Shown here: in pieces, positions 1 through 50,269 of the stretch
Layout: each line of letters starts with the position of its first letter
Position numbering within the stretch: position 1 is the first letter of the stretch
Origin: Bacteroidota bacterium
GTDB lineage: Bacteria > Bacteroidota > Bacteroidia > Flavobacteriales > Schleiferiaceae
Direction of reading: 5' to 3'
DNA: 50,269 nt
NCBI GenBank assembly: GCA_016868755.1
Contig: VGFU01000010.1
Location: 1-50,269 of the forward strand
Translations under genes and position numbers: made by a program
The notes under the pieces: generated by a model
Database searches by the model: none
Told to the model about the DNA's origin: nothing
The model's input: only the letters and a program-made list of their open reading frames with translations

Positions 1-83
1 GTTACCGAAACTTCGACCTGGCCCACCTGGGCCTGCACGCTCCAAGCCCCGAGGGCCAATGCGAGTACGAAACCGTTTTTCAT
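1..83 (-). CDS. N-terminus of an exported protein (partial)
   Basis: The reading frame begins at an ATG at 83 and runs off the left edge. Only 27 complete codons are visible. They encode a typical Sec signal peptide: a Lys near the start, a hydrophobic core (FVLALALGAW) and a likely cleavage site after VQAQ. The mature protein begins VGQVEVSV. The start lies one base after the stop of the upstream TPR gene, so the two are almost certainly co-transcribed. A TonB-dependent receptor or other outer-membrane protein would be a usual partner of such a TPR protein in flavobacteria, but too little sequence is present to name a family. Confidence 0.6.
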   Translation of the reverse strand, partial: MKNGFVLALALGAWSVQAQVGQVEVSV

Positions 84-84
84 G

Positions 85-3000
85 TTATTGCGCATCTTGA
101 GTTTGGGGTGCGTTAGACGGAAGCTGCGCTGCGTTGAATTCCACGAGAAGCGCCTGAGCTTGCTTTACTAGCTCGTCAGAAGGGTGTTCCGAAATGACGA
201 AGTCGAGCGTGTAGCGGGCCTGAAACCCGTCGTTGAGGCTGGCGTAGTTGCGAGCCAATACGAGCAGGGCCTTGTAGCGCCAATCCGTTTGACCCGGGTA
301 GTTGTCGAGCAGGCCAAAAATTACCTCGTTCGATGCCCCAAACTGACCGCGCAATCGGGCAATCTGAGCCAACGCATACGTGGCCTCGGCTTGAACCGCG
401 GCCGTACCCTCGGCGGCGGCTTGGGTGGCCGCAGCTTGCCACAGACCCAAGCGGTTGCTGTCGGCAGGAACGGCGCGGTACTGCGCCTCAAGCACCCTCA
501 AGCGCGTGGCCAACGCCTCGCTGCGGTCTTCGGGGGTCTGGCGCTGGTCCACGATAATTCCCTCGGCATAAGTCAGGGCGACGTCAGACGCTCCTTCGGC
601 AAAATGCGCCCGCATCATGCTGCGGTTCGCCTCACTGCGCAAGCTGGCGTCTTCGGCCAAGGCAAGGAGGCGTTCGGCGTAGCTCTTGGTTTCGCGCCAA
701 TCCTTGCGGACCTCGGCATCGCGCAGCAGCCATTTGTAGGCCGGAACCGTGTTGGCATTGACGGCACCCCGAACAACGTTGCGGTAGTAGGGCAGCGCCT
801 GGGCCATCTGCCCCGTTAAGCGAGCACACTCGGCAGCCTGAAACTGGGCTTCTGGCGCAAAGTAGCCGTCGGGAAAGCGCTTGAGGTACTTACCAAAGGC
901 ATCCAGGGCCGGAGCGTACTGCGACTGGGCATACTTGTCGTAGGCCGACATGTAGGCCACCGAATCGAGTTCGCTGGCGCGGATTCCTGAAGCGGGCATT
1001 CCCTGCACCCACTCGAGGTAGTCATCGATTCGGTTTGCATCGTCGTAAACCGACCGAGCCACCGCTACGGCCTCGCGCGCCTCGGCCGTTCCTGGGTAGT
1101 CCCGAACTACCGCCTGAAACGAGGTAATGGCTTCGTTGAGGCGGTTGTCGTTCCGGCGTGCCAGCGCGATGTTCAAGGCAGCGCGCCGCGCTTTTTCGGT
1201 ATTCGGTTTGCGGCGAACGTAGCTCGCGAAGGCCTCTTCAGCTTCGGCGTTGCGGCCGATGCGCAGCAGCGTTTGGGCGCGCTCGAACAGCGCGTCGTCG
1301 GCACGCAGCGATGCGCTCTTTTCAATTTTGGCGAGCTGTTCGATCTTGCCCGCGTTGTCGCCAAGGAGTCCGCGGCAGAGTGCCTGCTGAAAGGCGGCGT
1401 AGTCGGCGTCGGCCGTCGTGCCCTTGGCTATTTTGGCATAGTAGTCGCGAGCCAGCGCATGCCGACCCAGCAAAAAGTACAGGTCCGCGATGCGCAGTTC
1501 GGCGTCTTCGCGGCGGCGGTCGTTTTGGGGCGCATCTTCAAGAAACACCCTGAAACTGGCCGCCGACTCTTCGAGGCGGTCTAGGCGGTACAGCGTGTAG
1601 GCCTTGTTGTACTGGGCTGCGGGGCGCTCGGTCAAGTTAAAACTACCGGGCGTCTTGAGAAACTTCTCGGTTTGGTCGAGCGCTGCACGGTAGTCGCCTT
1701 GGCGGTAGGCCATTTCGCCCTTCCAGAAGTGGGCCAATGCGGTGTAGCCCCGATCGAGCGGATAACTCAGCGACTGATCGAGCAGCTCGTTGGCCTTGTC
1801 CCACTGCGACGCTTGGTAGAGCTCGACCGCCCTGAAGTAGGCCACTTTTTGGTAGGCTTCGCGCATGGCCGACGACGCCATTCCGGTCTGCACAATCGCT
1901 TCGAGGGCGCGACCGTAATCGCGTGAAGTCAAGTAAAGGTTGGCCAGGTATTCGTTGGCTTCGCGGCGGTGCTCGGTACGCGGAAACTCGCGCAAAAACT
2001 GGTTAAACACCTGAATGGCGTCGCCAAACGGGCTAGCGCTGCGGTAGGTCAGCTTAGCGTACTGGTAGGCGGCCTGTTCGCGGGTCGCTTCGTCTGCCTT
2101 GCTTTGCCACACCGCGCGAAAGGCGGTTTGCGCCTCTTCCCAGCGCTCGAGGCGGGCGTAGCTGTCGCCGAGCATCAACCGAGACTGCAGCACCCAGTCG
2201 GTGTTGCTTTCGCTCGGAAGCTGATTAAATGCCTTGATCGCGCCTTCGTAGTCCTTGGTTTGGTAGGCGCACACCCCCGTTTGGTAGGCGATTTCGGGCG
2301 ACATTTTTCCGCCCTGTGCCAGGTTGAATTCAAAGTACGACTTCGCGTCGGCGTAGCGCTTTTTGCGGAACATGCTTTGGCCAATCAGCAAGGCGATTTC
2401 GGGTGCGCGCTTGGCCGAAGCCTGCTTCATGAGCGTTTCGCCGAGCGCCAGCAGCTCGTCGTCTTTGCCCTGGCGCGCATAAATCTGCGCGAGGTAGTAG
2501 GGCACGACCGGTCCAAACTCCGCATGCTGCTGCAGCGGCTCGAGGTTTTCGAGGGCCGTTTGGTCCGCCTTTTCGAGGTAGGCGATGTGGCCGTAGTAGT
2601 ACTGCGCCGTTTTGGTCACGGCAGACTTGGACTTTTTGGCCTCGGCCAGTTCGGCCTTTGCGAGGTCAAACTCGTTCAGCAGAAAGTGCGCATACCCCAG
2701 CTTGAATTGGACTTCAGCTCGGAGGTTGCGCGCCAAATCCACACCGTCCAGTTGGCGAAGCCACCGCTTGGCCTCTTGGTATCGGCGGCGATTAAAGGCT
2801 TGCTCAGCGGCCTCGAGAATAAGGTCAATGCGGCGCGAAGACGAAGGGTAGGTCTGCAAAAACGCTTCGGCGTATTCCTCCGCATCGCGATGGAGCAGGC
2901 GAATAGCGCACAAGGCCTGGTAGTACATGGACTGCTCCGACCAATCGCTGGATTCGGGAACCAAGCTGCGGACTTGGCCGAAGTACTCGTAGGCCGAACT

Positions 3001-3126
3001 GTAGAGTGCTCGGTCAAATCGGGCGCGGGCTTCGGCAAAAAGGGCTTCGGGTTGCTGGCCCGTGATCGGCTGCTGGGCAAACAGGCGTGCGCTGAACATT
3101 AGCGCGGCAAAAATCAGAATCCTCAT
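85..3126 (-). CDS. Large exported tetratricopeptide-repeat protein
   Basis: A 1013-residue protein with an N-terminal signal peptide (residues 1-18, cleavage near ARLFAQ), followed almost entirely by helical repeats of TPR type, for example LGYAHFLLNEFDLAKAEL and AYQTGVCAYQTKDYEGAIKA. No enzymatic domain is visible. Proteins of this size and build are common in Bacteroidota and act as periplasmic or outer-membrane scaffolds, but the partner here is unknown. A TTG nine bases upstream would lengthen the frame; I chose the ATG at 3126 because a perfect TACTTTTG promoter element ends six bases before it and covers that TTG. The gene is divergent from ftsE and is followed after one base by another exported protein, probably in the same operon. 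Confidence 0.85.
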   Translation of the reverse strand: MRILIFAALMFSARLFAQQPITGQQPEALFAEARARFDRALYSSAYEYFGQVRSLVPESSDWSEQSMYYQALCAIRLLHRDAEEYAEAFLQTYPSSSRRIDLILEAAEQAFNRRRYQEAKRWLRQLDGVDLARNLRAEVQFKLGYAHFLLNEFDLAKAELAEAKKSKSAVTKTAQYYYGHIAYLEKADQTALENLEPLQQHAEFGPVVPYYLAQIYARQGKDDELLALGETLMKQASAKRAPEIALLIGQSMFRKKRYADAKSYFEFNLAQGGKMSPEIAYQTGVCAYQTKDYEGAIKAFNQLPSESNTDWVLQSRLMLGDSYARLERWEEAQTAFRAVWQSKADEATREQAAYQYAKLTYRSASPFGDAIQVFNQFLREFPRTEHRREANEYLANLYLTSRDYGRALEAIVQTGMASSAMREAYQKVAYFRAVELYQASQWDKANELLDQSLSYPLDRGYTALAHFWKGEMAYRQGDYRAALDQTEKFLKTPGSFNLTERPAAQYNKAYTLYRLDRLEESAASFRVFLEDAPQNDRRREDAELRIADLYFLLGRHALARDYYAKIAKGTTADADYAAFQQALCRGLLGDNAGKIEQLAKIEKSASLRADDALFERAQTLLRIGRNAEAEEAFASYVRRKPNTEKARRAALNIALARRNDNRLNEAITSFQAVVRDYPGTAEAREAVAVARSVYDDANRIDDYLEWVQGMPASGIRASELDSVAYMSAYDKYAQSQYAPALDAFGKYLKRFPDGYFAPEAQFQAAECARLTGQMAQALPYYRNVVRGAVNANTVPAYKWLLRDAEVRKDWRETKSYAERLLALAEDASLRSEANRSMMRAHFAEGASDVALTYAEGIIVDQRQTPEDRSEALATRLRVLEAQYRAVPADSNRLGLWQAAATQAAAEGTAAVQAEATYALAQIARLRGQFGASNEVIFGLLDNYPGQTDWRYKALLVLARNYASLNDGFQARYTLDFVISEHPSDELVKQAQALLVEFNAAQLPSNAPQTQDAQ

Positions 3127-3132
3127 GTTGTT

Positions 3133-3140
3133 CAAAAGTA
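3133..3140 (-). promoter_or_regulatory. -7 element TACTTTTG of the TPR gene
   Basis: Perfect match to the Bacteroidota -7 consensus TAnnTTTG on the minus strand, six bases before the ATG at 3126. Transcription would start at or next to the start codon. No convincing -33 element. Confidence 0.55.
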
Positions 3141-3165
3141 CATCGTGCTTTTGGTTCGGCTCTCG

Positions 3166-3173
3166 TTACTTTG
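3166..3173 (+). promoter_or_regulatory. -7 element TTACTTTG of ftsE
   Basis: Seven of eight bases match TAnnTTTG. The element ends 14 bases before the ftsE ATG, leaving a short leader. Confidence 0.4.
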
Positions 3174-3187
3174 CAGAAACTGTGCCC

Positions 3188-3874
3188 ATGGAAAAGTCTC
3201 CCGTTTTATCGCTTCGCAACGCCAGCATCGTGCAAGGCAGCCACCGCGTCTTGAGCGACGTCAACCTCGAAGTCGCCGCGGGAGAATTTATTTATGTGAT
3301 CGGCGCCACCGGTTCGGGCAAGTCGTCGCTGCTTAAGACGCTATACGCAGACCTTCCGCTCGAATCGGGCGACGGCAGCATTGTGGGCTACGACCTGCGC
3401 AACCTTCAGGAACGCGACATCCCGTACCTCCGCCGGCAGCTGGGCATTGTGTTTCAAGACTTTCAGCTGCTTATGGACCGCAGCGTGCGCGACAACCTGG
3501 ACTTTGTGCTGCGGGCCACGGGCCAAATGAACCGCAGCGAAAACGACGACCGCATCGACAACGTGCTTCGCCGCGTAGGTATGCCCACCAAAGGCCACAA
3601 GATGCCGCACCAGCTTTCAGGTGGCGAACAGCAGCGCGTGTCCATTGCGCGAGCTCTGCTTAACGACCCTCCGTTGATTTTGGCCGACGAGCCGACGGGC
3701 AACCTCGACCCGCACATGTCTGAGGAGCTGATGCACCTGCTCGAAGAAATCCGCGCCAGCGGCCGCAGCATTTTGATGGCCACCCACGACTATGCGCTCC
3801 TGCTTAAGTTTCCGCACGCTACCTACCGCTGCGCCAACGGAACGCTTGCGTCGACGGTCCAGCGCACCCTTTAA
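3188..3874 (+). CDS. ftsE: FtsE-like ABC ATPase
   Basis: A 228-residue ABC ATPase without membrane segments. Visible motifs are Walker [10 protein letters not shown] (39-47), Q-loop Q90, signature LSGGEQQR (143-150), Walker [14 protein letters not shown] (163-175) and H-loop H200. Size and the DEPTGNLDP form fit the FtsE/LolD group; FtsE with FtsX couples ATP hydrolysis to peptidoglycan hydrolase activation at the division site. No ftsX or lolC neighbour is in the window, so the assignment to ftsE rather than another family member rests on resemblance. The start is the ATG at 3188; the longer frame from 3062 overlaps the divergent TPR gene. The TAA stop overlaps the stop of the convergent glycosyltransferase through a shared TTAA. 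Confidence 0.8.
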
Positions 3875-6048
3875 GCTTTTGGTGGCACGGACCGAAACCG
3901 CGCAGCCACTTCGCGTGCGCGCTCCGCATGCTCGGCCGTCCACGGTCTTTGCTGTGCGCTTCGAATTGCGGCATAAGCCTCGTCCCACGTGCGGTAGGTG
4001 ATAACCCGTTCGCCCAGATCCAGTCCCTGAACCGCAAATTCGTGGGCGACAATGTGGCGCCCCTGGAGCAGGGCCTGAATTAGCTTAAACTTTATTCCCA
4101 GCGCATGTTCCGCATGGACCACTACGACCTGGGCCTTGGCGTACAGGGCGTCGAGCGCTTCGTCGCTCGGTCGGTCGAGGTAATGGGGCGTGCCTTCAGG
4201 GGCGTTGTGGCCGGCAAAGCACAGGCCTTCGAGCGGAGGCTGCGCCGCAAGTAAGCCGTTGAGGGCGGCGGCGTTCTCTTCGACGCTGAACTTGCCGACG
4301 GCGAGAACGAGCGGCTCGGTCGCGGGATGCAGAGGAATCCGCTCTGCAAACGGGTGGTGCGGCGGAACCCATCGGGCCGCCGAACGGGGGCGCAGGGCAT
4401 TCCACGCCTCGGCGTCGGCGGGGGTGATCGCCTCAACGGATCCTTGCCATGTGGCAGCGAGGTGGCGCTCCCAGCGCGAAAGGGCCCAGGCCTCCGCGCG
4501 GTAGTACGCCCGCTTGAGTCCGCGAGCATGGCGAGCCAAACTGGCGTAGTAGGCCGATTCAGGGTTGTGCAGGCGAAGTACGCCGTCGCTGGCCAGTCCG
4601 CTGCAGTGCAGGCCGTGGTAGGTGACGGCTCCGCGCTGAACCGCGGCCTGGTGCTGAGCAATGCGGGTTTGGCGGCTCTGCACGATCCAAGGGAGCAGGT
4701 TGAACGGAAGGCGGCGTCGGCTGATCACGTTGACCTGAACCTCGGCAAACGCACTGGGCTGCGCGAGCGGACGTCGGGTAAATGCGTGCAGCACGACCTG
4801 CTGGCCCACCGCGGACCGCACGTGGCCGAGGACCTCGAGCGTACCTCCGTAGCGGGGCGGTTCCAGGCGGTCCATGCTCCAAATGTGGTGGGTGGCTCGG
4901 CCCTCGAGGCGGTCGATCAGCCGGTGCCACACCTGAGCCTCGTGACCCCAGTGGTAGCGGTGGGCGGCCTGGCGGGCGGCCTGGCTTGCAGCAGCATAGG
5001 TTGCGGACTGCATCAGGTCGCGCGCGGCGGCGGCGATGGCCGACGGGGTGAGTTCCGTCAGCACGGTTCCTGCTCCCGTTTCGCGAACCACCCGAGCCAC
5101 CTCCACCAGGTCGCTGGCCACCACCGGAATTCCGGCCTGAACGTAGTCAAACAGCTTGTTGGGCAAGCTCCAGCGGTAGTTCTGCGACTTGGGCTTGTCG
5201 AGGCTGAAGCCGAGGTCGGCGGCGGCGGTGAAGCGCAGTAGCTCTTCGCGCGGAACCCGGCCGACGAAGCGAACGTTGGTGATTCCACGCACGGTAACGC
5301 GCTGCTGAAGTTGGGGGATGGCGTCGCCGCTGCCGACCACCACGAGCTCCACCTCAGGGCAAAGGGCCGCAGCATCGACGAGTTCTTCGGCGCCCCGGTC
5401 GACGTTGATTCCGGCGCCTTGGAGAATCCAAAGGGTCTTGTCTGCAGGTAGACCCAACTCGGCGCGGACGGCAAGCATTCTCACTGCAGCATCCGGCCAC
5501 TCGCCGTCAGGTCCCCACGGAAGTTCTGCAGCGAGGGGCACGTTGCGAACGACGTCCCAGGTCGAGCCGTATTCGCGTGCGTACTGATCTGCGATGCTCG
5601 GGTTGACGGTCACCCGAAAATCAGTGCGCGGAATTCCGTAGCGCTCCACTCCGCGCCAAAGGCGCTGAACCAAGGGGCGTGACTCGAGCTCGGGTGCCCC
5701 CAAAAAATACTCGTGGCTGTCGTAAGCCAGTGGCTTGGCACGGCGCATGGCCCACCACGCGTTGGGCCCCAACGTGTCGAGGTCGTTGGCGAGGTACACG
5801 TCGGGGCGCAGGCGCTTAAGTGCGAACCAAAGCCTAACCTGGAATTCCAGGTAAAACAAGGGTCCGCGATTAAACCGGCACACCATTCGGTGCGTTTCGT
5901 AGGGGCGCTGGAGCGGAGCGGGATTGGGGTAGGTCCGCCCCACCACCACGACGCGGTACCCGCGTTCAGACCACAAGGTCGCGGTGCGGTGCACGCGCTG
6001 GTCGCTGTGCAGGTCGTTGATGACGCTCAAAACTACCGTGGGCTGCAT
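3871..6048 (-). CDS. Two-module glycosyltransferase (probable fusion)
   Basis: A 725-residue protein with two glycosyltransferase-like halves. Residues 1 to about 385 form a GT4-like enzyme: start TVVLSVINDLHSDQRVHR, acceptor-domain motif YDSHEYFLGAPE, nucleotide-sugar region LPNKLFDYVQAGIPVVAS. Residues from about 386 begin anew with HHIWSMDRLEPPRYGG, which resembles the N-terminus of a second Bacteroidota glycosyltransferase family (typically HIVSFDVPYPxxYGG), and continue through LAVGKFSVEENAAAL and GIKFKLIQALLQGRHIVAHE to the end. In relatives these two types are, from memory, separate and often adjacent genes; here they share one uninterrupted frame with almost no linker. The ATG at 6048 is preceded by a promoter element four bases upstream. 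Sugar specificity cannot be inferred; a role in surface glycan synthesis is likely. Confidence 0.8.
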   Translation of the reverse strand: MQPTVVLSVINDLHSDQRVHRTATLWSERGYRVVVVGRTYPNPAPLQRPYETHRMVCRFNRGPLFYLEFQVRLWFALKRLRPDVYLANDLDTLGPNAWWAMRRAKPLAYDSHEYFLGAPELESRPLVQRLWRGVERYGIPRTDFRVTVNPSIADQYAREYGSTWDVVRNVPLAAELPWGPDGEWPDAAVRMLAVRAELGLPADKTLWILQGAGINVDRGAEELVDAAALCPEVELVVVGSGDAIPQLQQRVTVRGITNVRFVGRVPREELLRFTAAADLGFSLDKPKSQNYRWSLPNKLFDYVQAGIPVVASDLVEVARVVRETGAGTVLTELTPSAIAAAARDLMQSATYAAASQAARQAAHRYHWGHEAQVWHRLIDRLEGRATHHIWSMDRLEPPRYGGTLEVLGHVRSAVGQQVVLHAFTRRPLAQPSAFAEVQVNVISRRRLPFNLLPWIVQSRQTRIAQHQAAVQRGAVTYHGLHCSGLASDGVLRLHNPESAYYASLARHARGLKRAYYRAEAWALSRWERHLAATWQGSVEAITPADAEAWNALRPRSAARWVPPHHPFAERIPLHPATEPLVLAVGKFSVEENAAALNGLLAAQPPLEGLCFAGHNAPEGTPHYLDRPSDEALDALYAKAQVVVVHAEHALGIKFKLIQALLQGRHIVAHEFAVQGLDLGERVITYRTWDEAYAAIRSAQQRPWTAEHAERAREVAARFRSVPPKA

Positions 6049-6052
6049 GCAG

Positions 6053-6060
6053 CGAAGGTA
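6053..6060 (-). promoter_or_regulatory. -7 element TACCTTCG of the fused glycosyltransferase
   Basis: Seven of eight bases match TAnnTTTG, four bases before the ATG at 6048; predicts a leaderless transcript and supports that start. Confidence 0.4.
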
Positions 6061-6079
6061 ACGCAGCCGGCTTTTGAAC

Positions 6080-6087
6080 GAACTTTG
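6080..6087 (+). promoter_or_regulatory. -7 element GAACTTTG of queA
   Basis: Seven of eight bases match TAnnTTTG, five bases before the queA ATG at 6093. It is divergent from the glycosyltransferase element 19 bases away. Confidence 0.4.
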
Positions 6088-6092
6088 CCGGC

Positions 6093-7322
6093 ATGACGAC
6101 GGATCCCCGCCACCTTCGCATTTCGGACTACGACTACCCCCTACCCGACGACCGCATTGCCCAGGAGCCCTGCGATCCGCGCGACGCCGCCAAGCTATTG
6201 GTTTGGAAACGCGGAACGATTCGCGACCTCGGAGTGCGCGACGCTCCCGAGGTTGTGGCTTCGTGGGGACCGTTTCGTCTGGTGGTAAACGAGGCGCGGG
6301 TGGTTCCCGCACGAATTTTTTTGCCGCGCCCCAGCGGAGCAGGGCACATAGAGCTCTTCTACTTGGACGCCGAAGGTCTGTCGGTCGAACAAGCGATGGC
6401 CAAAGCGTCTGTTCTCCAAGCCTGGTGCAAGGTGCGCCCAAGCAAAAAGTGGAAGGACGGCGTAGTGCTCCAGCACCCGTGCGGACTTACCGCGTCGCGG
6501 CTAGCCCAGCGGGACGGCGAATCTCTGGTAGAATTCCGCTGGTCGTCGGGGCAGACGTGGGCGCAAATCTTGAACGAAGTGGGGCGGATTCCCCTCCCGC
6601 CCTACATGCACCGCGCCGACACCGAAGCCGACCGCGACCGCTACCAATCGGTGTTTGCCCGCCACGAGGGCTCCGTCGCTGCGCCCACCGCCAGCCTGCA
6701 CTGGACCCCCGAGCTGATGCGCCGCTGGCGCGAGGTCTGCGCCGACACCCAATCGGTCACGCTGCACGTGGGGGCCGGCACCTTTCAGCCCGTCAGCGCC
6801 GAGGCCGTGGGCGACCACCACATGCACGCCGAAGAGGTGGTGGTTCGGCGCGACGTACTCGAGGCGCTCGCTGACGGACTCCCGGTGCTCGCTATGGGCA
6901 CCACCGCGGCCCGGACCCTCGAATCGCTCTACTGGTGGGCCCTGGAATGGCAGCGCAGCGGAACCATGCCCAGCTACGTGGATCAGTGGGCTCCCTACGA
7001 GGGGCTTCTGGCTTCTGGTTTCTCGGCGCAGGGCGGGGAGCTGCTTGATCCCGAGGTGTGCGCGCTGTTTACGTGGGCCGCAAAGGAATTGACCAAGCTC
7101 GGGCACGGCGTGGTGTCGTTCCGCACGGCCTTGATCGTTGCTCCAGGTTATTCGTTTCGCGTAGTTAAGGCGTTGATCACGAATTTTCATCAGCCCCAAT
7201 CCACGCTCCTCCTGCTTGTTTCAGCCGGCCTCGGAACCGCGTGGCGCGGGGTTTACGAGCACGCTCTGGCGAACAACTACCGTTTTTTAAGCTACGGCGA
7301 CGCGAATTTGTACCGCTTTTAA
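6093..7322 (+). CDS. queA: S-adenosylmethionine:tRNA ribosyltransferase-isomerase
   Basis: A 409-residue QueA. This cytoplasmic enzyme transfers and isomerises the ribosyl group of SAM onto 7-aminomethyl-7-deazaguanine at tRNA position 34, giving epoxyqueuosine. The family start ISDYDYPLPDDRIAQEP is clear, followed by RDAAKLLVW, the VNEARVVPARIF segment, the PLPPYMHRADTEADRDRYQS region with VFARHEGSVAAPTASLHWT, then TLHVGAGTFQPV, and a C-terminal LITNFHQPQSTLLLLVSA. It is longer than E. coli QueA (about 356 residues), as is usual for the Bacteroidota form. The ATG at 6093 follows a -7 element by five bases. The endonuclease/phosphatase-family gene follows 35 bases downstream on the same strand. 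Confidence 0.95.
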   Translation: MTTDPRHLRISDYDYPLPDDRIAQEPCDPRDAAKLLVWKRGTIRDLGVRDAPEVVASWGPFRLVVNEARVVPARIFLPRPSGAGHIELFYLDAEGLSVEQAMAKASVLQAWCKVRPSKKWKDGVVLQHPCGLTASRLAQRDGESLVEFRWSSGQTWAQILNEVGRIPLPPYMHRADTEADRDRYQSVFARHEGSVAAPTASLHWTPELMRRWREVCADTQSVTLHVGAGTFQPVSAEAVGDHHMHAEEVVVRRDVLEALADGLPVLAMGTTAARTLESLYWWALEWQRSGTMPSYVDQWAPYEGLLASGFSAQGGELLDPEVCALFTWAAKELTKLGHGVVSFRTALIVAPGYSFRVVKALITNFHQPQSTLLLLVSAGLGTAWRGVYEHALANNYRFLSYGDANLYRF

Positions 7323-7357
7323 GCGGGTTCCCCGGCTGTCGGGTGCAGCTTGCGGGC

Positions 7358-8326
7358 ATGAACACGTTGTGGTTTGGCGGCGTCGTGCTCGGTGCATGGA
7401 CGGGATTAGCGAGTGTTCGCGAGGCAGAGCCTGCGGAGCTGATGAGGGTACCTCAAGGTTTGGCGGCGACGGTCGAACCGAGGCAGGATTCGTTGCTTTT
7501 TCTGTGGTGGAATCTTCAGAATCTTTTTGATACGGTGCCCAATTCGGGCCCTAGGGATGTGGATTTCGTTCCCGATGGAAGGTACCGCTGGGACTCCAAA
7601 CGGTACTATACGAAGCTGTATGCGGTGGGCCGCGGCCTCGCCGCGGCGGCGGGCGGCCAAATTCCCGACGCGATCGGGGTTTGCGAGGTAGAAAATGCCG
7701 ACGTGCTCGACGATCTGGAGCGGGTGTGGCCGCCCGAATGGCGCCTGTGGCGCCTGCACCGCGACAGCCCGGACGAACGCGGCATCGACGTAGCCGTTTG
7801 GTACAACCCGGAACGGCTTCGGGTGGACTCGGTGGCCTGGATTCATCCACCCGGAACACGACCCACTCGTGAAGCCCTTTGGGTGCGTTGGACGACCTCC
7901 GAGGGCCAAAGCGTGACATGGCTATGGGTGCACCTGCCTTCGCAGCGCGCGCCGTCGCCTCGCGCACGTGCCGACGCCCTTCGGCACATCGTGGAGCGCC
8001 AGGCATCGCTGCCCGACGGGCTGACCGGCGACCTGAACGAAGGGGATCATGGGCCGCTGGGGGAGTACCTGCGAAACTTGGGCATGCTGCCTGCCGATTG
8101 GACCGGTGCCCAGGGCACCTATGCGTACCGGGGTCGGCTTGAGGCGCTCGACGGGGTGTGGACGGCGGCCGGCCGAGGCGTTACGCTGCGCTGCGCGGTG
8201 GTGCCCTACGGCCTGAAGTATTCCGCGACCAGCGGCTACCGGGTGCGGGGTACCTTTGAAGGAGTGAACTACGCCGGAGGCGCATCGGACCACCTCCCCG
8301 TGCGGCTGGTGGTACATCGGAACTAA
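7358..8326 (+). CDS. Endonuclease/exonuclease/phosphatase family protein
   Basis: A 322-residue protein of the EEP (DNase I-like) fold. The metal and phosphate-binding motifs appear in order: WWNLQNLFD (N52), GVCEVEN (E110/E112), RGIDVAVW (141-148), WLWVHLPSQ (H192), TGDLNEGDHG (D225, N227) and ASDHLPVRL (D311, H312), so all expected catalytic positions are present. The substrate (DNA, RNA, phospholipid or small molecule) cannot be told from sequence. Residues 1-20 are hydrophobic and could be an exported leader, though they lack the positive residues of a normal signal peptide. Start: ATG at 7358; a longer frame would run back into queA. It is followed 47 bases later by the Omp28-like gene. 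Confidence 0.8.
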   Translation: MNTLWFGGVVLGAWTGLASVREAEPAELMRVPQGLAATVEPRQDSLLFLWWNLQNLFDTVPNSGPRDVDFVPDGRYRWDSKRYYTKLYAVGRGLAAAAGGQIPDAIGVCEVENADVLDDLERVWPPEWRLWRLHRDSPDERGIDVAVWYNPERLRVDSVAWIHPPGTRPTREALWVRWTTSEGQSVTWLWVHLPSQRAPSPRARADALRHIVERQASLPDGLTGDLNEGDHGPLGEYLRNLGMLPADWTGAQGTYAYRGRLEALDGVWTAAGRGVTLRCAVVPYGLKYSATSGYRVRGTFEGVNYAGGASDHLPVRLVVHRN

Positions 8327-8334
8327 AAAGCGCG

Positions 8335-8342
8335 TATTTTAG
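8335..8342 (+). promoter_or_regulatory. Possible -7 element TATTTTAG of the Omp28-like gene
   Basis: Seven of eight bases match TAnnTTTG. It lies 31 bases before the ATG at 8374, just after the stop of the preceding gene. Confidence 0.3.
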
Positions 8343-8373
8343 CAGCTTATTGGGCTTAACCCAACGAAAGTTT

Positions 8374-9342
8374 ATGAAACACCTAGCTACCGCCAGCCTC
8401 GCAGTACTTGCCCTGGCTTCTTGCCAGCCCCAAGATCCCGATCCGCTTCCCGAAGTGTACATCACTGATTCGCTCACGGTGAGTCCGAAGCAAAAAGTGC
8501 TGGTGATCGAAACCACCGGAACCTGGTGCCAGTATTGCCCCAACGGAGCGCAGTCGATGCTCATGGCCATCAACACCTTTAACGACACTGTCAACCACGA
8601 GGCCCTGATTATTCCGTTTGCGTCGCACACGGGCGATCCCTTTGAGTCTTCGGTTCAGACGGCTTTGAATACGGCGTTCCCGACCACAGGCGTGCCCAAT
8701 TTCTACGTGCAAAACGCCGATGCCGGACAAGACATCATGGGTCCTATTGCCGGAGCTTTGGCGAATGAACCCAAGGTTGGCGTTAACCACGCGTGGTTTA
8801 TGAATGCTACCAACGATACGATTTATGTGTACCCCAAGGTGCAGTTTTTTGAGGACAGCAAGGATGCGCAGTACTACGTGCAGTCGTATGTGCTGGTCAC
8901 CAACATCGACGCTAAAGAGTACAACGCTGGAGGCCCGGTGATTAACCTAAACCAAGTTAGTTCCGTGCCCATCGTAACAACGGGTTCAGGCGCAACGCCG
9001 TCAAAGTGGACCGGTCAGGCAGATCCGCTCACCAAAAAAGTTGCCGGAGACATCTACCAGCACGACCACATCCCAATGACTTCAGGACTTACACCCAACG
9101 TGTTTGGGGTGGAACTGGACTCGATCAACCCGCTGGGCAACGACTTCTTTGAGGGCGACATTTTTGGCTCGAAGTTCACACCGATCGTGATCAAGATTCC
9201 GTTGAACAAAGACATCCAGATGCAGGCGGTCCGCCAAATTATTCCCAACGTAAAGTTGGAGGTGGCTACGCTCCTTTGGGCGCCGCGTCAAGATGGCGAG
9301 CCCGGCGTGCTATTTGTCAACGGCCACATCGACCACAAGTAG
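8374..9342 (+). CDS. Omp28-like outer-membrane lipoprotein with thioredoxin-like CxxC
   Basis: A 322-residue lipoprotein. The signal peptide ends in a lipobox LALAS-C with the lipidated cysteine at residue 17. The next region, VLVIETTGTWCQYCPNGAQ, carries a CxxC pair (C52, C55) in a thioredoxin-like setting and is followed by a cis-Pro-like TTGVPNFYV segment. This arrangement is that of the Omp28 family first described in Porphyromonas gingivalis. Role: probably surface or periplasmic binding or redox handling; the true function of the family is not settled. The ATG at 8374 starts the signal peptide; the frame from 8350 has no signal sequence. No type IX secretion C-terminal domain is obvious. 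A strong terminator follows. Confidence 0.75.
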   Translation: MKHLATASLAVLALASCQPQDPDPLPEVYITDSLTVSPKQKVLVIETTGTWCQYCPNGAQSMLMAINTFNDTVNHEALIIPFASHTGDPFESSVQTALNTAFPTTGVPNFYVQNADAGQDIMGPIAGALANEPKVGVNHAWFMNATNDTIYVYPKVQFFEDSKDAQYYVQSYVLVTNIDAKEYNAGGPVINLNQVSSVPIVTTGSGATPSKWTGQADPLTKKVAGDIYQHDHIPMTSGLTPNVFGVELDSINPLGNDFFEGDIFGSKFTPIVIKIPLNKDIQMQAVRQIIPNVKLEVATLLWAPRQDGEPGVLFVNGHIDHK

Positions 9343-9365
9343 TTGGTTGCGCGACAGAACGATTG

Positions 9366-9390
9366 AAGCCGGCCTCGCGCCGGCTTTTTT
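9366..9390 (+). terminator. Rho-independent terminator after the Omp28-like gene
   Basis: Stem AAGCCGGC / GCCGGCTT with loop CTCGC, followed by T6 (9385-9390). It starts 24 bases after the stop codon. The A-rich left flank is short, so termination from the opposite direction is less likely. Confidence 0.85.
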
Positions 9391-9403
9391 ATGCGCGTTC
9401 GGC

Positions 9404-9673
9404 TTAGGAAGCGGTGCCGATCAGGCGCCGAAGGATGAGGTCGGTTTGGGCGTCGTCGCCGAGCATGAATACGTGGCTTCCGACCGGTTCAAACCCGTGC
9501 TGGGCATAAAATTTCAAGGCCAAATGGTTGTGCTCCCACACGCCGAGCCAAAGTTCGGAGGTTCCTTGGGCTTCCGCCCAGGCAAGGGCCCAGGCCAGCA
9601 ACTGCGCACCAATTCCGCCACCTTGAGCTTCGCGAAGCACGGGGAACCCTGGGCTATTTTCCGCGTCGGGCAC
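9404..9673 (-). pseudogene. C-terminal half of a GNAT acetyltransferase (remnant)
   Basis: This frame of at most 89 codons matches only the second half of a GNAT N-acetyltransferase. VLREAQGGGIGAQLL is the acetyl-CoA pyrophosphate-binding motif (Q/RxxGxG/A), followed by LALKFYAQHGFEPVGSHVF, the usual C-terminal strand-helix-strand. A complete enzyme needs about 75-80 more N-terminal residues, which would have to come from 9654 upward, but that DNA encodes the intact C-terminus of YidC. Homology stops almost exactly at the YidC stop. The N-terminal half therefore appears to have been deleted, leaving a fragment behind yidC. Without a start or its first strands it is probably non-functional. 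The undamaged frame suggests a recent loss. Confidence 0.7.
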
Positions 9674-11372
9674 GGCGGTTACCCGCTTCTTTGTTGGCCT
9701 CGAGCATTTCGTTCATCTTCTTGGCGAAGCGCGATTGCGATCCACCCTTGGCCTTGGTTTCGTCGATTTTGGCGCGGATGGCCTTTTCGTCGATCACAAA
9801 TTCTTTGATGATCCACTGCTGGCCAAAGGTCAGCACGTTGGAAATAAAGTAGTAGTACGACAGACCCGACGAGTAGTTATTGAACCACACGAGCAGCATG
9901 AACGGCATCAGGTACTGAATGATCAGCATCTGCTGCTGCATCATGCTGTTGCCCGATGTCGGGGTCATGGTATTGTTGAACTTGGTGTACAAGAAGGTTG
10001 AAACGGCCATAAGTAGGGTGAACAGCGAAACGTGCGCGCCATAGAACGGAATTTCAAACGGAAGGCTTAGAATGCTGTCGTAGCTCGACAGGTCATCGGC
10101 CCACAAAAAGGCTTGCTGGCGCAGCTCGATCGAAACCGGGAAAAAGCGGAACATCGCAATCAGAATTGGCAGCGAGAGCAGCTGCGGAATGCATCCGCCG
10201 AGGGGGTTTACGCCGGCCTTTTGGTAGAGGGCCATCGTCTCTTGCTGCTTTTTGGCGGGGTCGGCGTCCTTGAACTTCTCGTTGAGCTCGTCCATCTCGG
10301 GCTTGAGCACGCGCATCTTGGCCATGCTCTTGTAACTCGAGAACGTCAAGGGCGAAAGGGCCAGCTTGATGAGCGCCGCCATCAGCAATATGATGATGCC
10401 GTAGTTGAGTCCGTAGCCATCGAGCCAGTTGAACAGCGGAGACACCACATACTTGCCGATCCACCCAAAAATGCCCCAGCCAAAGGGAATTACCTCGTCC
10501 AAATGCAGGTCAAAGGCCTTGAGCGTCTGGTAGTGGTTGGGGCCGTGGTACCAAATTCCTTGCGCAGATACCGCGCCGTTCTCGGCAGCCAGCGTGAGCT
10601 TTGAAGTGAAATTCAGCGTATGGGCAGTGTCGGAGGCGACGCGAATCTCCATGTCGGCCTTCGCAAAGCCTGGGTCTGCTTGAAGTATGCTGCTGAAGTA
10701 CTGTTGCTTGTGGGCCACCCAACCCAAGTTTTCGGCTGACTCGTCGTCGTCGCGACCGTCGCTCAGGCTGCTGCGCTCTTCTTCGGCATTCTCAAGGTAG
10801 TAGGTGCTCGAGTTGGTCGTCTCGTTGGTTTGGCTCTTCTCGTGGCGGATTCCCTGCTGGATCCAGGTTAGCGTAAGGTCCGTTTTGCTCGGAGTATTGA
10901 GGCCCCAGCGGAGTCCGTAGCCCTCAGCGGGCAGCTCAAAGGTCCATTGGGTCCCCGAGGCGTGGGCAAACATGAGTTTGGAGCCGGCTTGCTGTGCGCT
11001 CATTCCGTCTTGGGGAAGACCTTCTAGCACTTGGTTGCCGTCGACTAACCGAAGCGGCTTGCCCTGCCAGTCCCGGTATTCTTTGAGTTCAACGTACTTA
11101 ATCTGGGCGCCGCGGTTGCTGAAGACGTAGCGAACTTGAGCGTTTTCGAGGACGTACTCCTGCTCGGGCGCTACGGTGTCGGCCGCGGCGGCAAGCGTGT
11201 CCGATGACGACGGAGTTTGAGCGGCAGCAGTCGGGGTCGTTGCCTCGGACGTCGCCTTGGGCTTGGCAGCTGGCTCCATGGTGCTGGCCCAGTAGGAGGT
11301 TCCGAGCAAAATGGCCCCAATGAGGGCAAAACCAATCAGCTGATTGCGATCCAAAAACGGACGTTGTTCCAT
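9654..11372 (-). CDS. yidC: Membrane protein insertase YidC
   Basis: A 572-residue YidC/Oxa1 insertase that places proteins into the inner membrane, alone or with SecYEG. Residues 8-26 form the first membrane helix, followed by a linker rich in Ala/Thr and the large periplasmic beta-domain (about 65-330). The conserved C-terminal core begins with PLFNWLDGYGLNYGIIILLM and includes ALIKLALSPLTFSSYKSMAK and the cytoplasmic loop with QKAGVNPLGGCIPQLL. The basic tail NRRARRGK is typical. Length fits Bacteroidota YidC (about 570-630). It starts three bases after the pyrG stop, so pyrG-yidC form an operon. A GNAT fragment follows its stop. Confidence 0.95.
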   Translation of the reverse strand: MEQRPFLDRNQLIGFALIGAILLGTSYWASTMEPAAKPKATSEATTPTAAAQTPSSSDTLAAAADTVAPEQEYVLENAQVRYVFSNRGAQIKYVELKEYRDWQGKPLRLVDGNQVLEGLPQDGMSAQQAGSKLMFAHASGTQWTFELPAEGYGLRWGLNTPSKTDLTLTWIQQGIRHEKSQTNETTNSSTYYLENAEEERSSLSDGRDDDESAENLGWVAHKQQYFSSILQADPGFAKADMEIRVASDTAHTLNFTSKLTLAAENGAVSAQGIWYHGPNHYQTLKAFDLHLDEVIPFGWGIFGWIGKYVVSPLFNWLDGYGLNYGIIILLMAALIKLALSPLTFSSYKSMAKMRVLKPEMDELNEKFKDADPAKKQQETMALYQKAGVNPLGGCIPQLLSLPILIAMFRFFPVSIELRQQAFLWADDLSSYDSILSLPFEIPFYGAHVSLFTLLMAVSTFLYTKFNNTMTPTSGNSMMQQQMLIIQYLMPFMLLVWFNNYSSGLSYYYFISNVLTFGQQWIIKEFVIDEKAIRAKIDETKAKGGSQSRFAKKMNEMLEANKEAGNRRARRGK

Positions 11373-11375
11373 GAT

Positions 11376-13019
<1,644 letters not shown>

Positions 13020-15365
13020 TTAGAAGGCGTAGCTCAGCAAGAGCGTAGGCATAATTGGCAGCTGGTTGACGCGCTGTGCCTTAGGGGTGTCGTAGTAGAA
13101 AATATTGCGGCGGTTGTACACGTTGGTTACCGCAAACGATGCCTCCAAATGCTGCTTTTCGCCGAGGTCCCAGGCCTTTTTAGCCGTCACGTCGAGGCGG
13201 TGGTAGTCGGGCAGCCGGTGGCTGTTCAGCTCGCCGTACAAAATACCCATTTGTCCGTTTCGGGTGGGGAATGGGTAATCGATCCACGGGCTTCCGTCGG
13301 GGTCCGTAAAGGGCAGCAGTTCGTAGTAGCCCTTGATTGGAGTGAACGGAAATCCGCTACCATAGTTCCAGCGCACGTTGAGCTCGAGGTCCTTCGGGAG
13401 CTTGCGCGCCATAACGAGGTTTACGTTGTGGCGTCGGTCATAAAACGGGTTGTATTCCTGCAGGCCATCAAAGCGCGTGCTCTTGCCCAGGGAGTAAACT
13501 CCCCAGAAGTACCAGCTCTTGTCTTCGTAGGTAACGAAGGCGTCGATGCCGCGGGCGAGTCCGCGCTCCACCATAAAATCTTTGCGAAGTCGCTCGGGCT
13601 GGTTGGCGTACTGTTCGTTGTCGTCGTAGAGCTTGTAGCGGTTGACGTTGGTAATCATGTTGAAGCGCTTCACATAGGCCTCCAGCTCGACGTTCCATTT
13701 TGGGGCCGGGTTGAATTCGACGCCAAACACCAGGTGGTCCGCCGTTTGCAGGCGGCCGGTAACGGGTTCATTGCCGATGCTGCTGGGAAGGTCAATGCCA
13801 CCGCCGCTCAAAAAGCCATAAAAAAGGTTGACCACGTCGCGGTCCGAATTGGCCGCGATCAGGTTCTGTGAGTAGCGTCCGCCCGAAAACTTGAAACGCA
13901 GATTTTCTGTGGCGTTGTACTTGGCTCCGAGGCGCGGCTCGACCCGCAAAATGCCCATGGTTGCGTAGTTGTGCAGGCGAATGCCCGGCTGAATCAGCCA
14001 ACGGCCTTGCTGGCGCTTGTAGTCAAAGTAGAGGCCGAGCTCGGTGGTGTTGTCTTCGTCTTTAAGCGTGCGCCCAACCGAATTGGTGTACTGGTAGTCG
14101 GTGTAGTAGCCAATGAACTCGAGGCCATACTTGAGTTCGTCGGCCTTGCGCAACAGGTAGGTAAAGTCGAGTCCGCCATTAAAGCCATTGATGGTGGAGT
14201 AGCGCGGACGGTTCTCAAGTTCGGTCGACGTGATGGTGTAGGCGCTCTGAGCGAGGTGGCCCTCCAAAATGGTGTTGGATGCGGCGGGAACTACGGTGAA
14301 GTCGGTTCCGTAGCCATAAGAATCCCACGAAATGGATTTATTGCCCGCAAAGCGAACGGCGTCGTTGAAGTTGAAGCCAAAGACGTTGAACTTATTGCCG
14401 CCGTTGGATTCGAGCGTGTACTTGCTGTAAATGTCACGAAACTGGAACGGGAGTCCGCCGTACTCCGTGGCGACGTAGGGATAAAAAATGGGCGCCGCCT
14501 TGTCGAGCAGCGACTGCTTGTACGAAACCAGTAAGGAGCTCGGCGCGATGCCGTCTTTCTTGCGGCCGACAGGAATTTCGAGCAAGCCCTTGGCGAGGTA
14601 GGTCGAGGTGGCCACTTTTCCCGAAATGCGGTCGCGGCGGCCGGTGCGGGTGCGAATGTCCATTACCGAAGAGGTGCGTCCGCCGTATTCCGCGCCAAAA
14701 CCCGCCGTGTAGACGTCGGCCGATTGCATGATGTCGGTCTCAAAAACCGAGAAAAACCCGATGCTGTGGAACGGGTTGTAGAGGATCATACCGTCGAGCT
14801 TGACGAGGTTTTGAATCGGCGCGCCACCCCGAATGTACAGCTGACCACCCTGGTCGCCCGTGGTAATAACCCCCGGCATGACCTGGAGGGCCCGCACGAG
14901 GTCGGGCTCGCCACCGATTGAAAACGTGACGATGGACTTGGGGTTCAGCTGCACTACGGCCGTCGAAACCTTGGTCTGCCTTTCTTGCTTGCGCGCGTCA
15001 ACCGTAACGTCGTCAAGCTCGACCGTCGACTCCTTGAGGCTGATGCGGTTGAAGGTGTTTTTGTCGGCCACCACCTTGACGTCTAGAGTTTGGGTGCTGT
15101 AGCCAGCGCGCCAAATACTGAGCTTGTAGGCGCCGACGGGAATGGCGTTGATTTGGTAGAAACCGTCGTTGTTGGTAAACGTTTCGTAGCGTTTGCCTGC
15201 GGCGTTAAGCGATACCTGAACGAGGTTGAGCGGACTTTGGTCGGACCCGTCGACCACGAGGCCGCGAAGGCCACCGGTGGTTTGAGCGGCCAACGGGGAT
15301 GTGCCCGTTAGCGCCACTACTAAAACAAAAAGGGCGCTAGTAAAGGATTTTAAACAAAAGTTCAT
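13020..15365 (-). CDS. TonB-dependent outer-membrane receptor
   Basis: A 781-residue receptor. Residues 1 to about 27 are a signal peptide ending GTSPLAAQ. About 30-115 form a carboxypeptidase-regulatory-like domain (GLRGLVVDGSDQSPLN, then NNDGFYQINAIPVGAYKLSI). The plug shows PDLVRALQVMPGV, GGQLYIRGGAPIQNLVKLDG and YNPFHSIGFFSVFETD, the rest is a beta-barrel, and the protein ends in the aromatic LLSYAF expected for barrel insertion. The substrate is not evident; no SusD-like or siderophore genes are nearby. The ATG at 15365 is required for the signal peptide and places the first 29 bases inside the end of holA on the same strand. Longer frames add only non-coding residues. Its own promoter is not obvious; it may be read from holA. 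Confidence 0.9.
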   Translation of the reverse strand: MNFCLKSFTSALFVLVVALTGTSPLAAQTTGGLRGLVVDGSDQSPLNLVQVSLNAAGKRYETFTNNDGFYQINAIPVGAYKLSIWRAGYSTQTLDVKVVADKNTFNRISLKESTVELDDVTVDARKQERQTKVSTAVVQLNPKSIVTFSIGGEPDLVRALQVMPGVITTGDQGGQLYIRGGAPIQNLVKLDGMILYNPFHSIGFFSVFETDIMQSADVYTAGFGAEYGGRTSSVMDIRTRTGRRDRISGKVATSTYLAKGLLEIPVGRKKDGIAPSSLLVSYKQSLLDKAAPIFYPYVATEYGGLPFQFRDIYSKYTLESNGGNKFNVFGFNFNDAVRFAGNKSISWDSYGYGTDFTVVPAASNTILEGHLAQSAYTITSTELENRPRYSTINGFNGGLDFTYLLRKADELKYGLEFIGYYTDYQYTNSVGRTLKDEDNTTELGLYFDYKRQQGRWLIQPGIRLHNYATMGILRVEPRLGAKYNATENLRFKFSGGRYSQNLIAANSDRDVVNLFYGFLSGGGIDLPSSIGNEPVTGRLQTADHLVFGVEFNPAPKWNVELEAYVKRFNMITNVNRYKLYDDNEQYANQPERLRKDFMVERGLARGIDAFVTYEDKSWYFWGVYSLGKSTRFDGLQEYNPFYDRRHNVNLVMARKLPKDLELNVRWNYGSGFPFTPIKGYYELLPFTDPDGSPWIDYPFPTRNGQMGILYGELNSHRLPDYHRLDVTAKKAWDLGEKQHLEASFAVTNVYNRRNIFYYDTPKAQRVNQLPIMPTLLLSYAF

Positions 15366-16344
15366 CGAGAATATCGGCATCACGTAAGTTGGGAGACCCC
15401 ATGCCTTTAGCCTGGCGGTCGGCCTCGCGAAGATAACCCACGATGCGGGCCAAGCGCCCCCCCGAATAGTTTTGGGCCGCTCGCGCAATGTCGCGCAGGG
15501 CAAATTCCGAAACCGCGAGCTGGGCAGCAGCCGTCTTGGGGTTGGGGTGGGCGCCCAAGCTTTGGTAGACCAAGGCTTTGAAAAACGTACCGTACAGCGT
15601 GGCGATGACCAAAATCAGCGGGCTCGACCGGCTGTGCTGCATCATACTTCGGGCAATGCAGTAGCTGCGTTCAGCATCCTGGGCCACCAAGGCGCGGAGC
15701 AGCTCGAACTGGTTGTATTCACGGCTTGAACCCGTGTACTTTTCTACGGTGGCGGCCGTGACCTCGCCCCCGTCACCCAGGACCACGGCGTACTTGCCGA
15801 GTTCCTGATCGATGGCCGAGAGGTCGACGCCCAAACTCTCCACCAGGACTGAGGCTGCCTTTTCGCTGATTTTGAGGGATCGTTCCCGAGCGAGTTCGGC
15901 AACCACCCCCGTGATTTGGTATTCGGGAATGCGGTCAAATTGAAAGTACGTGACCCCCGGCTTCAACGCCTTGTACAGGGCCTTGCGCTTGTCGAGGGCT
16001 TTGCCCGTCAGGCTCAGCACCAGCACCGTTTGGGGTTGCGGCTGCGCAACGTACGCGGCGAGGTCTTCGAGGTTGCGCAGGTCCTGCGCTTCGCGCACCG
16101 CCACCACGGTGCGTTCCGCCATCATCGGAAAGCGTTTTGCCTCAGAAGCCACGGCCCGAGCTTCGGTATCGCGCCCGTACAAAACGCTTTGGTTGAAGGC
16201 CTGATCGGCCTCGGGAAGCGCGCGCTGCAGCAGGGCGTCGGTCGCCGCGTGAACCCAAAACGGTTCTTCGCCCGCAAAAACATACACGGGCTCAAACGAA
16301 CCCTGGTCCCAAGACCTAATGAGCTTTTGGAGCACCGACTGCAT
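15337..16344 (-). CDS. holA: DNA polymerase III delta subunit
   Basis: A 335-residue HolA-type protein, the wrench subunit of the clamp loader that opens the sliding clamp during replication. The AAA+-like N-terminal domain shows PVYVFAGEEPFWVHAATDAL, followed by KRFPMMAERTVVAVREAQDL and QTVLVLSLTGKALDKRKALY. The C-terminal collar domain includes YNQFELLRAL and RSSPLILVIATLYGTFFKAL, both typical of the family. Length is normal (330-345). The ATG at 16344 follows a perfect -7 element by four bases, so the message should be leaderless. The TonB-dependent receptor begins within its last 29 bases. Confidence 0.92.
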   Translation of the reverse strand: MQSVLQKLIRSWDQGSFEPVYVFAGEEPFWVHAATDALLQRALPEADQAFNQSVLYGRDTEARAVASEAKRFPMMAERTVVAVREAQDLRNLEDLAAYVAQPQPQTVLVLSLTGKALDKRKALYKALKPGVTYFQFDRIPEYQITGVVAELARERSLKISEKAASVLVESLGVDLSAIDQELGKYAVVLGDGGEVTAATVEKYTGSSREYNQFELLRALVAQDAERSYCIARSMMQHSRSSPLILVIATLYGTFFKALVYQSLGAHPNPKTAAAQLAVSEFALRDIARAAQNYSGGRLARIVGYLREADRQAKGMGSPNLRDADILDELLFKILY

Positions 16345-16348
16345 TGGG

Positions 16349-16356
16349 CAAACCTA
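16349..16356 (-). promoter_or_regulatory. -7 element TAGGTTTG of holA
   Basis: Perfect TAnnTTTG, four bases before the holA ATG at 16344; it lies just downstream of the rlmH stop at 16362. Confidence 0.55.
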
Positions 16357-16361
16357 CGACC

Positions 16362-16790
16362 TCAACCCTCGCGGTGGTAGGGCTCGTTGCGCAAAATGCT
16401 GAAGGCGCGGTAGAGCTGCTCGGCGAACAGCACCCGCACCAAGTCGTGCGGAAATGTCATGGCGCTCAGCGCCAGCTCAAACGAGGCTCCTGCGCGAAAT
16501 TCCGCATCAAAACCGTAGGCATCGCCGACCGCAAAAATCAAGCGTTTTGGCCCGGCATTCATCCACTTTTGCAGCCGGTCCGCAAACGCAACCGAGGTTA
16601 AATGGGTTCCGCGCTCGTCGAGCAGCACGACCACATCGCCAGCTTTGACAAACGCCTTTTGGGCCGCGCGGTCGCGAACGGCTTCGACCCGAAACCGAGT
16701 GTAGTGGTTCAAGCGTTTACCAAAGTCCGCAATTCCCTCTTTGGCATAGCCCACCTGCGTGGCCCCGACGACTAAAAGAATGATCTCCAC
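16362..16790 (-). CDS. rlmH: 23S rRNA pseudouridine-1915 N3-methyltransferase
   Basis: A 142-residue SPOUT-class methyltransferase that methylates pseudouridine 1915 in helix 69 of 23S rRNA. Family features are the beta-strand start EIILLVVGATQ, FGKRLNHYTRF, VVLLDERGTHLTSVAFADRL, the SAM-knot segment LIFAVGDAYGFD, and the C-terminal FPHDLVRVLFAEQLYRAF ending NEPYHREG. The start is a GTG at 16790: the family begins exactly there, and longer frames run into the divergent nadC promoter region. The gene is 55 bases from nadC on the opposite strand, an arrangement I recall from other Bacteroidota. Confidence 0.95.
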   Translation of the reverse strand: MEIILLVVGATQVGYAKEGIADFGKRLNHYTRFRVEAVRDRAAQKAFVKAGDVVVLLDERGTHLTSVAFADRLQKWMNAGPKRLIFAVGDAYGFDAEFRAGASFELALSAMTFPHDLVRVLFAEQLYRAFSILRNEPYHREG

Positions 16791-16798
16791 CTGTGGCG

Positions 16799-16806
16799 TA
16801 AGTTTG
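16799..16806 (+). promoter_or_regulatory. -7 element TAAGTTTG of nadC
   Basis: Perfect TAnnTTTG, 39 bases before the nadC ATG at 16846, in the intergenic space with rlmH. Confidence 0.5.
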
Positions 16807-16845
16807 GGTTCCGCCCCAAGCCCCCTTGGCTCGAGCCCCACAAAG

Positions 16846-17727
16846 ATGAAGCCCCTTAGCGCATACCTCGACACCGCCGACCTTGACGCCCACATTCAGC
16901 GCAGCTTGGCCGAAGATCTCGGCACAGGGCCCGACGCGGGGGACCACTCTTCGAGCGCCGCCCTCCCCGAGGGGGTGCGCGGAAGCGCCGCGCTCAAAGC
17001 CAAGCAATTCCTGGTGTTTGCCGGGTGCGACGTAGCCGAACGCGTGCTGCGCGCCGTCAGCCCCGAACTGAACGCTACATGGTTCGCGGCAGACGGCGAC
17101 CAACTCAACCCCGGACAGGTAGCGGCCGAGGTAGACGGCCCCTTGCGCGACCTGCTGGTCGCGGAACGCACCCTACTTAACTACGTGCAGCGGCTTAGCG
17201 GCATCGCCACCCTCACCCAGCAGTACGTTGCGCAAGTGGCGGACCTCCCCTGCACCCTGCTCGACACACGCAAAACCACGCCGGGTTGGCGCATGCTCGA
17301 AAAATGGGCGGTTCAGGTCGGCGGAGCACGCAACCACCGCATCGGGTTGCACGACATGGTTATGCTCAAAGACAACCACATCGACCTGGCCGGCGGCCTC
17401 ACCGAGGCCGTGCACCGCACCGAAGCGTACTTGGCCGAGCGCGGACTCCACCGGGCCGTTGAAGTGGAATGCCGCAGCCTCGACGACGTGCGCGAAGCCC
17501 TGGGCTTACCGCGCGTCGACCGAATCATGCTCGACAACTTTACGCCCGACCAGTGCCGCGAGGCCGTGGCCCTCAATGCCGGCCGCAAAGAGCTCGAGGC
17601 GAGCGGCGGAATCACCCGCGAAACCCTGCGGTCCTATGCCGAGACCGGCGTCACCTTCATCTCGGTAGGCGCCCTCACCCACTCGGCTCCGGCGGTGGAC
17701 CTTAATTTTAAGGCCCGAAGGATTTAA
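16846..17727 (+). CDS. nadC: Nicotinate-nucleotide pyrophosphorylase (carboxylating)
   Basis: A 293-residue quinolinate phosphoribosyltransferase, which converts quinolinate and PRPP to nicotinate mononucleotide in de novo NAD synthesis. Visible family motifs: SLAEDLGTGPDAGDHSS at the start, ERTLLNYVQRLSGIAT, LLDTRKTTPGWRMLEKWAV, NHRIGLHDMVMLKDNHI with the active-site lysine, VEVECRSLDDV, and near the end LEASGGITRETLRSYA and ISVGALTHSAPAVDLNFK. Length is normal. The YihY-family gene follows after 14 bases and is probably co-transcribed. No nadA or nadB is in the window. Confidence 0.96.
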   Translation: MKPLSAYLDTADLDAHIQRSLAEDLGTGPDAGDHSSSAALPEGVRGSAALKAKQFLVFAGCDVAERVLRAVSPELNATWFAADGDQLNPGQVAAEVDGPLRDLLVAERTLLNYVQRLSGIATLTQQYVAQVADLPCTLLDTRKTTPGWRMLEKWAVQVGGARNHRIGLHDMVMLKDNHIDLAGGLTEAVHRTEAYLAERGLHRAVEVECRSLDDVREALGLPRVDRIMLDNFTPDQCREAVALNAGRKELEASGGITRETLRSYAETGVTFISVGALTHSAPAVDLNFKARRI

Positions 17728-17741
17728 CCCGAAGCCACCCC

Positions 17742-18635
17742 GTGAACGCAGCAACCCTTTGGCGCGCAGTCCGCACCACCGCACAGAACCTGAGGCTTCC
17801 GCTCTTTGACGGCTTGAGCGCCTACGACGTCGCGGTGTTTTTTGGCAAAGGCATTTATGAAGGCTCGGTCACCAGCCGCGCCGCAAGCATCAGTTTTAGC
17901 TTCTTTTTGGCGCTTTTTCCGGGCGTTATCTTTCTGTTCACGCTCATCCCTTTCATTCCCGTTGAGGGCTTTCAGTCGGAACTTTTCAAGCTCCTGCGCG
18001 ACGTGCTTCCGCCCAACAGCTTTGACGCGGCCTACTCGACCATCACCGACATTTTAACCATTAAGCGCGGCGACCTATTGAGCGTGACCGTGATCGCGGC
18101 CTTCTTCTTTGCTACCAACGGAACGCTTTCGCTCATCGGCAACTTTGGGCAGTCGATTCACCGCCTCAACGTGCGCGGATTTTGGTCGCAGTACCTCGCG
18201 GCCTTTTTGCTGACCTTGGCGCTCTCGGTGCTCCTGATTTCGGGCATCACCGCCCTGACTCTGAGCGAAGTGTACCTCAGCGAGTGGATTGGTGGAGAAC
18301 TGGGCATTTGGCTGGCCGCACTGAGCCGTTGGGTAGTGCTGCTAGGTCTGGTTTTGCTTTCGATTTCGCTGCTGTTTTACTTCGGACCGATGCGCCGCGC
18401 GCCGTGGCGGTTTGTTTCGCCCGGAGCCTTGCTTGCCACCCTTCTGGTTTGGCTCACGTCGTACCTATTTGGAATTTACGTTACGGACTTTGGCCGCTAC
18501 AACCAACTGTACGGTTCCATCGGCACCCTGATGATCATTCAGCTTTGGATCTACGTCAATGCGATCGGACTCATTATCGGTTTTGAACTCAACGCCTCGA
18601 TGGCCGAAGCAAAAAATCGTTTACATTCACGGTGA
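17742..18635 (+). CDS. YihY/BrkB-family inner-membrane protein
   Basis: A 297-residue integral membrane protein of the YihY/virulence factor BrkB family (older name ribonuclease BN, not supported biochemically for this family). About six membrane helices can be seen, including FSFFLALFPGVIFLFTLIPF, VTVIAAFFFATNGTLSLIG, YLAAFLLTLALSVLLISGI and LGLVLLSISLLFYFGP. The family motif GSVTSRAASISFSFF lies near residue 50, and YNQLYGSIGTLMIIQLWIY towards the end. Function is unknown; some members are proposed lipid or solute transporters. The start is GTG at 17742. Its stop TGA overlaps a GTG that may be the original start of the following DUF2147 gene. Confidence 0.9.
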   Translation: MNAATLWRAVRTTAQNLRLPLFDGLSAYDVAVFFGKGIYEGSVTSRAASISFSFFLALFPGVIFLFTLIPFIPVEGFQSELFKLLRDVLPPNSFDAAYSTITDILTIKRGDLLSVTVIAAFFFATNGTLSLIGNFGQSIHRLNVRGFWSQYLAAFLLTLALSVLLISGITALTLSEVYLSEWIGGELGIWLAALSRWVVLLGLVLLSISLLFYFGPMRRAPWRFVSPGALLATLLVWLTSYLFGIYVTDFGRYNQLYGSIGTLMIIQLWIYVNAIGLIIGFELNASMAEAKNRLHSR

Positions 18636-18674
18636 TTAAAAAAACCAAATACTATCAATCAAAGATTTTTATAC

Positions 18675-19103
18675 TTGGGAACCGCTGTGCTGCTGAGTTT
18701 TTCGGCCTGGGCCCAAAAAGCCGACGACCTTCTGGGCGTATGGTGGAACGCCGAAAAAGACGGCCAAGTTGAAATTTACAAGGTCGGAACCGAATACCGC
18801 GGCCGCATCGTCTACGTCAAAGTCAACACCAACCCCGACGGCACGAGCCCCAAAAAAGACAACCTTAACCCCGACGTGAAGCTGCGCAGCCGCGTACTTC
18901 AGGGAACGACCATCTTGTCAGGCCTCAAGTGGGACGCCGATGATAAAGAATGGGCCGGTGGCCAGATTTACGACACGAAGTCGGGCAACTCCTACGACTG
19001 CTACGCGCGCCTGAACGAGGACGGTTCGCTGTACTTCAAGGGCTACATGATGGGTATGCGCTTCGTCGGCCGCTCGACGACTTGGACTCGGGTCAAGAAG
19101 TAG
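18675..19103 (+). CDS. DUF2147 secreted protein (start uncertain)
   Basis: The frame encodes a small exported protein of the DUF2147 family: hydrophobic stretch AVLLSFSAWAQ with a likely cleavage after WAQ, then DLLGVWWNAEKDGQVEIYKV, YRGRIVYVKVNTNPDG, LSGLKWDADDKEWAGGQIYD and a final GRSTTWTRVKK. The first in-frame start is a TTG at 18675, giving 142 residues but a signal peptide without a basic n-region. A better start, the GTG at 18632 overlapping the YihY stop as GTGA, is in another frame; one base fewer in the A7 run (18637-18643) or T5 run (18666-18670) would join it to this gene and give a normal MIKK-type signal peptide. The gene may carry a frameshift. The last 11 bases overlap the convergent glycosyltransferase. 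Confidence 0.75.
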   Translation: MGTAVLLSFSAWAQKADDLLGVWWNAEKDGQVEIYKVGTEYRGRIVYVKVNTNPDGTSPKKDNLNPDVKLRSRVLQGTTILSGLKWDADDKEWAGGQIYDTKSGNSYDCYARLNEDGSLYFKGYMMGMRFVGRSTTWTRVKK

Positions 19104-20214
19104 CCCGAACTTCCTGATAAATTTCGTTGAGGCGGCTCCCCACCAGGGCCGCCTCAAATTTTGGGTAGGCTAACGCATCGGACGCAACCCGCCAGGGCTC
19201 TTGCCAGCAGGCCTCCAAGGCGTCGGCCATCGCCACGGCTCCCGGAGCCACGCGCCGTCCGAACGGCTCTGCCAACCACGGCTGAAAAGCCGGAATGTCG
19301 GTGGCCACCACAGGGATCCCGCGGTGCAGGGCCTCGTAAACGACCATTCCAAATGTTTCGTCCACAGTAGGGTGCGCCAGCACGTCGACGTCAAGGGACG
19401 CCCAGGCTCCGGGGGCTCCGTGACCCAGCCATTGCGCCCGAATGCCGAGCTTCTCAGCATAAGCGGCCAGTTCGGCTTGTCGAGGTCCGCCGCCCACGTG
19501 CACGTAGTTCCACTGAACCTCAGGATGGCGGCGCGCCAATTCTGCAAGAGCCTCAAGGGTCCATTCGGTCTTTTTAATGAACCGGTTGAGGGGAATAAGC
19601 TGTGCCACACTGAGCACGGTGAACCGGGCAGACTTCGCCAGGGTCGACGGCGGCGCGTACGCAAAGCGCGACCAATCCATCACGTTGGGAACCACTTCGA
19701 TGGAAAGTCCAGGGAGCACCCCGCGCAGCTCTGCCCCCAGGTGGTCCGAAACGGGCAGCACAAAGCGAGCTTGACGCAGGGCCCGACGGCCCCAAAAGCC
19801 CCAAAACCGGGTTTGAAGCTTGGCTGGAGCCAGATTCCAGTGCTCGGTATGCACCAAAGGCAGGCCCCAGTGCCGGGCAAGGGCGGCTGCGGTGATTCCG
19901 GCCGGCAGCAAAACCTGGCCGTGCACGAGCTCCGGACGTGGTCCTGGGTAGCGCAGGGCGACGTAGGCCGCAGCCAGCCACGGCAGGTGGTAAAGAAGCT
20001 TCCACGCGCGCCAGGTTACGCGGAGCACGTGTTCGCCGTGGGGTCCGCGCTGCCAGGATACCGTAGGCACCCAACCGCCGGTCAAAATATCGAGGTGCAG
20101 AAGGTCCGCGTCCACACCCGCCGCGCGGGCCGCCAACCACTGAGCTCGAATGAACGGCGAGCGGTGCAGCGCCTCAGCCGACGGATACCAGTTGGTTACC
20201 CAGAGGACCCTCAT
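19093..20214 (-). CDS. GT4-type glycosyltransferase
   Basis: A 373-residue GT-B fold glycosyltransferase of the GT4 type. The N-terminal domain begins RVLWVTNWYPSAEALHRSPF and has the segment VHGQVLLPAGITAAALARHW with LVHTEHWNLAP. The C-terminal donor-binding domain shows FTVLSVAQLIPLNRFIKKTE, YVHVGGGPRQAEL and the conserved E-rich motif HPTVDETFGMVVYEALHRGI. Start: ATG at 20214, whose ATGA overlaps the flippase stop, so the two are translated together. The longer frame to 20298 enters the flippase gene. Likely role: adding a sugar to a lipid-linked surface glycan; sugar unknown. Confidence 0.88.
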   Translation of the reverse strand: MRVLWVTNWYPSAEALHRSPFIRAQWLAARAAGVDADLLHLDILTGGWVPTVSWQRGPHGEHVLRVTWRAWKLLYHLPWLAAAYVALRYPGPRPELVHGQVLLPAGITAAALARHWGLPLVHTEHWNLAPAKLQTRFWGFWGRRALRQARFVLPVSDHLGAELRGVLPGLSIEVVPNVMDWSRFAYAPPSTLAKSARFTVLSVAQLIPLNRFIKKTEWTLEALAELARRHPEVQWNYVHVGGGPRQAELAAYAEKLGIRAQWLGHGAPGAWASLDVDVLAHPTVDETFGMVVYEALHRGIPVVATDIPAFQPWLAEPFGRRVAPGAVAMADALEACWQEPWRVASDALAYPKFEAALVGSRLNEIYQEVRATS

Positions 20215-21635
20215 CGCAGTAAATGGCGGAATTCCCGTCCAAATAAGATGGCCACCGCCGCCGCGTTGGCAGCAAGCATCGACGCCGACTGCAACCAAAT
20301 GCCGTCGACCGCCGCCGTGATCAGGACGAAGTTAAGGGCGCCCCAGATGGGCAGCCCCAGCATTTTCAGCACGTTGTAGTTCATGGGGTAGCGCGACCGC
20401 GACACGAAGTGAACCGAAGCCACTTGGAGCAGCGCCACCACCCCCGTGGCCCATACGGCGCCCTCGGCGCCGTTCCGCGCGACCAAAACGGCGAGCACCG
20501 GCAGATACACCGCCATGCTCAGCGCATAAAACCGCGGAAAAAGCTTGGTTTCTTTGAAGTAAAACAGGGGGGCGAGGTAGACATTGAACATTCCGCGCAG
20601 CGAGAGCGACCAAAGGAGCGGCCCCACCCAGCGGTAGGAGTACTCAAACTCAGGGCGCGGCATCGCGAGGGGCAGCACGCCCACCAGTCCGGCATAAATC
20701 ACGGGAATCGCCAGCACGACCACGGCCGTAAAGCTGTGGAGGTTGCGGTTGAGCACCTCGCGGCCGTCGAGGAATCCGCGCTCCTTGAACACCCGGTAGA
20801 TGCGCGGAAGCACGGCGTTGAAAAGTCCGACCTGAATCAGGTCCAAAACCATGGCGAGCTTGACGGCAAAGTCAAAAAGTCCTACGGTTTCGGGACCCAG
20901 ACTGCCCTGCAGCACAAAGCGGTCGGCGAAGCGCAGCCCCCAACCCAGGAGGTTGTAGGCCACCATGGGGTAGAGCACGCGCAGCCAACCCACCGACTGG
21001 CTGCGGTCCCAGCGGATTCCAAAGCTGCGCAGCCACAAGACTGCGACGACCGCCGCGCTCAGGGCTAAGCCCAGGGTGCGGCCCCAAATCGGCGCGCGCA
21101 GCTGGTAGCCGTCGAGGTTGAAGGCCACGAGCGTGGCGGCCATAACCAACGCAAAGTTGAGCACGGCCAACGCCAGGTAGGGCACGGGACGCTGTTGGTT
21201 GATGAGCACGTTGCTGTAGGTTTTGAACAACGCGTAGCACAGCGACGAGAGCACCGAAGCCACGGCGAGCTCGTTCCACGGCAGCAGCGGCGAATCGGCA
21301 AACCAGCGCGTGGCGACCAGCGAAAGCACGACGGCGGTGGCGCCGGTCTGCATGATGAATCCGAAGAGGGCCGACATGACCGCGCGCAATTTTGCGGGCT
21401 GGTCGTGGTGCTCGACGTAGCTGACGCCGACAAGCGTGTCTACGCCAAAGTTGATCACGGTTTGGCCGAGCACGTAGACGCCCGTGTAGAGCGCAAAAAG
21501 GCCAAAATCGGCCGCCGGCATTTGGGTGTAGTACGGTAGAAGGACGAAGCCCGAGAGCAGCGGAAGCATTCCGCCCAGCGTAAACGCCAGCGCCGCGCCC
21601 GACGTGCGAAGTAGTCCGTGTCTGGTAACCGCCAT
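20211..21635 (-). CDS. Oligosaccharide flippase-like membrane protein (MOP/Wzx-type)
   Basis: A 474-residue polytopic membrane protein with about 12-14 predicted helices, for example AFTLGGMLPLLSGFVLLPYY, FGLFALYTGVYVLGQTVINF, LLGWGLRFADRFVLQGSLG and VVVLAIPVIYAGLVGVLPL. Organisation and the ADFGLFALYTGVY segment match the polysaccharide flippases that move lipid-linked glycans across the inner membrane. The start is the ATG at 21635, seven bases after a -7-like element; an ATG at 21656 is upstream of the predicted transcript start. The downstream glycosyltransferase overlaps by four bases. It is divergent from the YfhO-like gene, placing four glycan-related genes together. Confidence 0.85.
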   Translation of the reverse strand: MAVTRHGLLRTSGAALAFTLGGMLPLLSGFVLLPYYTQMPAADFGLFALYTGVYVLGQTVINFGVDTLVGVSYVEHHDQPAKLRAVMSALFGFIMQTGATAVVLSLVATRWFADSPLLPWNELAVASVLSSLCYALFKTYSNVLINQQRPVPYLALAVLNFALVMAATLVAFNLDGYQLRAPIWGRTLGLALSAAVVAVLWLRSFGIRWDRSQSVGWLRVLYPMVAYNLLGWGLRFADRFVLQGSLGPETVGLFDFAVKLAMVLDLIQVGLFNAVLPRIYRVFKERGFLDGREVLNRNLHSFTAVVVLAIPVIYAGLVGVLPLAMPRPEFEYSYRWVGPLLWSLSLRGMFNVYLAPLFYFKETKLFPRFYALSMAVYLPVLAVLVARNGAEGAVWATGVVALLQVASVHFVSRSRYPMNYNVLKMLGLPIWGALNFVLITAAVDGIWLQSASMLAANAAAVAILFGREFRHLLR

Positions 21636-21642
21636 CGGTTGG

Positions 21643-21650
21643 CTAAGGTA
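21643..21650 (-). promoter_or_regulatory. -7-like element TACCTTAG of the flippase operon
   Basis: Seven of eight bases match TAnnTTTG, seven bases before the ATG at 21635. It lies between that ATG and an alternative ATG at 21656, favouring the former. Confidence 0.35.
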
Positions 21651-21690
21651 CAGCATTCGCCAAGGCCAAAAAGCGCGAAGATTTTTGGCG

Positions 21691-21698
21691 TAAACTTG
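21691..21698 (+). promoter_or_regulatory. -7-like element TAAACTTG of the YfhO-like gene
   Basis: Seven of eight bases match TAnnTTTG, six bases before the ATG at 21705. Confidence 0.4.
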
Positions 21699-21704
21699 CG
21701 GACT

Positions 21705-24194
21705 ATGAACGAACTCTTTCGCAACGCTAGCCGCTCGTGGCTCTACCCGGTGCTCGCCGTGGTCGCCCTCAATTTTGCCTACTTCGCGCCCGTCGTGTTT
21801 CAGGGCAAGCAGATTCCGCAAGACGACATTAAGTTAGGGCTTGCCAAGGGCAAAGAAATCGTGGACTACCGCGCCGCCACCGGCGAAGAACCGCTGTGGA
21901 CCAACGCGATGTTTAGCGGCATGCCAACGTTCCAAATGTCGACGCTATACCCCAACAACGTGCTGAGCTACGTCGACGCAGCCTTGCGCAAGCCGCTGGT
22001 GGAGCACAGCGGTGTTTACCTAATTGGGCTGTTAATGCTCGGGTTTTTTGCGCTGCTGCGCGCCGAAAAAGTGCAGCCCTGGCTCAGCGTGGCCGGCGCT
22101 TTGGCCTTTGGGTTTAGCGGATTTTTCATCATTTCGCTCGCCGCCGGACACAACGCAAAAATCCACACCGCCGCCTACATGGCCCCGGTGATTCTGGGCA
22201 TTTTGATGGTGTACCGCGGCCAACTTGCGGCCGGATTTGCCGTGACCACCCTGGCCACCGGACTCAATATTCACGCCAACCACTTCCAAATAACCTACTA
22301 CTCGGCGATTCCCGCGCTGGCGATTGCGGTCGCCTTTTTGGTGGAGCTCGCCCGCTCGGGCCAGGTAAACGCTTGGGTGCTGCGCTCGGCTCTGCTGCTC
22401 GGCGCGGCCGTCGTCGGCATCGGGCCCAACTTTGGCAACCTATGGTCGACCTACGCCTACACCCAGGCGACGATGCGCGGTGGACACTCCGACCTGAGCC
22501 CGCTTCCCGACAGCACGGGGACGGCCCCGGCGGCCAAGGCCGAGGGCCTTGACTTTGATTACGCCATGTCGTGGTCCTACGGCGTGACGGAGTCGCTCAA
22601 CCTCTTCATTCCCAACTTAATGGGCGGCGGAGCCAAGCAGGACTACGAGGGCACCGAAACCTACGAAAACCTTGCCCGCGTCTTCCAGCAGCAGGGCTTG
22701 GGCGGCGAACGACTCAAAGAAACGGTGAACCAGTATGCTGGGTCGTTCCTGTACTGGGGCGACCAGAGTATGGTGAACGGTGCCTACTACCTCGGCGCCG
22801 TTGTGTTCTTTTTGTTTGTACTCGGGGCGATCACCGTGCGGGGCGCGACGCGCAATTGGGTGCTCGGCGCCCTGGCGGTAAGCTTGATCCTGGCCTGGGG
22901 CCGCAACGCCGAGTTCATCAACCGCTTTTTGTTTGACCACCTGCCGCTGTACAACAAGTTCCGCGTGCCCTCGATGGCCCTGGTCGTGAGCTTTTTGGCG
23001 GTGCCCTACCTCGCGTTTGTCGGACTTCAGCAGTGGCTTACCGGCGAAGGCGACAACGCCCAAAAGCAGCGCTCACTATACTTGGCCGCCGGTATTTCGG
23101 GCGGATTGGCCGCTGTGGTTGCCCTTCTGGGGCCGGCGCTGTTCTCCCTGGAGGGCTTGAACGACGCCAACCTCGCGCAGCAGGGTTTTGACCTCGCGCT
23201 CCTCGAAACCGACCGCGCCAGCCTCATGCGCAGTTCGGCCTGGCGCAGCTTCATCTTGGTGGCCTTAGCGGCCGGCGTTCTTTGGTTGCAGCTAAACGGC
23301 CGCCTCAAGCCCGCCGTGTTTGCCGGCGCCCTCATTGCCCTCGTGGCGGTGGACCAGTGGGGATTTGACCGCGACCAGCTCGGAAGCGACGAGTTTCAAA
23401 CCGAGCGCGAGTTCAAGTCCGCGTTCACGCCGACTCCGGCCGACGAGTTCATTCTCAAGGACACCGACCTGCACTACCGCGTGTACAACACCACCTCTGG
23501 GTTGACCAGTGACAGCTACACGTCCTACTTCCACAAGAGCGTGGGCGGCTACCACGGTGCCAAACTCGCTCGCTACCAGGATTTGATTGAGCGCCAGCTT
23601 TCGCAGGGCAACATCGCGGCCTACAGCATGCTCAACACCAAGTGGGTCATCACGCAGGATCAACAAACCGGAATTCTCCAGGCGCAGCCCAACATGAGTG
23701 CCTGCGGCAATGCGTGGTTCCCGGCCGAGATTCGCCAAGTGGCCAACGCCGACGAGGCCATGGCTGCGCTGAGCAATTTCGACCCGATGCAGACCGCAAT
23801 TGTGGAGCAAGGCGTGCACGCCGAGCGCCTGCTGAACTCCCAAGCGCCCGATTCAACGGCGCGCATCACCCTGACGAAGTACGACCCCAAGGTTATGACC
23901 TATGAGGTCGAGGGACTGACGTCCAACTCGGCGGCGGTGTTTTCGGAGATTTTCTATGAAGTTCCGGGGCAGTGCTGGGTGGCCACGGCCGACGGCGTGG
24001 AGGTTCCAGTGGCCCGAGTGAACTACGTGCTGCGCGCGGCGGTCATTCCGGCGGGCACTAAAGAGGTAGTGTTCCGTTTTGAGCCCGAAACCTACACGAC
24101 GGGCAGCTCTATCGACGGAGCCTTTTCGCTGCTGCTGCTCGCCTCGCTCGGATTCGCCCTCTGGATCGAGTTCAAGCGCCGCCGCAGTGCCTAA
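21705..24194 (+). CDS. YfhO-like polytopic membrane protein
   Basis: An 829-residue membrane protein with a GT-C-like layout: an N-terminal helix SWLYPVLAVVALNFAYFAP, a first loop with PQDDIKLG and PLWTNAMFSGMPTFQMS, then many helices to about residue 550, a soluble periplasmic part (about 560-795) and a last helix LLLLASLGFALWIEF before the basic end KRRRSA. This matches Bacteroidota YfhO-family proteins. Some family members take part in glycosylating wall or lipid-linked polymers, but the substrate here is unknown. The start is the ATG at 21705 just after a -7 element. It overlaps the following glycosyltransferase by eight bases; the pair is common in flavobacteria and suggests a shared glycan pathway. 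Confidence 0.82.
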   Translation: MNELFRNASRSWLYPVLAVVALNFAYFAPVVFQGKQIPQDDIKLGLAKGKEIVDYRAATGEEPLWTNAMFSGMPTFQMSTLYPNNVLSYVDAALRKPLVEHSGVYLIGLLMLGFFALLRAEKVQPWLSVAGALAFGFSGFFIISLAAGHNAKIHTAAYMAPVILGILMVYRGQLAAGFAVTTLATGLNIHANHFQITYYSAIPALAIAVAFLVELARSGQVNAWVLRSALLLGAAVVGIGPNFGNLWSTYAYTQATMRGGHSDLSPLPDSTGTAPAAKAEGLDFDYAMSWSYGVTESLNLFIPNLMGGGAKQDYEGTETYENLARVFQQQGLGGERLKETVNQYAGSFLYWGDQSMVNGAYYLGAVVFFLFVLGAITVRGATRNWVLGALAVSLILAWGRNAEFINRFLFDHLPLYNKFRVPSMALVVSFLAVPYLAFVGLQQWLTGEGDNAQKQRSLYLAAGISGGLAAVVALLGPALFSLEGLNDANLAQQGFDLALLETDRASLMRSSAWRSFILVALAAGVLWLQLNGRLKPAVFAGALIALVAVDQWGFDRDQLGSDEFQTEREFKSAFTPTPADEFILKDTDLHYRVYNTTSGLTSDSYTSYFHKSVGGYHGAKLARYQDLIERQLSQGNIAAYSMLNTKWVITQDQQTGILQAQPNMSACGNAWFPAEIRQVANADEAMAALSNFDPMQTAIVEQGVHAERLLNSQAPDSTARITLTKYDPKVMTYEVEGLTSNSAAVFSEIFYEVPGQCWVATADGVEVPVARVNYVLRAAVIPAGTKEVVFRFEPETYTTGSSIDGAFSLLLLASLGFALWIEFKRRRSA

Positions 24195-25455
24195 ACGCAT
24201 ACTCGTCGCGACCTACTACTGGCCGCCGGCCGGTGGACCGGGCGTGCAGCGCTGGCTTAAAACAGCCCAAGCCCTCAAGCACCTTGGCCACGACGTTGAG
24301 GTACTCACCGTCGACCCAGCTTATGCAACCTACCCCCTGCGCGACGAGAGCCTCTTGGCCGAAACCCTGGGGATTAGCGTGCACGCAACCCCGGCGCGCG
24401 ACTGGTTCGGCGCCTACCAAAAGCTCACCCGCCGCAAGGAGGTTCCGTTCAGCGGTTTTGCCAACCAAGCCGGGGCACCAGGGCCCATTCAGCGCCTGTC
24501 GCGCTGGGTGCGCGGCAACTTCTTTTTGCCGGATCCGCGGCGCGGATGGAACCGATACGCCGTGGCCGAGGCCCTTCGGCAGCATGCCCGAGCGCCTTTT
24601 GACTTGGTGGTGACGAGCGGTCCGCCCCACTCCACCCACTTGATCGGATTCGAGCTGCAGCAGCACGGGATGCGCTGGTGGGCCGACTTTCGCGACCCTT
24701 GGACCGACATATACTACTACCGCATGTTTTACCCGTCGGCCTGGGCCCGACGCCGCGATGCCGCCCTCGAGCGCCGGGTGCTGCAGCATGCCGAGCGCGT
24801 GCTATGCGTTTCGGACGACCTCAAGCGTTTGCTGGCGGGTAAATTGGACGGCGCCCACGAAAAATTCCTTGTGGTGCCCAACGGATACGACCCCGCTGAT
24901 TTCGACGATCAGGCTCCGGTTCCGCGCAACGAAGTTCGCACCGTGGTCTACACGGGCACGTTGACGCTCGACTACCCGCTTGATGCGCTTTATTCCGCCC
25001 TGCGGACCTACACCACCGAGCACGGAGCACTCAAACTAGTGTTTGCCGGCCGCCCCGCTCAAGAGGCCAAAGACGCCCTGGAGGCCCTAGCCCGCGAACT
25101 GCCCCTGCGGGTGGAATTCAAAGGCTACCTGCCCCACGCTGAAAGCGTGGCCTTGCTTCAGGGGGCCGACGCACTGCTGCTGCTGATTCCTGAATTGCCC
25201 AACAACCGCGGAATTCTTACCGGCAAACTCTTTGAGTACCTCGGTAGCGGCCGCCCCATTTGGGGATTTGGCCCCGTCGACGGCGACGCCAACGCCATTT
25301 TGCGCGAAACCCATGCCGGCGGACTTTTTGACGATGCTCACGAAGCCGCCGCCGCCCTCGCCCAGTGGCCCGAGCAAGGCGCCAGCCCCGAAGCCCGCGG
25401 CCGCTACACCAGGCTCGGCATCGCCAACGAACTGGCGGCTTACTTCGACAAGTAG
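24187..25455 (+). CDS. Glycosyltransferase (GT4-like)
   Basis: A 422-residue GT-B glycosyltransferase. It starts at a GTG (24187) inside the end of the YfhO-like gene: RILVATYYWPPAGGPGVQRW is the usual N-terminus of this Bacteroidota family. Later segments are DLVVTSGPPHSTHLIGFEL, WWADFRDPWTDIYYYRMFYP, AERVLCVSDDLKRLL and VVYTGTLTLDYPLDALYSAL, then the sugar-nucleotide site NRGILTGKLFEYLGSGRPIW. The frame starting at 24079 only adds overlap with the upstream gene. The last 16 bases overlap the end of the convergent carB. Confidence 0.88.
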   Translation: MPKRILVATYYWPPAGGPGVQRWLKTAQALKHLGHDVEVLTVDPAYATYPLRDESLLAETLGISVHATPARDWFGAYQKLTRRKEVPFSGFANQAGAPGPIQRLSRWVRGNFFLPDPRRGWNRYAVAEALRQHARAPFDLVVTSGPPHSTHLIGFELQQHGMRWWADFRDPWTDIYYYRMFYPSAWARRRDAALERRVLQHAERVLCVSDDLKRLLAGKLDGAHEKFLVVPNGYDPADFDDQAPVPRNEVRTVVYTGTLTLDYPLDALYSALRTYTTEHGALKLVFAGRPAQEAKDALEALARELPLRVEFKGYLPHAESVALLQGADALLLLIPELPNNRGILTGKLFEYLGSGRPIWGFGPVDGDANAILRETHAGGLFDDAHEAAAALAQWPEQGASPEARGRYTRLGIANELAAYFDK

Positions 25456-28286
25456 TAGTTGCGCTCGCTATACAGCTTGCGGAACAGCGGGTCGCGCAGC
25501 GACTCGATAAAGTAAATCGCCTCTCCGGTCGACTTCATCTGCGGCCCCAGCGTCTTGTTCACGTCGGGGAACTTGTGGAAGCTGAACACGGGAACCTTAA
25601 TGGCCCATCCGCCCTTTTTGGGGTTGAAGGTGAAGTCGGTAACCTTTTTGGTGCGGAGCATCACCTTCGTAGCCGCATTCACGTATGGCTCTTGGTAGGC
25701 CTTGCAGATGAACGGTACTGTGCGCGATGCCCGCGGATTCGCCTCGATGATGAACACCTTGTCGTCCTTGATCGCGAACTGAATGTTGATCAAGCCCACG
25801 GTGCCCAGCGCGCGCGCAATCGTGTGGGTGTGGTCAATAATCTGCTGCATCACCAGCTCTCCGAGGTTGAACGGCGGCAACGTGGCGTTGGAATCGCCGG
25901 AGTGCACGCCGCAGGGTTCGATGTGCTCCATGATGCCGATAATGTGCACGTTTTCGCCGTCGCAAATCGCGTCGGCTTCGGCCTCAATCGCACCGTCGAG
26001 GTAGTGGTCCAGCAGCACTCGGTTGCCGGGGAAGTCCTTAAATAGCTCCACCACGTGGGTCTCGAGCTCGTCGTGGTTGATCACGATCTTCATGCCCTGT
26101 CCGCCCAAGACGTACGACGGACGCACCAGAATGGGGTACCCGAGCTTTTCGGCCACCGCGCGGGCCTCGTCGGGGCGCGTGATCACGTCGAACTTAGGGT
26201 AGGGAATGCCGTGCTCATGCAGCAAGGTCGAGAAGCGTCCGCGGTCCTCGGCGAGGTCGAGCGACTGGTAGCTGGTGCCCACAATCGGAATTCCGAAGCG
26301 GTCCAGCTTCTCCGCCAGCTTGAGGGCCGTCTGGCCGCCGAGCTGCACGATGACGCCCACGGGCTTCTCGTGGCGAATAATGTCATAAATGTGCTCCCAG
26401 AACACGGGCTCGAAGTAGAGCTTGTCGGCGGTGTCAAAGTCGGTCGAGACCGTTTCGGGGTTGCAGTTGATCATGATGGTTTCAAAACCCTCTTCTTTGG
26501 CCGCCAGCACCCCGTGCACGCAGCTGTAGTCGAACTCGATACCTTGACCGATGCGGTTGGGGCCGCTGCCCAGCACGATGATCTTTTTGCGGTCGCTCGA
26601 CGGGCTGTCGTTTCGGGCGCTCAGCGCACCGGGCTTGCCCGATCCGCGCTCAAACGTCGAGTAGTAGTACGGAGTCTGCGCGGGAAACTCCGCGGCGCAG
26701 GTGTCCACCAGCTTCCACACGCGCTCGATGCCGAGCTTCACCCGCAGGTCGTGCACCTCGCTCTCGAGGCAGCGCATCATGTGGGCGATTTGGCGGTCAG
26801 CAAACCCTTTCATCTTGGCCTCGAGCAGCAGGTCGCTAGAAATCGAACCGAGGTGGTGCTGCTCCAGGCGGCGCTGGGTAAGCATCAGGTCTTCGATTTC
26901 GCGCAAGAACCACATGTCGATCTTGGTGATTTCGTGGATTTTGCGCAGCGGAATCCCCATCTGCATGGCATCGTACAGCACAAACACGCGGTCCCAGCTG
27001 GCATGCTCGAGCTTGTGCAGGATCACGTTCTGGTCGGTGAGGCCCTTGCCGTCGGCGCCCAATCCGTTGCGCTTAATCTCAAGGGATTGCGCGGCTTTGT
27101 GCAGTGCTTCTTGAAAGCTTCGGCCGATGCCCATCACCTCGCCCACCGACTTCATTTGCAGGCCGAGGCGGCGGTCGGCGCCTTCAAACTTGTCAAAGTT
27201 CCAGCGCGGAATTTTCACGATCACGTAGTCCAGCGTGGGCTCGAAGTAGGCCGTCGTGGTCTTGGTGATTTGGTTTTGCAGCTCATCGAGCGTGTACCCA
27301 ATCGCCAGCTTGGCGGCGATCTTGGCGATGGGATATCCCGTAGCCTTCGAGGCCAAGGCCGACGAACGCGATACGCGCGGATTGATTTCAATCGCCACAA
27401 TGTCCTCTTTGTCGTCGGGGCTGACCGCAAACTGCACGTTGCAGCCTCCTGCAAAGTTGCCGATCGAGCGCATCATCTTAATCGCCATGTCGCGCATGCG
27501 CTGGTAGGTGGTGTCAGACAGCGTCATCGCCGGGGCCACCGTGATCGAGTCGCCGGTGTGGATGCCCATCGGGTCCATGTTCTCAATCGAACAAATGATG
27601 ATGACGTTGTCGTTGGCATCGCGCAGAAGCTCGAGCTCAAACTCCTTCCAGCCCACCAGGGCCTTGTCGATGATGACTTCGTGGATGGGGCTGGCTTCGA
27701 GTCCGCGCTTGAGAGCGCTGTCGAACTCCTCCTTGTTCCACACAAAGCTGGCGCCGCTGCCGCCCAAGGTAAACGACGCGCGCACGCAGAGGGGGTAACC
27801 AAACTCCTGCGCAATCTCTTTGCCCTTGAGGTAGCTCGTGGCAATTTTAGCAGGGGCATACGGAATCTCAATCTGATCGAGCAGGTTCTTGAACTTGTCG
27901 CGGTCCTCGGTAATGTTAATCGCTTCGATGTCGACGCCGATAATGCGCACCCCGTACTGCTCCCACAGCCCTTGCTTGTCGGCCTCGATGCACAGGTTAA
28001 GCGCGGTTTGTCCGCCCATTGTGGGCAGTACGGCATCAATTTTTTGCTCCTGCAAAATCTTTTCCAAGCTTTCGACTTCGAGCGGAAGCAGGTAAATGTG
28101 GTCCGCTACTACCTCGTCGGTCATGATCGTCGCCGGATTGGAGTTGATCAGCGAAACTTCGATTCCTTCGTCGCGGAGCGAGCGGGCTGCTTGCGACCCA
28201 GAGTAGTCGAATTCGCAGGCTTGGCCAATGACGATGGGGCCTGATCCAATGAGGAGGACGTGCTTAATGTCGTGGTTGCGGGGCAT
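25440..28286 (-). CDS. carB: Carbamoyl-phosphate synthase large subunit
   Basis: A 948-residue CarB, which makes carbamoyl phosphate from bicarbonate, ammonia and two ATP for arginine and pyrimidine synthesis. Two homologous ATP-grasp halves are clear: LLIGSGPIVIGQACEFDYSG, then RASFTLGGSGASFVW with EINPRVSRSSALASKATGYP; and IVLGSGPNRIGQGIEFDYSC, then RPSYVLGGQGMKIVI with IEANPRASRTVPF. The C-terminal MGS-like allosteric domain (about 120 residues in E. coli) is absent: the protein stops after FIESLRDPLFRKLYSERNYY. This shortened form is, to my knowledge, normal in Flavobacteriia. The ATG at 28286 is preferred to a TTG at 28307, which lies inside the -7 element. carA is not in the window. Confidence 0.95.
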   Translation of the reverse strand: MPRNHDIKHVLLIGSGPIVIGQACEFDYSGSQAARSLRDEGIEVSLINSNPATIMTDEVVADHIYLLPLEVESLEKILQEQKIDAVLPTMGGQTALNLCIEADKQGLWEQYGVRIIGVDIEAINITEDRDKFKNLLDQIEIPYAPAKIATSYLKGKEIAQEFGYPLCVRASFTLGGSGASFVWNKEEFDSALKRGLEASPIHEVIIDKALVGWKEFELELLRDANDNVIIICSIENMDPMGIHTGDSITVAPAMTLSDTTYQRMRDMAIKMMRSIGNFAGGCNVQFAVSPDDKEDIVAIEINPRVSRSSALASKATGYPIAKIAAKLAIGYTLDELQNQITKTTTAYFEPTLDYVIVKIPRWNFDKFEGADRRLGLQMKSVGEVMGIGRSFQEALHKAAQSLEIKRNGLGADGKGLTDQNVILHKLEHASWDRVFVLYDAMQMGIPLRKIHEITKIDMWFLREIEDLMLTQRRLEQHHLGSISSDLLLEAKMKGFADRQIAHMMRCLESEVHDLRVKLGIERVWKLVDTCAAEFPAQTPYYYSTFERGSGKPGALSARNDSPSSDRKKIIVLGSGPNRIGQGIEFDYSCVHGVLAAKEEGFETIMINCNPETVSTDFDTADKLYFEPVFWEHIYDIIRHEKPVGVIVQLGGQTALKLAEKLDRFGIPIVGTSYQSLDLAEDRGRFSTLLHEHGIPYPKFDVITRPDEARAVAEKLGYPILVRPSYVLGGQGMKIVINHDELETHVVELFKDFPGNRVLLDHYLDGAIEAEADAICDGENVHIIGIMEHIEPCGVHSGDSNATLPPFNLGELVMQQIIDHTHTIARALGTVGLINIQFAIKDDKVFIIEANPRASRTVPFICKAYQEPYVNAATKVMLRTKKVTDFTFNPKKGGWAIKVPVFSFHKFPDVNKTLGPQMKSTGEAIYFIESLRDPLFRKLYSERNYYLSK

Positions 28287-28304
28287 GATCTTGAGGAACT
28301 TAGT

Positions 28305-28312
28305 CAAATATC
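28305..28312 (-). promoter_or_regulatory. -7 element GATATTTG of carB
   Basis: Seven of eight bases match TAnnTTTG, 18 bases before the ATG at 28286. It overlaps the alternative TTG start, arguing against that start. Confidence 0.4.
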
Positions 28313-28347
28313 GGGGTTAGGCGGCGGCCAACGAATCGCGAAGGCAC

Positions 28348-28379
28348 AAAAAAAAGGTGCTGCTTGCGCAACACCTTTT
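28348..28379 (-). terminator. Rho-independent terminator after rpmH
   Basis: Read on the minus strand: AAAA, stem GGTGTTGC, loop GCAA, stem GCAGCACC (one G-U pair), then T8. It begins 20 bases after the rpmH stop and separates rpmH from carB. The loop is a GNRA tetraloop. A/T tracts on both sides could allow weak termination in the other direction. Confidence 0.88.
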
Positions 28380-28399
28380 CGTAGATTGATTCAAAGGCA

Positions 28400-28558
28400 T
28401 TAACCTTTGGGGTTACCCTCGTCCGACACCGTCAAACGCTTGCGGCCGCGTGCGCGGCGTGCAGCTAATACGCGACGGCCGTTTGCCGTAGCCATGCGCT
28501 CGCGGAACCCGTGCTTGTTCACGCGCTTGCGCTTCGAAGGTTGAAATGTGCGTTTCAT
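28400..28558 (-). CDS. rpmH: 50S ribosomal protein L34
   Basis: A 52-codon frame encoding L34. It starts [20 protein letters not shown], followed by [20 protein letters not shown], the invariant basic core, and a short tail [13 protein letters not shown]34 is a small protein of the large ribosomal subunit bound to 23S rRNA. It is transcribed alone from a strong promoter 49 bases upstream and ends at a hairpin terminator. The usual bacterial neighbours (rnpA, dnaA) are absent on both sides, as is common in Bacteroidota. Confidence 0.97.
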
Positions 28559-28607
28559 CGTGTCGTGTTTTGTGCCTTCACCGCGGTCTTGACCGGGATT
28601 CGGGCTG

Positions 28608-28615
28608 CAAATATA
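28608..28615 (-). promoter_or_regulatory. Promoter of rpmH (-7 TATATTTG)
   Basis: Perfect TAnnTTTG on the minus strand, 49 bases before the rpmH ATG. A TTG 18 bases upstream of the element is a plausible -33 box, the best spaced one in the window. Confidence 0.65.
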
Positions 28616-28642
28616 GTTCGAATTTTCAAATCACAAGGTCTG

Positions 28643-28650
28643 TATCTTTG
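28643..28650 (+). promoter_or_regulatory. -7 element TATCTTTG of the SDR-meaB run
   Basis: Perfect TAnnTTTG, five bases before the ATG at 28656; predicts a leaderless first cistron for the seven-gene run. Confidence 0.6.
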
Positions 28651-28655
28651 AAAAT

Positions 28656-29408
28656 ATGCCGAGCACGAAAAGAATTTGGATTACCGGAGCCAGCGAGGGC
28701 ATCGGACGGGGCCTCGCCGCGCACTACCAAACACTGGGTTGGGCAACCGCGGGCAGTGCGCGCCGCCCCCAAGGGCCAGCGGAATGCGACCTGTGGATTC
28801 CGGCCGACCTCACCCAAGCAACGGAGCGCGAACGCGCCGTGGACGCACTCCTCGACCGCGCCGGTTGGCCCGACCTCGTCGTGCTGAACGCCGGTCTGGG
28901 ACACCTCGCCCCGGTCGCCGAAACCCGGCCTGAGGACGCCGAGCGAATTTTTGCCCTGAACTACGCGGCGCCGGTCCACCTCACGCAGCTCCTCCTCGCG
29001 CGGAGCGCCGGGCGTCCGCTTCACGTGATCGCGGTATCGAGCATCGCCGCCCGCTTTGGTCAAAAAAACCTCGCGACCTACAGCGCGAGCAAAGCCGCCC
29101 TCACCCTGTGGGCCGAGTCCCTGAACGAAGAATGGCAGGGCACGCCGCACCGCATTCAGGTCGTGCTTCCGGGCGTCGTGACCACCGACATCATGCGCCA
29201 CAGCATCGCGAGCGACGGCCAAGCCCTGGGAGCGAGGGCTCAGGACCACCGCGGTTGGTCGGTTGAGCGCACTGCTCGGGCCGTGGAGCGCGCGGCGCGA
29301 AGCCGGCGCTTTTTGCACATTTTGGCGGGTCCGAGTGTTCGGCTCGCGCTGATTCTGCACGACCTTTGCCCCAGCCTGTTTTACTCGCTTTTGCGCCGCA
29401 AACCATGA
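28656..29408 (+). CDS. Short-chain dehydrogenase/reductase
   Basis: A 250-residue classical SDR. The Rossmann nucleotide-binding motif is ITGASEGIG (9-17), the NAG motif is at 78-80, the catalytic serine is S128 or S129 in VIAVSSIAARFG, and the catalytic YxxxK is Y142-K146 in TYSASKAALT. The position after the second strand does not decide between NAD and NADP, and the substrate is unknown. The C-terminus (LALILHDLCPSLFYSLLRRK) is hydrophobic and may touch the membrane. It overlaps the next gene by ATGA, and it heads a seven-gene run reaching meaB. Confidence 0.9.
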   Translation: MPSTKRIWITGASEGIGRGLAAHYQTLGWATAGSARRPQGPAECDLWIPADLTQATERERAVDALLDRAGWPDLVVLNAGLGHLAPVAETRPEDAERIFALNYAAPVHLTQLLLARSAGRPLHVIAVSSIAARFGQKNLATYSASKAALTLWAESLNEEWQGTPHRIQVVLPGVVTTDIMRHSIASDGQALGARAQDHRGWSVERTARAVERAARSRRFLHILAGPSVRLALILHDLCPSLFYSLLRRKP

Positions 29409-30211
29409 AGACGATCATCAACCCCACGGTCCTAGAACGACTGCCGGAACTCACCGCACAGTTCGCCGCCGGACAGCCCAAGCACGTCGTGCTCGACAAC
29501 TTCCTCAACGACGAGGTGGCCAACGCGCTGCACCAGCATTTTCCGTCGGTTGATTCGCTCAAAGTCAAGCGCAAGTCGCTCAACGAAAACAAAGTTGAAG
29601 ACTATCACTTCGAGCGCTGGGACCCCATTTTTACCGAAGTGCGCAACGCGATCCGCTCGTCGGAATTTGGCGAGTGGATGAGCACCTTGACCGGAATCGA
29701 AAACCTGCAAACGCCCGACGATGCCTTGGGCTCGGGCCTGCACCAGGGAGGGCAAGGCAGCTTCGTGGACGTACACATTGACGTCAACTTTGACCCCAAA
29801 CTCAAGCTTTGGCGCCGCATCAACCTCTTGATTTACCTCAACCGCCATTGGGACGAGGCCTGGGGCGGACACCTCGAAATCTGGGACCCCAAAATGACCA
29901 CCGTGCTGCACCGTGTGGCTCCGCTGCACAACCGCGCCATCATCTTCTTGACCGACGAAAACAGTCCGCACGGCTACAAAGCCATCAACGTGCCCGAAGG
30001 CGAGTCTCGCAAGAGCTTCTATGCCTACTACTTTACCGAGGTGAGTGACGGGTTCAAGTACAGCGACTCCAAGTTCATCGCCCGCCCTGACGACAGCTTT
30101 GCGCGCCGCAGCGCCACGGCCGTCAAGGAATGGACAAAAATTCGGGCGAAGCGCGTACTGAATGCGTTGGGGGTTAAAATGCTCGACTTCCAAGACAAAA
30201 ACCGCTTTTAA
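29405..30211 (+). CDS. 2-oxoglutarate/Fe(II)-dependent oxygenase
   Basis: A 268-residue protein with the double-stranded beta-helix motifs of the prolyl-4-hydroxylase-like group. The iron ligands are H124 and D126 in VDVHIDVNF and H189 in NSPHGYKAI; R202 in SRKSFYAYYF is placed to bind 2-oxoglutarate. The N-terminal part (KHVVLDNFLNDEVANALHQH) is the usual entry helix of such enzymes. Likely reaction: hydroxylation of an unidentified substrate with release of CO2 and succinate. The ATG at 29405 overlaps the SDR stop, implying coupled translation; the ABC exporter starts seven bases after its stop. The frame from 29366 would begin within the SDR gene. Confidence 0.85.
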   Translation: MKTIINPTVLERLPELTAQFAAGQPKHVVLDNFLNDEVANALHQHFPSVDSLKVKRKSLNENKVEDYHFERWDPIFTEVRNAIRSSEFGEWMSTLTGIENLQTPDDALGSGLHQGGQGSFVDVHIDVNFDPKLKLWRRINLLIYLNRHWDEAWGGHLEIWDPKMTTVLHRVAPLHNRAIIFLTDENSPHGYKAINVPEGESRKSFYAYYFTEVSDGFKYSDSKFIARPDDSFARRSATAVKEWTKIRAKRVLNALGVKMLDFQDKNRF

Positions 30212-30218
30212 GGCGTCA

Positions 30219-32048
30219 ATGGCCAAAGCCCAGTTCGGCAACAAAACGCCCAAAAAACCTATTTCGTGGACCGCGCTGAAGCAAATGGCGCGCATGTACG
30301 TTCACGTGAAACCCTACCGCGGCGAGTTCCTGCTGGGCTTGCTTATGCTGCTCCTGTCGTCGGGAAGCAACCTGGCGTTCCCCAAGTACTTGGGCGAGCT
30401 CGTCGACGCAGCCCAAACCGATCCGTCGGCCATTGACGGCATTGCCCTGACCCTCGTGGCCCTGCTTTTGGCCCAGTCCGTGTTCAGTTTTGGGCGCATC
30501 TTCTTTTTTGAGCGGGTGGCGCAGCGGTCGCTGGCCTCGCTGAGGTCGGCCATGTACAACCACCTTGTCAGCTTGCCCCTGCCCTTTTTTCACGAAAAGC
30601 GCATCGGCGAACTCACCAACCGACTGCAGAGCGACATTGGCGTCCTTCAAGAAACGTTTACCAGTACCCTCGCCGAGTTTATTCGGCAGCTCGTAGTGAT
30701 CGTGGGCGGAATCGCCCTGCTGGTCTACCAGTCGCCGTCGCTAACCGGATTCATGCTGATGGTGCTTCCGCTGGTGGTCGTGCTGGGTGTGGCCTTCGGG
30801 AGCCGCATTCGCAAGTACGCCAAAGAAGTACAAACGGCTTCGGCCGAATCCAACACGCTCGTCGACGAAACCTTGAGTGCCGTGGCGACCGTTAAGGCCT
30901 ACACGCAAGAGGGCCACGAAAAAGCGCGCTACCGCCGAGCACTGGATCATGTTGCGGCCCTCGGAATTCGCGGCGGAATTTACCGCGGCGCCTTCAGCAG
31001 CTTCATCATCCTCGGGCTGTTTGGCGCCCTGGTTGCGGTGATTTGGAAGGGTGCAAGCCTCATCGCCAGCGGCGAAATGGCCTCAGGACAGCTCTTCAGC
31101 TTCGTTATTTATTCTGGCTTTATTGGCGGCTCGGTGGGCGGACTCGCCGACGTGTACAGCCGCCTTCAGCGCGCCATGGGCGCGACCGAGGCCATCATGG
31201 CCATGCTCGACGAGCAATCCGAAACGAGCAACCCGCAGCCAGTAACCAGCAACCAGCAACCAGCAACCGGCAACCAGCAGCCAGCAACCAGCAACCAGCA
31301 GATTGCCGTACGCTTCAGCGACGTTCACTTCGCCTACCCGACCCGCCCCGACGTACCGGTGCTGCAGGGCCTCGACCTCGAAATCCGCGAAGGCCAGCAG
31401 TGCGCGCTGGTCGGAGCAAGCGGCGCCGGAAAATCCACGGTCGTGCAGTTGCTCTACCGATTCCACGATCCGCAGCGCGGAGCCCTTGTGGTCCAGGGCC
31501 GCGAAGCCCGCGACTGGCCGCTCGACGAGCTTCGCGGACGTATGGCGTGGGTTCCGCAAGACGTCGTGCTCTTTGGTCGAAGCATCCTCGAGAACATCCG
31601 CTACAGCCGCCCCGAAGCCAGCGACGACGAAGTGCGTCAGGCCGCCGAAGACGCCAACGCCTGGGAGTTCATTGAACGCTTTCCTGACGGCTGGCAAACC
31701 CAGGTGGGCGAACGCGGCGTACAGCTCAGTGGCGGCCAGCGCCAACGCATCGCGATTGCCCGCGCCATGCTGCGCAACCCCAAACTTTTGGTGCTCGACG
31801 AAGCCACGTCGTCGCTCGACCCTGAAAGCGAGTCCCTGGTTCAGGGCGCCCTCGAAACCCTGATGAAGGGTCGAACTTCGCTGGTGATCGCCCACCGCCT
31901 GAGCACCGTGCGCCACGCCAACGTCATCGCCTTCCTTCACGAGGGGCGCATCGCCGAAGTGGGCAGCCACGACGAACTCATGGCCCTTAAGGGCGGACGC
32001 TACCGCGCCTTCGTGCAGAAGCAGTGGAACGGAACCCTAACTTCGTAG
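30219..32048 (+). CDS. ABC exporter, fused membrane and ATPase domains (MsbA-like)
   Basis: A 609-residue half-transporter. The membrane domain (about 20-335) has six helices, for example FLLGLLMLLLSSGSNLAF, and the coupling-helix region TNRLQSDIGVLQETF. The nucleotide-binding domain shows Walker A GASGAGKST (399-407), signature LSGGQ (503-507), Walker B LLVLDEATSSLDPES, and H-loop IAHRLSTVRHA. It most resembles lipid or drug exporters acting as homodimers; the cargo is unknown. The linker between the domains (about 338-361) is a Thr/Ser/Asn/Gln/Pro repeat encoded by ten AACCAGC-like heptamers, which relatives would not be expected to share. The start is the ATG at 30219; the FtsB-like gene follows after two bases. 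Confidence 0.9.
   Translation: MAKAQFGNKTPKKPISWTALKQMARMYVHVKPYRGEFLLGLLMLLLSSGSNLAFPKYLGELVDAAQTDPSAIDGIALTLVALLLAQSVFSFGRIFFFERVAQRSLASLRSAMYNHLVSLPLPFFHEKRIGELTNRLQSDIGVLQETFTSTLAEFIRQLVVIVGGIALLVYQSPSLTGFMLMVLPLVVVLGVAFGSRIRKYAKEVQTASAESNTLVDETLSAVATVKAYTQEGHEKARYRRALDHVAALGIRGGIYRGAFSSFIILGLFGALVAVIWKGASLIASGEMASGQLFSFVIYSGFIGGSVGGLADVYSRLQRAMGATEAIMAMLDEQSETSNPQPVTSNQQPATGNQQPATSNQQIAVRFSDVHFAYPTRPDVPVLQGLDLEIREGQQCALVGASGAGKSTVVQLLYRFHDPQRGALVVQGREARDWPLDELRGRMAWVPQDVVLFGRSILENIRYSRPEASDDEVRQAAEDANAWEFIERFPDGWQTQVGERGVQLSGGQRQRIAIARAMLRNPKLLVLDEATSSLDPESESLVQGALETLMKGRTSLVIAHRLSTVRHANVIAFLHEGRIAEVGSHDELMALKGGRYRAFVQKQWNGTLTS
31230..31299 (+). repeat. Heptamer repeat array (AACCAGC)10 inside the ABC exporter gene
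   Basis: Ten consecutive 7-base units, six exact AACCAGC and four with one or two changes (AACCCGC, AGCCAGT, AACCGGC, AGCCAGC). Since three units make 21 bases, the array codes a 7-residue repeat of TSNQQPA type and keeps frame only because its net insertion is a multiple of three. It falls exactly in the linker between the two domains of the transporter. Confidence 0.9.
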
Positions 32049-32050
32049 CG

Positions 32051-32362
32051 ATGCACCGCATTCCCGCATTCCTTCGCAACAAGTACGTGCTCGCTGGGCT
32101 GCTGTTCAGCGTGTGGATTTTAGCGCTGGATTCAAACAACCTCTTCATACAGTGGGAACTCAGCCAAGAAGTCCGCGCCCTTGAAGACGGCGTGGAATAC
32201 TACCGCGGCGAGCTCGAGCGCACCAAGCGCCGGCTTAACGAGCTTGAAGCGGACCCCCGGCAGCTCGAGAAATTTGCGCGCGAAACCTACTGGATGCACC
32301 GTCCGGGCGAAGAAGTAATGCTTGTCGAACCGTTAGACGCCGATTCCGACGACACCCTATGA
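32051..32362 (+). CDS. FtsB/DivIC-like septum formation initiator
   Basis: A 103-residue bitopic membrane protein. A short basic N-terminus is followed by one membrane helix (VLAGLLFSVWILAL), then a coiled coil (about 33-75, LSQEVRALEDGVEYYRGELE onward) and the family C-terminal motif LEKFARETYWMHRPGEEVML. These features match the FtsB/DivIC family, a bridge in the FtsQ-FtsB-FtsL divisome complex. It lies two bases after the ABC exporter and overlaps mutA by ATGA. A septum-initiator gene before methylmalonyl-CoA mutase genes is an arrangement I recall from flavobacteria. The ATG at 32051 is preferred because the frame from 32024 overlaps the ABC gene and adds no family residues. Confidence 0.85.
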   Translation: MHRIPAFLRNKYVLAGLLFSVWILALDSNNLFIQWELSQEVRALEDGVEYYRGELERTKRRLNELEADPRQLEKFARETYWMHRPGEEVMLVEPLDADSDDTL

Positions 32363-33321
32363 GCCCGCACCTGCCCGTGTGCGCCATGCCCCGCGGCGCG
32401 CGCGAAACCCTGGCCGACTGGGGACCCGCAGCACCTGCTGACCGCCACATTACCTGCGATTTTGACGGGCGCAAGCCCGCCGAGGCCAACCGCCATGCCC
32501 TCGAAGCGCTCATGGACGGGGCCAGCAGCATTCTGTTTTGGGTGCACTCCTCAAGCGACGTGGCCGCCCTGGCGGCGGGAATCGACAGCCGCATCGCACC
32601 CCTGCACCTGGTCGGCGACCTCGACCCCAAGGCGGTCGCCGACGGCCTTGACGCTGGCAGCCAAGGACTGTTTAACGCCGACCCCCTGGAGCAGCGGGCC
32701 CGCTGCGGAACTTGGTTCACCGGAACTTGGGCGGGCGACCATGATCGCCTGCAGCAGGCCGAAAGCCTGCTCCCCGCCGCGATGGCCGCCGTGGTGAGCA
32801 ATGCCTGCTTTGCCGCGCCACAGGGCGCTGCAGCCCAACTCGCGTGGGGCTTAGCCAGCCTCGAAGCGATGAACCCTGCACCGGGCCGTCCCGTCGGGCT
32901 GGTGCTGCAGGCCACCGAAGACTATTTTGAAACGGCCGCCATGGCCCAAGCGGCCCGAACGCTCTGGACCCGCAACCCCCTTTGGATCGTGGGCCGCGTG
33001 GCCGGCACTCCGAGCGAAGACGCCGCCGACCTCGTCGACCGCGGGCTACAGGCCCAGGCCCTGGCGCTGGGCGGGTGCCGCGACCTTTGGATTCAGCCTT
33101 TGAACGACAGCCCACAGTCCGCGCGCTGGGCCCGCCACCAGGCCTTGGTGCTCTACTACGAGAGCGGACTGTTCCGCCACGATTACCCGCTGCGCGGCAG
33201 CTACCTGATCGAAGAATGGACGGCCCAACTTGCCCAGCAAGCCCGAGCCCAAGTGCAGCAGTGGGCGCAGCGCGGGGGCCTTGCTAAGATGCTCGACCAA
33301 AACCTGGATCCATGGATGTAG
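32359..33321 (+). CDS. mutA: Methylmalonyl-CoA mutase small subunit, shortened
   Basis: A 320-residue, divergent relative of the small non-catalytic subunit of methylmalonyl-CoA mutase. Family traits are [20 protein letters not shown], the barrel segments that follow, a [11 protein letters not shown] region and [20 protein letters not shown] before a helical end [13 protein letters not shown]. Family small subunits usually exceed 450 residues. Here the first 75 or more residues are missing (the protein starts directly at the barrel), as is the C-terminal cobalamin-like domain. Position immediately before mutB with a 10-base overlap is strong support. Assignment by sequence alone would be weaker than for mutB. 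Confidence 0.75.
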
Positions 33322-35315
33322 TGCGCCTGCCCCACGAGTTTTCGGCGCCCGGCGAGCCGCCGTTTGTGCGCGGACCCTACGCGTCGATGTACACCCAGCG
33401 CCCCTGGACCATTAGGCAGTACGCCGGATTCAGCACCGCCGAGGCCAGCAACGCCTTTTACCGCCGCAATTTGGCTGCGGGCCAAAAGGGCCTGAGCGTA
33501 GCCTTTGACTTGGCCACCCACCGCGGCTACGACAGCGACCACCCGCGCGTGCAGGGCGACGTCGGCAAGGCGGGGGTGGCTATTGACAGCGTCGAAGACA
33601 TGAAGCGGCTGTTCGACGGCATTCCGCTCGACGAAATGTCGGTGTCGATGACCATGAACGGCGCAGTGCTGCCCGTGCTGGCCTTCTACATTGTGGCGGC
33701 CGAAGAACAGGGTGTGGCCCCCGAGGCGCTGCAGGGCACCATTCAGAACGACATTCTCAAGGAGTTCATGGTGCGCAACACCTACATCTACCCGCCGGCG
33801 CCCAGCCTGCGCATTATTGCCCATATTTTTGGCTACACCAGCCGGCGCATGCCCAAGTTCAACAGCATTTCGATTTCGGGTTACCACATGCACGAGGCGG
33901 GGGCTTCAGCCGAACTCGAGCTCGCCTACACTCTGGCCGACGGCCTCGAATACCTGCGAACCGGGCTGGCGTCGGGCCTCGACATCGACGACTTCGCGCC
34001 GCGCCTTAGCTTTTTTTGGGCCATCGGAATGGACTTTGTGACCGAAGTGGCGAAGCTCCGCGCCGGCCGAGCCCTGTGGGACCGAATCGTAGCGTCGTTT
34101 GAACCCAAAAACGTCAAGAGCCGCGCCCTGCGCACCCACTGCCAGACCTCGGGCTGGAGCCTGACCGAGCAGCTGCCCTACAACAACGTCACCCGCACGG
34201 CGATTGAGGCCATGGCGGCGGCCTTGGGCGGAACCCAGTCGCTGCACACCAACGCGCTCGACGAGGCCATTGCCTTGCCCACCGACTACTCGGCGAGCAT
34301 TGCCCGCGAAACCCAAATTCGCATCCAGCAGCGCACCGGCATCACCCGCTTTGTCGACCCCTTGGGCGGCAGCATCGCCGTCGAGGAGCGCACCATCGAG
34401 CTCATTGAACGCGCCTGGGCGCTGATTCAAGAGGTCGAGGCCCTGGGCGGAATGGCCAAAGCCATCGAGGCCGGATTGCCCAAGCTGCGCATCGAAGAAG
34501 CGGCGGCGGCGAAGCAGGCCCGACTAGATTCTGTGCAGGATGTGCTCGTCGGGGTCAACGCCTTCAAAGCTGAAGACGACACCGAACTCGAGATTCTCGA
34601 AGTCGACACCCGCGCCGTGCTAGCCAGCCAGGTAGACCGGCTCCAGCAGCTTCGAGCCCATCGGGACCCGCAAGCGGTGGCCAAAGCACTTTATGCGTTA
34701 GAAACGGCTGCGCGGACCGGCGAAGGCAACTTGCTCGACCTGAGCGTCGAAGCCGCCCGAGTTCGCGCTACCTTAGGTGAAATCTCTGATGCCCTCGAGC
34801 GCGCCTTTGGCCGCTACCAAGCCCAACTCAATATGGTCCACGGAGTGTACGCCCGCGAATCAGCCCAAGACGGTCAGTTGGCCGAAGTCCGCGCCCTCGC
34901 CGACGAATTTGCCGCGCGCTACGGTCGCCGTCCGCGCATGCTTGTGGCCAAAATGGGCCAGGATGGCCACGACCGCGGCGCCAAAGTTATCGCGACGGGC
35001 TTCGCCGATCTGGGCTTTGACATCGACCTCGGTCCGCTGTTTCAAACCCCTGGCGAAGTAGCCCAGCAGGCTGTCGAAAACGACGTGCACTGGGTGGGCG
35101 TTAGTTCCCTGGCGGCGGGGCACAAAACGCTGGTTCCGCAGCTGGTGGAGGCCCTGGCGGCGATGGGGCGGCCCGACATTCAGGTGGTGGTTGGCGGAGT
35201 GATTCCGCGCCAGGACTACGACGCCCTTTTTGAAGCGGGGGCCGTGGCCGTTTTTGGTCCCGGAACGCCCGTGGTGGCCTCAGCCCGCGAACTCCTGCAG
35301 AAATCCCTTAGCTGA
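33312..35315 (+). CDS. mutB: Methylmalonyl-CoA mutase large (catalytic) subunit
   Basis: A 667-residue catalytic subunit that interconverts L-methylmalonyl-CoA and succinyl-CoA with adenosylcobalamin. Landmarks are [72 protein letters not shown] and the cobalamin-binding DxHxxG as D551-G-H553-D-R-G556, with H553 as lower cobalt ligand. The family's N-terminal arm before PPF(V/L)RGPY is about 65 residues in Propionibacterium MutB; here it is about 15. No upstream in-frame start exists outside mutA, so this shortening appears real. It overlaps mutA by 10 bases, and meaB follows after four. Confidence 0.95.
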
Positions 35316-35319
35316 CGCG

Positions 35320-36297
35320 ATGAACGGCCCAAGCTGGACTCCCGAAGAATGGGCCGACGGCATTCGCCGCGCCGACCGGGCCTTTTTGGGGCGCGCCCTA
35401 AGCCTGGTCGAAAGCCACCTCGACGAAGACGCCGAGCGGGCCGCCGCGCTGTTTGCGGCCTTGGGGCCGGCTCCGCAGCAAAGCCTTCGCCTTGCCATCA
35501 CCGGCAACCCCGGCGCCGGCAAGAGCACCCTCACTGAGGCCCTCGGTCTGCACTGGGCCGATATGGGCCAACACGTGGCCGTTCTTGCCGTCGATCCCTC
35601 GAGCAGCCTGCACCGCGGAAGCATTTTGGGCGACAAAACCCGCATGGATCTGCTCAGCAAGCACCCCAAGGCGTTCATTAGGCCGGTGGCGAGCGGCGGC
35701 CAGCTGGGCGGTGTCGCCGCTTCGACGCGAGCGGCCATCGAACTGCTCGAGTACGCTGGCTACACCCGCATTATTCTCGAGACCGTGGGCGTCGGCCAAA
35801 ACGAAACCGACGCGGCCCACTACGTCGACGTGATGCTGCTGCTCGCGTTGCCCAATACCGGCGACGAAGTGCAGGGTATCAAGCGCGGAATCATGGAATG
35901 CGCGGACCTGATAGCGGTCAACAAATGCGACGGAAGCCTGGTTGAAGCGGGTGTGCGGGCCGCTGCCCAACTGCGCGAAAGCCTCAAGTGGTTTCGCCGC
36001 GACGACGGATGGAACGTTCCCGTAATCGCGTTAAGTGCGCAGACCCGGCAGGGGCTGATCGAGCTGGACGAAGCGCTTAACCGATTTGAACGTTGGACAC
36101 GCGGAACAGGCCAATTTGACGCCCGGCGCGCCCAGCAGCGCGCGCACGCTTGGTCCGAAGCATGGCAGCGATTCGTGGCGCATTGGGCCGAAGAACAGCC
36201 GAACCTCGCCCGCGCCAAGGCCCAAGCCAAAGAAGCCTTTGACCAAGGCCAGAGTGCCGAAGTAGCCCTTCGGGCCGCGTTTTACGCTAAAAAGTAA
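35320..36297 (+). CDS. meaB: Methylmalonyl-CoA mutase-associated GTPase MeaB
   Basis: A 325-residue G3E-family GTPase (formerly ArgK). It guards cofactor loading and protects methylmalonyl-CoA mutase from inactivation. Motifs: Walker A ITGNPGAGKST (60-70), VLAVDPSSSLHRGSILGDKT, RPVASGGQLGGVAAST, the Walker B/switch segment ILETVGVGQNE, and the base-recognition motif NKCDGS. It begins four bases after mutB and closes the seven-gene run. Its stop directly abuts, without a spacer base, the stop of the convergent gene at 36298. The longer frame from 35230 lies within mutB. Confidence 0.95.
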   Translation: MNGPSWTPEEWADGIRRADRAFLGRALSLVESHLDEDAERAAALFAALGPAPQQSLRLAITGNPGAGKSTLTEALGLHWADMGQHVAVLAVDPSSSLHRGSILGDKTRMDLLSKHPKAFIRPVASGGQLGGVAASTRAAIELLEYAGYTRIILETVGVGQNETDAAHYVDVMLLLALPNTGDEVQGIKRGIMECADLIAVNKCDGSLVEAGVRAAAQLRESLKWFRRDDGWNVPVIALSAQTRQGLIELDEALNRFERWTRGTGQFDARRAQQRAHAWSEAWQRFVAHWAEEQPNLARAKAQAKEAFDQGQSAEVALRAAFYAKK

Positions 36298-36819
36298 CTA
36301 GAATTCGTAGGCCACCTCGGCCTTGAGGTGCTTGAGCGCCGCCTGGGTAGGCAGCTGCTTGAGCTCCATCGCGGCATTGAGCAGGGCCTTCGATAGCTCG
36401 GCTCCACTGGCATCGGGGGCCAACTGCGCCGAAACGGTATTGAGCAGTGATACCGTTGCCGACTTGGCGGTGGTCACGTAATCCCACACCTCGTCGCTGA
36501 CATAAATCTGCTGGCTCAGGTTGTGCTCGTACTCGTCGCGAATCGACTTCTGCAGCAGCAAAAGGTATTCGCCGTTGGTAAGCGTTCCGGCTTTCACCCG
36601 AACCACGAGGGAGTTCGGACTAATCCGCTCTAAGAACAGCGCGAGGCGCTCGTATGCCTGCAGGCGAAGCGGAAGAGTTTGGCGCTGGTTTTGTGCGCGA
36701 TGTTCCGCTCGACGGCGGCGATCTTCGTTGTCAAAGTAGCTCGACATCATGAGGTAAACTGCGATCAAAATCAGCAGCGACGGGAACACGAAGCGAAACG
36801 TATCGAGAAAAACGTCCAT
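36298..36819 (-). CDS. Conserved membrane-anchored protein, unknown function
   Basis: A 173-residue protein with an N-terminal membrane helix (FVFPSLLILIAVYLMMSSYF), a very basic stretch (EDRRRRAEHRAQNQRQ) and a helical cytoplasmic domain including LPLRLQAYERLALFLERISP and YLLLLQKSIRDEYEHNLSQQ. I recognise it as a protein widely conserved in Bacteroidota without an assigned function (possibly DUF7935; recalled, not checked). No catalytic motif is visible. A -7-like element ends four bases before the ATG, so the message is probably leaderless. It is divergent from the aminotransferase and convergent with meaB. Confidence 0.8.
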   Translation of the reverse strand: MDVFLDTFRFVFPSLLILIAVYLMMSSYFDNEDRRRRAEHRAQNQRQTLPLRLQAYERLALFLERISPNSLVVRVKAGTLTNGEYLLLLQKSIRDEYEHNLSQQIYVSDEVWDYVTTAKSATVSLLNTVSAQLAPDASGAELSKALLNAAMELKQLPTQAALKHLKAEVAYEF

Positions 36820-36823
36820 GCCC

Positions 36824-36831
36824 CAAATATC
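36824..36831 (-). promoter_or_regulatory. -7 element GATATTTG of the membrane-anchored protein
   Basis: Seven of eight bases match TAnnTTTG, four bases before the ATG at 36819. Same octamer as in front of carB. Confidence 0.4.
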
Positions 36832-36852
36832 GGGGCGTTTCGTTCAAAATCG

Positions 36853-36860
36853 TACTTTTG
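36853..36860 (+). promoter_or_regulatory. -7 element TACTTTTG of the aminotransferase operon
   Basis: Perfect TAnnTTTG, five bases before the GTG at 36866. It decides the start: the upstream ATG at 36818 lies before the promoter and overlaps the divergent gene. Confidence 0.6.
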
Positions 36861-36865
36861 ACTCC

Positions 36866-38044
36866 GTGATTTCTCACTTATCAGCCCGCGTGAACGCAAT
36901 GGCCCTCCCGATGACCATTGCCATGGCTAAAAAAAGCCGCGCGCTACAGGAACAGGGACTCGATATTATCAGCCTCAGCCTTGGTGAGCCCGATTTTGAT
37001 ACCCCCGATTTGGCTAAGGCCGCCGGAATCGAAGGAATTGAGCAGAACTTTTCGCACTACATGCCGGTCAGCGGATACGTCGACGTGCGCGACGCTGTGG
37101 CCCACAAGTTTCTGCGCGACAACCAATTGACCTACACCCGCAACCAGATTGTGGTCAGCACGGGCGCCAAGCAGTCCATCGCCAACTTGATGATGGCCCT
37201 GGTGAATCCGGGCGACGAGGTGGTGATTCCAGCGCCGTTTTGGGTGAGCTACAACGACTTGGCCGAGTTCTGCGGCGCCACCGTGGTGAGCCCGGTGGCC
37301 GGTCGCGAGCAGGGATTTAAAATCACCCCCGACCAGCTGCGCGAGGCGCTCAGCCCCAAGTCCAAAGTGTTTATTTTCAGCAGCCCCAACAACCCGAGCG
37401 GCGCGATGTACCGCCACGACGAGCTCGAAGCCTTGGCGGCGGTGCTCCGGGACTTCCCCAACGTCGTCGTCGTCGCCGACGAGATCTACGAATACTTGAG
37501 CTACGGAGAGGTTCCGCACTACAGCTTCGCGCGCATCGACGGAATGTTTGACCGCACCGCCACCGTTAACGGAATGTCTAAGGGCTACGCCATGACCGGC
37601 TGGCGCCTCGGATTCATGGGCGCCCCCGAATGGTTGGCCGAGGCCTGCGACAAGGTTCAGTCCCAGTTTACCAGCGGCGCGAGCAGCATTGCCCAGCGGG
37701 CGGCACGGGCTGCCCTGCTCGCCGGACCCCAGCCCGTTCAGTACATGGTCGAGGCCTTCAAAGCGCGCCGCGACCGCTTTTTGCAGGCGCTGCGCGGAGC
37801 CGCTAAACTTCACGTCGACACCCCGCCCGGAGCTTTTTATGCCTACGTTGACGTGCGCGCCTACCTCGACCACCGCTACCCCACCTCCAACGACTTGGTC
37901 ATGTACCTCTTGGAGCACGGCGTGGCCGGCGTCCCCGGCGAAGCCTTCGGAACCCCCGGCTACCTCCGCTTCAGCTACGCGGCCAGCCAAAATGACCTCG
38001 ACCGCGCCGCAGAACGCATCGTTAAGGCCCTGAACGCCCTCTAG
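36866..38044 (+). CDS. aspC: PLP-dependent aminotransferase, aspartate aminotransferase type
   Basis: A 392-residue class I/II aminotransferase. Family segments are LSLGEPDFDTPDLAKAAG, HYMPVSGYVDVRDAVAHKF, STGAKQSIANLMMALVNPGD, FSSPNNPSGAMYRHDELEAL, VVADEIYEYLSYG with the PLP-binding Asp and Tyr, NGMSKGYAMTGWRLGF with the Schiff-base lysine K239, and RFSYA near the end with the carboxylate-binding Arg. It probably interconverts aspartate and oxaloacetate, but other amino-acid substrates are possible for this subgroup. The start is GTG at 36866, five bases after a perfect -7 element. trkH begins one base after its stop, giving an aspC-trkH-ubiE-porT operon. Confidence 0.92.
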   Translation: MISHLSARVNAMALPMTIAMAKKSRALQEQGLDIISLSLGEPDFDTPDLAKAAGIEGIEQNFSHYMPVSGYVDVRDAVAHKFLRDNQLTYTRNQIVVSTGAKQSIANLMMALVNPGDEVVIPAPFWVSYNDLAEFCGATVVSPVAGREQGFKITPDQLREALSPKSKVFIFSSPNNPSGAMYRHDELEALAAVLRDFPNVVVVADEIYEYLSYGEVPHYSFARIDGMFDRTATVNGMSKGYAMTGWRLGFMGAPEWLAEACDKVQSQFTSGASSIAQRAARAALLAGPQPVQYMVEAFKARRDRFLQALRGAAKLHVDTPPGAFYAYVDVRAYLDHRYPTSNDLVMYLLEHGVAGVPGEAFGTPGYLRFSYAASQNDLDRAAERIVKALNAL

Positions 38045-38045
38045 C

Positions 38046-39875
38046 ATGTCGACAGGATTCCGCACCACGGTTAATCAACTTCGCGAGCGCATCAACCTGC
38101 GCATTTACGACAGCAAACCGTTTGTAACCAAGTTTTTGCGCTACCTGAGTGTACCCTTGTCGCTCACGGCGGTGGCGGCCCTGATATTCTCGTTTGGCTA
38201 CCAGCTCAACCTCGACCAAAAGCTGTGGGTTGACTTTGTGCTCAAGTCCACCATTGGATTTTACATTTTTAAGTACTTCTCTGAACTCTTTTACGACTTC
38301 AGTCCGCCCGACTACGTGCGGCGCACGCGCTTTGAATTTGTGCTCATGTGCTACATGCTGGCCAACATCTTGGCGGTCAACCTTTTTCACATTGAACTAA
38401 CCCAAAGTCTGGGCGAGTGGTTGGGCATCAAAAGCTTCGCCGACTTGTTCATGCTCGTCGTTCAGGGATACTTTTTGATTTTTGTCGCCCTCGAACTGGG
38501 CAAGGCGAGCCGACTGCTTCCGCACCTCAAAATCAGCCCGCCTGCGCTGCTCGTATTGAGCTTTGGTGCCATCACCGCATTGGGTGCCGGGCTCCTTATG
38601 ATGCCCGAGATGTCAAAGGTTCCCGGCGGACTTTCGGCAATGGATGCCTTTTTCACCAGCATCTCTGCAGCATGCGTGACCGGCCTGAGCACCATCGACG
38701 TTGCTACGGTGCTCACCTTCAAGGGCCAGACCGTGCTCATGATTCTGATTCAGCTGGGCGGACTCAACTTCATCACCTTCGCCTCGATTTTTGCGCTGCT
38801 GGCCAATCCCGGGGTGGGCACGCGCTACAAGAGCATGCTGCAGTCCAACTACTCAGTGGACTCGCTCGAATCCAGCGTACTGCTGACGGGCCAAATCATT
38901 CGCTTCAGCTTGCTTTTTGAACTTATCTCGGCCGTGCTCCTGTACTTCTCGTGGGGTGCCCGCACGTTTGACAGCTTTGGTGAGCAAATCTTTCACTCGC
39001 TCTTTCACTCGGTCAGTGCCTTTAACAACGCGGGTTTTTCGCTGTACTCGGGCGGACTCGCCGACGCGGCGCTCGGCACCAACGTGCCGCTCGGCCTGGT
39101 CATTGCCTTGACCATCATTTTGGGCGGACTCGGATTCAGCCCCATTTCTGAAATGTTCAGCGTGCAGTCGCGCTCCTACCGCCGTTCGCGGCCGTGGATT
39201 CACTTCTCGGTCAACACCAAAATCGCGGTGTATGCCGTGCTGGTCCTTGTTCCCTTCGGAACCTTCGCCTTTTACCTCCTCGAGCAGCACGGAGTGCTTC
39301 GCGACCTCGGTCCGGGCGTTCAGTGGTACCATGCCTTTTTCTCGTCGGTCACCACCCGAACCGCTGGATTTAACACCGTTGATTTTGGCGCGGTTGCCCT
39401 GCCCACCTTGCTGGTGGTCATGCTGCTGATGTTCATTGGCGGATCCTCGGGCTCCACCGCGGGCGGAGTCAAGACCAGCACCTTCGCGCTCGTATTCATG
39501 AACGCCATGGCCACCATCCGCGGCAAAAAGCGCGTGGAACTCTTCAGGCAAACCATTTCGGTGGAACTCCTTAACCTTGCCCTGAGCGCGTTTTTGTTTT
39601 CGACGTCGGTTATCGCCCTCGGAACTTTTGCCCTGGCCATCACCGACGGCCACTTCGGCCTCGCACGGATTGCCTTTGAAGAAGTTTCGGCCTTTTGTAC
39701 CGTTGGGCTCTCCACGGGCATCACCGCCCAGTTAAGCGACGCCGGCAAAATCATCTTGATGACCTCGATGCTCATCGGCCGAATCGGAACCATTACCCTT
39801 GCCTTTGCGTTGACCTCTAAGCGCAAGGATTCTCAAGATTACCGATACCCCAAAGCCCGCGTTCAAGTAGGATAA
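38046..39875 (+). CDS. trkH: TrkH/KtrB-family potassium transporter subunit
   Basis: A 609-residue membrane protein that forms the K+ (or Na+-coupled K+) pore. The four half-conserved pore loops are visible: SAACVTGLSTID, SAFNNAGFSLYSGG, TRTAGFNTVDFG and SAFCTVGLSTGIT, each with the filter glycine, and GGSSGSTAGGVKTSTFALV. The first 150 residues add about four helices before the core; this extended N-terminus is usual in Bacteroidota TrkH. The regulatory partner TrkA/KtrA is absent from the window. It begins one base after aspC and its TAATG overlaps the ubiE start. Confidence 0.92.
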   Translation: MSTGFRTTVNQLRERINLRIYDSKPFVTKFLRYLSVPLSLTAVAALIFSFGYQLNLDQKLWVDFVLKSTIGFYIFKYFSELFYDFSPPDYVRRTRFEFVLMCYMLANILAVNLFHIELTQSLGEWLGIKSFADLFMLVVQGYFLIFVALELGKASRLLPHLKISPPALLVLSFGAITALGAGLLMMPEMSKVPGGLSAMDAFFTSISAACVTGLSTIDVATVLTFKGQTVLMILIQLGGLNFITFASIFALLANPGVGTRYKSMLQSNYSVDSLESSVLLTGQIIRFSLLFELISAVLLYFSWGARTFDSFGEQIFHSLFHSVSAFNNAGFSLYSGGLADAALGTNVPLGLVIALTIILGGLGFSPISEMFSVQSRSYRRSRPWIHFSVNTKIAVYAVLVLVPFGTFAFYLLEQHGVLRDLGPGVQWYHAFFSSVTTRTAGFNTVDFGAVALPTLLVVMLLMFIGGSSGSTAGGVKTSTFALVFMNAMATIRGKKRVELFRQTISVELLNLALSAFLFSTSVIALGTFALAITDGHFGLARIAFEEVSAFCTVGLSTGITAQLSDAGKIILMTSMLIGRIGTITLAFALTSKRKDSQDYRYPKARVQVG

Positions 39876-40600
39876 TGAGCCACGTCAAACCGTACAGCCC
39901 CGAAGGCTCCAAAAAGGAACAAGTAGCCGAAATGTTCAACGCCATTTCGCCGAAGTACGATGCCCTTAACCGCATTTTGTCGATAGGAATCGACCAGATC
40001 TGGCGCCGCAAAACCGTGCGCGAAATCCGCGCCACCGGGGCCACCCAGATACTCGACGTCGCCACCGGCACCGCCGACCTCGCCCTAGCCCTGGCCGACC
40101 GCATTCCGGGCGCTCAGGTCGTTGGCGTCGACATCTCCGCCGGTATGCTCGACGTGGGCCGCCAAAAAGTCCGCGCCCGCCGCAAAGACGATCGGGTGCG
40201 CCTTGACCTCGGCGACGGCGAACAGCTCCCCTACGCCGACGGCCATTTTGGTGCTGTGACCGTGGCTTTTGGCGTGCGCAACTTCGAAAACCTGGAGCAG
40301 GGGCTGCGCGACATGCACCGCGTGCTCGCGTCCGGCGGAACCCTTGCCGTGCTCGAATTTTCGCAGCCTACTTCGTGGCCCTTCCGCCCGCTGTACCTGT
40401 TTTACTTCAAAAACGTACTGCCGCGCATCGGGCGCCTCATCTCCAAAGACGCCTCGGCTTACACCTACCTGCCCGACAGCGTCGAGGCCTTTCCCTACGG
40501 CGAAGCCTTTGCGGCCAAGCTGCGCGATGCCGGCTTCCGCAGCGTGCGCATTCGCCCGCTCACGCTCGGAATCGCCAGTTTGTACGTCGCAACGAAATAA
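39875..40600 (+). CDS. ubiE: Demethylmenaquinone methyltransferase
   Basis: A 241-residue class I SAM-dependent methyltransferase that performs the last methylation in menaquinone synthesis (UbiE/MenG). Visible motifs: VAEMFNAISPKYDALNRILS, the SAM-binding ILDVATGTADLALALA, VVGVDISAGMLDVGRQK, TVAFGVRNFENLEQGL and the C-terminal SVEAFPYGEAFAAKL. Bacteroidota use menaquinone, so the menaquinone role is the likely one. Its ATG overlaps the trkH stop by one base. The porT gene follows 26 bases downstream, a linkage I recall as conserved in Bacteroidota. Confidence 0.95.
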   Translation: MSHVKPYSPEGSKKEQVAEMFNAISPKYDALNRILSIGIDQIWRRKTVREIRATGATQILDVATGTADLALALADRIPGAQVVGVDISAGMLDVGRQKVRARRKDDRVRLDLGDGEQLPYADGHFGAVTVAFGVRNFENLEQGLRDMHRVLASGGTLAVLEFSQPTSWPFRPLYLFYFKNVLPRIGRLISKDASAYTYLPDSVEAFPYGEAFAAKLRDAGFRSVRIRPLTLGIASLYVATK

Positions 40601-40626
40601 TTCGCGTCCCGCGCCGTTCTAGCACC

Positions 40627-41307
40627 ATGCGAACGTGGCTTTTTGCCCTCTGCCTCTCGAGTTCCGCGCTTGCCTTCGGGCAAACGCCCAATTTGCCGCG
40701 CTTTGACCAAAAGCCGCTGCACTTCGGCTTTTTTCTCGGAATCAGCCAGCTCGACTTCGCCGTGCAGCACGCACCCACCTGGCCTGAGGGCATCTACCAC
40801 GTCGTCCCCCAGTCAAGCCCCGGCTACCTGGTGGGTATCATTTCTGACGTGCGCCTGAGCCCCTACCTCAACCTGCGCGTCAACCCGACCTATGTGGCGG
40901 GCGAACGCAGCCTGCTGATCGACGGGGTCGACCGCGCCACCGGAATCCGCGACTGGTACACCCGCCGCGTCGAATCTTCGCTAGTGCGCCTCCCGGTCGA
41001 ACTCAAATGGAAGTCGGAGCGCATCGGCAACCACCGCTGGTTTGTGCTCGGCGCCCTTCACACCACCTACGACCTCGGCAGCAAAGCCAAAGTCGTCGAC
41101 GACCGCCTCTTCAAGCTGCAGCCCGTCGACTACGGTTTTGACCTTGCCCTGGGGACCGACCTGTACTTTGAATTCTTCAAGCTTTCTCCCCAGCTCCGCT
41201 GGAGCTTTGGGCTCGGCAACCTCCACGTCGACGACGACACCAAACTGGCGGCGTCGCTGCCCGTGGTTCGCCACCGCAGCCAAGACTACGTGTTTACGTT
41301 CGAGTAG
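40627..41307 (+). CDS. porT: PorT-family outer-membrane protein (type IX secretion/gliding)
   Basis: A 226-residue exported beta-barrel protein. Residues 1-19 form a signal peptide (WLFALCLSSSALAFGQ). The mature start LPRFDQKPLHFGFFLGISQL, the strands YNLRV-like in SPYLNLRVNPTYVAGE, VRLPVELKWKSERIGNHRW and YGFDLALGTDLYFEFFKLSP match the PorT family, needed for type IX protein secretion in Porphyromonas and gliding bacteria. Position after ubiE supports it. The longer frame from 40375 lies inside ubiE in another frame and is rejected. Presence of porT implies a T9SS elsewhere in the genome. Confidence 0.88.
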   Translation: MRTWLFALCLSSSALAFGQTPNLPRFDQKPLHFGFFLGISQLDFAVQHAPTWPEGIYHVVPQSSPGYLVGIISDVRLSPYLNLRVNPTYVAGERSLLIDGVDRATGIRDWYTRRVESSLVRLPVELKWKSERIGNHRWFVLGALHTTYDLGSKAKVVDDRLFKLQPVDYGFDLALGTDLYFEFFKLSPQLRWSFGLGNLHVDDDTKLAASLPVVRHRSQDYVFTFE

Positions 41308-41313
41308 CGCGCG

Positions 41314-41334
41314 GCTAGTTGCTAGCTGCTAGTT
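41314..41334. repeat. Three heptamers GCTAGTT between porT and the SpoU gene
   Basis: Units GCTAGTT, GCTAGCT, GCTAGTT in a row. On the minus strand this is AACTAGC-AGCTAGC-AACTAGC, one base away from the AACCAGC units of the array in the ABC exporter. The last unit supplies the final Asn codon bases and the TAG stop of the SpoU methyltransferase. Confidence 0.6.
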
Positions 41335-42051
41335 ACCTCTATGCGCTTCATACAGCAGCATCGCTGCAGCCGTGGCCACATTGAGGCTTTCGGTGCGGCT
41401 GTGCGCGGAGCGCGCGATGGTGGCAACCGACGTTGCGGCGTCGAGCCAGGCTTGCGAAGGTCCTTGACCTTCGTTGGACACAACTAGGGCGACGTTGGGG
41501 GACCAATTTATTTGGCTCGGCGCGGTGCCGTCGAGGTCGGCGACCACGATGGGTCGGCCCTCTGACTGAAGCAGGGCAATGGCCTCGGCTTCGGTGGCGT
41601 AACGCACGGGGACGCGGGCGAGCGAACCCATGCTGGCTTGAACGGTCTTGGGGTTTCCGAAGTCTACGGTGCCGGTCGTGTGCAGCACGTAGGCGGCGCC
41701 AAACCAGTCGGCCATGCGCAGCAGGGTTCCGGCGTTACCGGGGTCTTGAATGCGGTCGAGCACGAGCACCTTGCCTTCGGGGCGCGCATCGAGGTCCGCC
41801 CACGCAAACACGGCGAGGGAATCGGGGGGCGTGTCGAGCGACGACACTTCGCGCAGGTCGCGGGCCGTCACGCTTAGGCAGTCGGGCCCGAGCGATTCGC
41901 CCGTGGTGGCGAGGAGGAGCGGACGCCATCCGCTCGCCAAAAATTCAGCGATGGCCTTGCGGCCCTCCACCAAAAGGGCGCCGTGCTTTTCGCGGCCTTT
42001 GCGGTGCTGCAGCTCTCGGAGCCATTTGCGTTCGTTGTGGGTCCAGGGCAT
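41329..42051 (-). CDS. SpoU-family RNA 2'-O-methyltransferase
   Basis: A 240-residue TrmH/SpoU enzyme that methylates ribose 2'-OH in tRNA or rRNA. The N-terminal substrate-binding domain includes EKHGALLVEGRKAIAEFLAS. The SPOUT domain carries the three motifs: VLDRIQDPGNAGTLLR (motif 1), ALVVSNEGQGPSQAWL (motif 2), and HSRTESLNVATAAAMLLYE (motif 3), with the conserved Asn, Glu and Ser-Leu-Asn residues. The exact target nucleotide is not evident. The start is the ATG at 42051 with a -7-like element seven bases upstream. Its promoter interlocks with that of rpe on the other strand. The stop codon falls within a heptamer repeat. Confidence 0.9.
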   Translation of the reverse strand: MPWTHNERKWLRELQHRKGREKHGALLVEGRKAIAEFLASGWRPLLLATTGESLGPDCLSVTARDLREVSSLDTPPDSLAVFAWADLDARPEGKVLVLDRIQDPGNAGTLLRMADWFGAAYVLHTTGTVDFGNPKTVQASMGSLARVPVRYATEAEAIALLQSEGRPIVVADLDGTAPSQINWSPNVALVVSNEGQGPSQAWLDAATSVATIARSAHSRTESLNVATAAAMLLYEAHRGN

Positions 42052-42058
42052 AAGACCC

Positions 42059-42066
42059 CGAAGGTA
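42059..42066 (-). promoter_or_regulatory. -7-like element TACCTTCG of the SpoU gene
   Basis: Seven of eight bases match TAnnTTTG, seven bases before the ATG at 42051; only five bases from the opposed rpe element. Confidence 0.4.
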
Positions 42067-42071
42067 CGCAC

Positions 42072-42079
42072 TACCTTTG
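42072..42079 (+). promoter_or_regulatory. -7 element TACCTTTG of rpe
   Basis: Perfect TAnnTTTG, five bases before the ATG at 42085; this decides the start against the ATG at 41983, which lies upstream of the promoter inside the SpoU gene. Confidence 0.6.
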
Positions 42080-42084
42080 GGCCT

Positions 42085-42726
42085 ATGATTGCTCCCTCTA
42101 TTCTATCGGCGGATTTCGCCAACCTCGAGCGCGACGTGCGCATGCTCAATGCTTCAGACGCTGCCTGGATTCACGTCGATATTATGGACGGAGTTTTTGT
42201 TCCGAACCTCAGCTTCGGACTGCCCGTGACCGAGGCCATTAAACGCCACGCGACCAAGCCCTTGGACGTGCACCTGATGATCGTGCAGCCCGAGCGCTAC
42301 CTCGAAGACTTCAAAAAGGCAGGTGCCGACGTGCTCACCGTGCACTACGAGGCGAGCACGCACCTGCACCGCAGCCTGCAGCAGATTCGCGCCTTGGGCA
42401 TGAAGGCCGGTGTCGCCCTGAACCCGCACACACCGGTCGACCTGTTGGCAGACGTGCTCGGCGACCTCGACCTGGTGTGCTTGATGAGCGTCAATCCGGG
42501 CTTTGGCGGACAAGCATTCATTCCGCAAACGGTTAAAAAGGTAGAACGCCTGCGCCGGATGATTGACGACGCTGGAAGTTCCGCGCTGATTGAAATCGAC
42601 GGCGGGGTTGGGCTTCAAAATGCAGCCGACCTCAAAAAGGCGGGCGCCAACGTGCTGGTCGCAGGCAACGCTGTGTTCAAAGCGAGCGACCCCCTTGCGA
42701 CCATCCGCCAACTCAATGAGGCATAA
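42085..42726 (+). CDS. rpe: Ribulose-phosphate 3-epimerase
   Basis: A 213-residue TIM-barrel enzyme interconverting ribulose 5-phosphate and xylulose 5-phosphate in the pentose phosphate pathway. Family motifs are all present: IAPSILSADFANLERDVRML, WIHVDIMDGVFVPNLSFG with a metal-binding His/Asp, LDVHLMIVQPERYLEDF, MSVNPGFGGQAFIPQTVKKV and IEIDGGVGLQNAADLKKAGA with the catalytic Asp. Length is normal. The BamA/TamA-like gene starts 11 bases before the rpe stop, so both are translated from one message. Confidence 0.97.
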   Translation: MIAPSILSADFANLERDVRMLNASDAAWIHVDIMDGVFVPNLSFGLPVTEAIKRHATKPLDVHLMIVQPERYLEDFKKAGADVLTVHYEASTHLHRSLQQIRALGMKAGVALNPHTPVDLLADVLGDLDLVCLMSVNPGFGGQAFIPQTVKKVERLRRMIDDAGSSALIEIDGGVGLQNAADLKKAGANVLVAGNAVFKASDPLATIRQLNEA

Positions 42727-44905
42727 GGGATTAATCATCCTGGCGGCGGCAGTCGCTACGGCATCGTGCAACCCCCAGCGCTGGCTGCCCGAGGGGCAAA
42801 CGTGGATTCGGCGCATCGAGCTCACCGAAAACGGCCAAGATCGCACCGACGACAAGTACCTGGAACTGATCCAGCTGCAGACCAACACGTCGGTCCTGGG
42901 TAGCTACCCCTACGTGGCTCTTTACCAGCGCGGAACCCGCAAGCCCGACACCCGGCGCGGACGCTGGCTTCAGAAAATTGGCGAAGCTCCGGCCCTGCTT
43001 GACACCGCCCTAGCGGCAGAAACGGTCGAGCAGCTCGAGCGCAAACTCCGCCAAGAAGGCTATTTTTTTGCCCGAGTAACCTACACGCTGAACGCAGGGT
43101 CGCGCGGCGGCCTTCTGCGCTTTAGCATGGAGCGTGGCCAACCCACCCGCTTGGGCAGCATTCGCCCTGAAATTTATTCGCCCTACGTCGAAGACCAGCT
43201 GCGCATGATTCAAATGGGGAGCCTGCTGGTGCCGGGCATGCGCCTGTCGCGCGACATGCTCGAATCCGAACGCAAACGGGTCGCCGACTACCTCAAGGAA
43301 CACGGTTTTTTTACCCTGGGCCCCGACGCCATTGGCTTTGACCTCGACACCCTCGACCACCCCTACCGCGCCGACGGCGTGTGGATGGTTCAAAACTGGA
43401 CCCGCGACGGCGAATTTGGTCCGCAAGAAGAACCGCACCGCCCCTGGTACATCGGCCAGGTGCGCTTGGCCGACTCCCTGAACTACGGCTTGAACGAACA
43501 GGGAATCCGCCGGCTTCACCTGCTAAAAACCGGCGAACTTTACCGGGCTTCGGCGGTGGCCCAAAGCCAGGAATGGCTGCGCAGGCTCGACGCCTTTCAA
43601 AACCAGCAATGGCGGCTGAGTCCGCGCGGCGACAGCCTCGACGCCGAGCTGGTGCTGCAGCCTGCCCCGCGGGTGGGCGTGCTGTGGGAAGCCGAGGGCA
43701 CCAACACCTCAGGCATTTATGGCGTCCAAACCGCCTTTGAGGTGCGCGACCGCAACCCTTTTGGCGGACTTGAGGCGCTTAGCGGAAAAGTCGCGGGCGG
43801 ACTCGGCGTGGCGATCGGGGACACCAGCCAGCTGTTTCGCACCTACTTCTACGAGCTTGGCCTCGCCCTTGAGGTGCCTGACTTGCTGGGGCTTCCGAAC
43901 GTCAAGCGCAACCAAGCGCGCAGCAGCGCCAACCTCAGCGTGGGCCGTCAGTACCGCCGCGAATTCGACCGTTTGGCCCTCAGCGGCGAGCTCCTTTACC
44001 ACTGGGAAGGCCAGAAAGCCACTACCTGGGACGTCAAACCGCTCTTTGCCAGCTACGTGGGGCTGCGCGGAATCGACTCGAGCTTTTATGCGGCCCTGGC
44101 CAGCAAATCGGGCTTTCAAAACGTATTTATTGTCGGGCCCCGCCTGAACGTCAAGCGTCCCTCGGTCAGCGAAGGGCGCTGGTCCCGGCGCAGCGAATGG
44201 TCGCTCGAAACCTCGGGAATCCTTACCGACCTTGGCTTTAGGGCCGTTCGCGGGGCCCAGGCTGACCCCTACACCGTCGCGGGCGTACCCTTTGCGCACT
44301 ACCTGCGGGCTGAGGCTGACTACCGATGGAGGTTCCGCGGGCGGCAGCGCCGCGAGGGCGCCGTTCGACTTCAGGGCGGATACCTTCACGCCCTCTCCAA
44401 CAGCCCGGGGCTGCCCCCTTTTGAGCGCGCCTTCTACGCCGGGGGGTCCAACGACCTGCGGTCGTGGATCAACTTTCGCATTGGACCGGGCGCCCTACCC
44501 AAAGCTGTGTTTGACACGGCCGGGTTCTTGGGTTCGGGCAGTGTGAAGCTGCTGGCTCAGGCGGAGTGGCGGTTCCCTATCTTGGGTTCGACGTTTGGCG
44601 CCGTGTTTGCCGACGCCGGCAACGTGTGGCTCACCCCCGCGAACGCCAAATCGGCCCAGTGGAGCCTGATGAACGACCCCGACCTTCTGAAGGCGGTCAG
44701 CTTTAACCCCTTGAGGGTGCCGCGCCAAACCGCCCTCGGACTCGGTTTTGGCTTGCGCTACGACTTCGAGTTCTTTATCGCTCGAGCCGACTGGGGTCTC
44801 CAGGTGTACGACCCGAGGCGGGCGGCAGCAGGCGAAGCGTGGTGGCGGCCCGTGGGCGGACTTCGTCGAAGTGCCCTACAGGTGGCCATAGGCCTTCCGT
44901 TTTAA
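42716..44905 (+). CDS. BamA/TamA-like Omp85 outer-membrane protein
   Basis: A 729-residue outer-membrane protein of the Omp85 superfamily, acting in outer-membrane protein assembly or translocation. It carries a lipoprotein-type signal (LAAAVATAS-C, cysteine at residue 18), typical of the Bacteroidota TamA-like branch. POTRA-like modules follow (LEIQ-like strands, LERKLRQEGYFFARVTYTL, and RKRVADYLKEHGFFTLG), then a 16-stranded barrel from about 340 with GGSNDLRSWINFRIGPG and the C-terminal YDFEFFIARADWGLQVYDPR, ending GLPF. It overlaps rpe by 11 bases. A longer frame from 42590 lies inside rpe. A hairpin or operator follows before fbaB. Confidence 0.88.
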   Translation: MRHKGLIILAAAVATASCNPQRWLPEGQTWIRRIELTENGQDRTDDKYLELIQLQTNTSVLGSYPYVALYQRGTRKPDTRRGRWLQKIGEAPALLDTALAAETVEQLERKLRQEGYFFARVTYTLNAGSRGGLLRFSMERGQPTRLGSIRPEIYSPYVEDQLRMIQMGSLLVPGMRLSRDMLESERKRVADYLKEHGFFTLGPDAIGFDLDTLDHPYRADGVWMVQNWTRDGEFGPQEEPHRPWYIGQVRLADSLNYGLNEQGIRRLHLLKTGELYRASAVAQSQEWLRRLDAFQNQQWRLSPRGDSLDAELVLQPAPRVGVLWEAEGTNTSGIYGVQTAFEVRDRNPFGGLEALSGKVAGGLGVAIGDTSQLFRTYFYELGLALEVPDLLGLPNVKRNQARSSANLSVGRQYRREFDRLALSGELLYHWEGQKATTWDVKPLFASYVGLRGIDSSFYAALASKSGFQNVFIVGPRLNVKRPSVSEGRWSRRSEWSLETSGILTDLGFRAVRGAQADPYTVAGVPFAHYLRAEADYRWRFRGRQRREGAVRLQGGYLHALSNSPGLPPFERAFYAGGSNDLRSWINFRIGPGALPKAVFDTAGFLGSGSVKLLAQAEWRFPILGSTFGAVFADAGNVWLTPANAKSAQWSLMNDPDLLKAVSFNPLRVPRQTALGLGFGLRYDFEFFIARADWGLQVYDPRRAAAGEAWWRPVGGLRRSALQVAIGLPF

Positions 44906-44936
44906 GCATTTAAACGCGGAAATCTGTGGGAAACTT

Positions 44937-44953
44937 CCCAGGTTCAACCTGGG
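44937..44953. promoter_or_regulatory. 17-base perfect palindrome upstream of fbaB (operator or terminator stem)
   Basis: CCCAGGTT-C-AACCTGGG lies between the Omp85 gene and fbaB and is centred 28 bases before the fbaB -7 element, that is about 40 bases before the expected transcription start, where a regulator would bind. It could instead be a terminator stem for the upstream gene, since T7 follows at 44963-44969, but this T run begins nine bases after the stem, which is far for a classical terminator. Confidence 0.5.
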
Positions 44954-44972
44954 CAAGCCCGATTTTTTTCGC

Positions 44973-44980
44973 TAGGTTTG
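44973..44980 (+). promoter_or_regulatory. -7 element TAGGTTTG of fbaB-accD
   Basis: Perfect TAnnTTTG, 27 bases before the fbaB ATG; same octamer as the holA promoter. Confidence 0.6.
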
Positions 44981-45007
44981 CAGCTCATTCAACTAAAGCG
45001 TTTCCCC

Positions 45008-46066
45008 ATGGCAACCGATCGTATCGTCAGCCTGCTCGGCGACCAAGCCGACTACCTCCTGAAGCACCAGTGCACCAAAGTCCGCAAAGAAGACCTGCAC
45101 CTCCCCTCGCCGCACTTCGTTGACGACTACTTTATTGCCAGCAACCGCAGCAATCCTACGCTGCGCGCGCTTCAAACGCTGTACGGAACCGGTCGCCTCG
45201 GCCAATCCGGCTACCTCAGCATTCTCCCCGTGGACCAGGGCGTGGAGCACAGCGCCGGGGCCAGCTTTGCTCCCAACCCGATCTACTTTGACCCCGAGAA
45301 CATCATCAAACTAGCAATTGAATCCGAGTGCAACGCCGTGGCCTCCACGTTTGGCGGACTCGCCATGCTCAGCCGCAAGTACGCGCACAAGATTCCGTTC
45401 ATGGTGAAAATCAACCACAACGAGTTCTTGTCGATGCCAAATCAGTACGACCAAACGATGTACGGCAGTGTCGAAGACGCGTGGAACATGGGCGCCGTGG
45501 CCATCGGGGCTACCGTGTACTTTGGGGCCGAAGAATCGCGCCGCCAGCTGCTCGAAGTCGCCGAAGCCTTCGAGCGCGCTCGCGAACTCGGCATGGCCAC
45601 GGTACTGTGGACCTACACCCGCAACACGGGATTCAAGCAAGATGGCGTGGACTACCACACTTCAGCTGACCTCACCGGCCAAGCGATTCACTTGGGCGTG
45701 ACCATTCAGGCTGATATTATCAAGCAAAAGCTCCCGACCAACAACGGCGGCTACAACGCTACGAAGCACGGCAAAACCCACCCCAAGGTGTACACCGACC
45801 TCAGCAGCGACCACCCCATTGACCTGACCCGCTACCAAGTGCTCAACAGCTACGCCGGCCGCGTCGGCGTGATCAACTCAGGCGGAGAATCCAAGGGCGC
45901 CAGCGACCTCAGCGAGGCCGTAGCCACCGCAGTGATCAACAAGCGCGCGGGCGGCCAAGGCCTCATTTTGGGCCGCAAGGCGTTCCAGCGTCCGATGAAC
46001 GAGGGCATCGACCTCCTCCGCACGATTCAAGACGTGTACCTGGATTCGTCGATTACCATCGCTTAA
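45008..46066 (+). CDS. fbaB: Class I fructose-bisphosphate aldolase (FbaB/DhnA type)
   Basis: A 352-residue aldolase that cleaves fructose 1,6-bisphosphate to two triose phosphates through a Schiff base, without a metal. The resemblance to E. coli FbaB runs the full length: [55 protein letters not shown], the [20 protein letters not shown] and [20 protein letters not shown] segments, [20 protein letters not shown] and a final VQDVYLDS-like [13 protein letters not shown]. Length matches (350). The start is the ATG at 45008; the frame from 44978 begins before the transcript start. accD follows after 11 bases, so aldolase and fatty-acid carboxylase are made from one message. Confidence 0.95.
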
Positions 46067-46077
46067 CTTTTCGCCCC

Positions 46078-46944
46078 ATGTCTGAATGGTTCCACCGCAA
46101 AGGCGAGTCGATTACGACGCCGACCGAAGAAAAGAAAGATAGCCCCGACGGCCTTTGGCACCTCTGCCCCAAGTGCAAGGTGATGGTTGACAACGAGGAG
46201 CATCAAGCCAAGCTTTGGGTCTGCGGCAACTGCGGGCACCACAACGGCATCGACGCCGCCGAGTACTTCAGCTTTCTCTTTGACGAGGGCCAGTACACCG
46301 AGCTCGACGCCAAACTGACGTCGGCCGACCCGCTGCACTTTGTCGACACCAAGGCATACAGCGACCGACTCAAGGCCACCCGAGCTAAGACCGGCCTGAC
46401 CGACGCCCTCACCAGCGGAACCGGCAAGCTCGACGGCATGCCCGTGACCATTGCGGCCATGAACTTCAAGTTCATTGGCGGTTCAATGGGTTCGGTAGTG
46501 GGCGAGAAAATTGCGCGCGCCATTGACCATGCCCGCAAAAACAAGCAACCGTTCATCATGATCAGCAAATCGGGCGGCGCCCGAATGATGGAGGCGGCCT
46601 TCTCGCTCATGCAGATGGCCAAGACCTCGGCTAAGCTGGCTCAGCTGGACGACGCGGGGCTTCCCTACGTTTCGGTGCTGACTGACCCCACGACCGGGGG
46701 CGTGACGGCATCGTTTGCGATGCTGGGCGACGTGCACATTGCCGAACCCGGTGCGCTTATTGGTTTTGCCGGTCCGCGTGTGGTCAAAGAAACCATCGGC
46801 AAGGACCTGCCCGAGGGATTCCAAACTGCTGAATTCCTTCTGGAGCATGGTTTTGTTGACCAGATCGCTGAGCGTTCGCAGCTCAAGCGCACCCTAGCCG
46901 CTTGGCTGCGCGCCGTGCGCAACGAAGCTCCGGCCGAGGCCTAG
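46078..46944 (+). CDS. accD: Acetyl-CoA carboxylase carboxyltransferase subunit beta
   Basis: A 288-residue AccD, which with AccA moves the carboxyl group from carboxybiotin to acetyl-CoA, the first step of fatty-acid synthesis. The N-terminal zinc ribbon is complete: C30xxC33 in LCPKCKVMV and C49xxC52 in WVCGNCGHH. The crotonase-like core shows [60 protein letters not shown] and [20 protein letters not shown], all family hallmarks. Length is normal. It is the second gene of the fbaB-accD operon. No clear terminator separates it from the rpsO promoter 25 bases downstream. Confidence 0.97.
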
Positions 46945-46968
46945 CGTCGGGCGCGTCGGTATTTTTAG

Positions 46969-46976
46969 TATCTTTG
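46969..46976 (+). promoter_or_regulatory. -7 element TATCTTTG of rpsO
   Basis: Perfect TAnnTTTG, identical to the SDR promoter octamer, 55 bases before the rpsO ATG, giving a leader of about 50 bases. Confidence 0.65.
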
Positions 46977-46980
46977 CAGT

Positions 46981-46995
46981 CCTCGAACGTCGAGG
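46981..46995 (+). promoter_or_regulatory. Hairpin at the 5' end of the rpsO leader
   Basis: CCTCGA-ACG-TCGAGG, a perfect six-base-pair stem with a three-base loop. It begins four bases after the -7 element, so it would sit at the very 5' end of the rpsO mRNA. In other phyla S15 represses its own mRNA through leader structures; whether this hairpin does so is untested. Confidence 0.45.
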
Positions 46996-47031
46996 AACAT
47001 TACAGCACAAACATCGAAAATCGATTAAGGC

Positions 47032-47301
47032 ATGTACCTAAATTCTGAAAAGAAGCGCGAAATCTTCGCCACGCACGGCAAATCTTCTGAAGATACCGGA
47101 ACGGCTGAAGGCCAAATCGCACTGTTTACCTATCGTATCAACCACCTTACGGAGCACTTGAAGAAGAACCGTAAGGATTTCAACACTGAGCGTTCACTAG
47201 TTCGCTTGGTCGGCAAGCGCCGTAGCCTTCTGGACTACTTGCATAGCACTGAGATTAACCGCTACCGTGCGATTGTCGAAAAACTCGGCCTCCGTAAGTA
47301 A
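47032..47301 (+). CDS. rpsO: 30S ribosomal protein S15
   Basis: An 89-residue S15, a primary binder of 16S rRNA that forms bridge B4. It shows the standard family pattern: KKREIFATHGKSSEDTGTAE, GQIALFTYRINHLTEHLKKN, the RSLVRLVGKRRSLLDYLHST helix with conserved Arg and His contacts, and a final EKLGLRK. It is followed by a hairpin and then pnp, the widespread rpsO-pnp order. The leader has a TAAGG three bases before the ATG, one of the few purine-rich sites here. Confidence 0.98.
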   Translation: MYLNSEKKREIFATHGKSSEDTGTAEGQIALFTYRINHLTEHLKKNRKDFNTERSLVRLVGKRRSLLDYLHSTEINRYRAIVEKLGLRK

Positions 47302-47324
47302 GGTCGTTTTCGAACGATTTATAC

Positions 47325-47357
47325 GCAAAGGCAATCCCCAAAAGGGTTGCCTTTTGC
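47325..47357 (+). terminator. Hairpin between rpsO and pnp (terminator/attenuator)
   Basis: GCAAAGGCAA...TTGCCTTTTGC with an inner CCC/GGG pairing, about 23 bases after the rpsO stop. The T tract is only four bases and is part of the stem, so it may be a partial terminator or an mRNA processing site allowing read-through into pnp, for which no separate promoter is clear. Confidence 0.55.
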
Positions 47358-47396
47358 TGTTCCTAAACGAGGCCCCATTAATTCGCAATTGAGAAG

Positions 47397-50036
47397 ATGA
47401 AAGCTCCCCTACCCGTGATCCAAGAGATCGCACTCCCCGATGGTCGTACCATCACTATTGAAACGGGCCGTATGGCCCGCCAGGCCGACGGATCGGTCCT
47501 GGTTCGCTGCGGCGGAACCGCCCTTTTGGCAACCGTCGTTTCAGCACCTGAAGCCCGCGAAGGTGTGGACTTCATGCCGCTGACCGTGGAATACAAAGAA
47601 AAATTCGCATCAGCCGGCCGTGTTCCGGGCGGATTTTTGAAGCGCGAAGGCCGCCCAAGCGACCGCGAGATTCTCGTGGCCCGTCTGGTCGACCGCGTAC
47701 TCCGTCCCCTCTTTCCTGAGGACTACCACGCTGAGACCCAAGTCATCATCACCTTGCTGTCGTTTGATCAGGAGGTTGCTGCCGACAGTCTGGCTGGCCT
47801 CGCTGCCTCTGCCGCTCTTGCGGTGAGCGATGTTCCGTTCAACGGACCCATCTCTGAGGTATGTGTTGCCCGCATCAACGGCGAATTTGTCATCAACCCA
47901 AGCCCCGAAGCCCTCGAGAGCGCCGACATCGAAATGATGATTGGTGCTTCGGCCGACAGCGTGGTGATGGTTGAAGGCGAAATGAACGAAGTTTCTGAAG
48001 CCGAAATGCTTGAGGCCATTCGCGTCGCCCACGATGCGATTAAAGTTCAGGTTGCCGCACAGTTGGCCCTCGCCGCTCAAGTCGAAGGCGCCAACCCCAA
48101 GCGCACCTACAGCCACGAGACCCACAACGCCGACCTCAAGAAGCGCGTTTGGGATGCCACCTATGCAGGTGCATTCGAAGTTGCCGGACGTAAGCTCACC
48201 AACAAAGCCGAGCGTAGCGCCTCCTTCAAAGAGGTGTACACGGCCTTTGCCGCAACCTTGACTGAAGAAGAGCTGGCTCAGTACGGCTCGCTTGCCAAGG
48301 TGTACTACCACGAGGTAGAGTACCACGCCATGCGCAACCAAATTCTTGAAAACGGTACCCGCCTTGACGGCCGCAGCACCACCGAAATCCGCCCCATCTG
48401 GTGCGAGACCGACGTGCTTCCTGGTCCGCACGGATGCGCCCTGTTTACGCGCGGCGAAACGCAGTCGTTCACGACCGTTACCCTGGGTACGGCCCTCGAC
48501 AGCAACCGCATCGACGCCGCCACCTTCATGGGCGACGAGCGCTTCTACCTGCACTACAACTTCCCCCCGTTCTCCACGGGTGAAGCGCGTATGCTGCGCG
48601 GAACCAGCCGCCGCGAAATCGGCCACGGCAACCTCGCCCAGCGCGCCCTTAAGAAAATGATTCCGGCCGAGAACCCCTACACCGTGCGTGTGGTTTCAGA
48701 CATCCTGGAATCAAACGGTTCAAGTTCCATGGCCACGGTGTGTGCCGGAACCCTCGCCCTGATGGACGCGGGTATTCCCATCACCCGTCCCGTGAGCGGA
48801 ATCGCCATGGGCCTCATCACCAACCCCGAAACGGGCAAGTTTGCCGTGTTGAGCGACATCTTGGGCGACGAAGACCACCTCGGTGATATGGACTTCAAGG
48901 TAACGGGTACGGCCAACGGCATCACCGCGTGCCAGATGGACATCAAGATTCAAGGCCTCAGCTTCGAAATCATGGAGCAAGCCCTGAACCAAGCCCGCGA
49001 AGGACGCGCGCACATCCTCGGCAAAATGCTTGAGGCCATGCCGCAACCCCGTGTGGAGTTGAAGCCCCACGCTCCCAAAATGGTGCGCTTGGAGATTCCG
49101 AAGAACTTCATTGGCGGTGTCATCGGACCCGGCGGTAAAGTCATTCAAGGCATTCAGGCTGAGACCGGTACTACCATCACCATCGAAGAGGTGGGCGACG
49201 TGGGCCGCGTAGAGATCAGCGGCATCGACCCCGTAGGCATGAAGCGCGCCGAAGAAATCGTGCGCGGAATCTGCTTCATTCCCGAGGTAGACAAAGTGTA
49301 CGAAGGTGTCGTTCGCGGCGTTCAAACCTTTGGGGTGTTCGTGGAAATCGGCCGCGGAACCGAAGGCCTGCTCCACGTTTCAGAAATGGACTGGAAGCGC
49401 GTCGAGAACCCCGGCGACCTCTACCAAGAGGGCGACCGCGTTCAAGTCAAGCTTTTGAGCATTGACGACAAAGGCAAGCTCCGCTTGTCGCGTAAAGTGC
49501 TTCTCGAGAAGCCCGAAGGCTACGTGGAGCGCGAAGAGCGTCCCCGCGAAGAGCGCGGACCCCGTGAGCCCCGCGGAGACCGCGGAGAGCGCGGCGGACG
49601 TGAGGGTGGCCGCGACCGCGGACCCCGCAGCCAGCGCCCAGCCCGCGAAGAGCGCGCTGAGGGCAGCGAAGGCGAGCAAGCCGGCCCGGTAGCGGGCGAC
49701 GAAGGTCAAGAAGGACGTGAAGATCGTCCCCGCAGCGAGCGCAGCCGCCCCCGTGGCGAGCAGCGCGAGGAGCGCGGTGAGCGCCCGGCCCGCGAGGACC
49801 GTCCGGCCCGCGAAGATCGCGGCGAGCGTCCGGCCCGTGAGGACCGTCCGCGTGGCGAAGGCAATCGCGGCGGTGGAAACCGTGGGGGTGGCAACCGCAA
49901 CGGCGGCGGCAACCGCAGCGGCGAAGGCCAAAACCGCGGCAAGCGCCCGGGTGGCGCCAACCGCGTGAAGTCGGCTCCGAAGGAACCCGAACGCAAAGGC
50001 TTCTTTAGCTCGCTATTTGGCGGTCGCAATAAGTAA
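47397..50036 (+). CDS. pnp: Polyribonucleotide nucleotidyltransferase with long charged tail
   Basis: An 879-residue PNPase, a 3'-5' phosphorolytic exoribonuclease. The order is RNase PH domain 1 (about 10-230), an all-alpha linker, RNase PH domain 2 with the catalytic stretch [20 protein letters not shown], a KH domain with [20 protein letters not shown] (GxxG loop GPGG) and an S1 domain ([20 protein letters not shown] to about residue 702). Family members end there, near 700-715. Here about 170 further residues follow, from about 709: a low-complexity tail of Arg, Glu, Asp, Gly and Pro with repeated PARED/ER units and RGGGN units, closing with a short aromatic end [12 protein letters not shown]. 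The tail stays in frame with a normal stop, so it is genuine coding sequence. Confidence 0.96.
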
Positions 50037-50054
50037 GCATTTGAGTTATTCGTT

Positions 50055-50062
50055 TAATTTTA
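50055..50062 (+). promoter_or_regulatory. Possible -7 element TAATTTTA of rpoD
   Basis: Seven of eight bases match TAnnTTTG, 19 bases before the rpoD ATG. No clear -33 element; read-through from pnp is also possible. Confidence 0.3.
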
Positions 50063-50081
50063 GCGATCTAAGTATCCGCCC

Positions 50082-50269
50082 ATGCGTCAGTTAAAGATTA
50101 CCAAGCAGGTCACCAACCGCGAAACCGCATCGCTGGACAAGTACCTGCAGGAGATTGGTAAGGTCGAGCTGATTACCGCCGACGAGGAGGTAGAGCTCGC
50201 CCAGCGAATCAAAGCCGGCGACCAGCGCGCCCTGGAAAAGTTGACTAAAGCCAACCTGCGATTCGTCGT
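50082..50269 (+). CDS. rpoD: RNA polymerase primary sigma factor (partial)
   Basis: The first 62 codons are present before the right edge. The sequence [20 protein letters not shown] is the characteristic N-terminus of Bacteroidota RpoD, which lacks the large region 1.1 of proteobacterial sigma-70. Region 1.2 and the start of region 2 follow ([20 protein letters not shown], then [20 protein letters not shown] and RFVV). This sigma factor recognises the TAnnTTTG promoters seen throughout the window. It is 45 bases downstream of pnp. Confidence 0.96.

Follow-up and report, generated by a model that had tools for sequence, protein, structure and literature searches.

Two predicted GT-B glycosyltransferases in one reading frame: an inherited fusion in two genera of Bacteroidia and an apparent alternative partner for its first half

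GtfA and GtfB are a pairing of two GT-B-like proteins. The pair acts in the glycosylation of serine-rich repeat proteins and is described as a catalytic glycosyltransferase (GT) and a partner said to chaperone the acceptor (PMC6973325). WbdA of E. coli O9/O9a and Klebsiella O3/O5 carries two or three glycosyltransferase modules per chain that form successive linkages (PMC11231755). Multi-module glycosyltransferases are already known, and the fusion described here is a further variant of that type. By the description of WbdA, both proteins combine several glycosyltransferase modules in one chain, the two modules of the fusion being recognized by fold prediction only; however, the WbdA modules are known mannosyltransferases making a repeating polymer, whereas the second half of the fusion has a non-canonical donor site. 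GtfA and GtfB differ in being separate proteins of Gram-positive bacteria with a DUF1975 domain, whereas the fusion is one chain, and DUF1975 is not among its Pfam matches up to E 1 in a general Pfam search. The GT4 enzymes of known structure MshA, BshA, WaaG and PimA resemble the first half in fold, and the second half less closely, but unlike the fusion they are single-module enzymes.

The analyzed window, a stretch of 50,269 nucleotides, is an entire contig of a 1.62 Mb draft genome (70 contigs, 96.9% complete). The fused gene occupies positions 3871..6048 on the minus strand, where an uninterrupted frame runs from an ATG at 6048 to a stop at 3871 and encodes 725 amino acids. The conserved alignment begins at or near the Met at 6048, although the frame continues open upstream. 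The original prediction of two glycosyltransferases in this single frame was borne out at the level of fold, since the protein consists of two predicted GT-B units. The N half (residues 1-383; 4900..6048, minus strand) is a GT4-type GT-B glycosyltransferase, and the C half (residues 386-725; 3874..4893, minus strand) is a second predicted GT-B unit that belongs to a Bacteroidota family. Its N-terminus, HHIWSMDRLEPPRYGG, is indeed the start of a separate family of this phylum, with separate orthologs of about 370-400 residues. The junction, placed near residue 386 with almost no linker, comprises residues 384-385 (4894..4899, minus strand) according to the alignment of 20 fusions, and in the structural model the final helix of the N half spans residues 367-382 and the first strand of the C half residues 386-391.

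The N half was assigned by two Pfam families, Glyco_transf_4 (PF13439; E 2e-14, 54.4 bits against a cut-off of 28.5) and Glyco_trans_1_4 (PF13692; E 1e-13, 52.2 bits against 27). The C half alone gave no Pfam family above the cut-off (best E 0.093), scoring 13.4 bits against the cut-off of 27 for PF13692. Its best NCBIfam match was TIGR03087 (stp1; E 9.7e-5), of which it is not a member, the match reaching 21.7 bits over 63 residues only against a cut-off of 316.65. The sole relative of C with a solved structure that emerged from sequence comparison, Tako8 (E about 0.01), was judged a chance match. AlphaFold2 models were obtained for the whole chain from 12 aligned fusions (pLDDT 87.7, pTM 0.86) and for the C half from 20 C sequences (pLDDT 91.8). 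The N-half model aligned with MshA at Z 35.7 in VIA-align (357 residues, 2.8 Å), and the C-half model with sucrose-phosphate synthase (6kih) at Z 24.4 (318 residues, 3.5 Å) and with MshA at Z 23.7. Both halves match GT-B structures and are therefore predicted GT-B folds, the architecture expected of a GT4-like enzyme, in the predicted models. This shared fold might suggest a tandem duplication of a single glycosyltransferase, but the two are only weakly alike (hhalign probability 34%, E 4e-4), and distinct sets of separate orthologs exist for N and for C. We ruled out this origin as highly improbable. Estimates of dN/dS were low for N (0.09-0.14 in seven of eight close pairs, the remaining pair being saturated) and for C (0.10-0.19 in eight close pairs), which points to purifying selection on both halves.

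The fusion is real and inherited, and it joins two neighboring enzymes. Among 22 genomes of the same genus, the junction is in frame in all 20 that are readable there, while two genomes (G050, G059) show no gene. The complete single-frame fusion is present in 16 of the 22, the window counted, and in four more (G043, G046, G047, G048) the junction is in frame but the gene is broken elsewhere, where the contig ends, the frame changes or a run of N intervenes. All three genomes of a second genus (g5) also contain the fusion. The expectation that related genomes would share it was thereby confirmed, and it bears directly on the concern that a stop and start had been lost through an error in assembly or sequencing where the two genes meet so closely. 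Although the very short linker would fit such an error, an identical in-frame junction recurs in 23 of 23 readable genomes from two genera and mostly different assemblies, and no close relative has two separate genes, which occur in distant ones. Short of a systematic error shared by independent assemblies, an artifact is refuted, and we assign it a negligible probability.

The 19 fused rows form one branch both in the N tree (57 rows; SH-aLRT 100) and in the C tree (42 rows; SH-aLRT 99, with a long-branch warning on the tree). One locus with a run of N (L013) was left out of profiles and trees, and two (L154, L155) were left out of trees as repeats of fused rows. The simplest reading of these phylogenies is a single origin of the fusion, in a common ancestor of the two genera, whose family is Schleiferiaceae/Cryomorphaceae judging from how relatives are named. 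In a class sample of 396 genomes, whose match list was ordered such that any fusion should rank near the top, the window was the only joined N-C match without a stop among the matches listed, and at least 16 joined matches contained one or more stops. Likewise, no stop-free join besides the window was found among the matches listed for a phylum sample of 296 genomes; the two samples overlap, and most species lie outside both. Four long open frames were considered as further fusions and rejected: in G629, G667 and G681 the C gene is a separate frame, and in G012 N alone was found.

N and C are an old pair of neighboring genes in Bacteroidia and, most simply, the source of the fusion. An N match was identified in 66 of 75 Bacteroidia genomes, of which 41 have a separate C, three have joined matches (stop-free in the window, interrupted by one stop in G388 and by three in G332) and 22 have N alone, the last group including weak N matches of unproved orthology such as that of G384. 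C without N was found in none of the 75. Separate C orthologs also occur in other families of the order: a search of 296 genomes gave 38 with matches, 26 of them from outside the family. N is present in 25 of 26 order genomes with C. The exception, G305 (contig C39, 38228-39295), is the sole genome seen with a C match and without an N match. Outside the class, no match in the C range was found at E 1e-25 in the phylum sample of 296 genomes, with three candidates scored per genome. C is nearly dependent on N, while N often occurs without C.

Among the 41 genomes with both genes separate, C adjoins N downstream on the same strand in 26, the corrected gap ranging from -9 to +64 bases, and the two are not adjacent in 15. 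Arrangements other than tandem include that of genus g23 (G112, G221 and others), in which about 1.5 kb separate N from C and the two are encoded on opposite strands. We further inspected 23 loci outside the family that contain both genes, a non-random set in which many were chosen because C adjoined N. In 11 of the 23, C could start before the N stop codon is complete, the first possible start being TTG in seven of these 11, and such overlap suggests coupled synthesis. In six of the 23 the N stop is immediately followed by the open C frame, and the loss of one stop would be enough for a fusion. An ABC-ATPase neighbor is kept beside C in 21 of the 23. A first possible C start that is often TTG and overlaps the end of N was seen in L133, L143, L144, L164, L165, L166 and others of the loci L131-L170. 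In L140 and L141 (G640 and G523) a diverged N stands beside C, and a stretch in the middle of the profile is unaligned, which splits the N match into two pieces.

These gene arrangements bear on two further explanations. The two halves may be working enzymes with different acceptors or pathways, joined without functional coupling as a by-product of small-genome packing. The small genome (1.6 Mb) and the ease with which a directly following C frame could be joined are consistent with this explanation, but the conserved neighborhood, the rarity with which C occurs without N in the class and the exclusion of an unrelated glycosyltransferase by C, described below, argue against it, and we regard it as unlikely. 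The main rival explanation is that C may be a non-catalytic partner of an active N half, a GT-B fold that has lost its donor chemistry and serves to hold or position the acceptor, a role reported for GtfB in its pairing with GtfA. The nearly constant company of N and the overlapping gene starts fit such a partner. On the other hand, N is kept without C in the 22 class genomes mentioned above and in 58 unfused genomes of the family, and therefore N does not need C.

The donor sites are relevant to the same question. The literal EX7E motif is not found in the N half, where W293 and D301 (5146..5148, minus strand) align with the Glu positions, nor in the C half, where these positions hold L650 and Q658 (4075..4077, minus strand). 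The 'complete GT4 donor site' originally ascribed to the N half is thus too strong a description. The GT4 enzymes listed in PMC3898925 keep EX7E, in contrast to both halves of the fusion. Among 20 aligned sequences of the C family, fused and separate, none has Glu at the second position, which is occupied by Q, H, S, A, N or K. Since fused and separate C alike are without the second Glu, the change is older than the fusion. The absence of both Glu residues from the C half leaves room for a non-catalytic partner, for which GtfA/GtfB is a precedent (PMC6973325). However, the C family retains invariant polar residues (R107, N110, E112, K268 and K270 in C numbering), and WsaF is reported to be without the first Glu of EX7E, while its second Glu is the residue that binds the donor deoxyribose, and replacement of that Glu by Ala lowers binding and activity but preserves some activity (PMC3898925). 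A departure from the literal EX7E is therefore no proof that either half is inactive. We consider a non-catalytic C half to be somewhat unlikely, the more so as another enzyme appears to take the place of C.

C is lacking from the remaining genera of the family, where the best match to the C profile (9e-14) covers part of the profile. At five loci (L152, L153, L156, L159 and L162) a gene of the Pfam family Glycos_transf_2 lies on the opposite strand between N and the ABC ATPase gene. A profile built from these five GT2 genes, applied with a threshold of E 1e-15, matched 61 of 63 unfused genomes of the family and none of the 25 genomes of the genera g1 and g5. All 58 unfused family genomes with N have GT2. 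In 42 of them N and GT2 share a contig, and there GT2 is invariably convergent with N at a distance of no more than 592 bases; in the other 16 it lies on a different contig. In the class sample of 75 genomes, GT2 was found in 14 of the 22 with N only, in none of the 44 with N and C, and in one of the nine with neither, and it is convergent with N and at most 1.2 kb from it in eight of the 14. The opposition of C and GT2 in this sample has a Fisher p of 4e-9 with kinship ignored. Among 20 genomes of the order, GT2 was found in none of 16 with C and in one of four with N only. Altogether, GT2 is absent from all 82 C-bearing genomes searched (44 of the class, 16 of the order and 23 fused, the window being counted once).

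On a tree of 99 N rows, C versus GT2 requires at least eight changes. This tree used seven of the 19 fused rows and omitted three C-bearing genomes (G359, G378, G380) and one with N only (G384) because their N matches are in pieces; G278 was entered as C-bearing without a GT2 search of its genome. A kinship-aware test on well-supported branches yielded five independent pairs, in which GT2 was opposite in 2.7 on average and the same in none (median p 0.25, with few pairs). Since C is missing where GT2 is present and GT2 is absent from the C-bearing genomes, the two appear to substitute for each other at a second step. We tentatively propose, as a quite possible reading, that two unrelated enzymes, the GT-B protein C and the GT-A protein GT2, serve as alternatives for one glycan step across Bacteroidia. 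The two would often occupy the same place next to N, would have replaced each other several times and would be mutually exclusive.

Such an interchange favors successive transfer, in which both halves would work in series on one glycan, and on these comparative grounds we consider this the probable function of the fusion, with moderate confidence. Within the single chain with its two GT-B units, the N half would attach a first sugar to a glycan acceptor that is probably lipid-linked, and the C half would then extend the product of the N half by the next sugar. In relatives without C, the unrelated GT2 enzyme would perform the second step. The fusion would hold both enzymes at one acceptor and fix their ratio, one step past the overlapping genes of its relatives. 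Catalysis by both halves, the N-then-C order, the shared lipid-linked acceptor and the replacement of C by GT2 are what we infer; N often occurs without C, C rarely occurs without N, and another glycosyltransferase is often present where C is missing, a pattern consistent with N as the first enzyme and C or GT2 as the next. Neither C nor GT2 was found in eight of the 22 class genomes with N only, so that the second step there would be dispensable or done otherwise. The physical coupling of two successive sugar transfers, as first proposed, is accordingly plausible in view of the exchange of C and GT2, and it is weakened by the non-canonical donor site of the C half.

If successive transfer is true, the fusion is a 'Rosetta stone' linking two enzymes present in many Bacteroidia, and the mutual exclusion of C and GT2 is a testable clue to a glycan common in the class, for the making of which no description was found in the literature searched. 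A single biosynthetic step would be served by enzymes of two unrelated folds, and, if either enzyme can fill it, the glycan of the fused enzyme would differ from that of sister genera in the chemistry of the second linkage. The apparently exclusive partner slot is of more interest than the fusion itself. No report of the fusion or of the N/C/GT2 locus with this slot was found in the literature searched, subscription papers being outside the search.

The fused gene is flanked by two genes on the plus strand. The convergent neighbor (3188..3874) encodes an ABC-transporter ATPase that we take to be FtsE-like, the Pfam match itself (ABC_tran) identifying an ABC ATPase only. The stop codons of the two genes share a 4-base overlap (3871-3874). 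The divergent neighbor (6093..7322) is a QueA-like queuosine biosynthesis gene (Pfam Queuosine_synth), and a queuosine gene adjoins N in 12 of the 13 loci L151-L163. Elsewhere in the window, a frame of 330 residues (8350-9342, plus strand) without a Pfam match at E 0.001, judged by eye, begins like a lipoprotein and contains a CxxC motif. Finally, a frame of 458 amino acids (24079-25455, plus strand) shows a weak match to the N half, with 33% identity over residues 258-349 (E 0.003).
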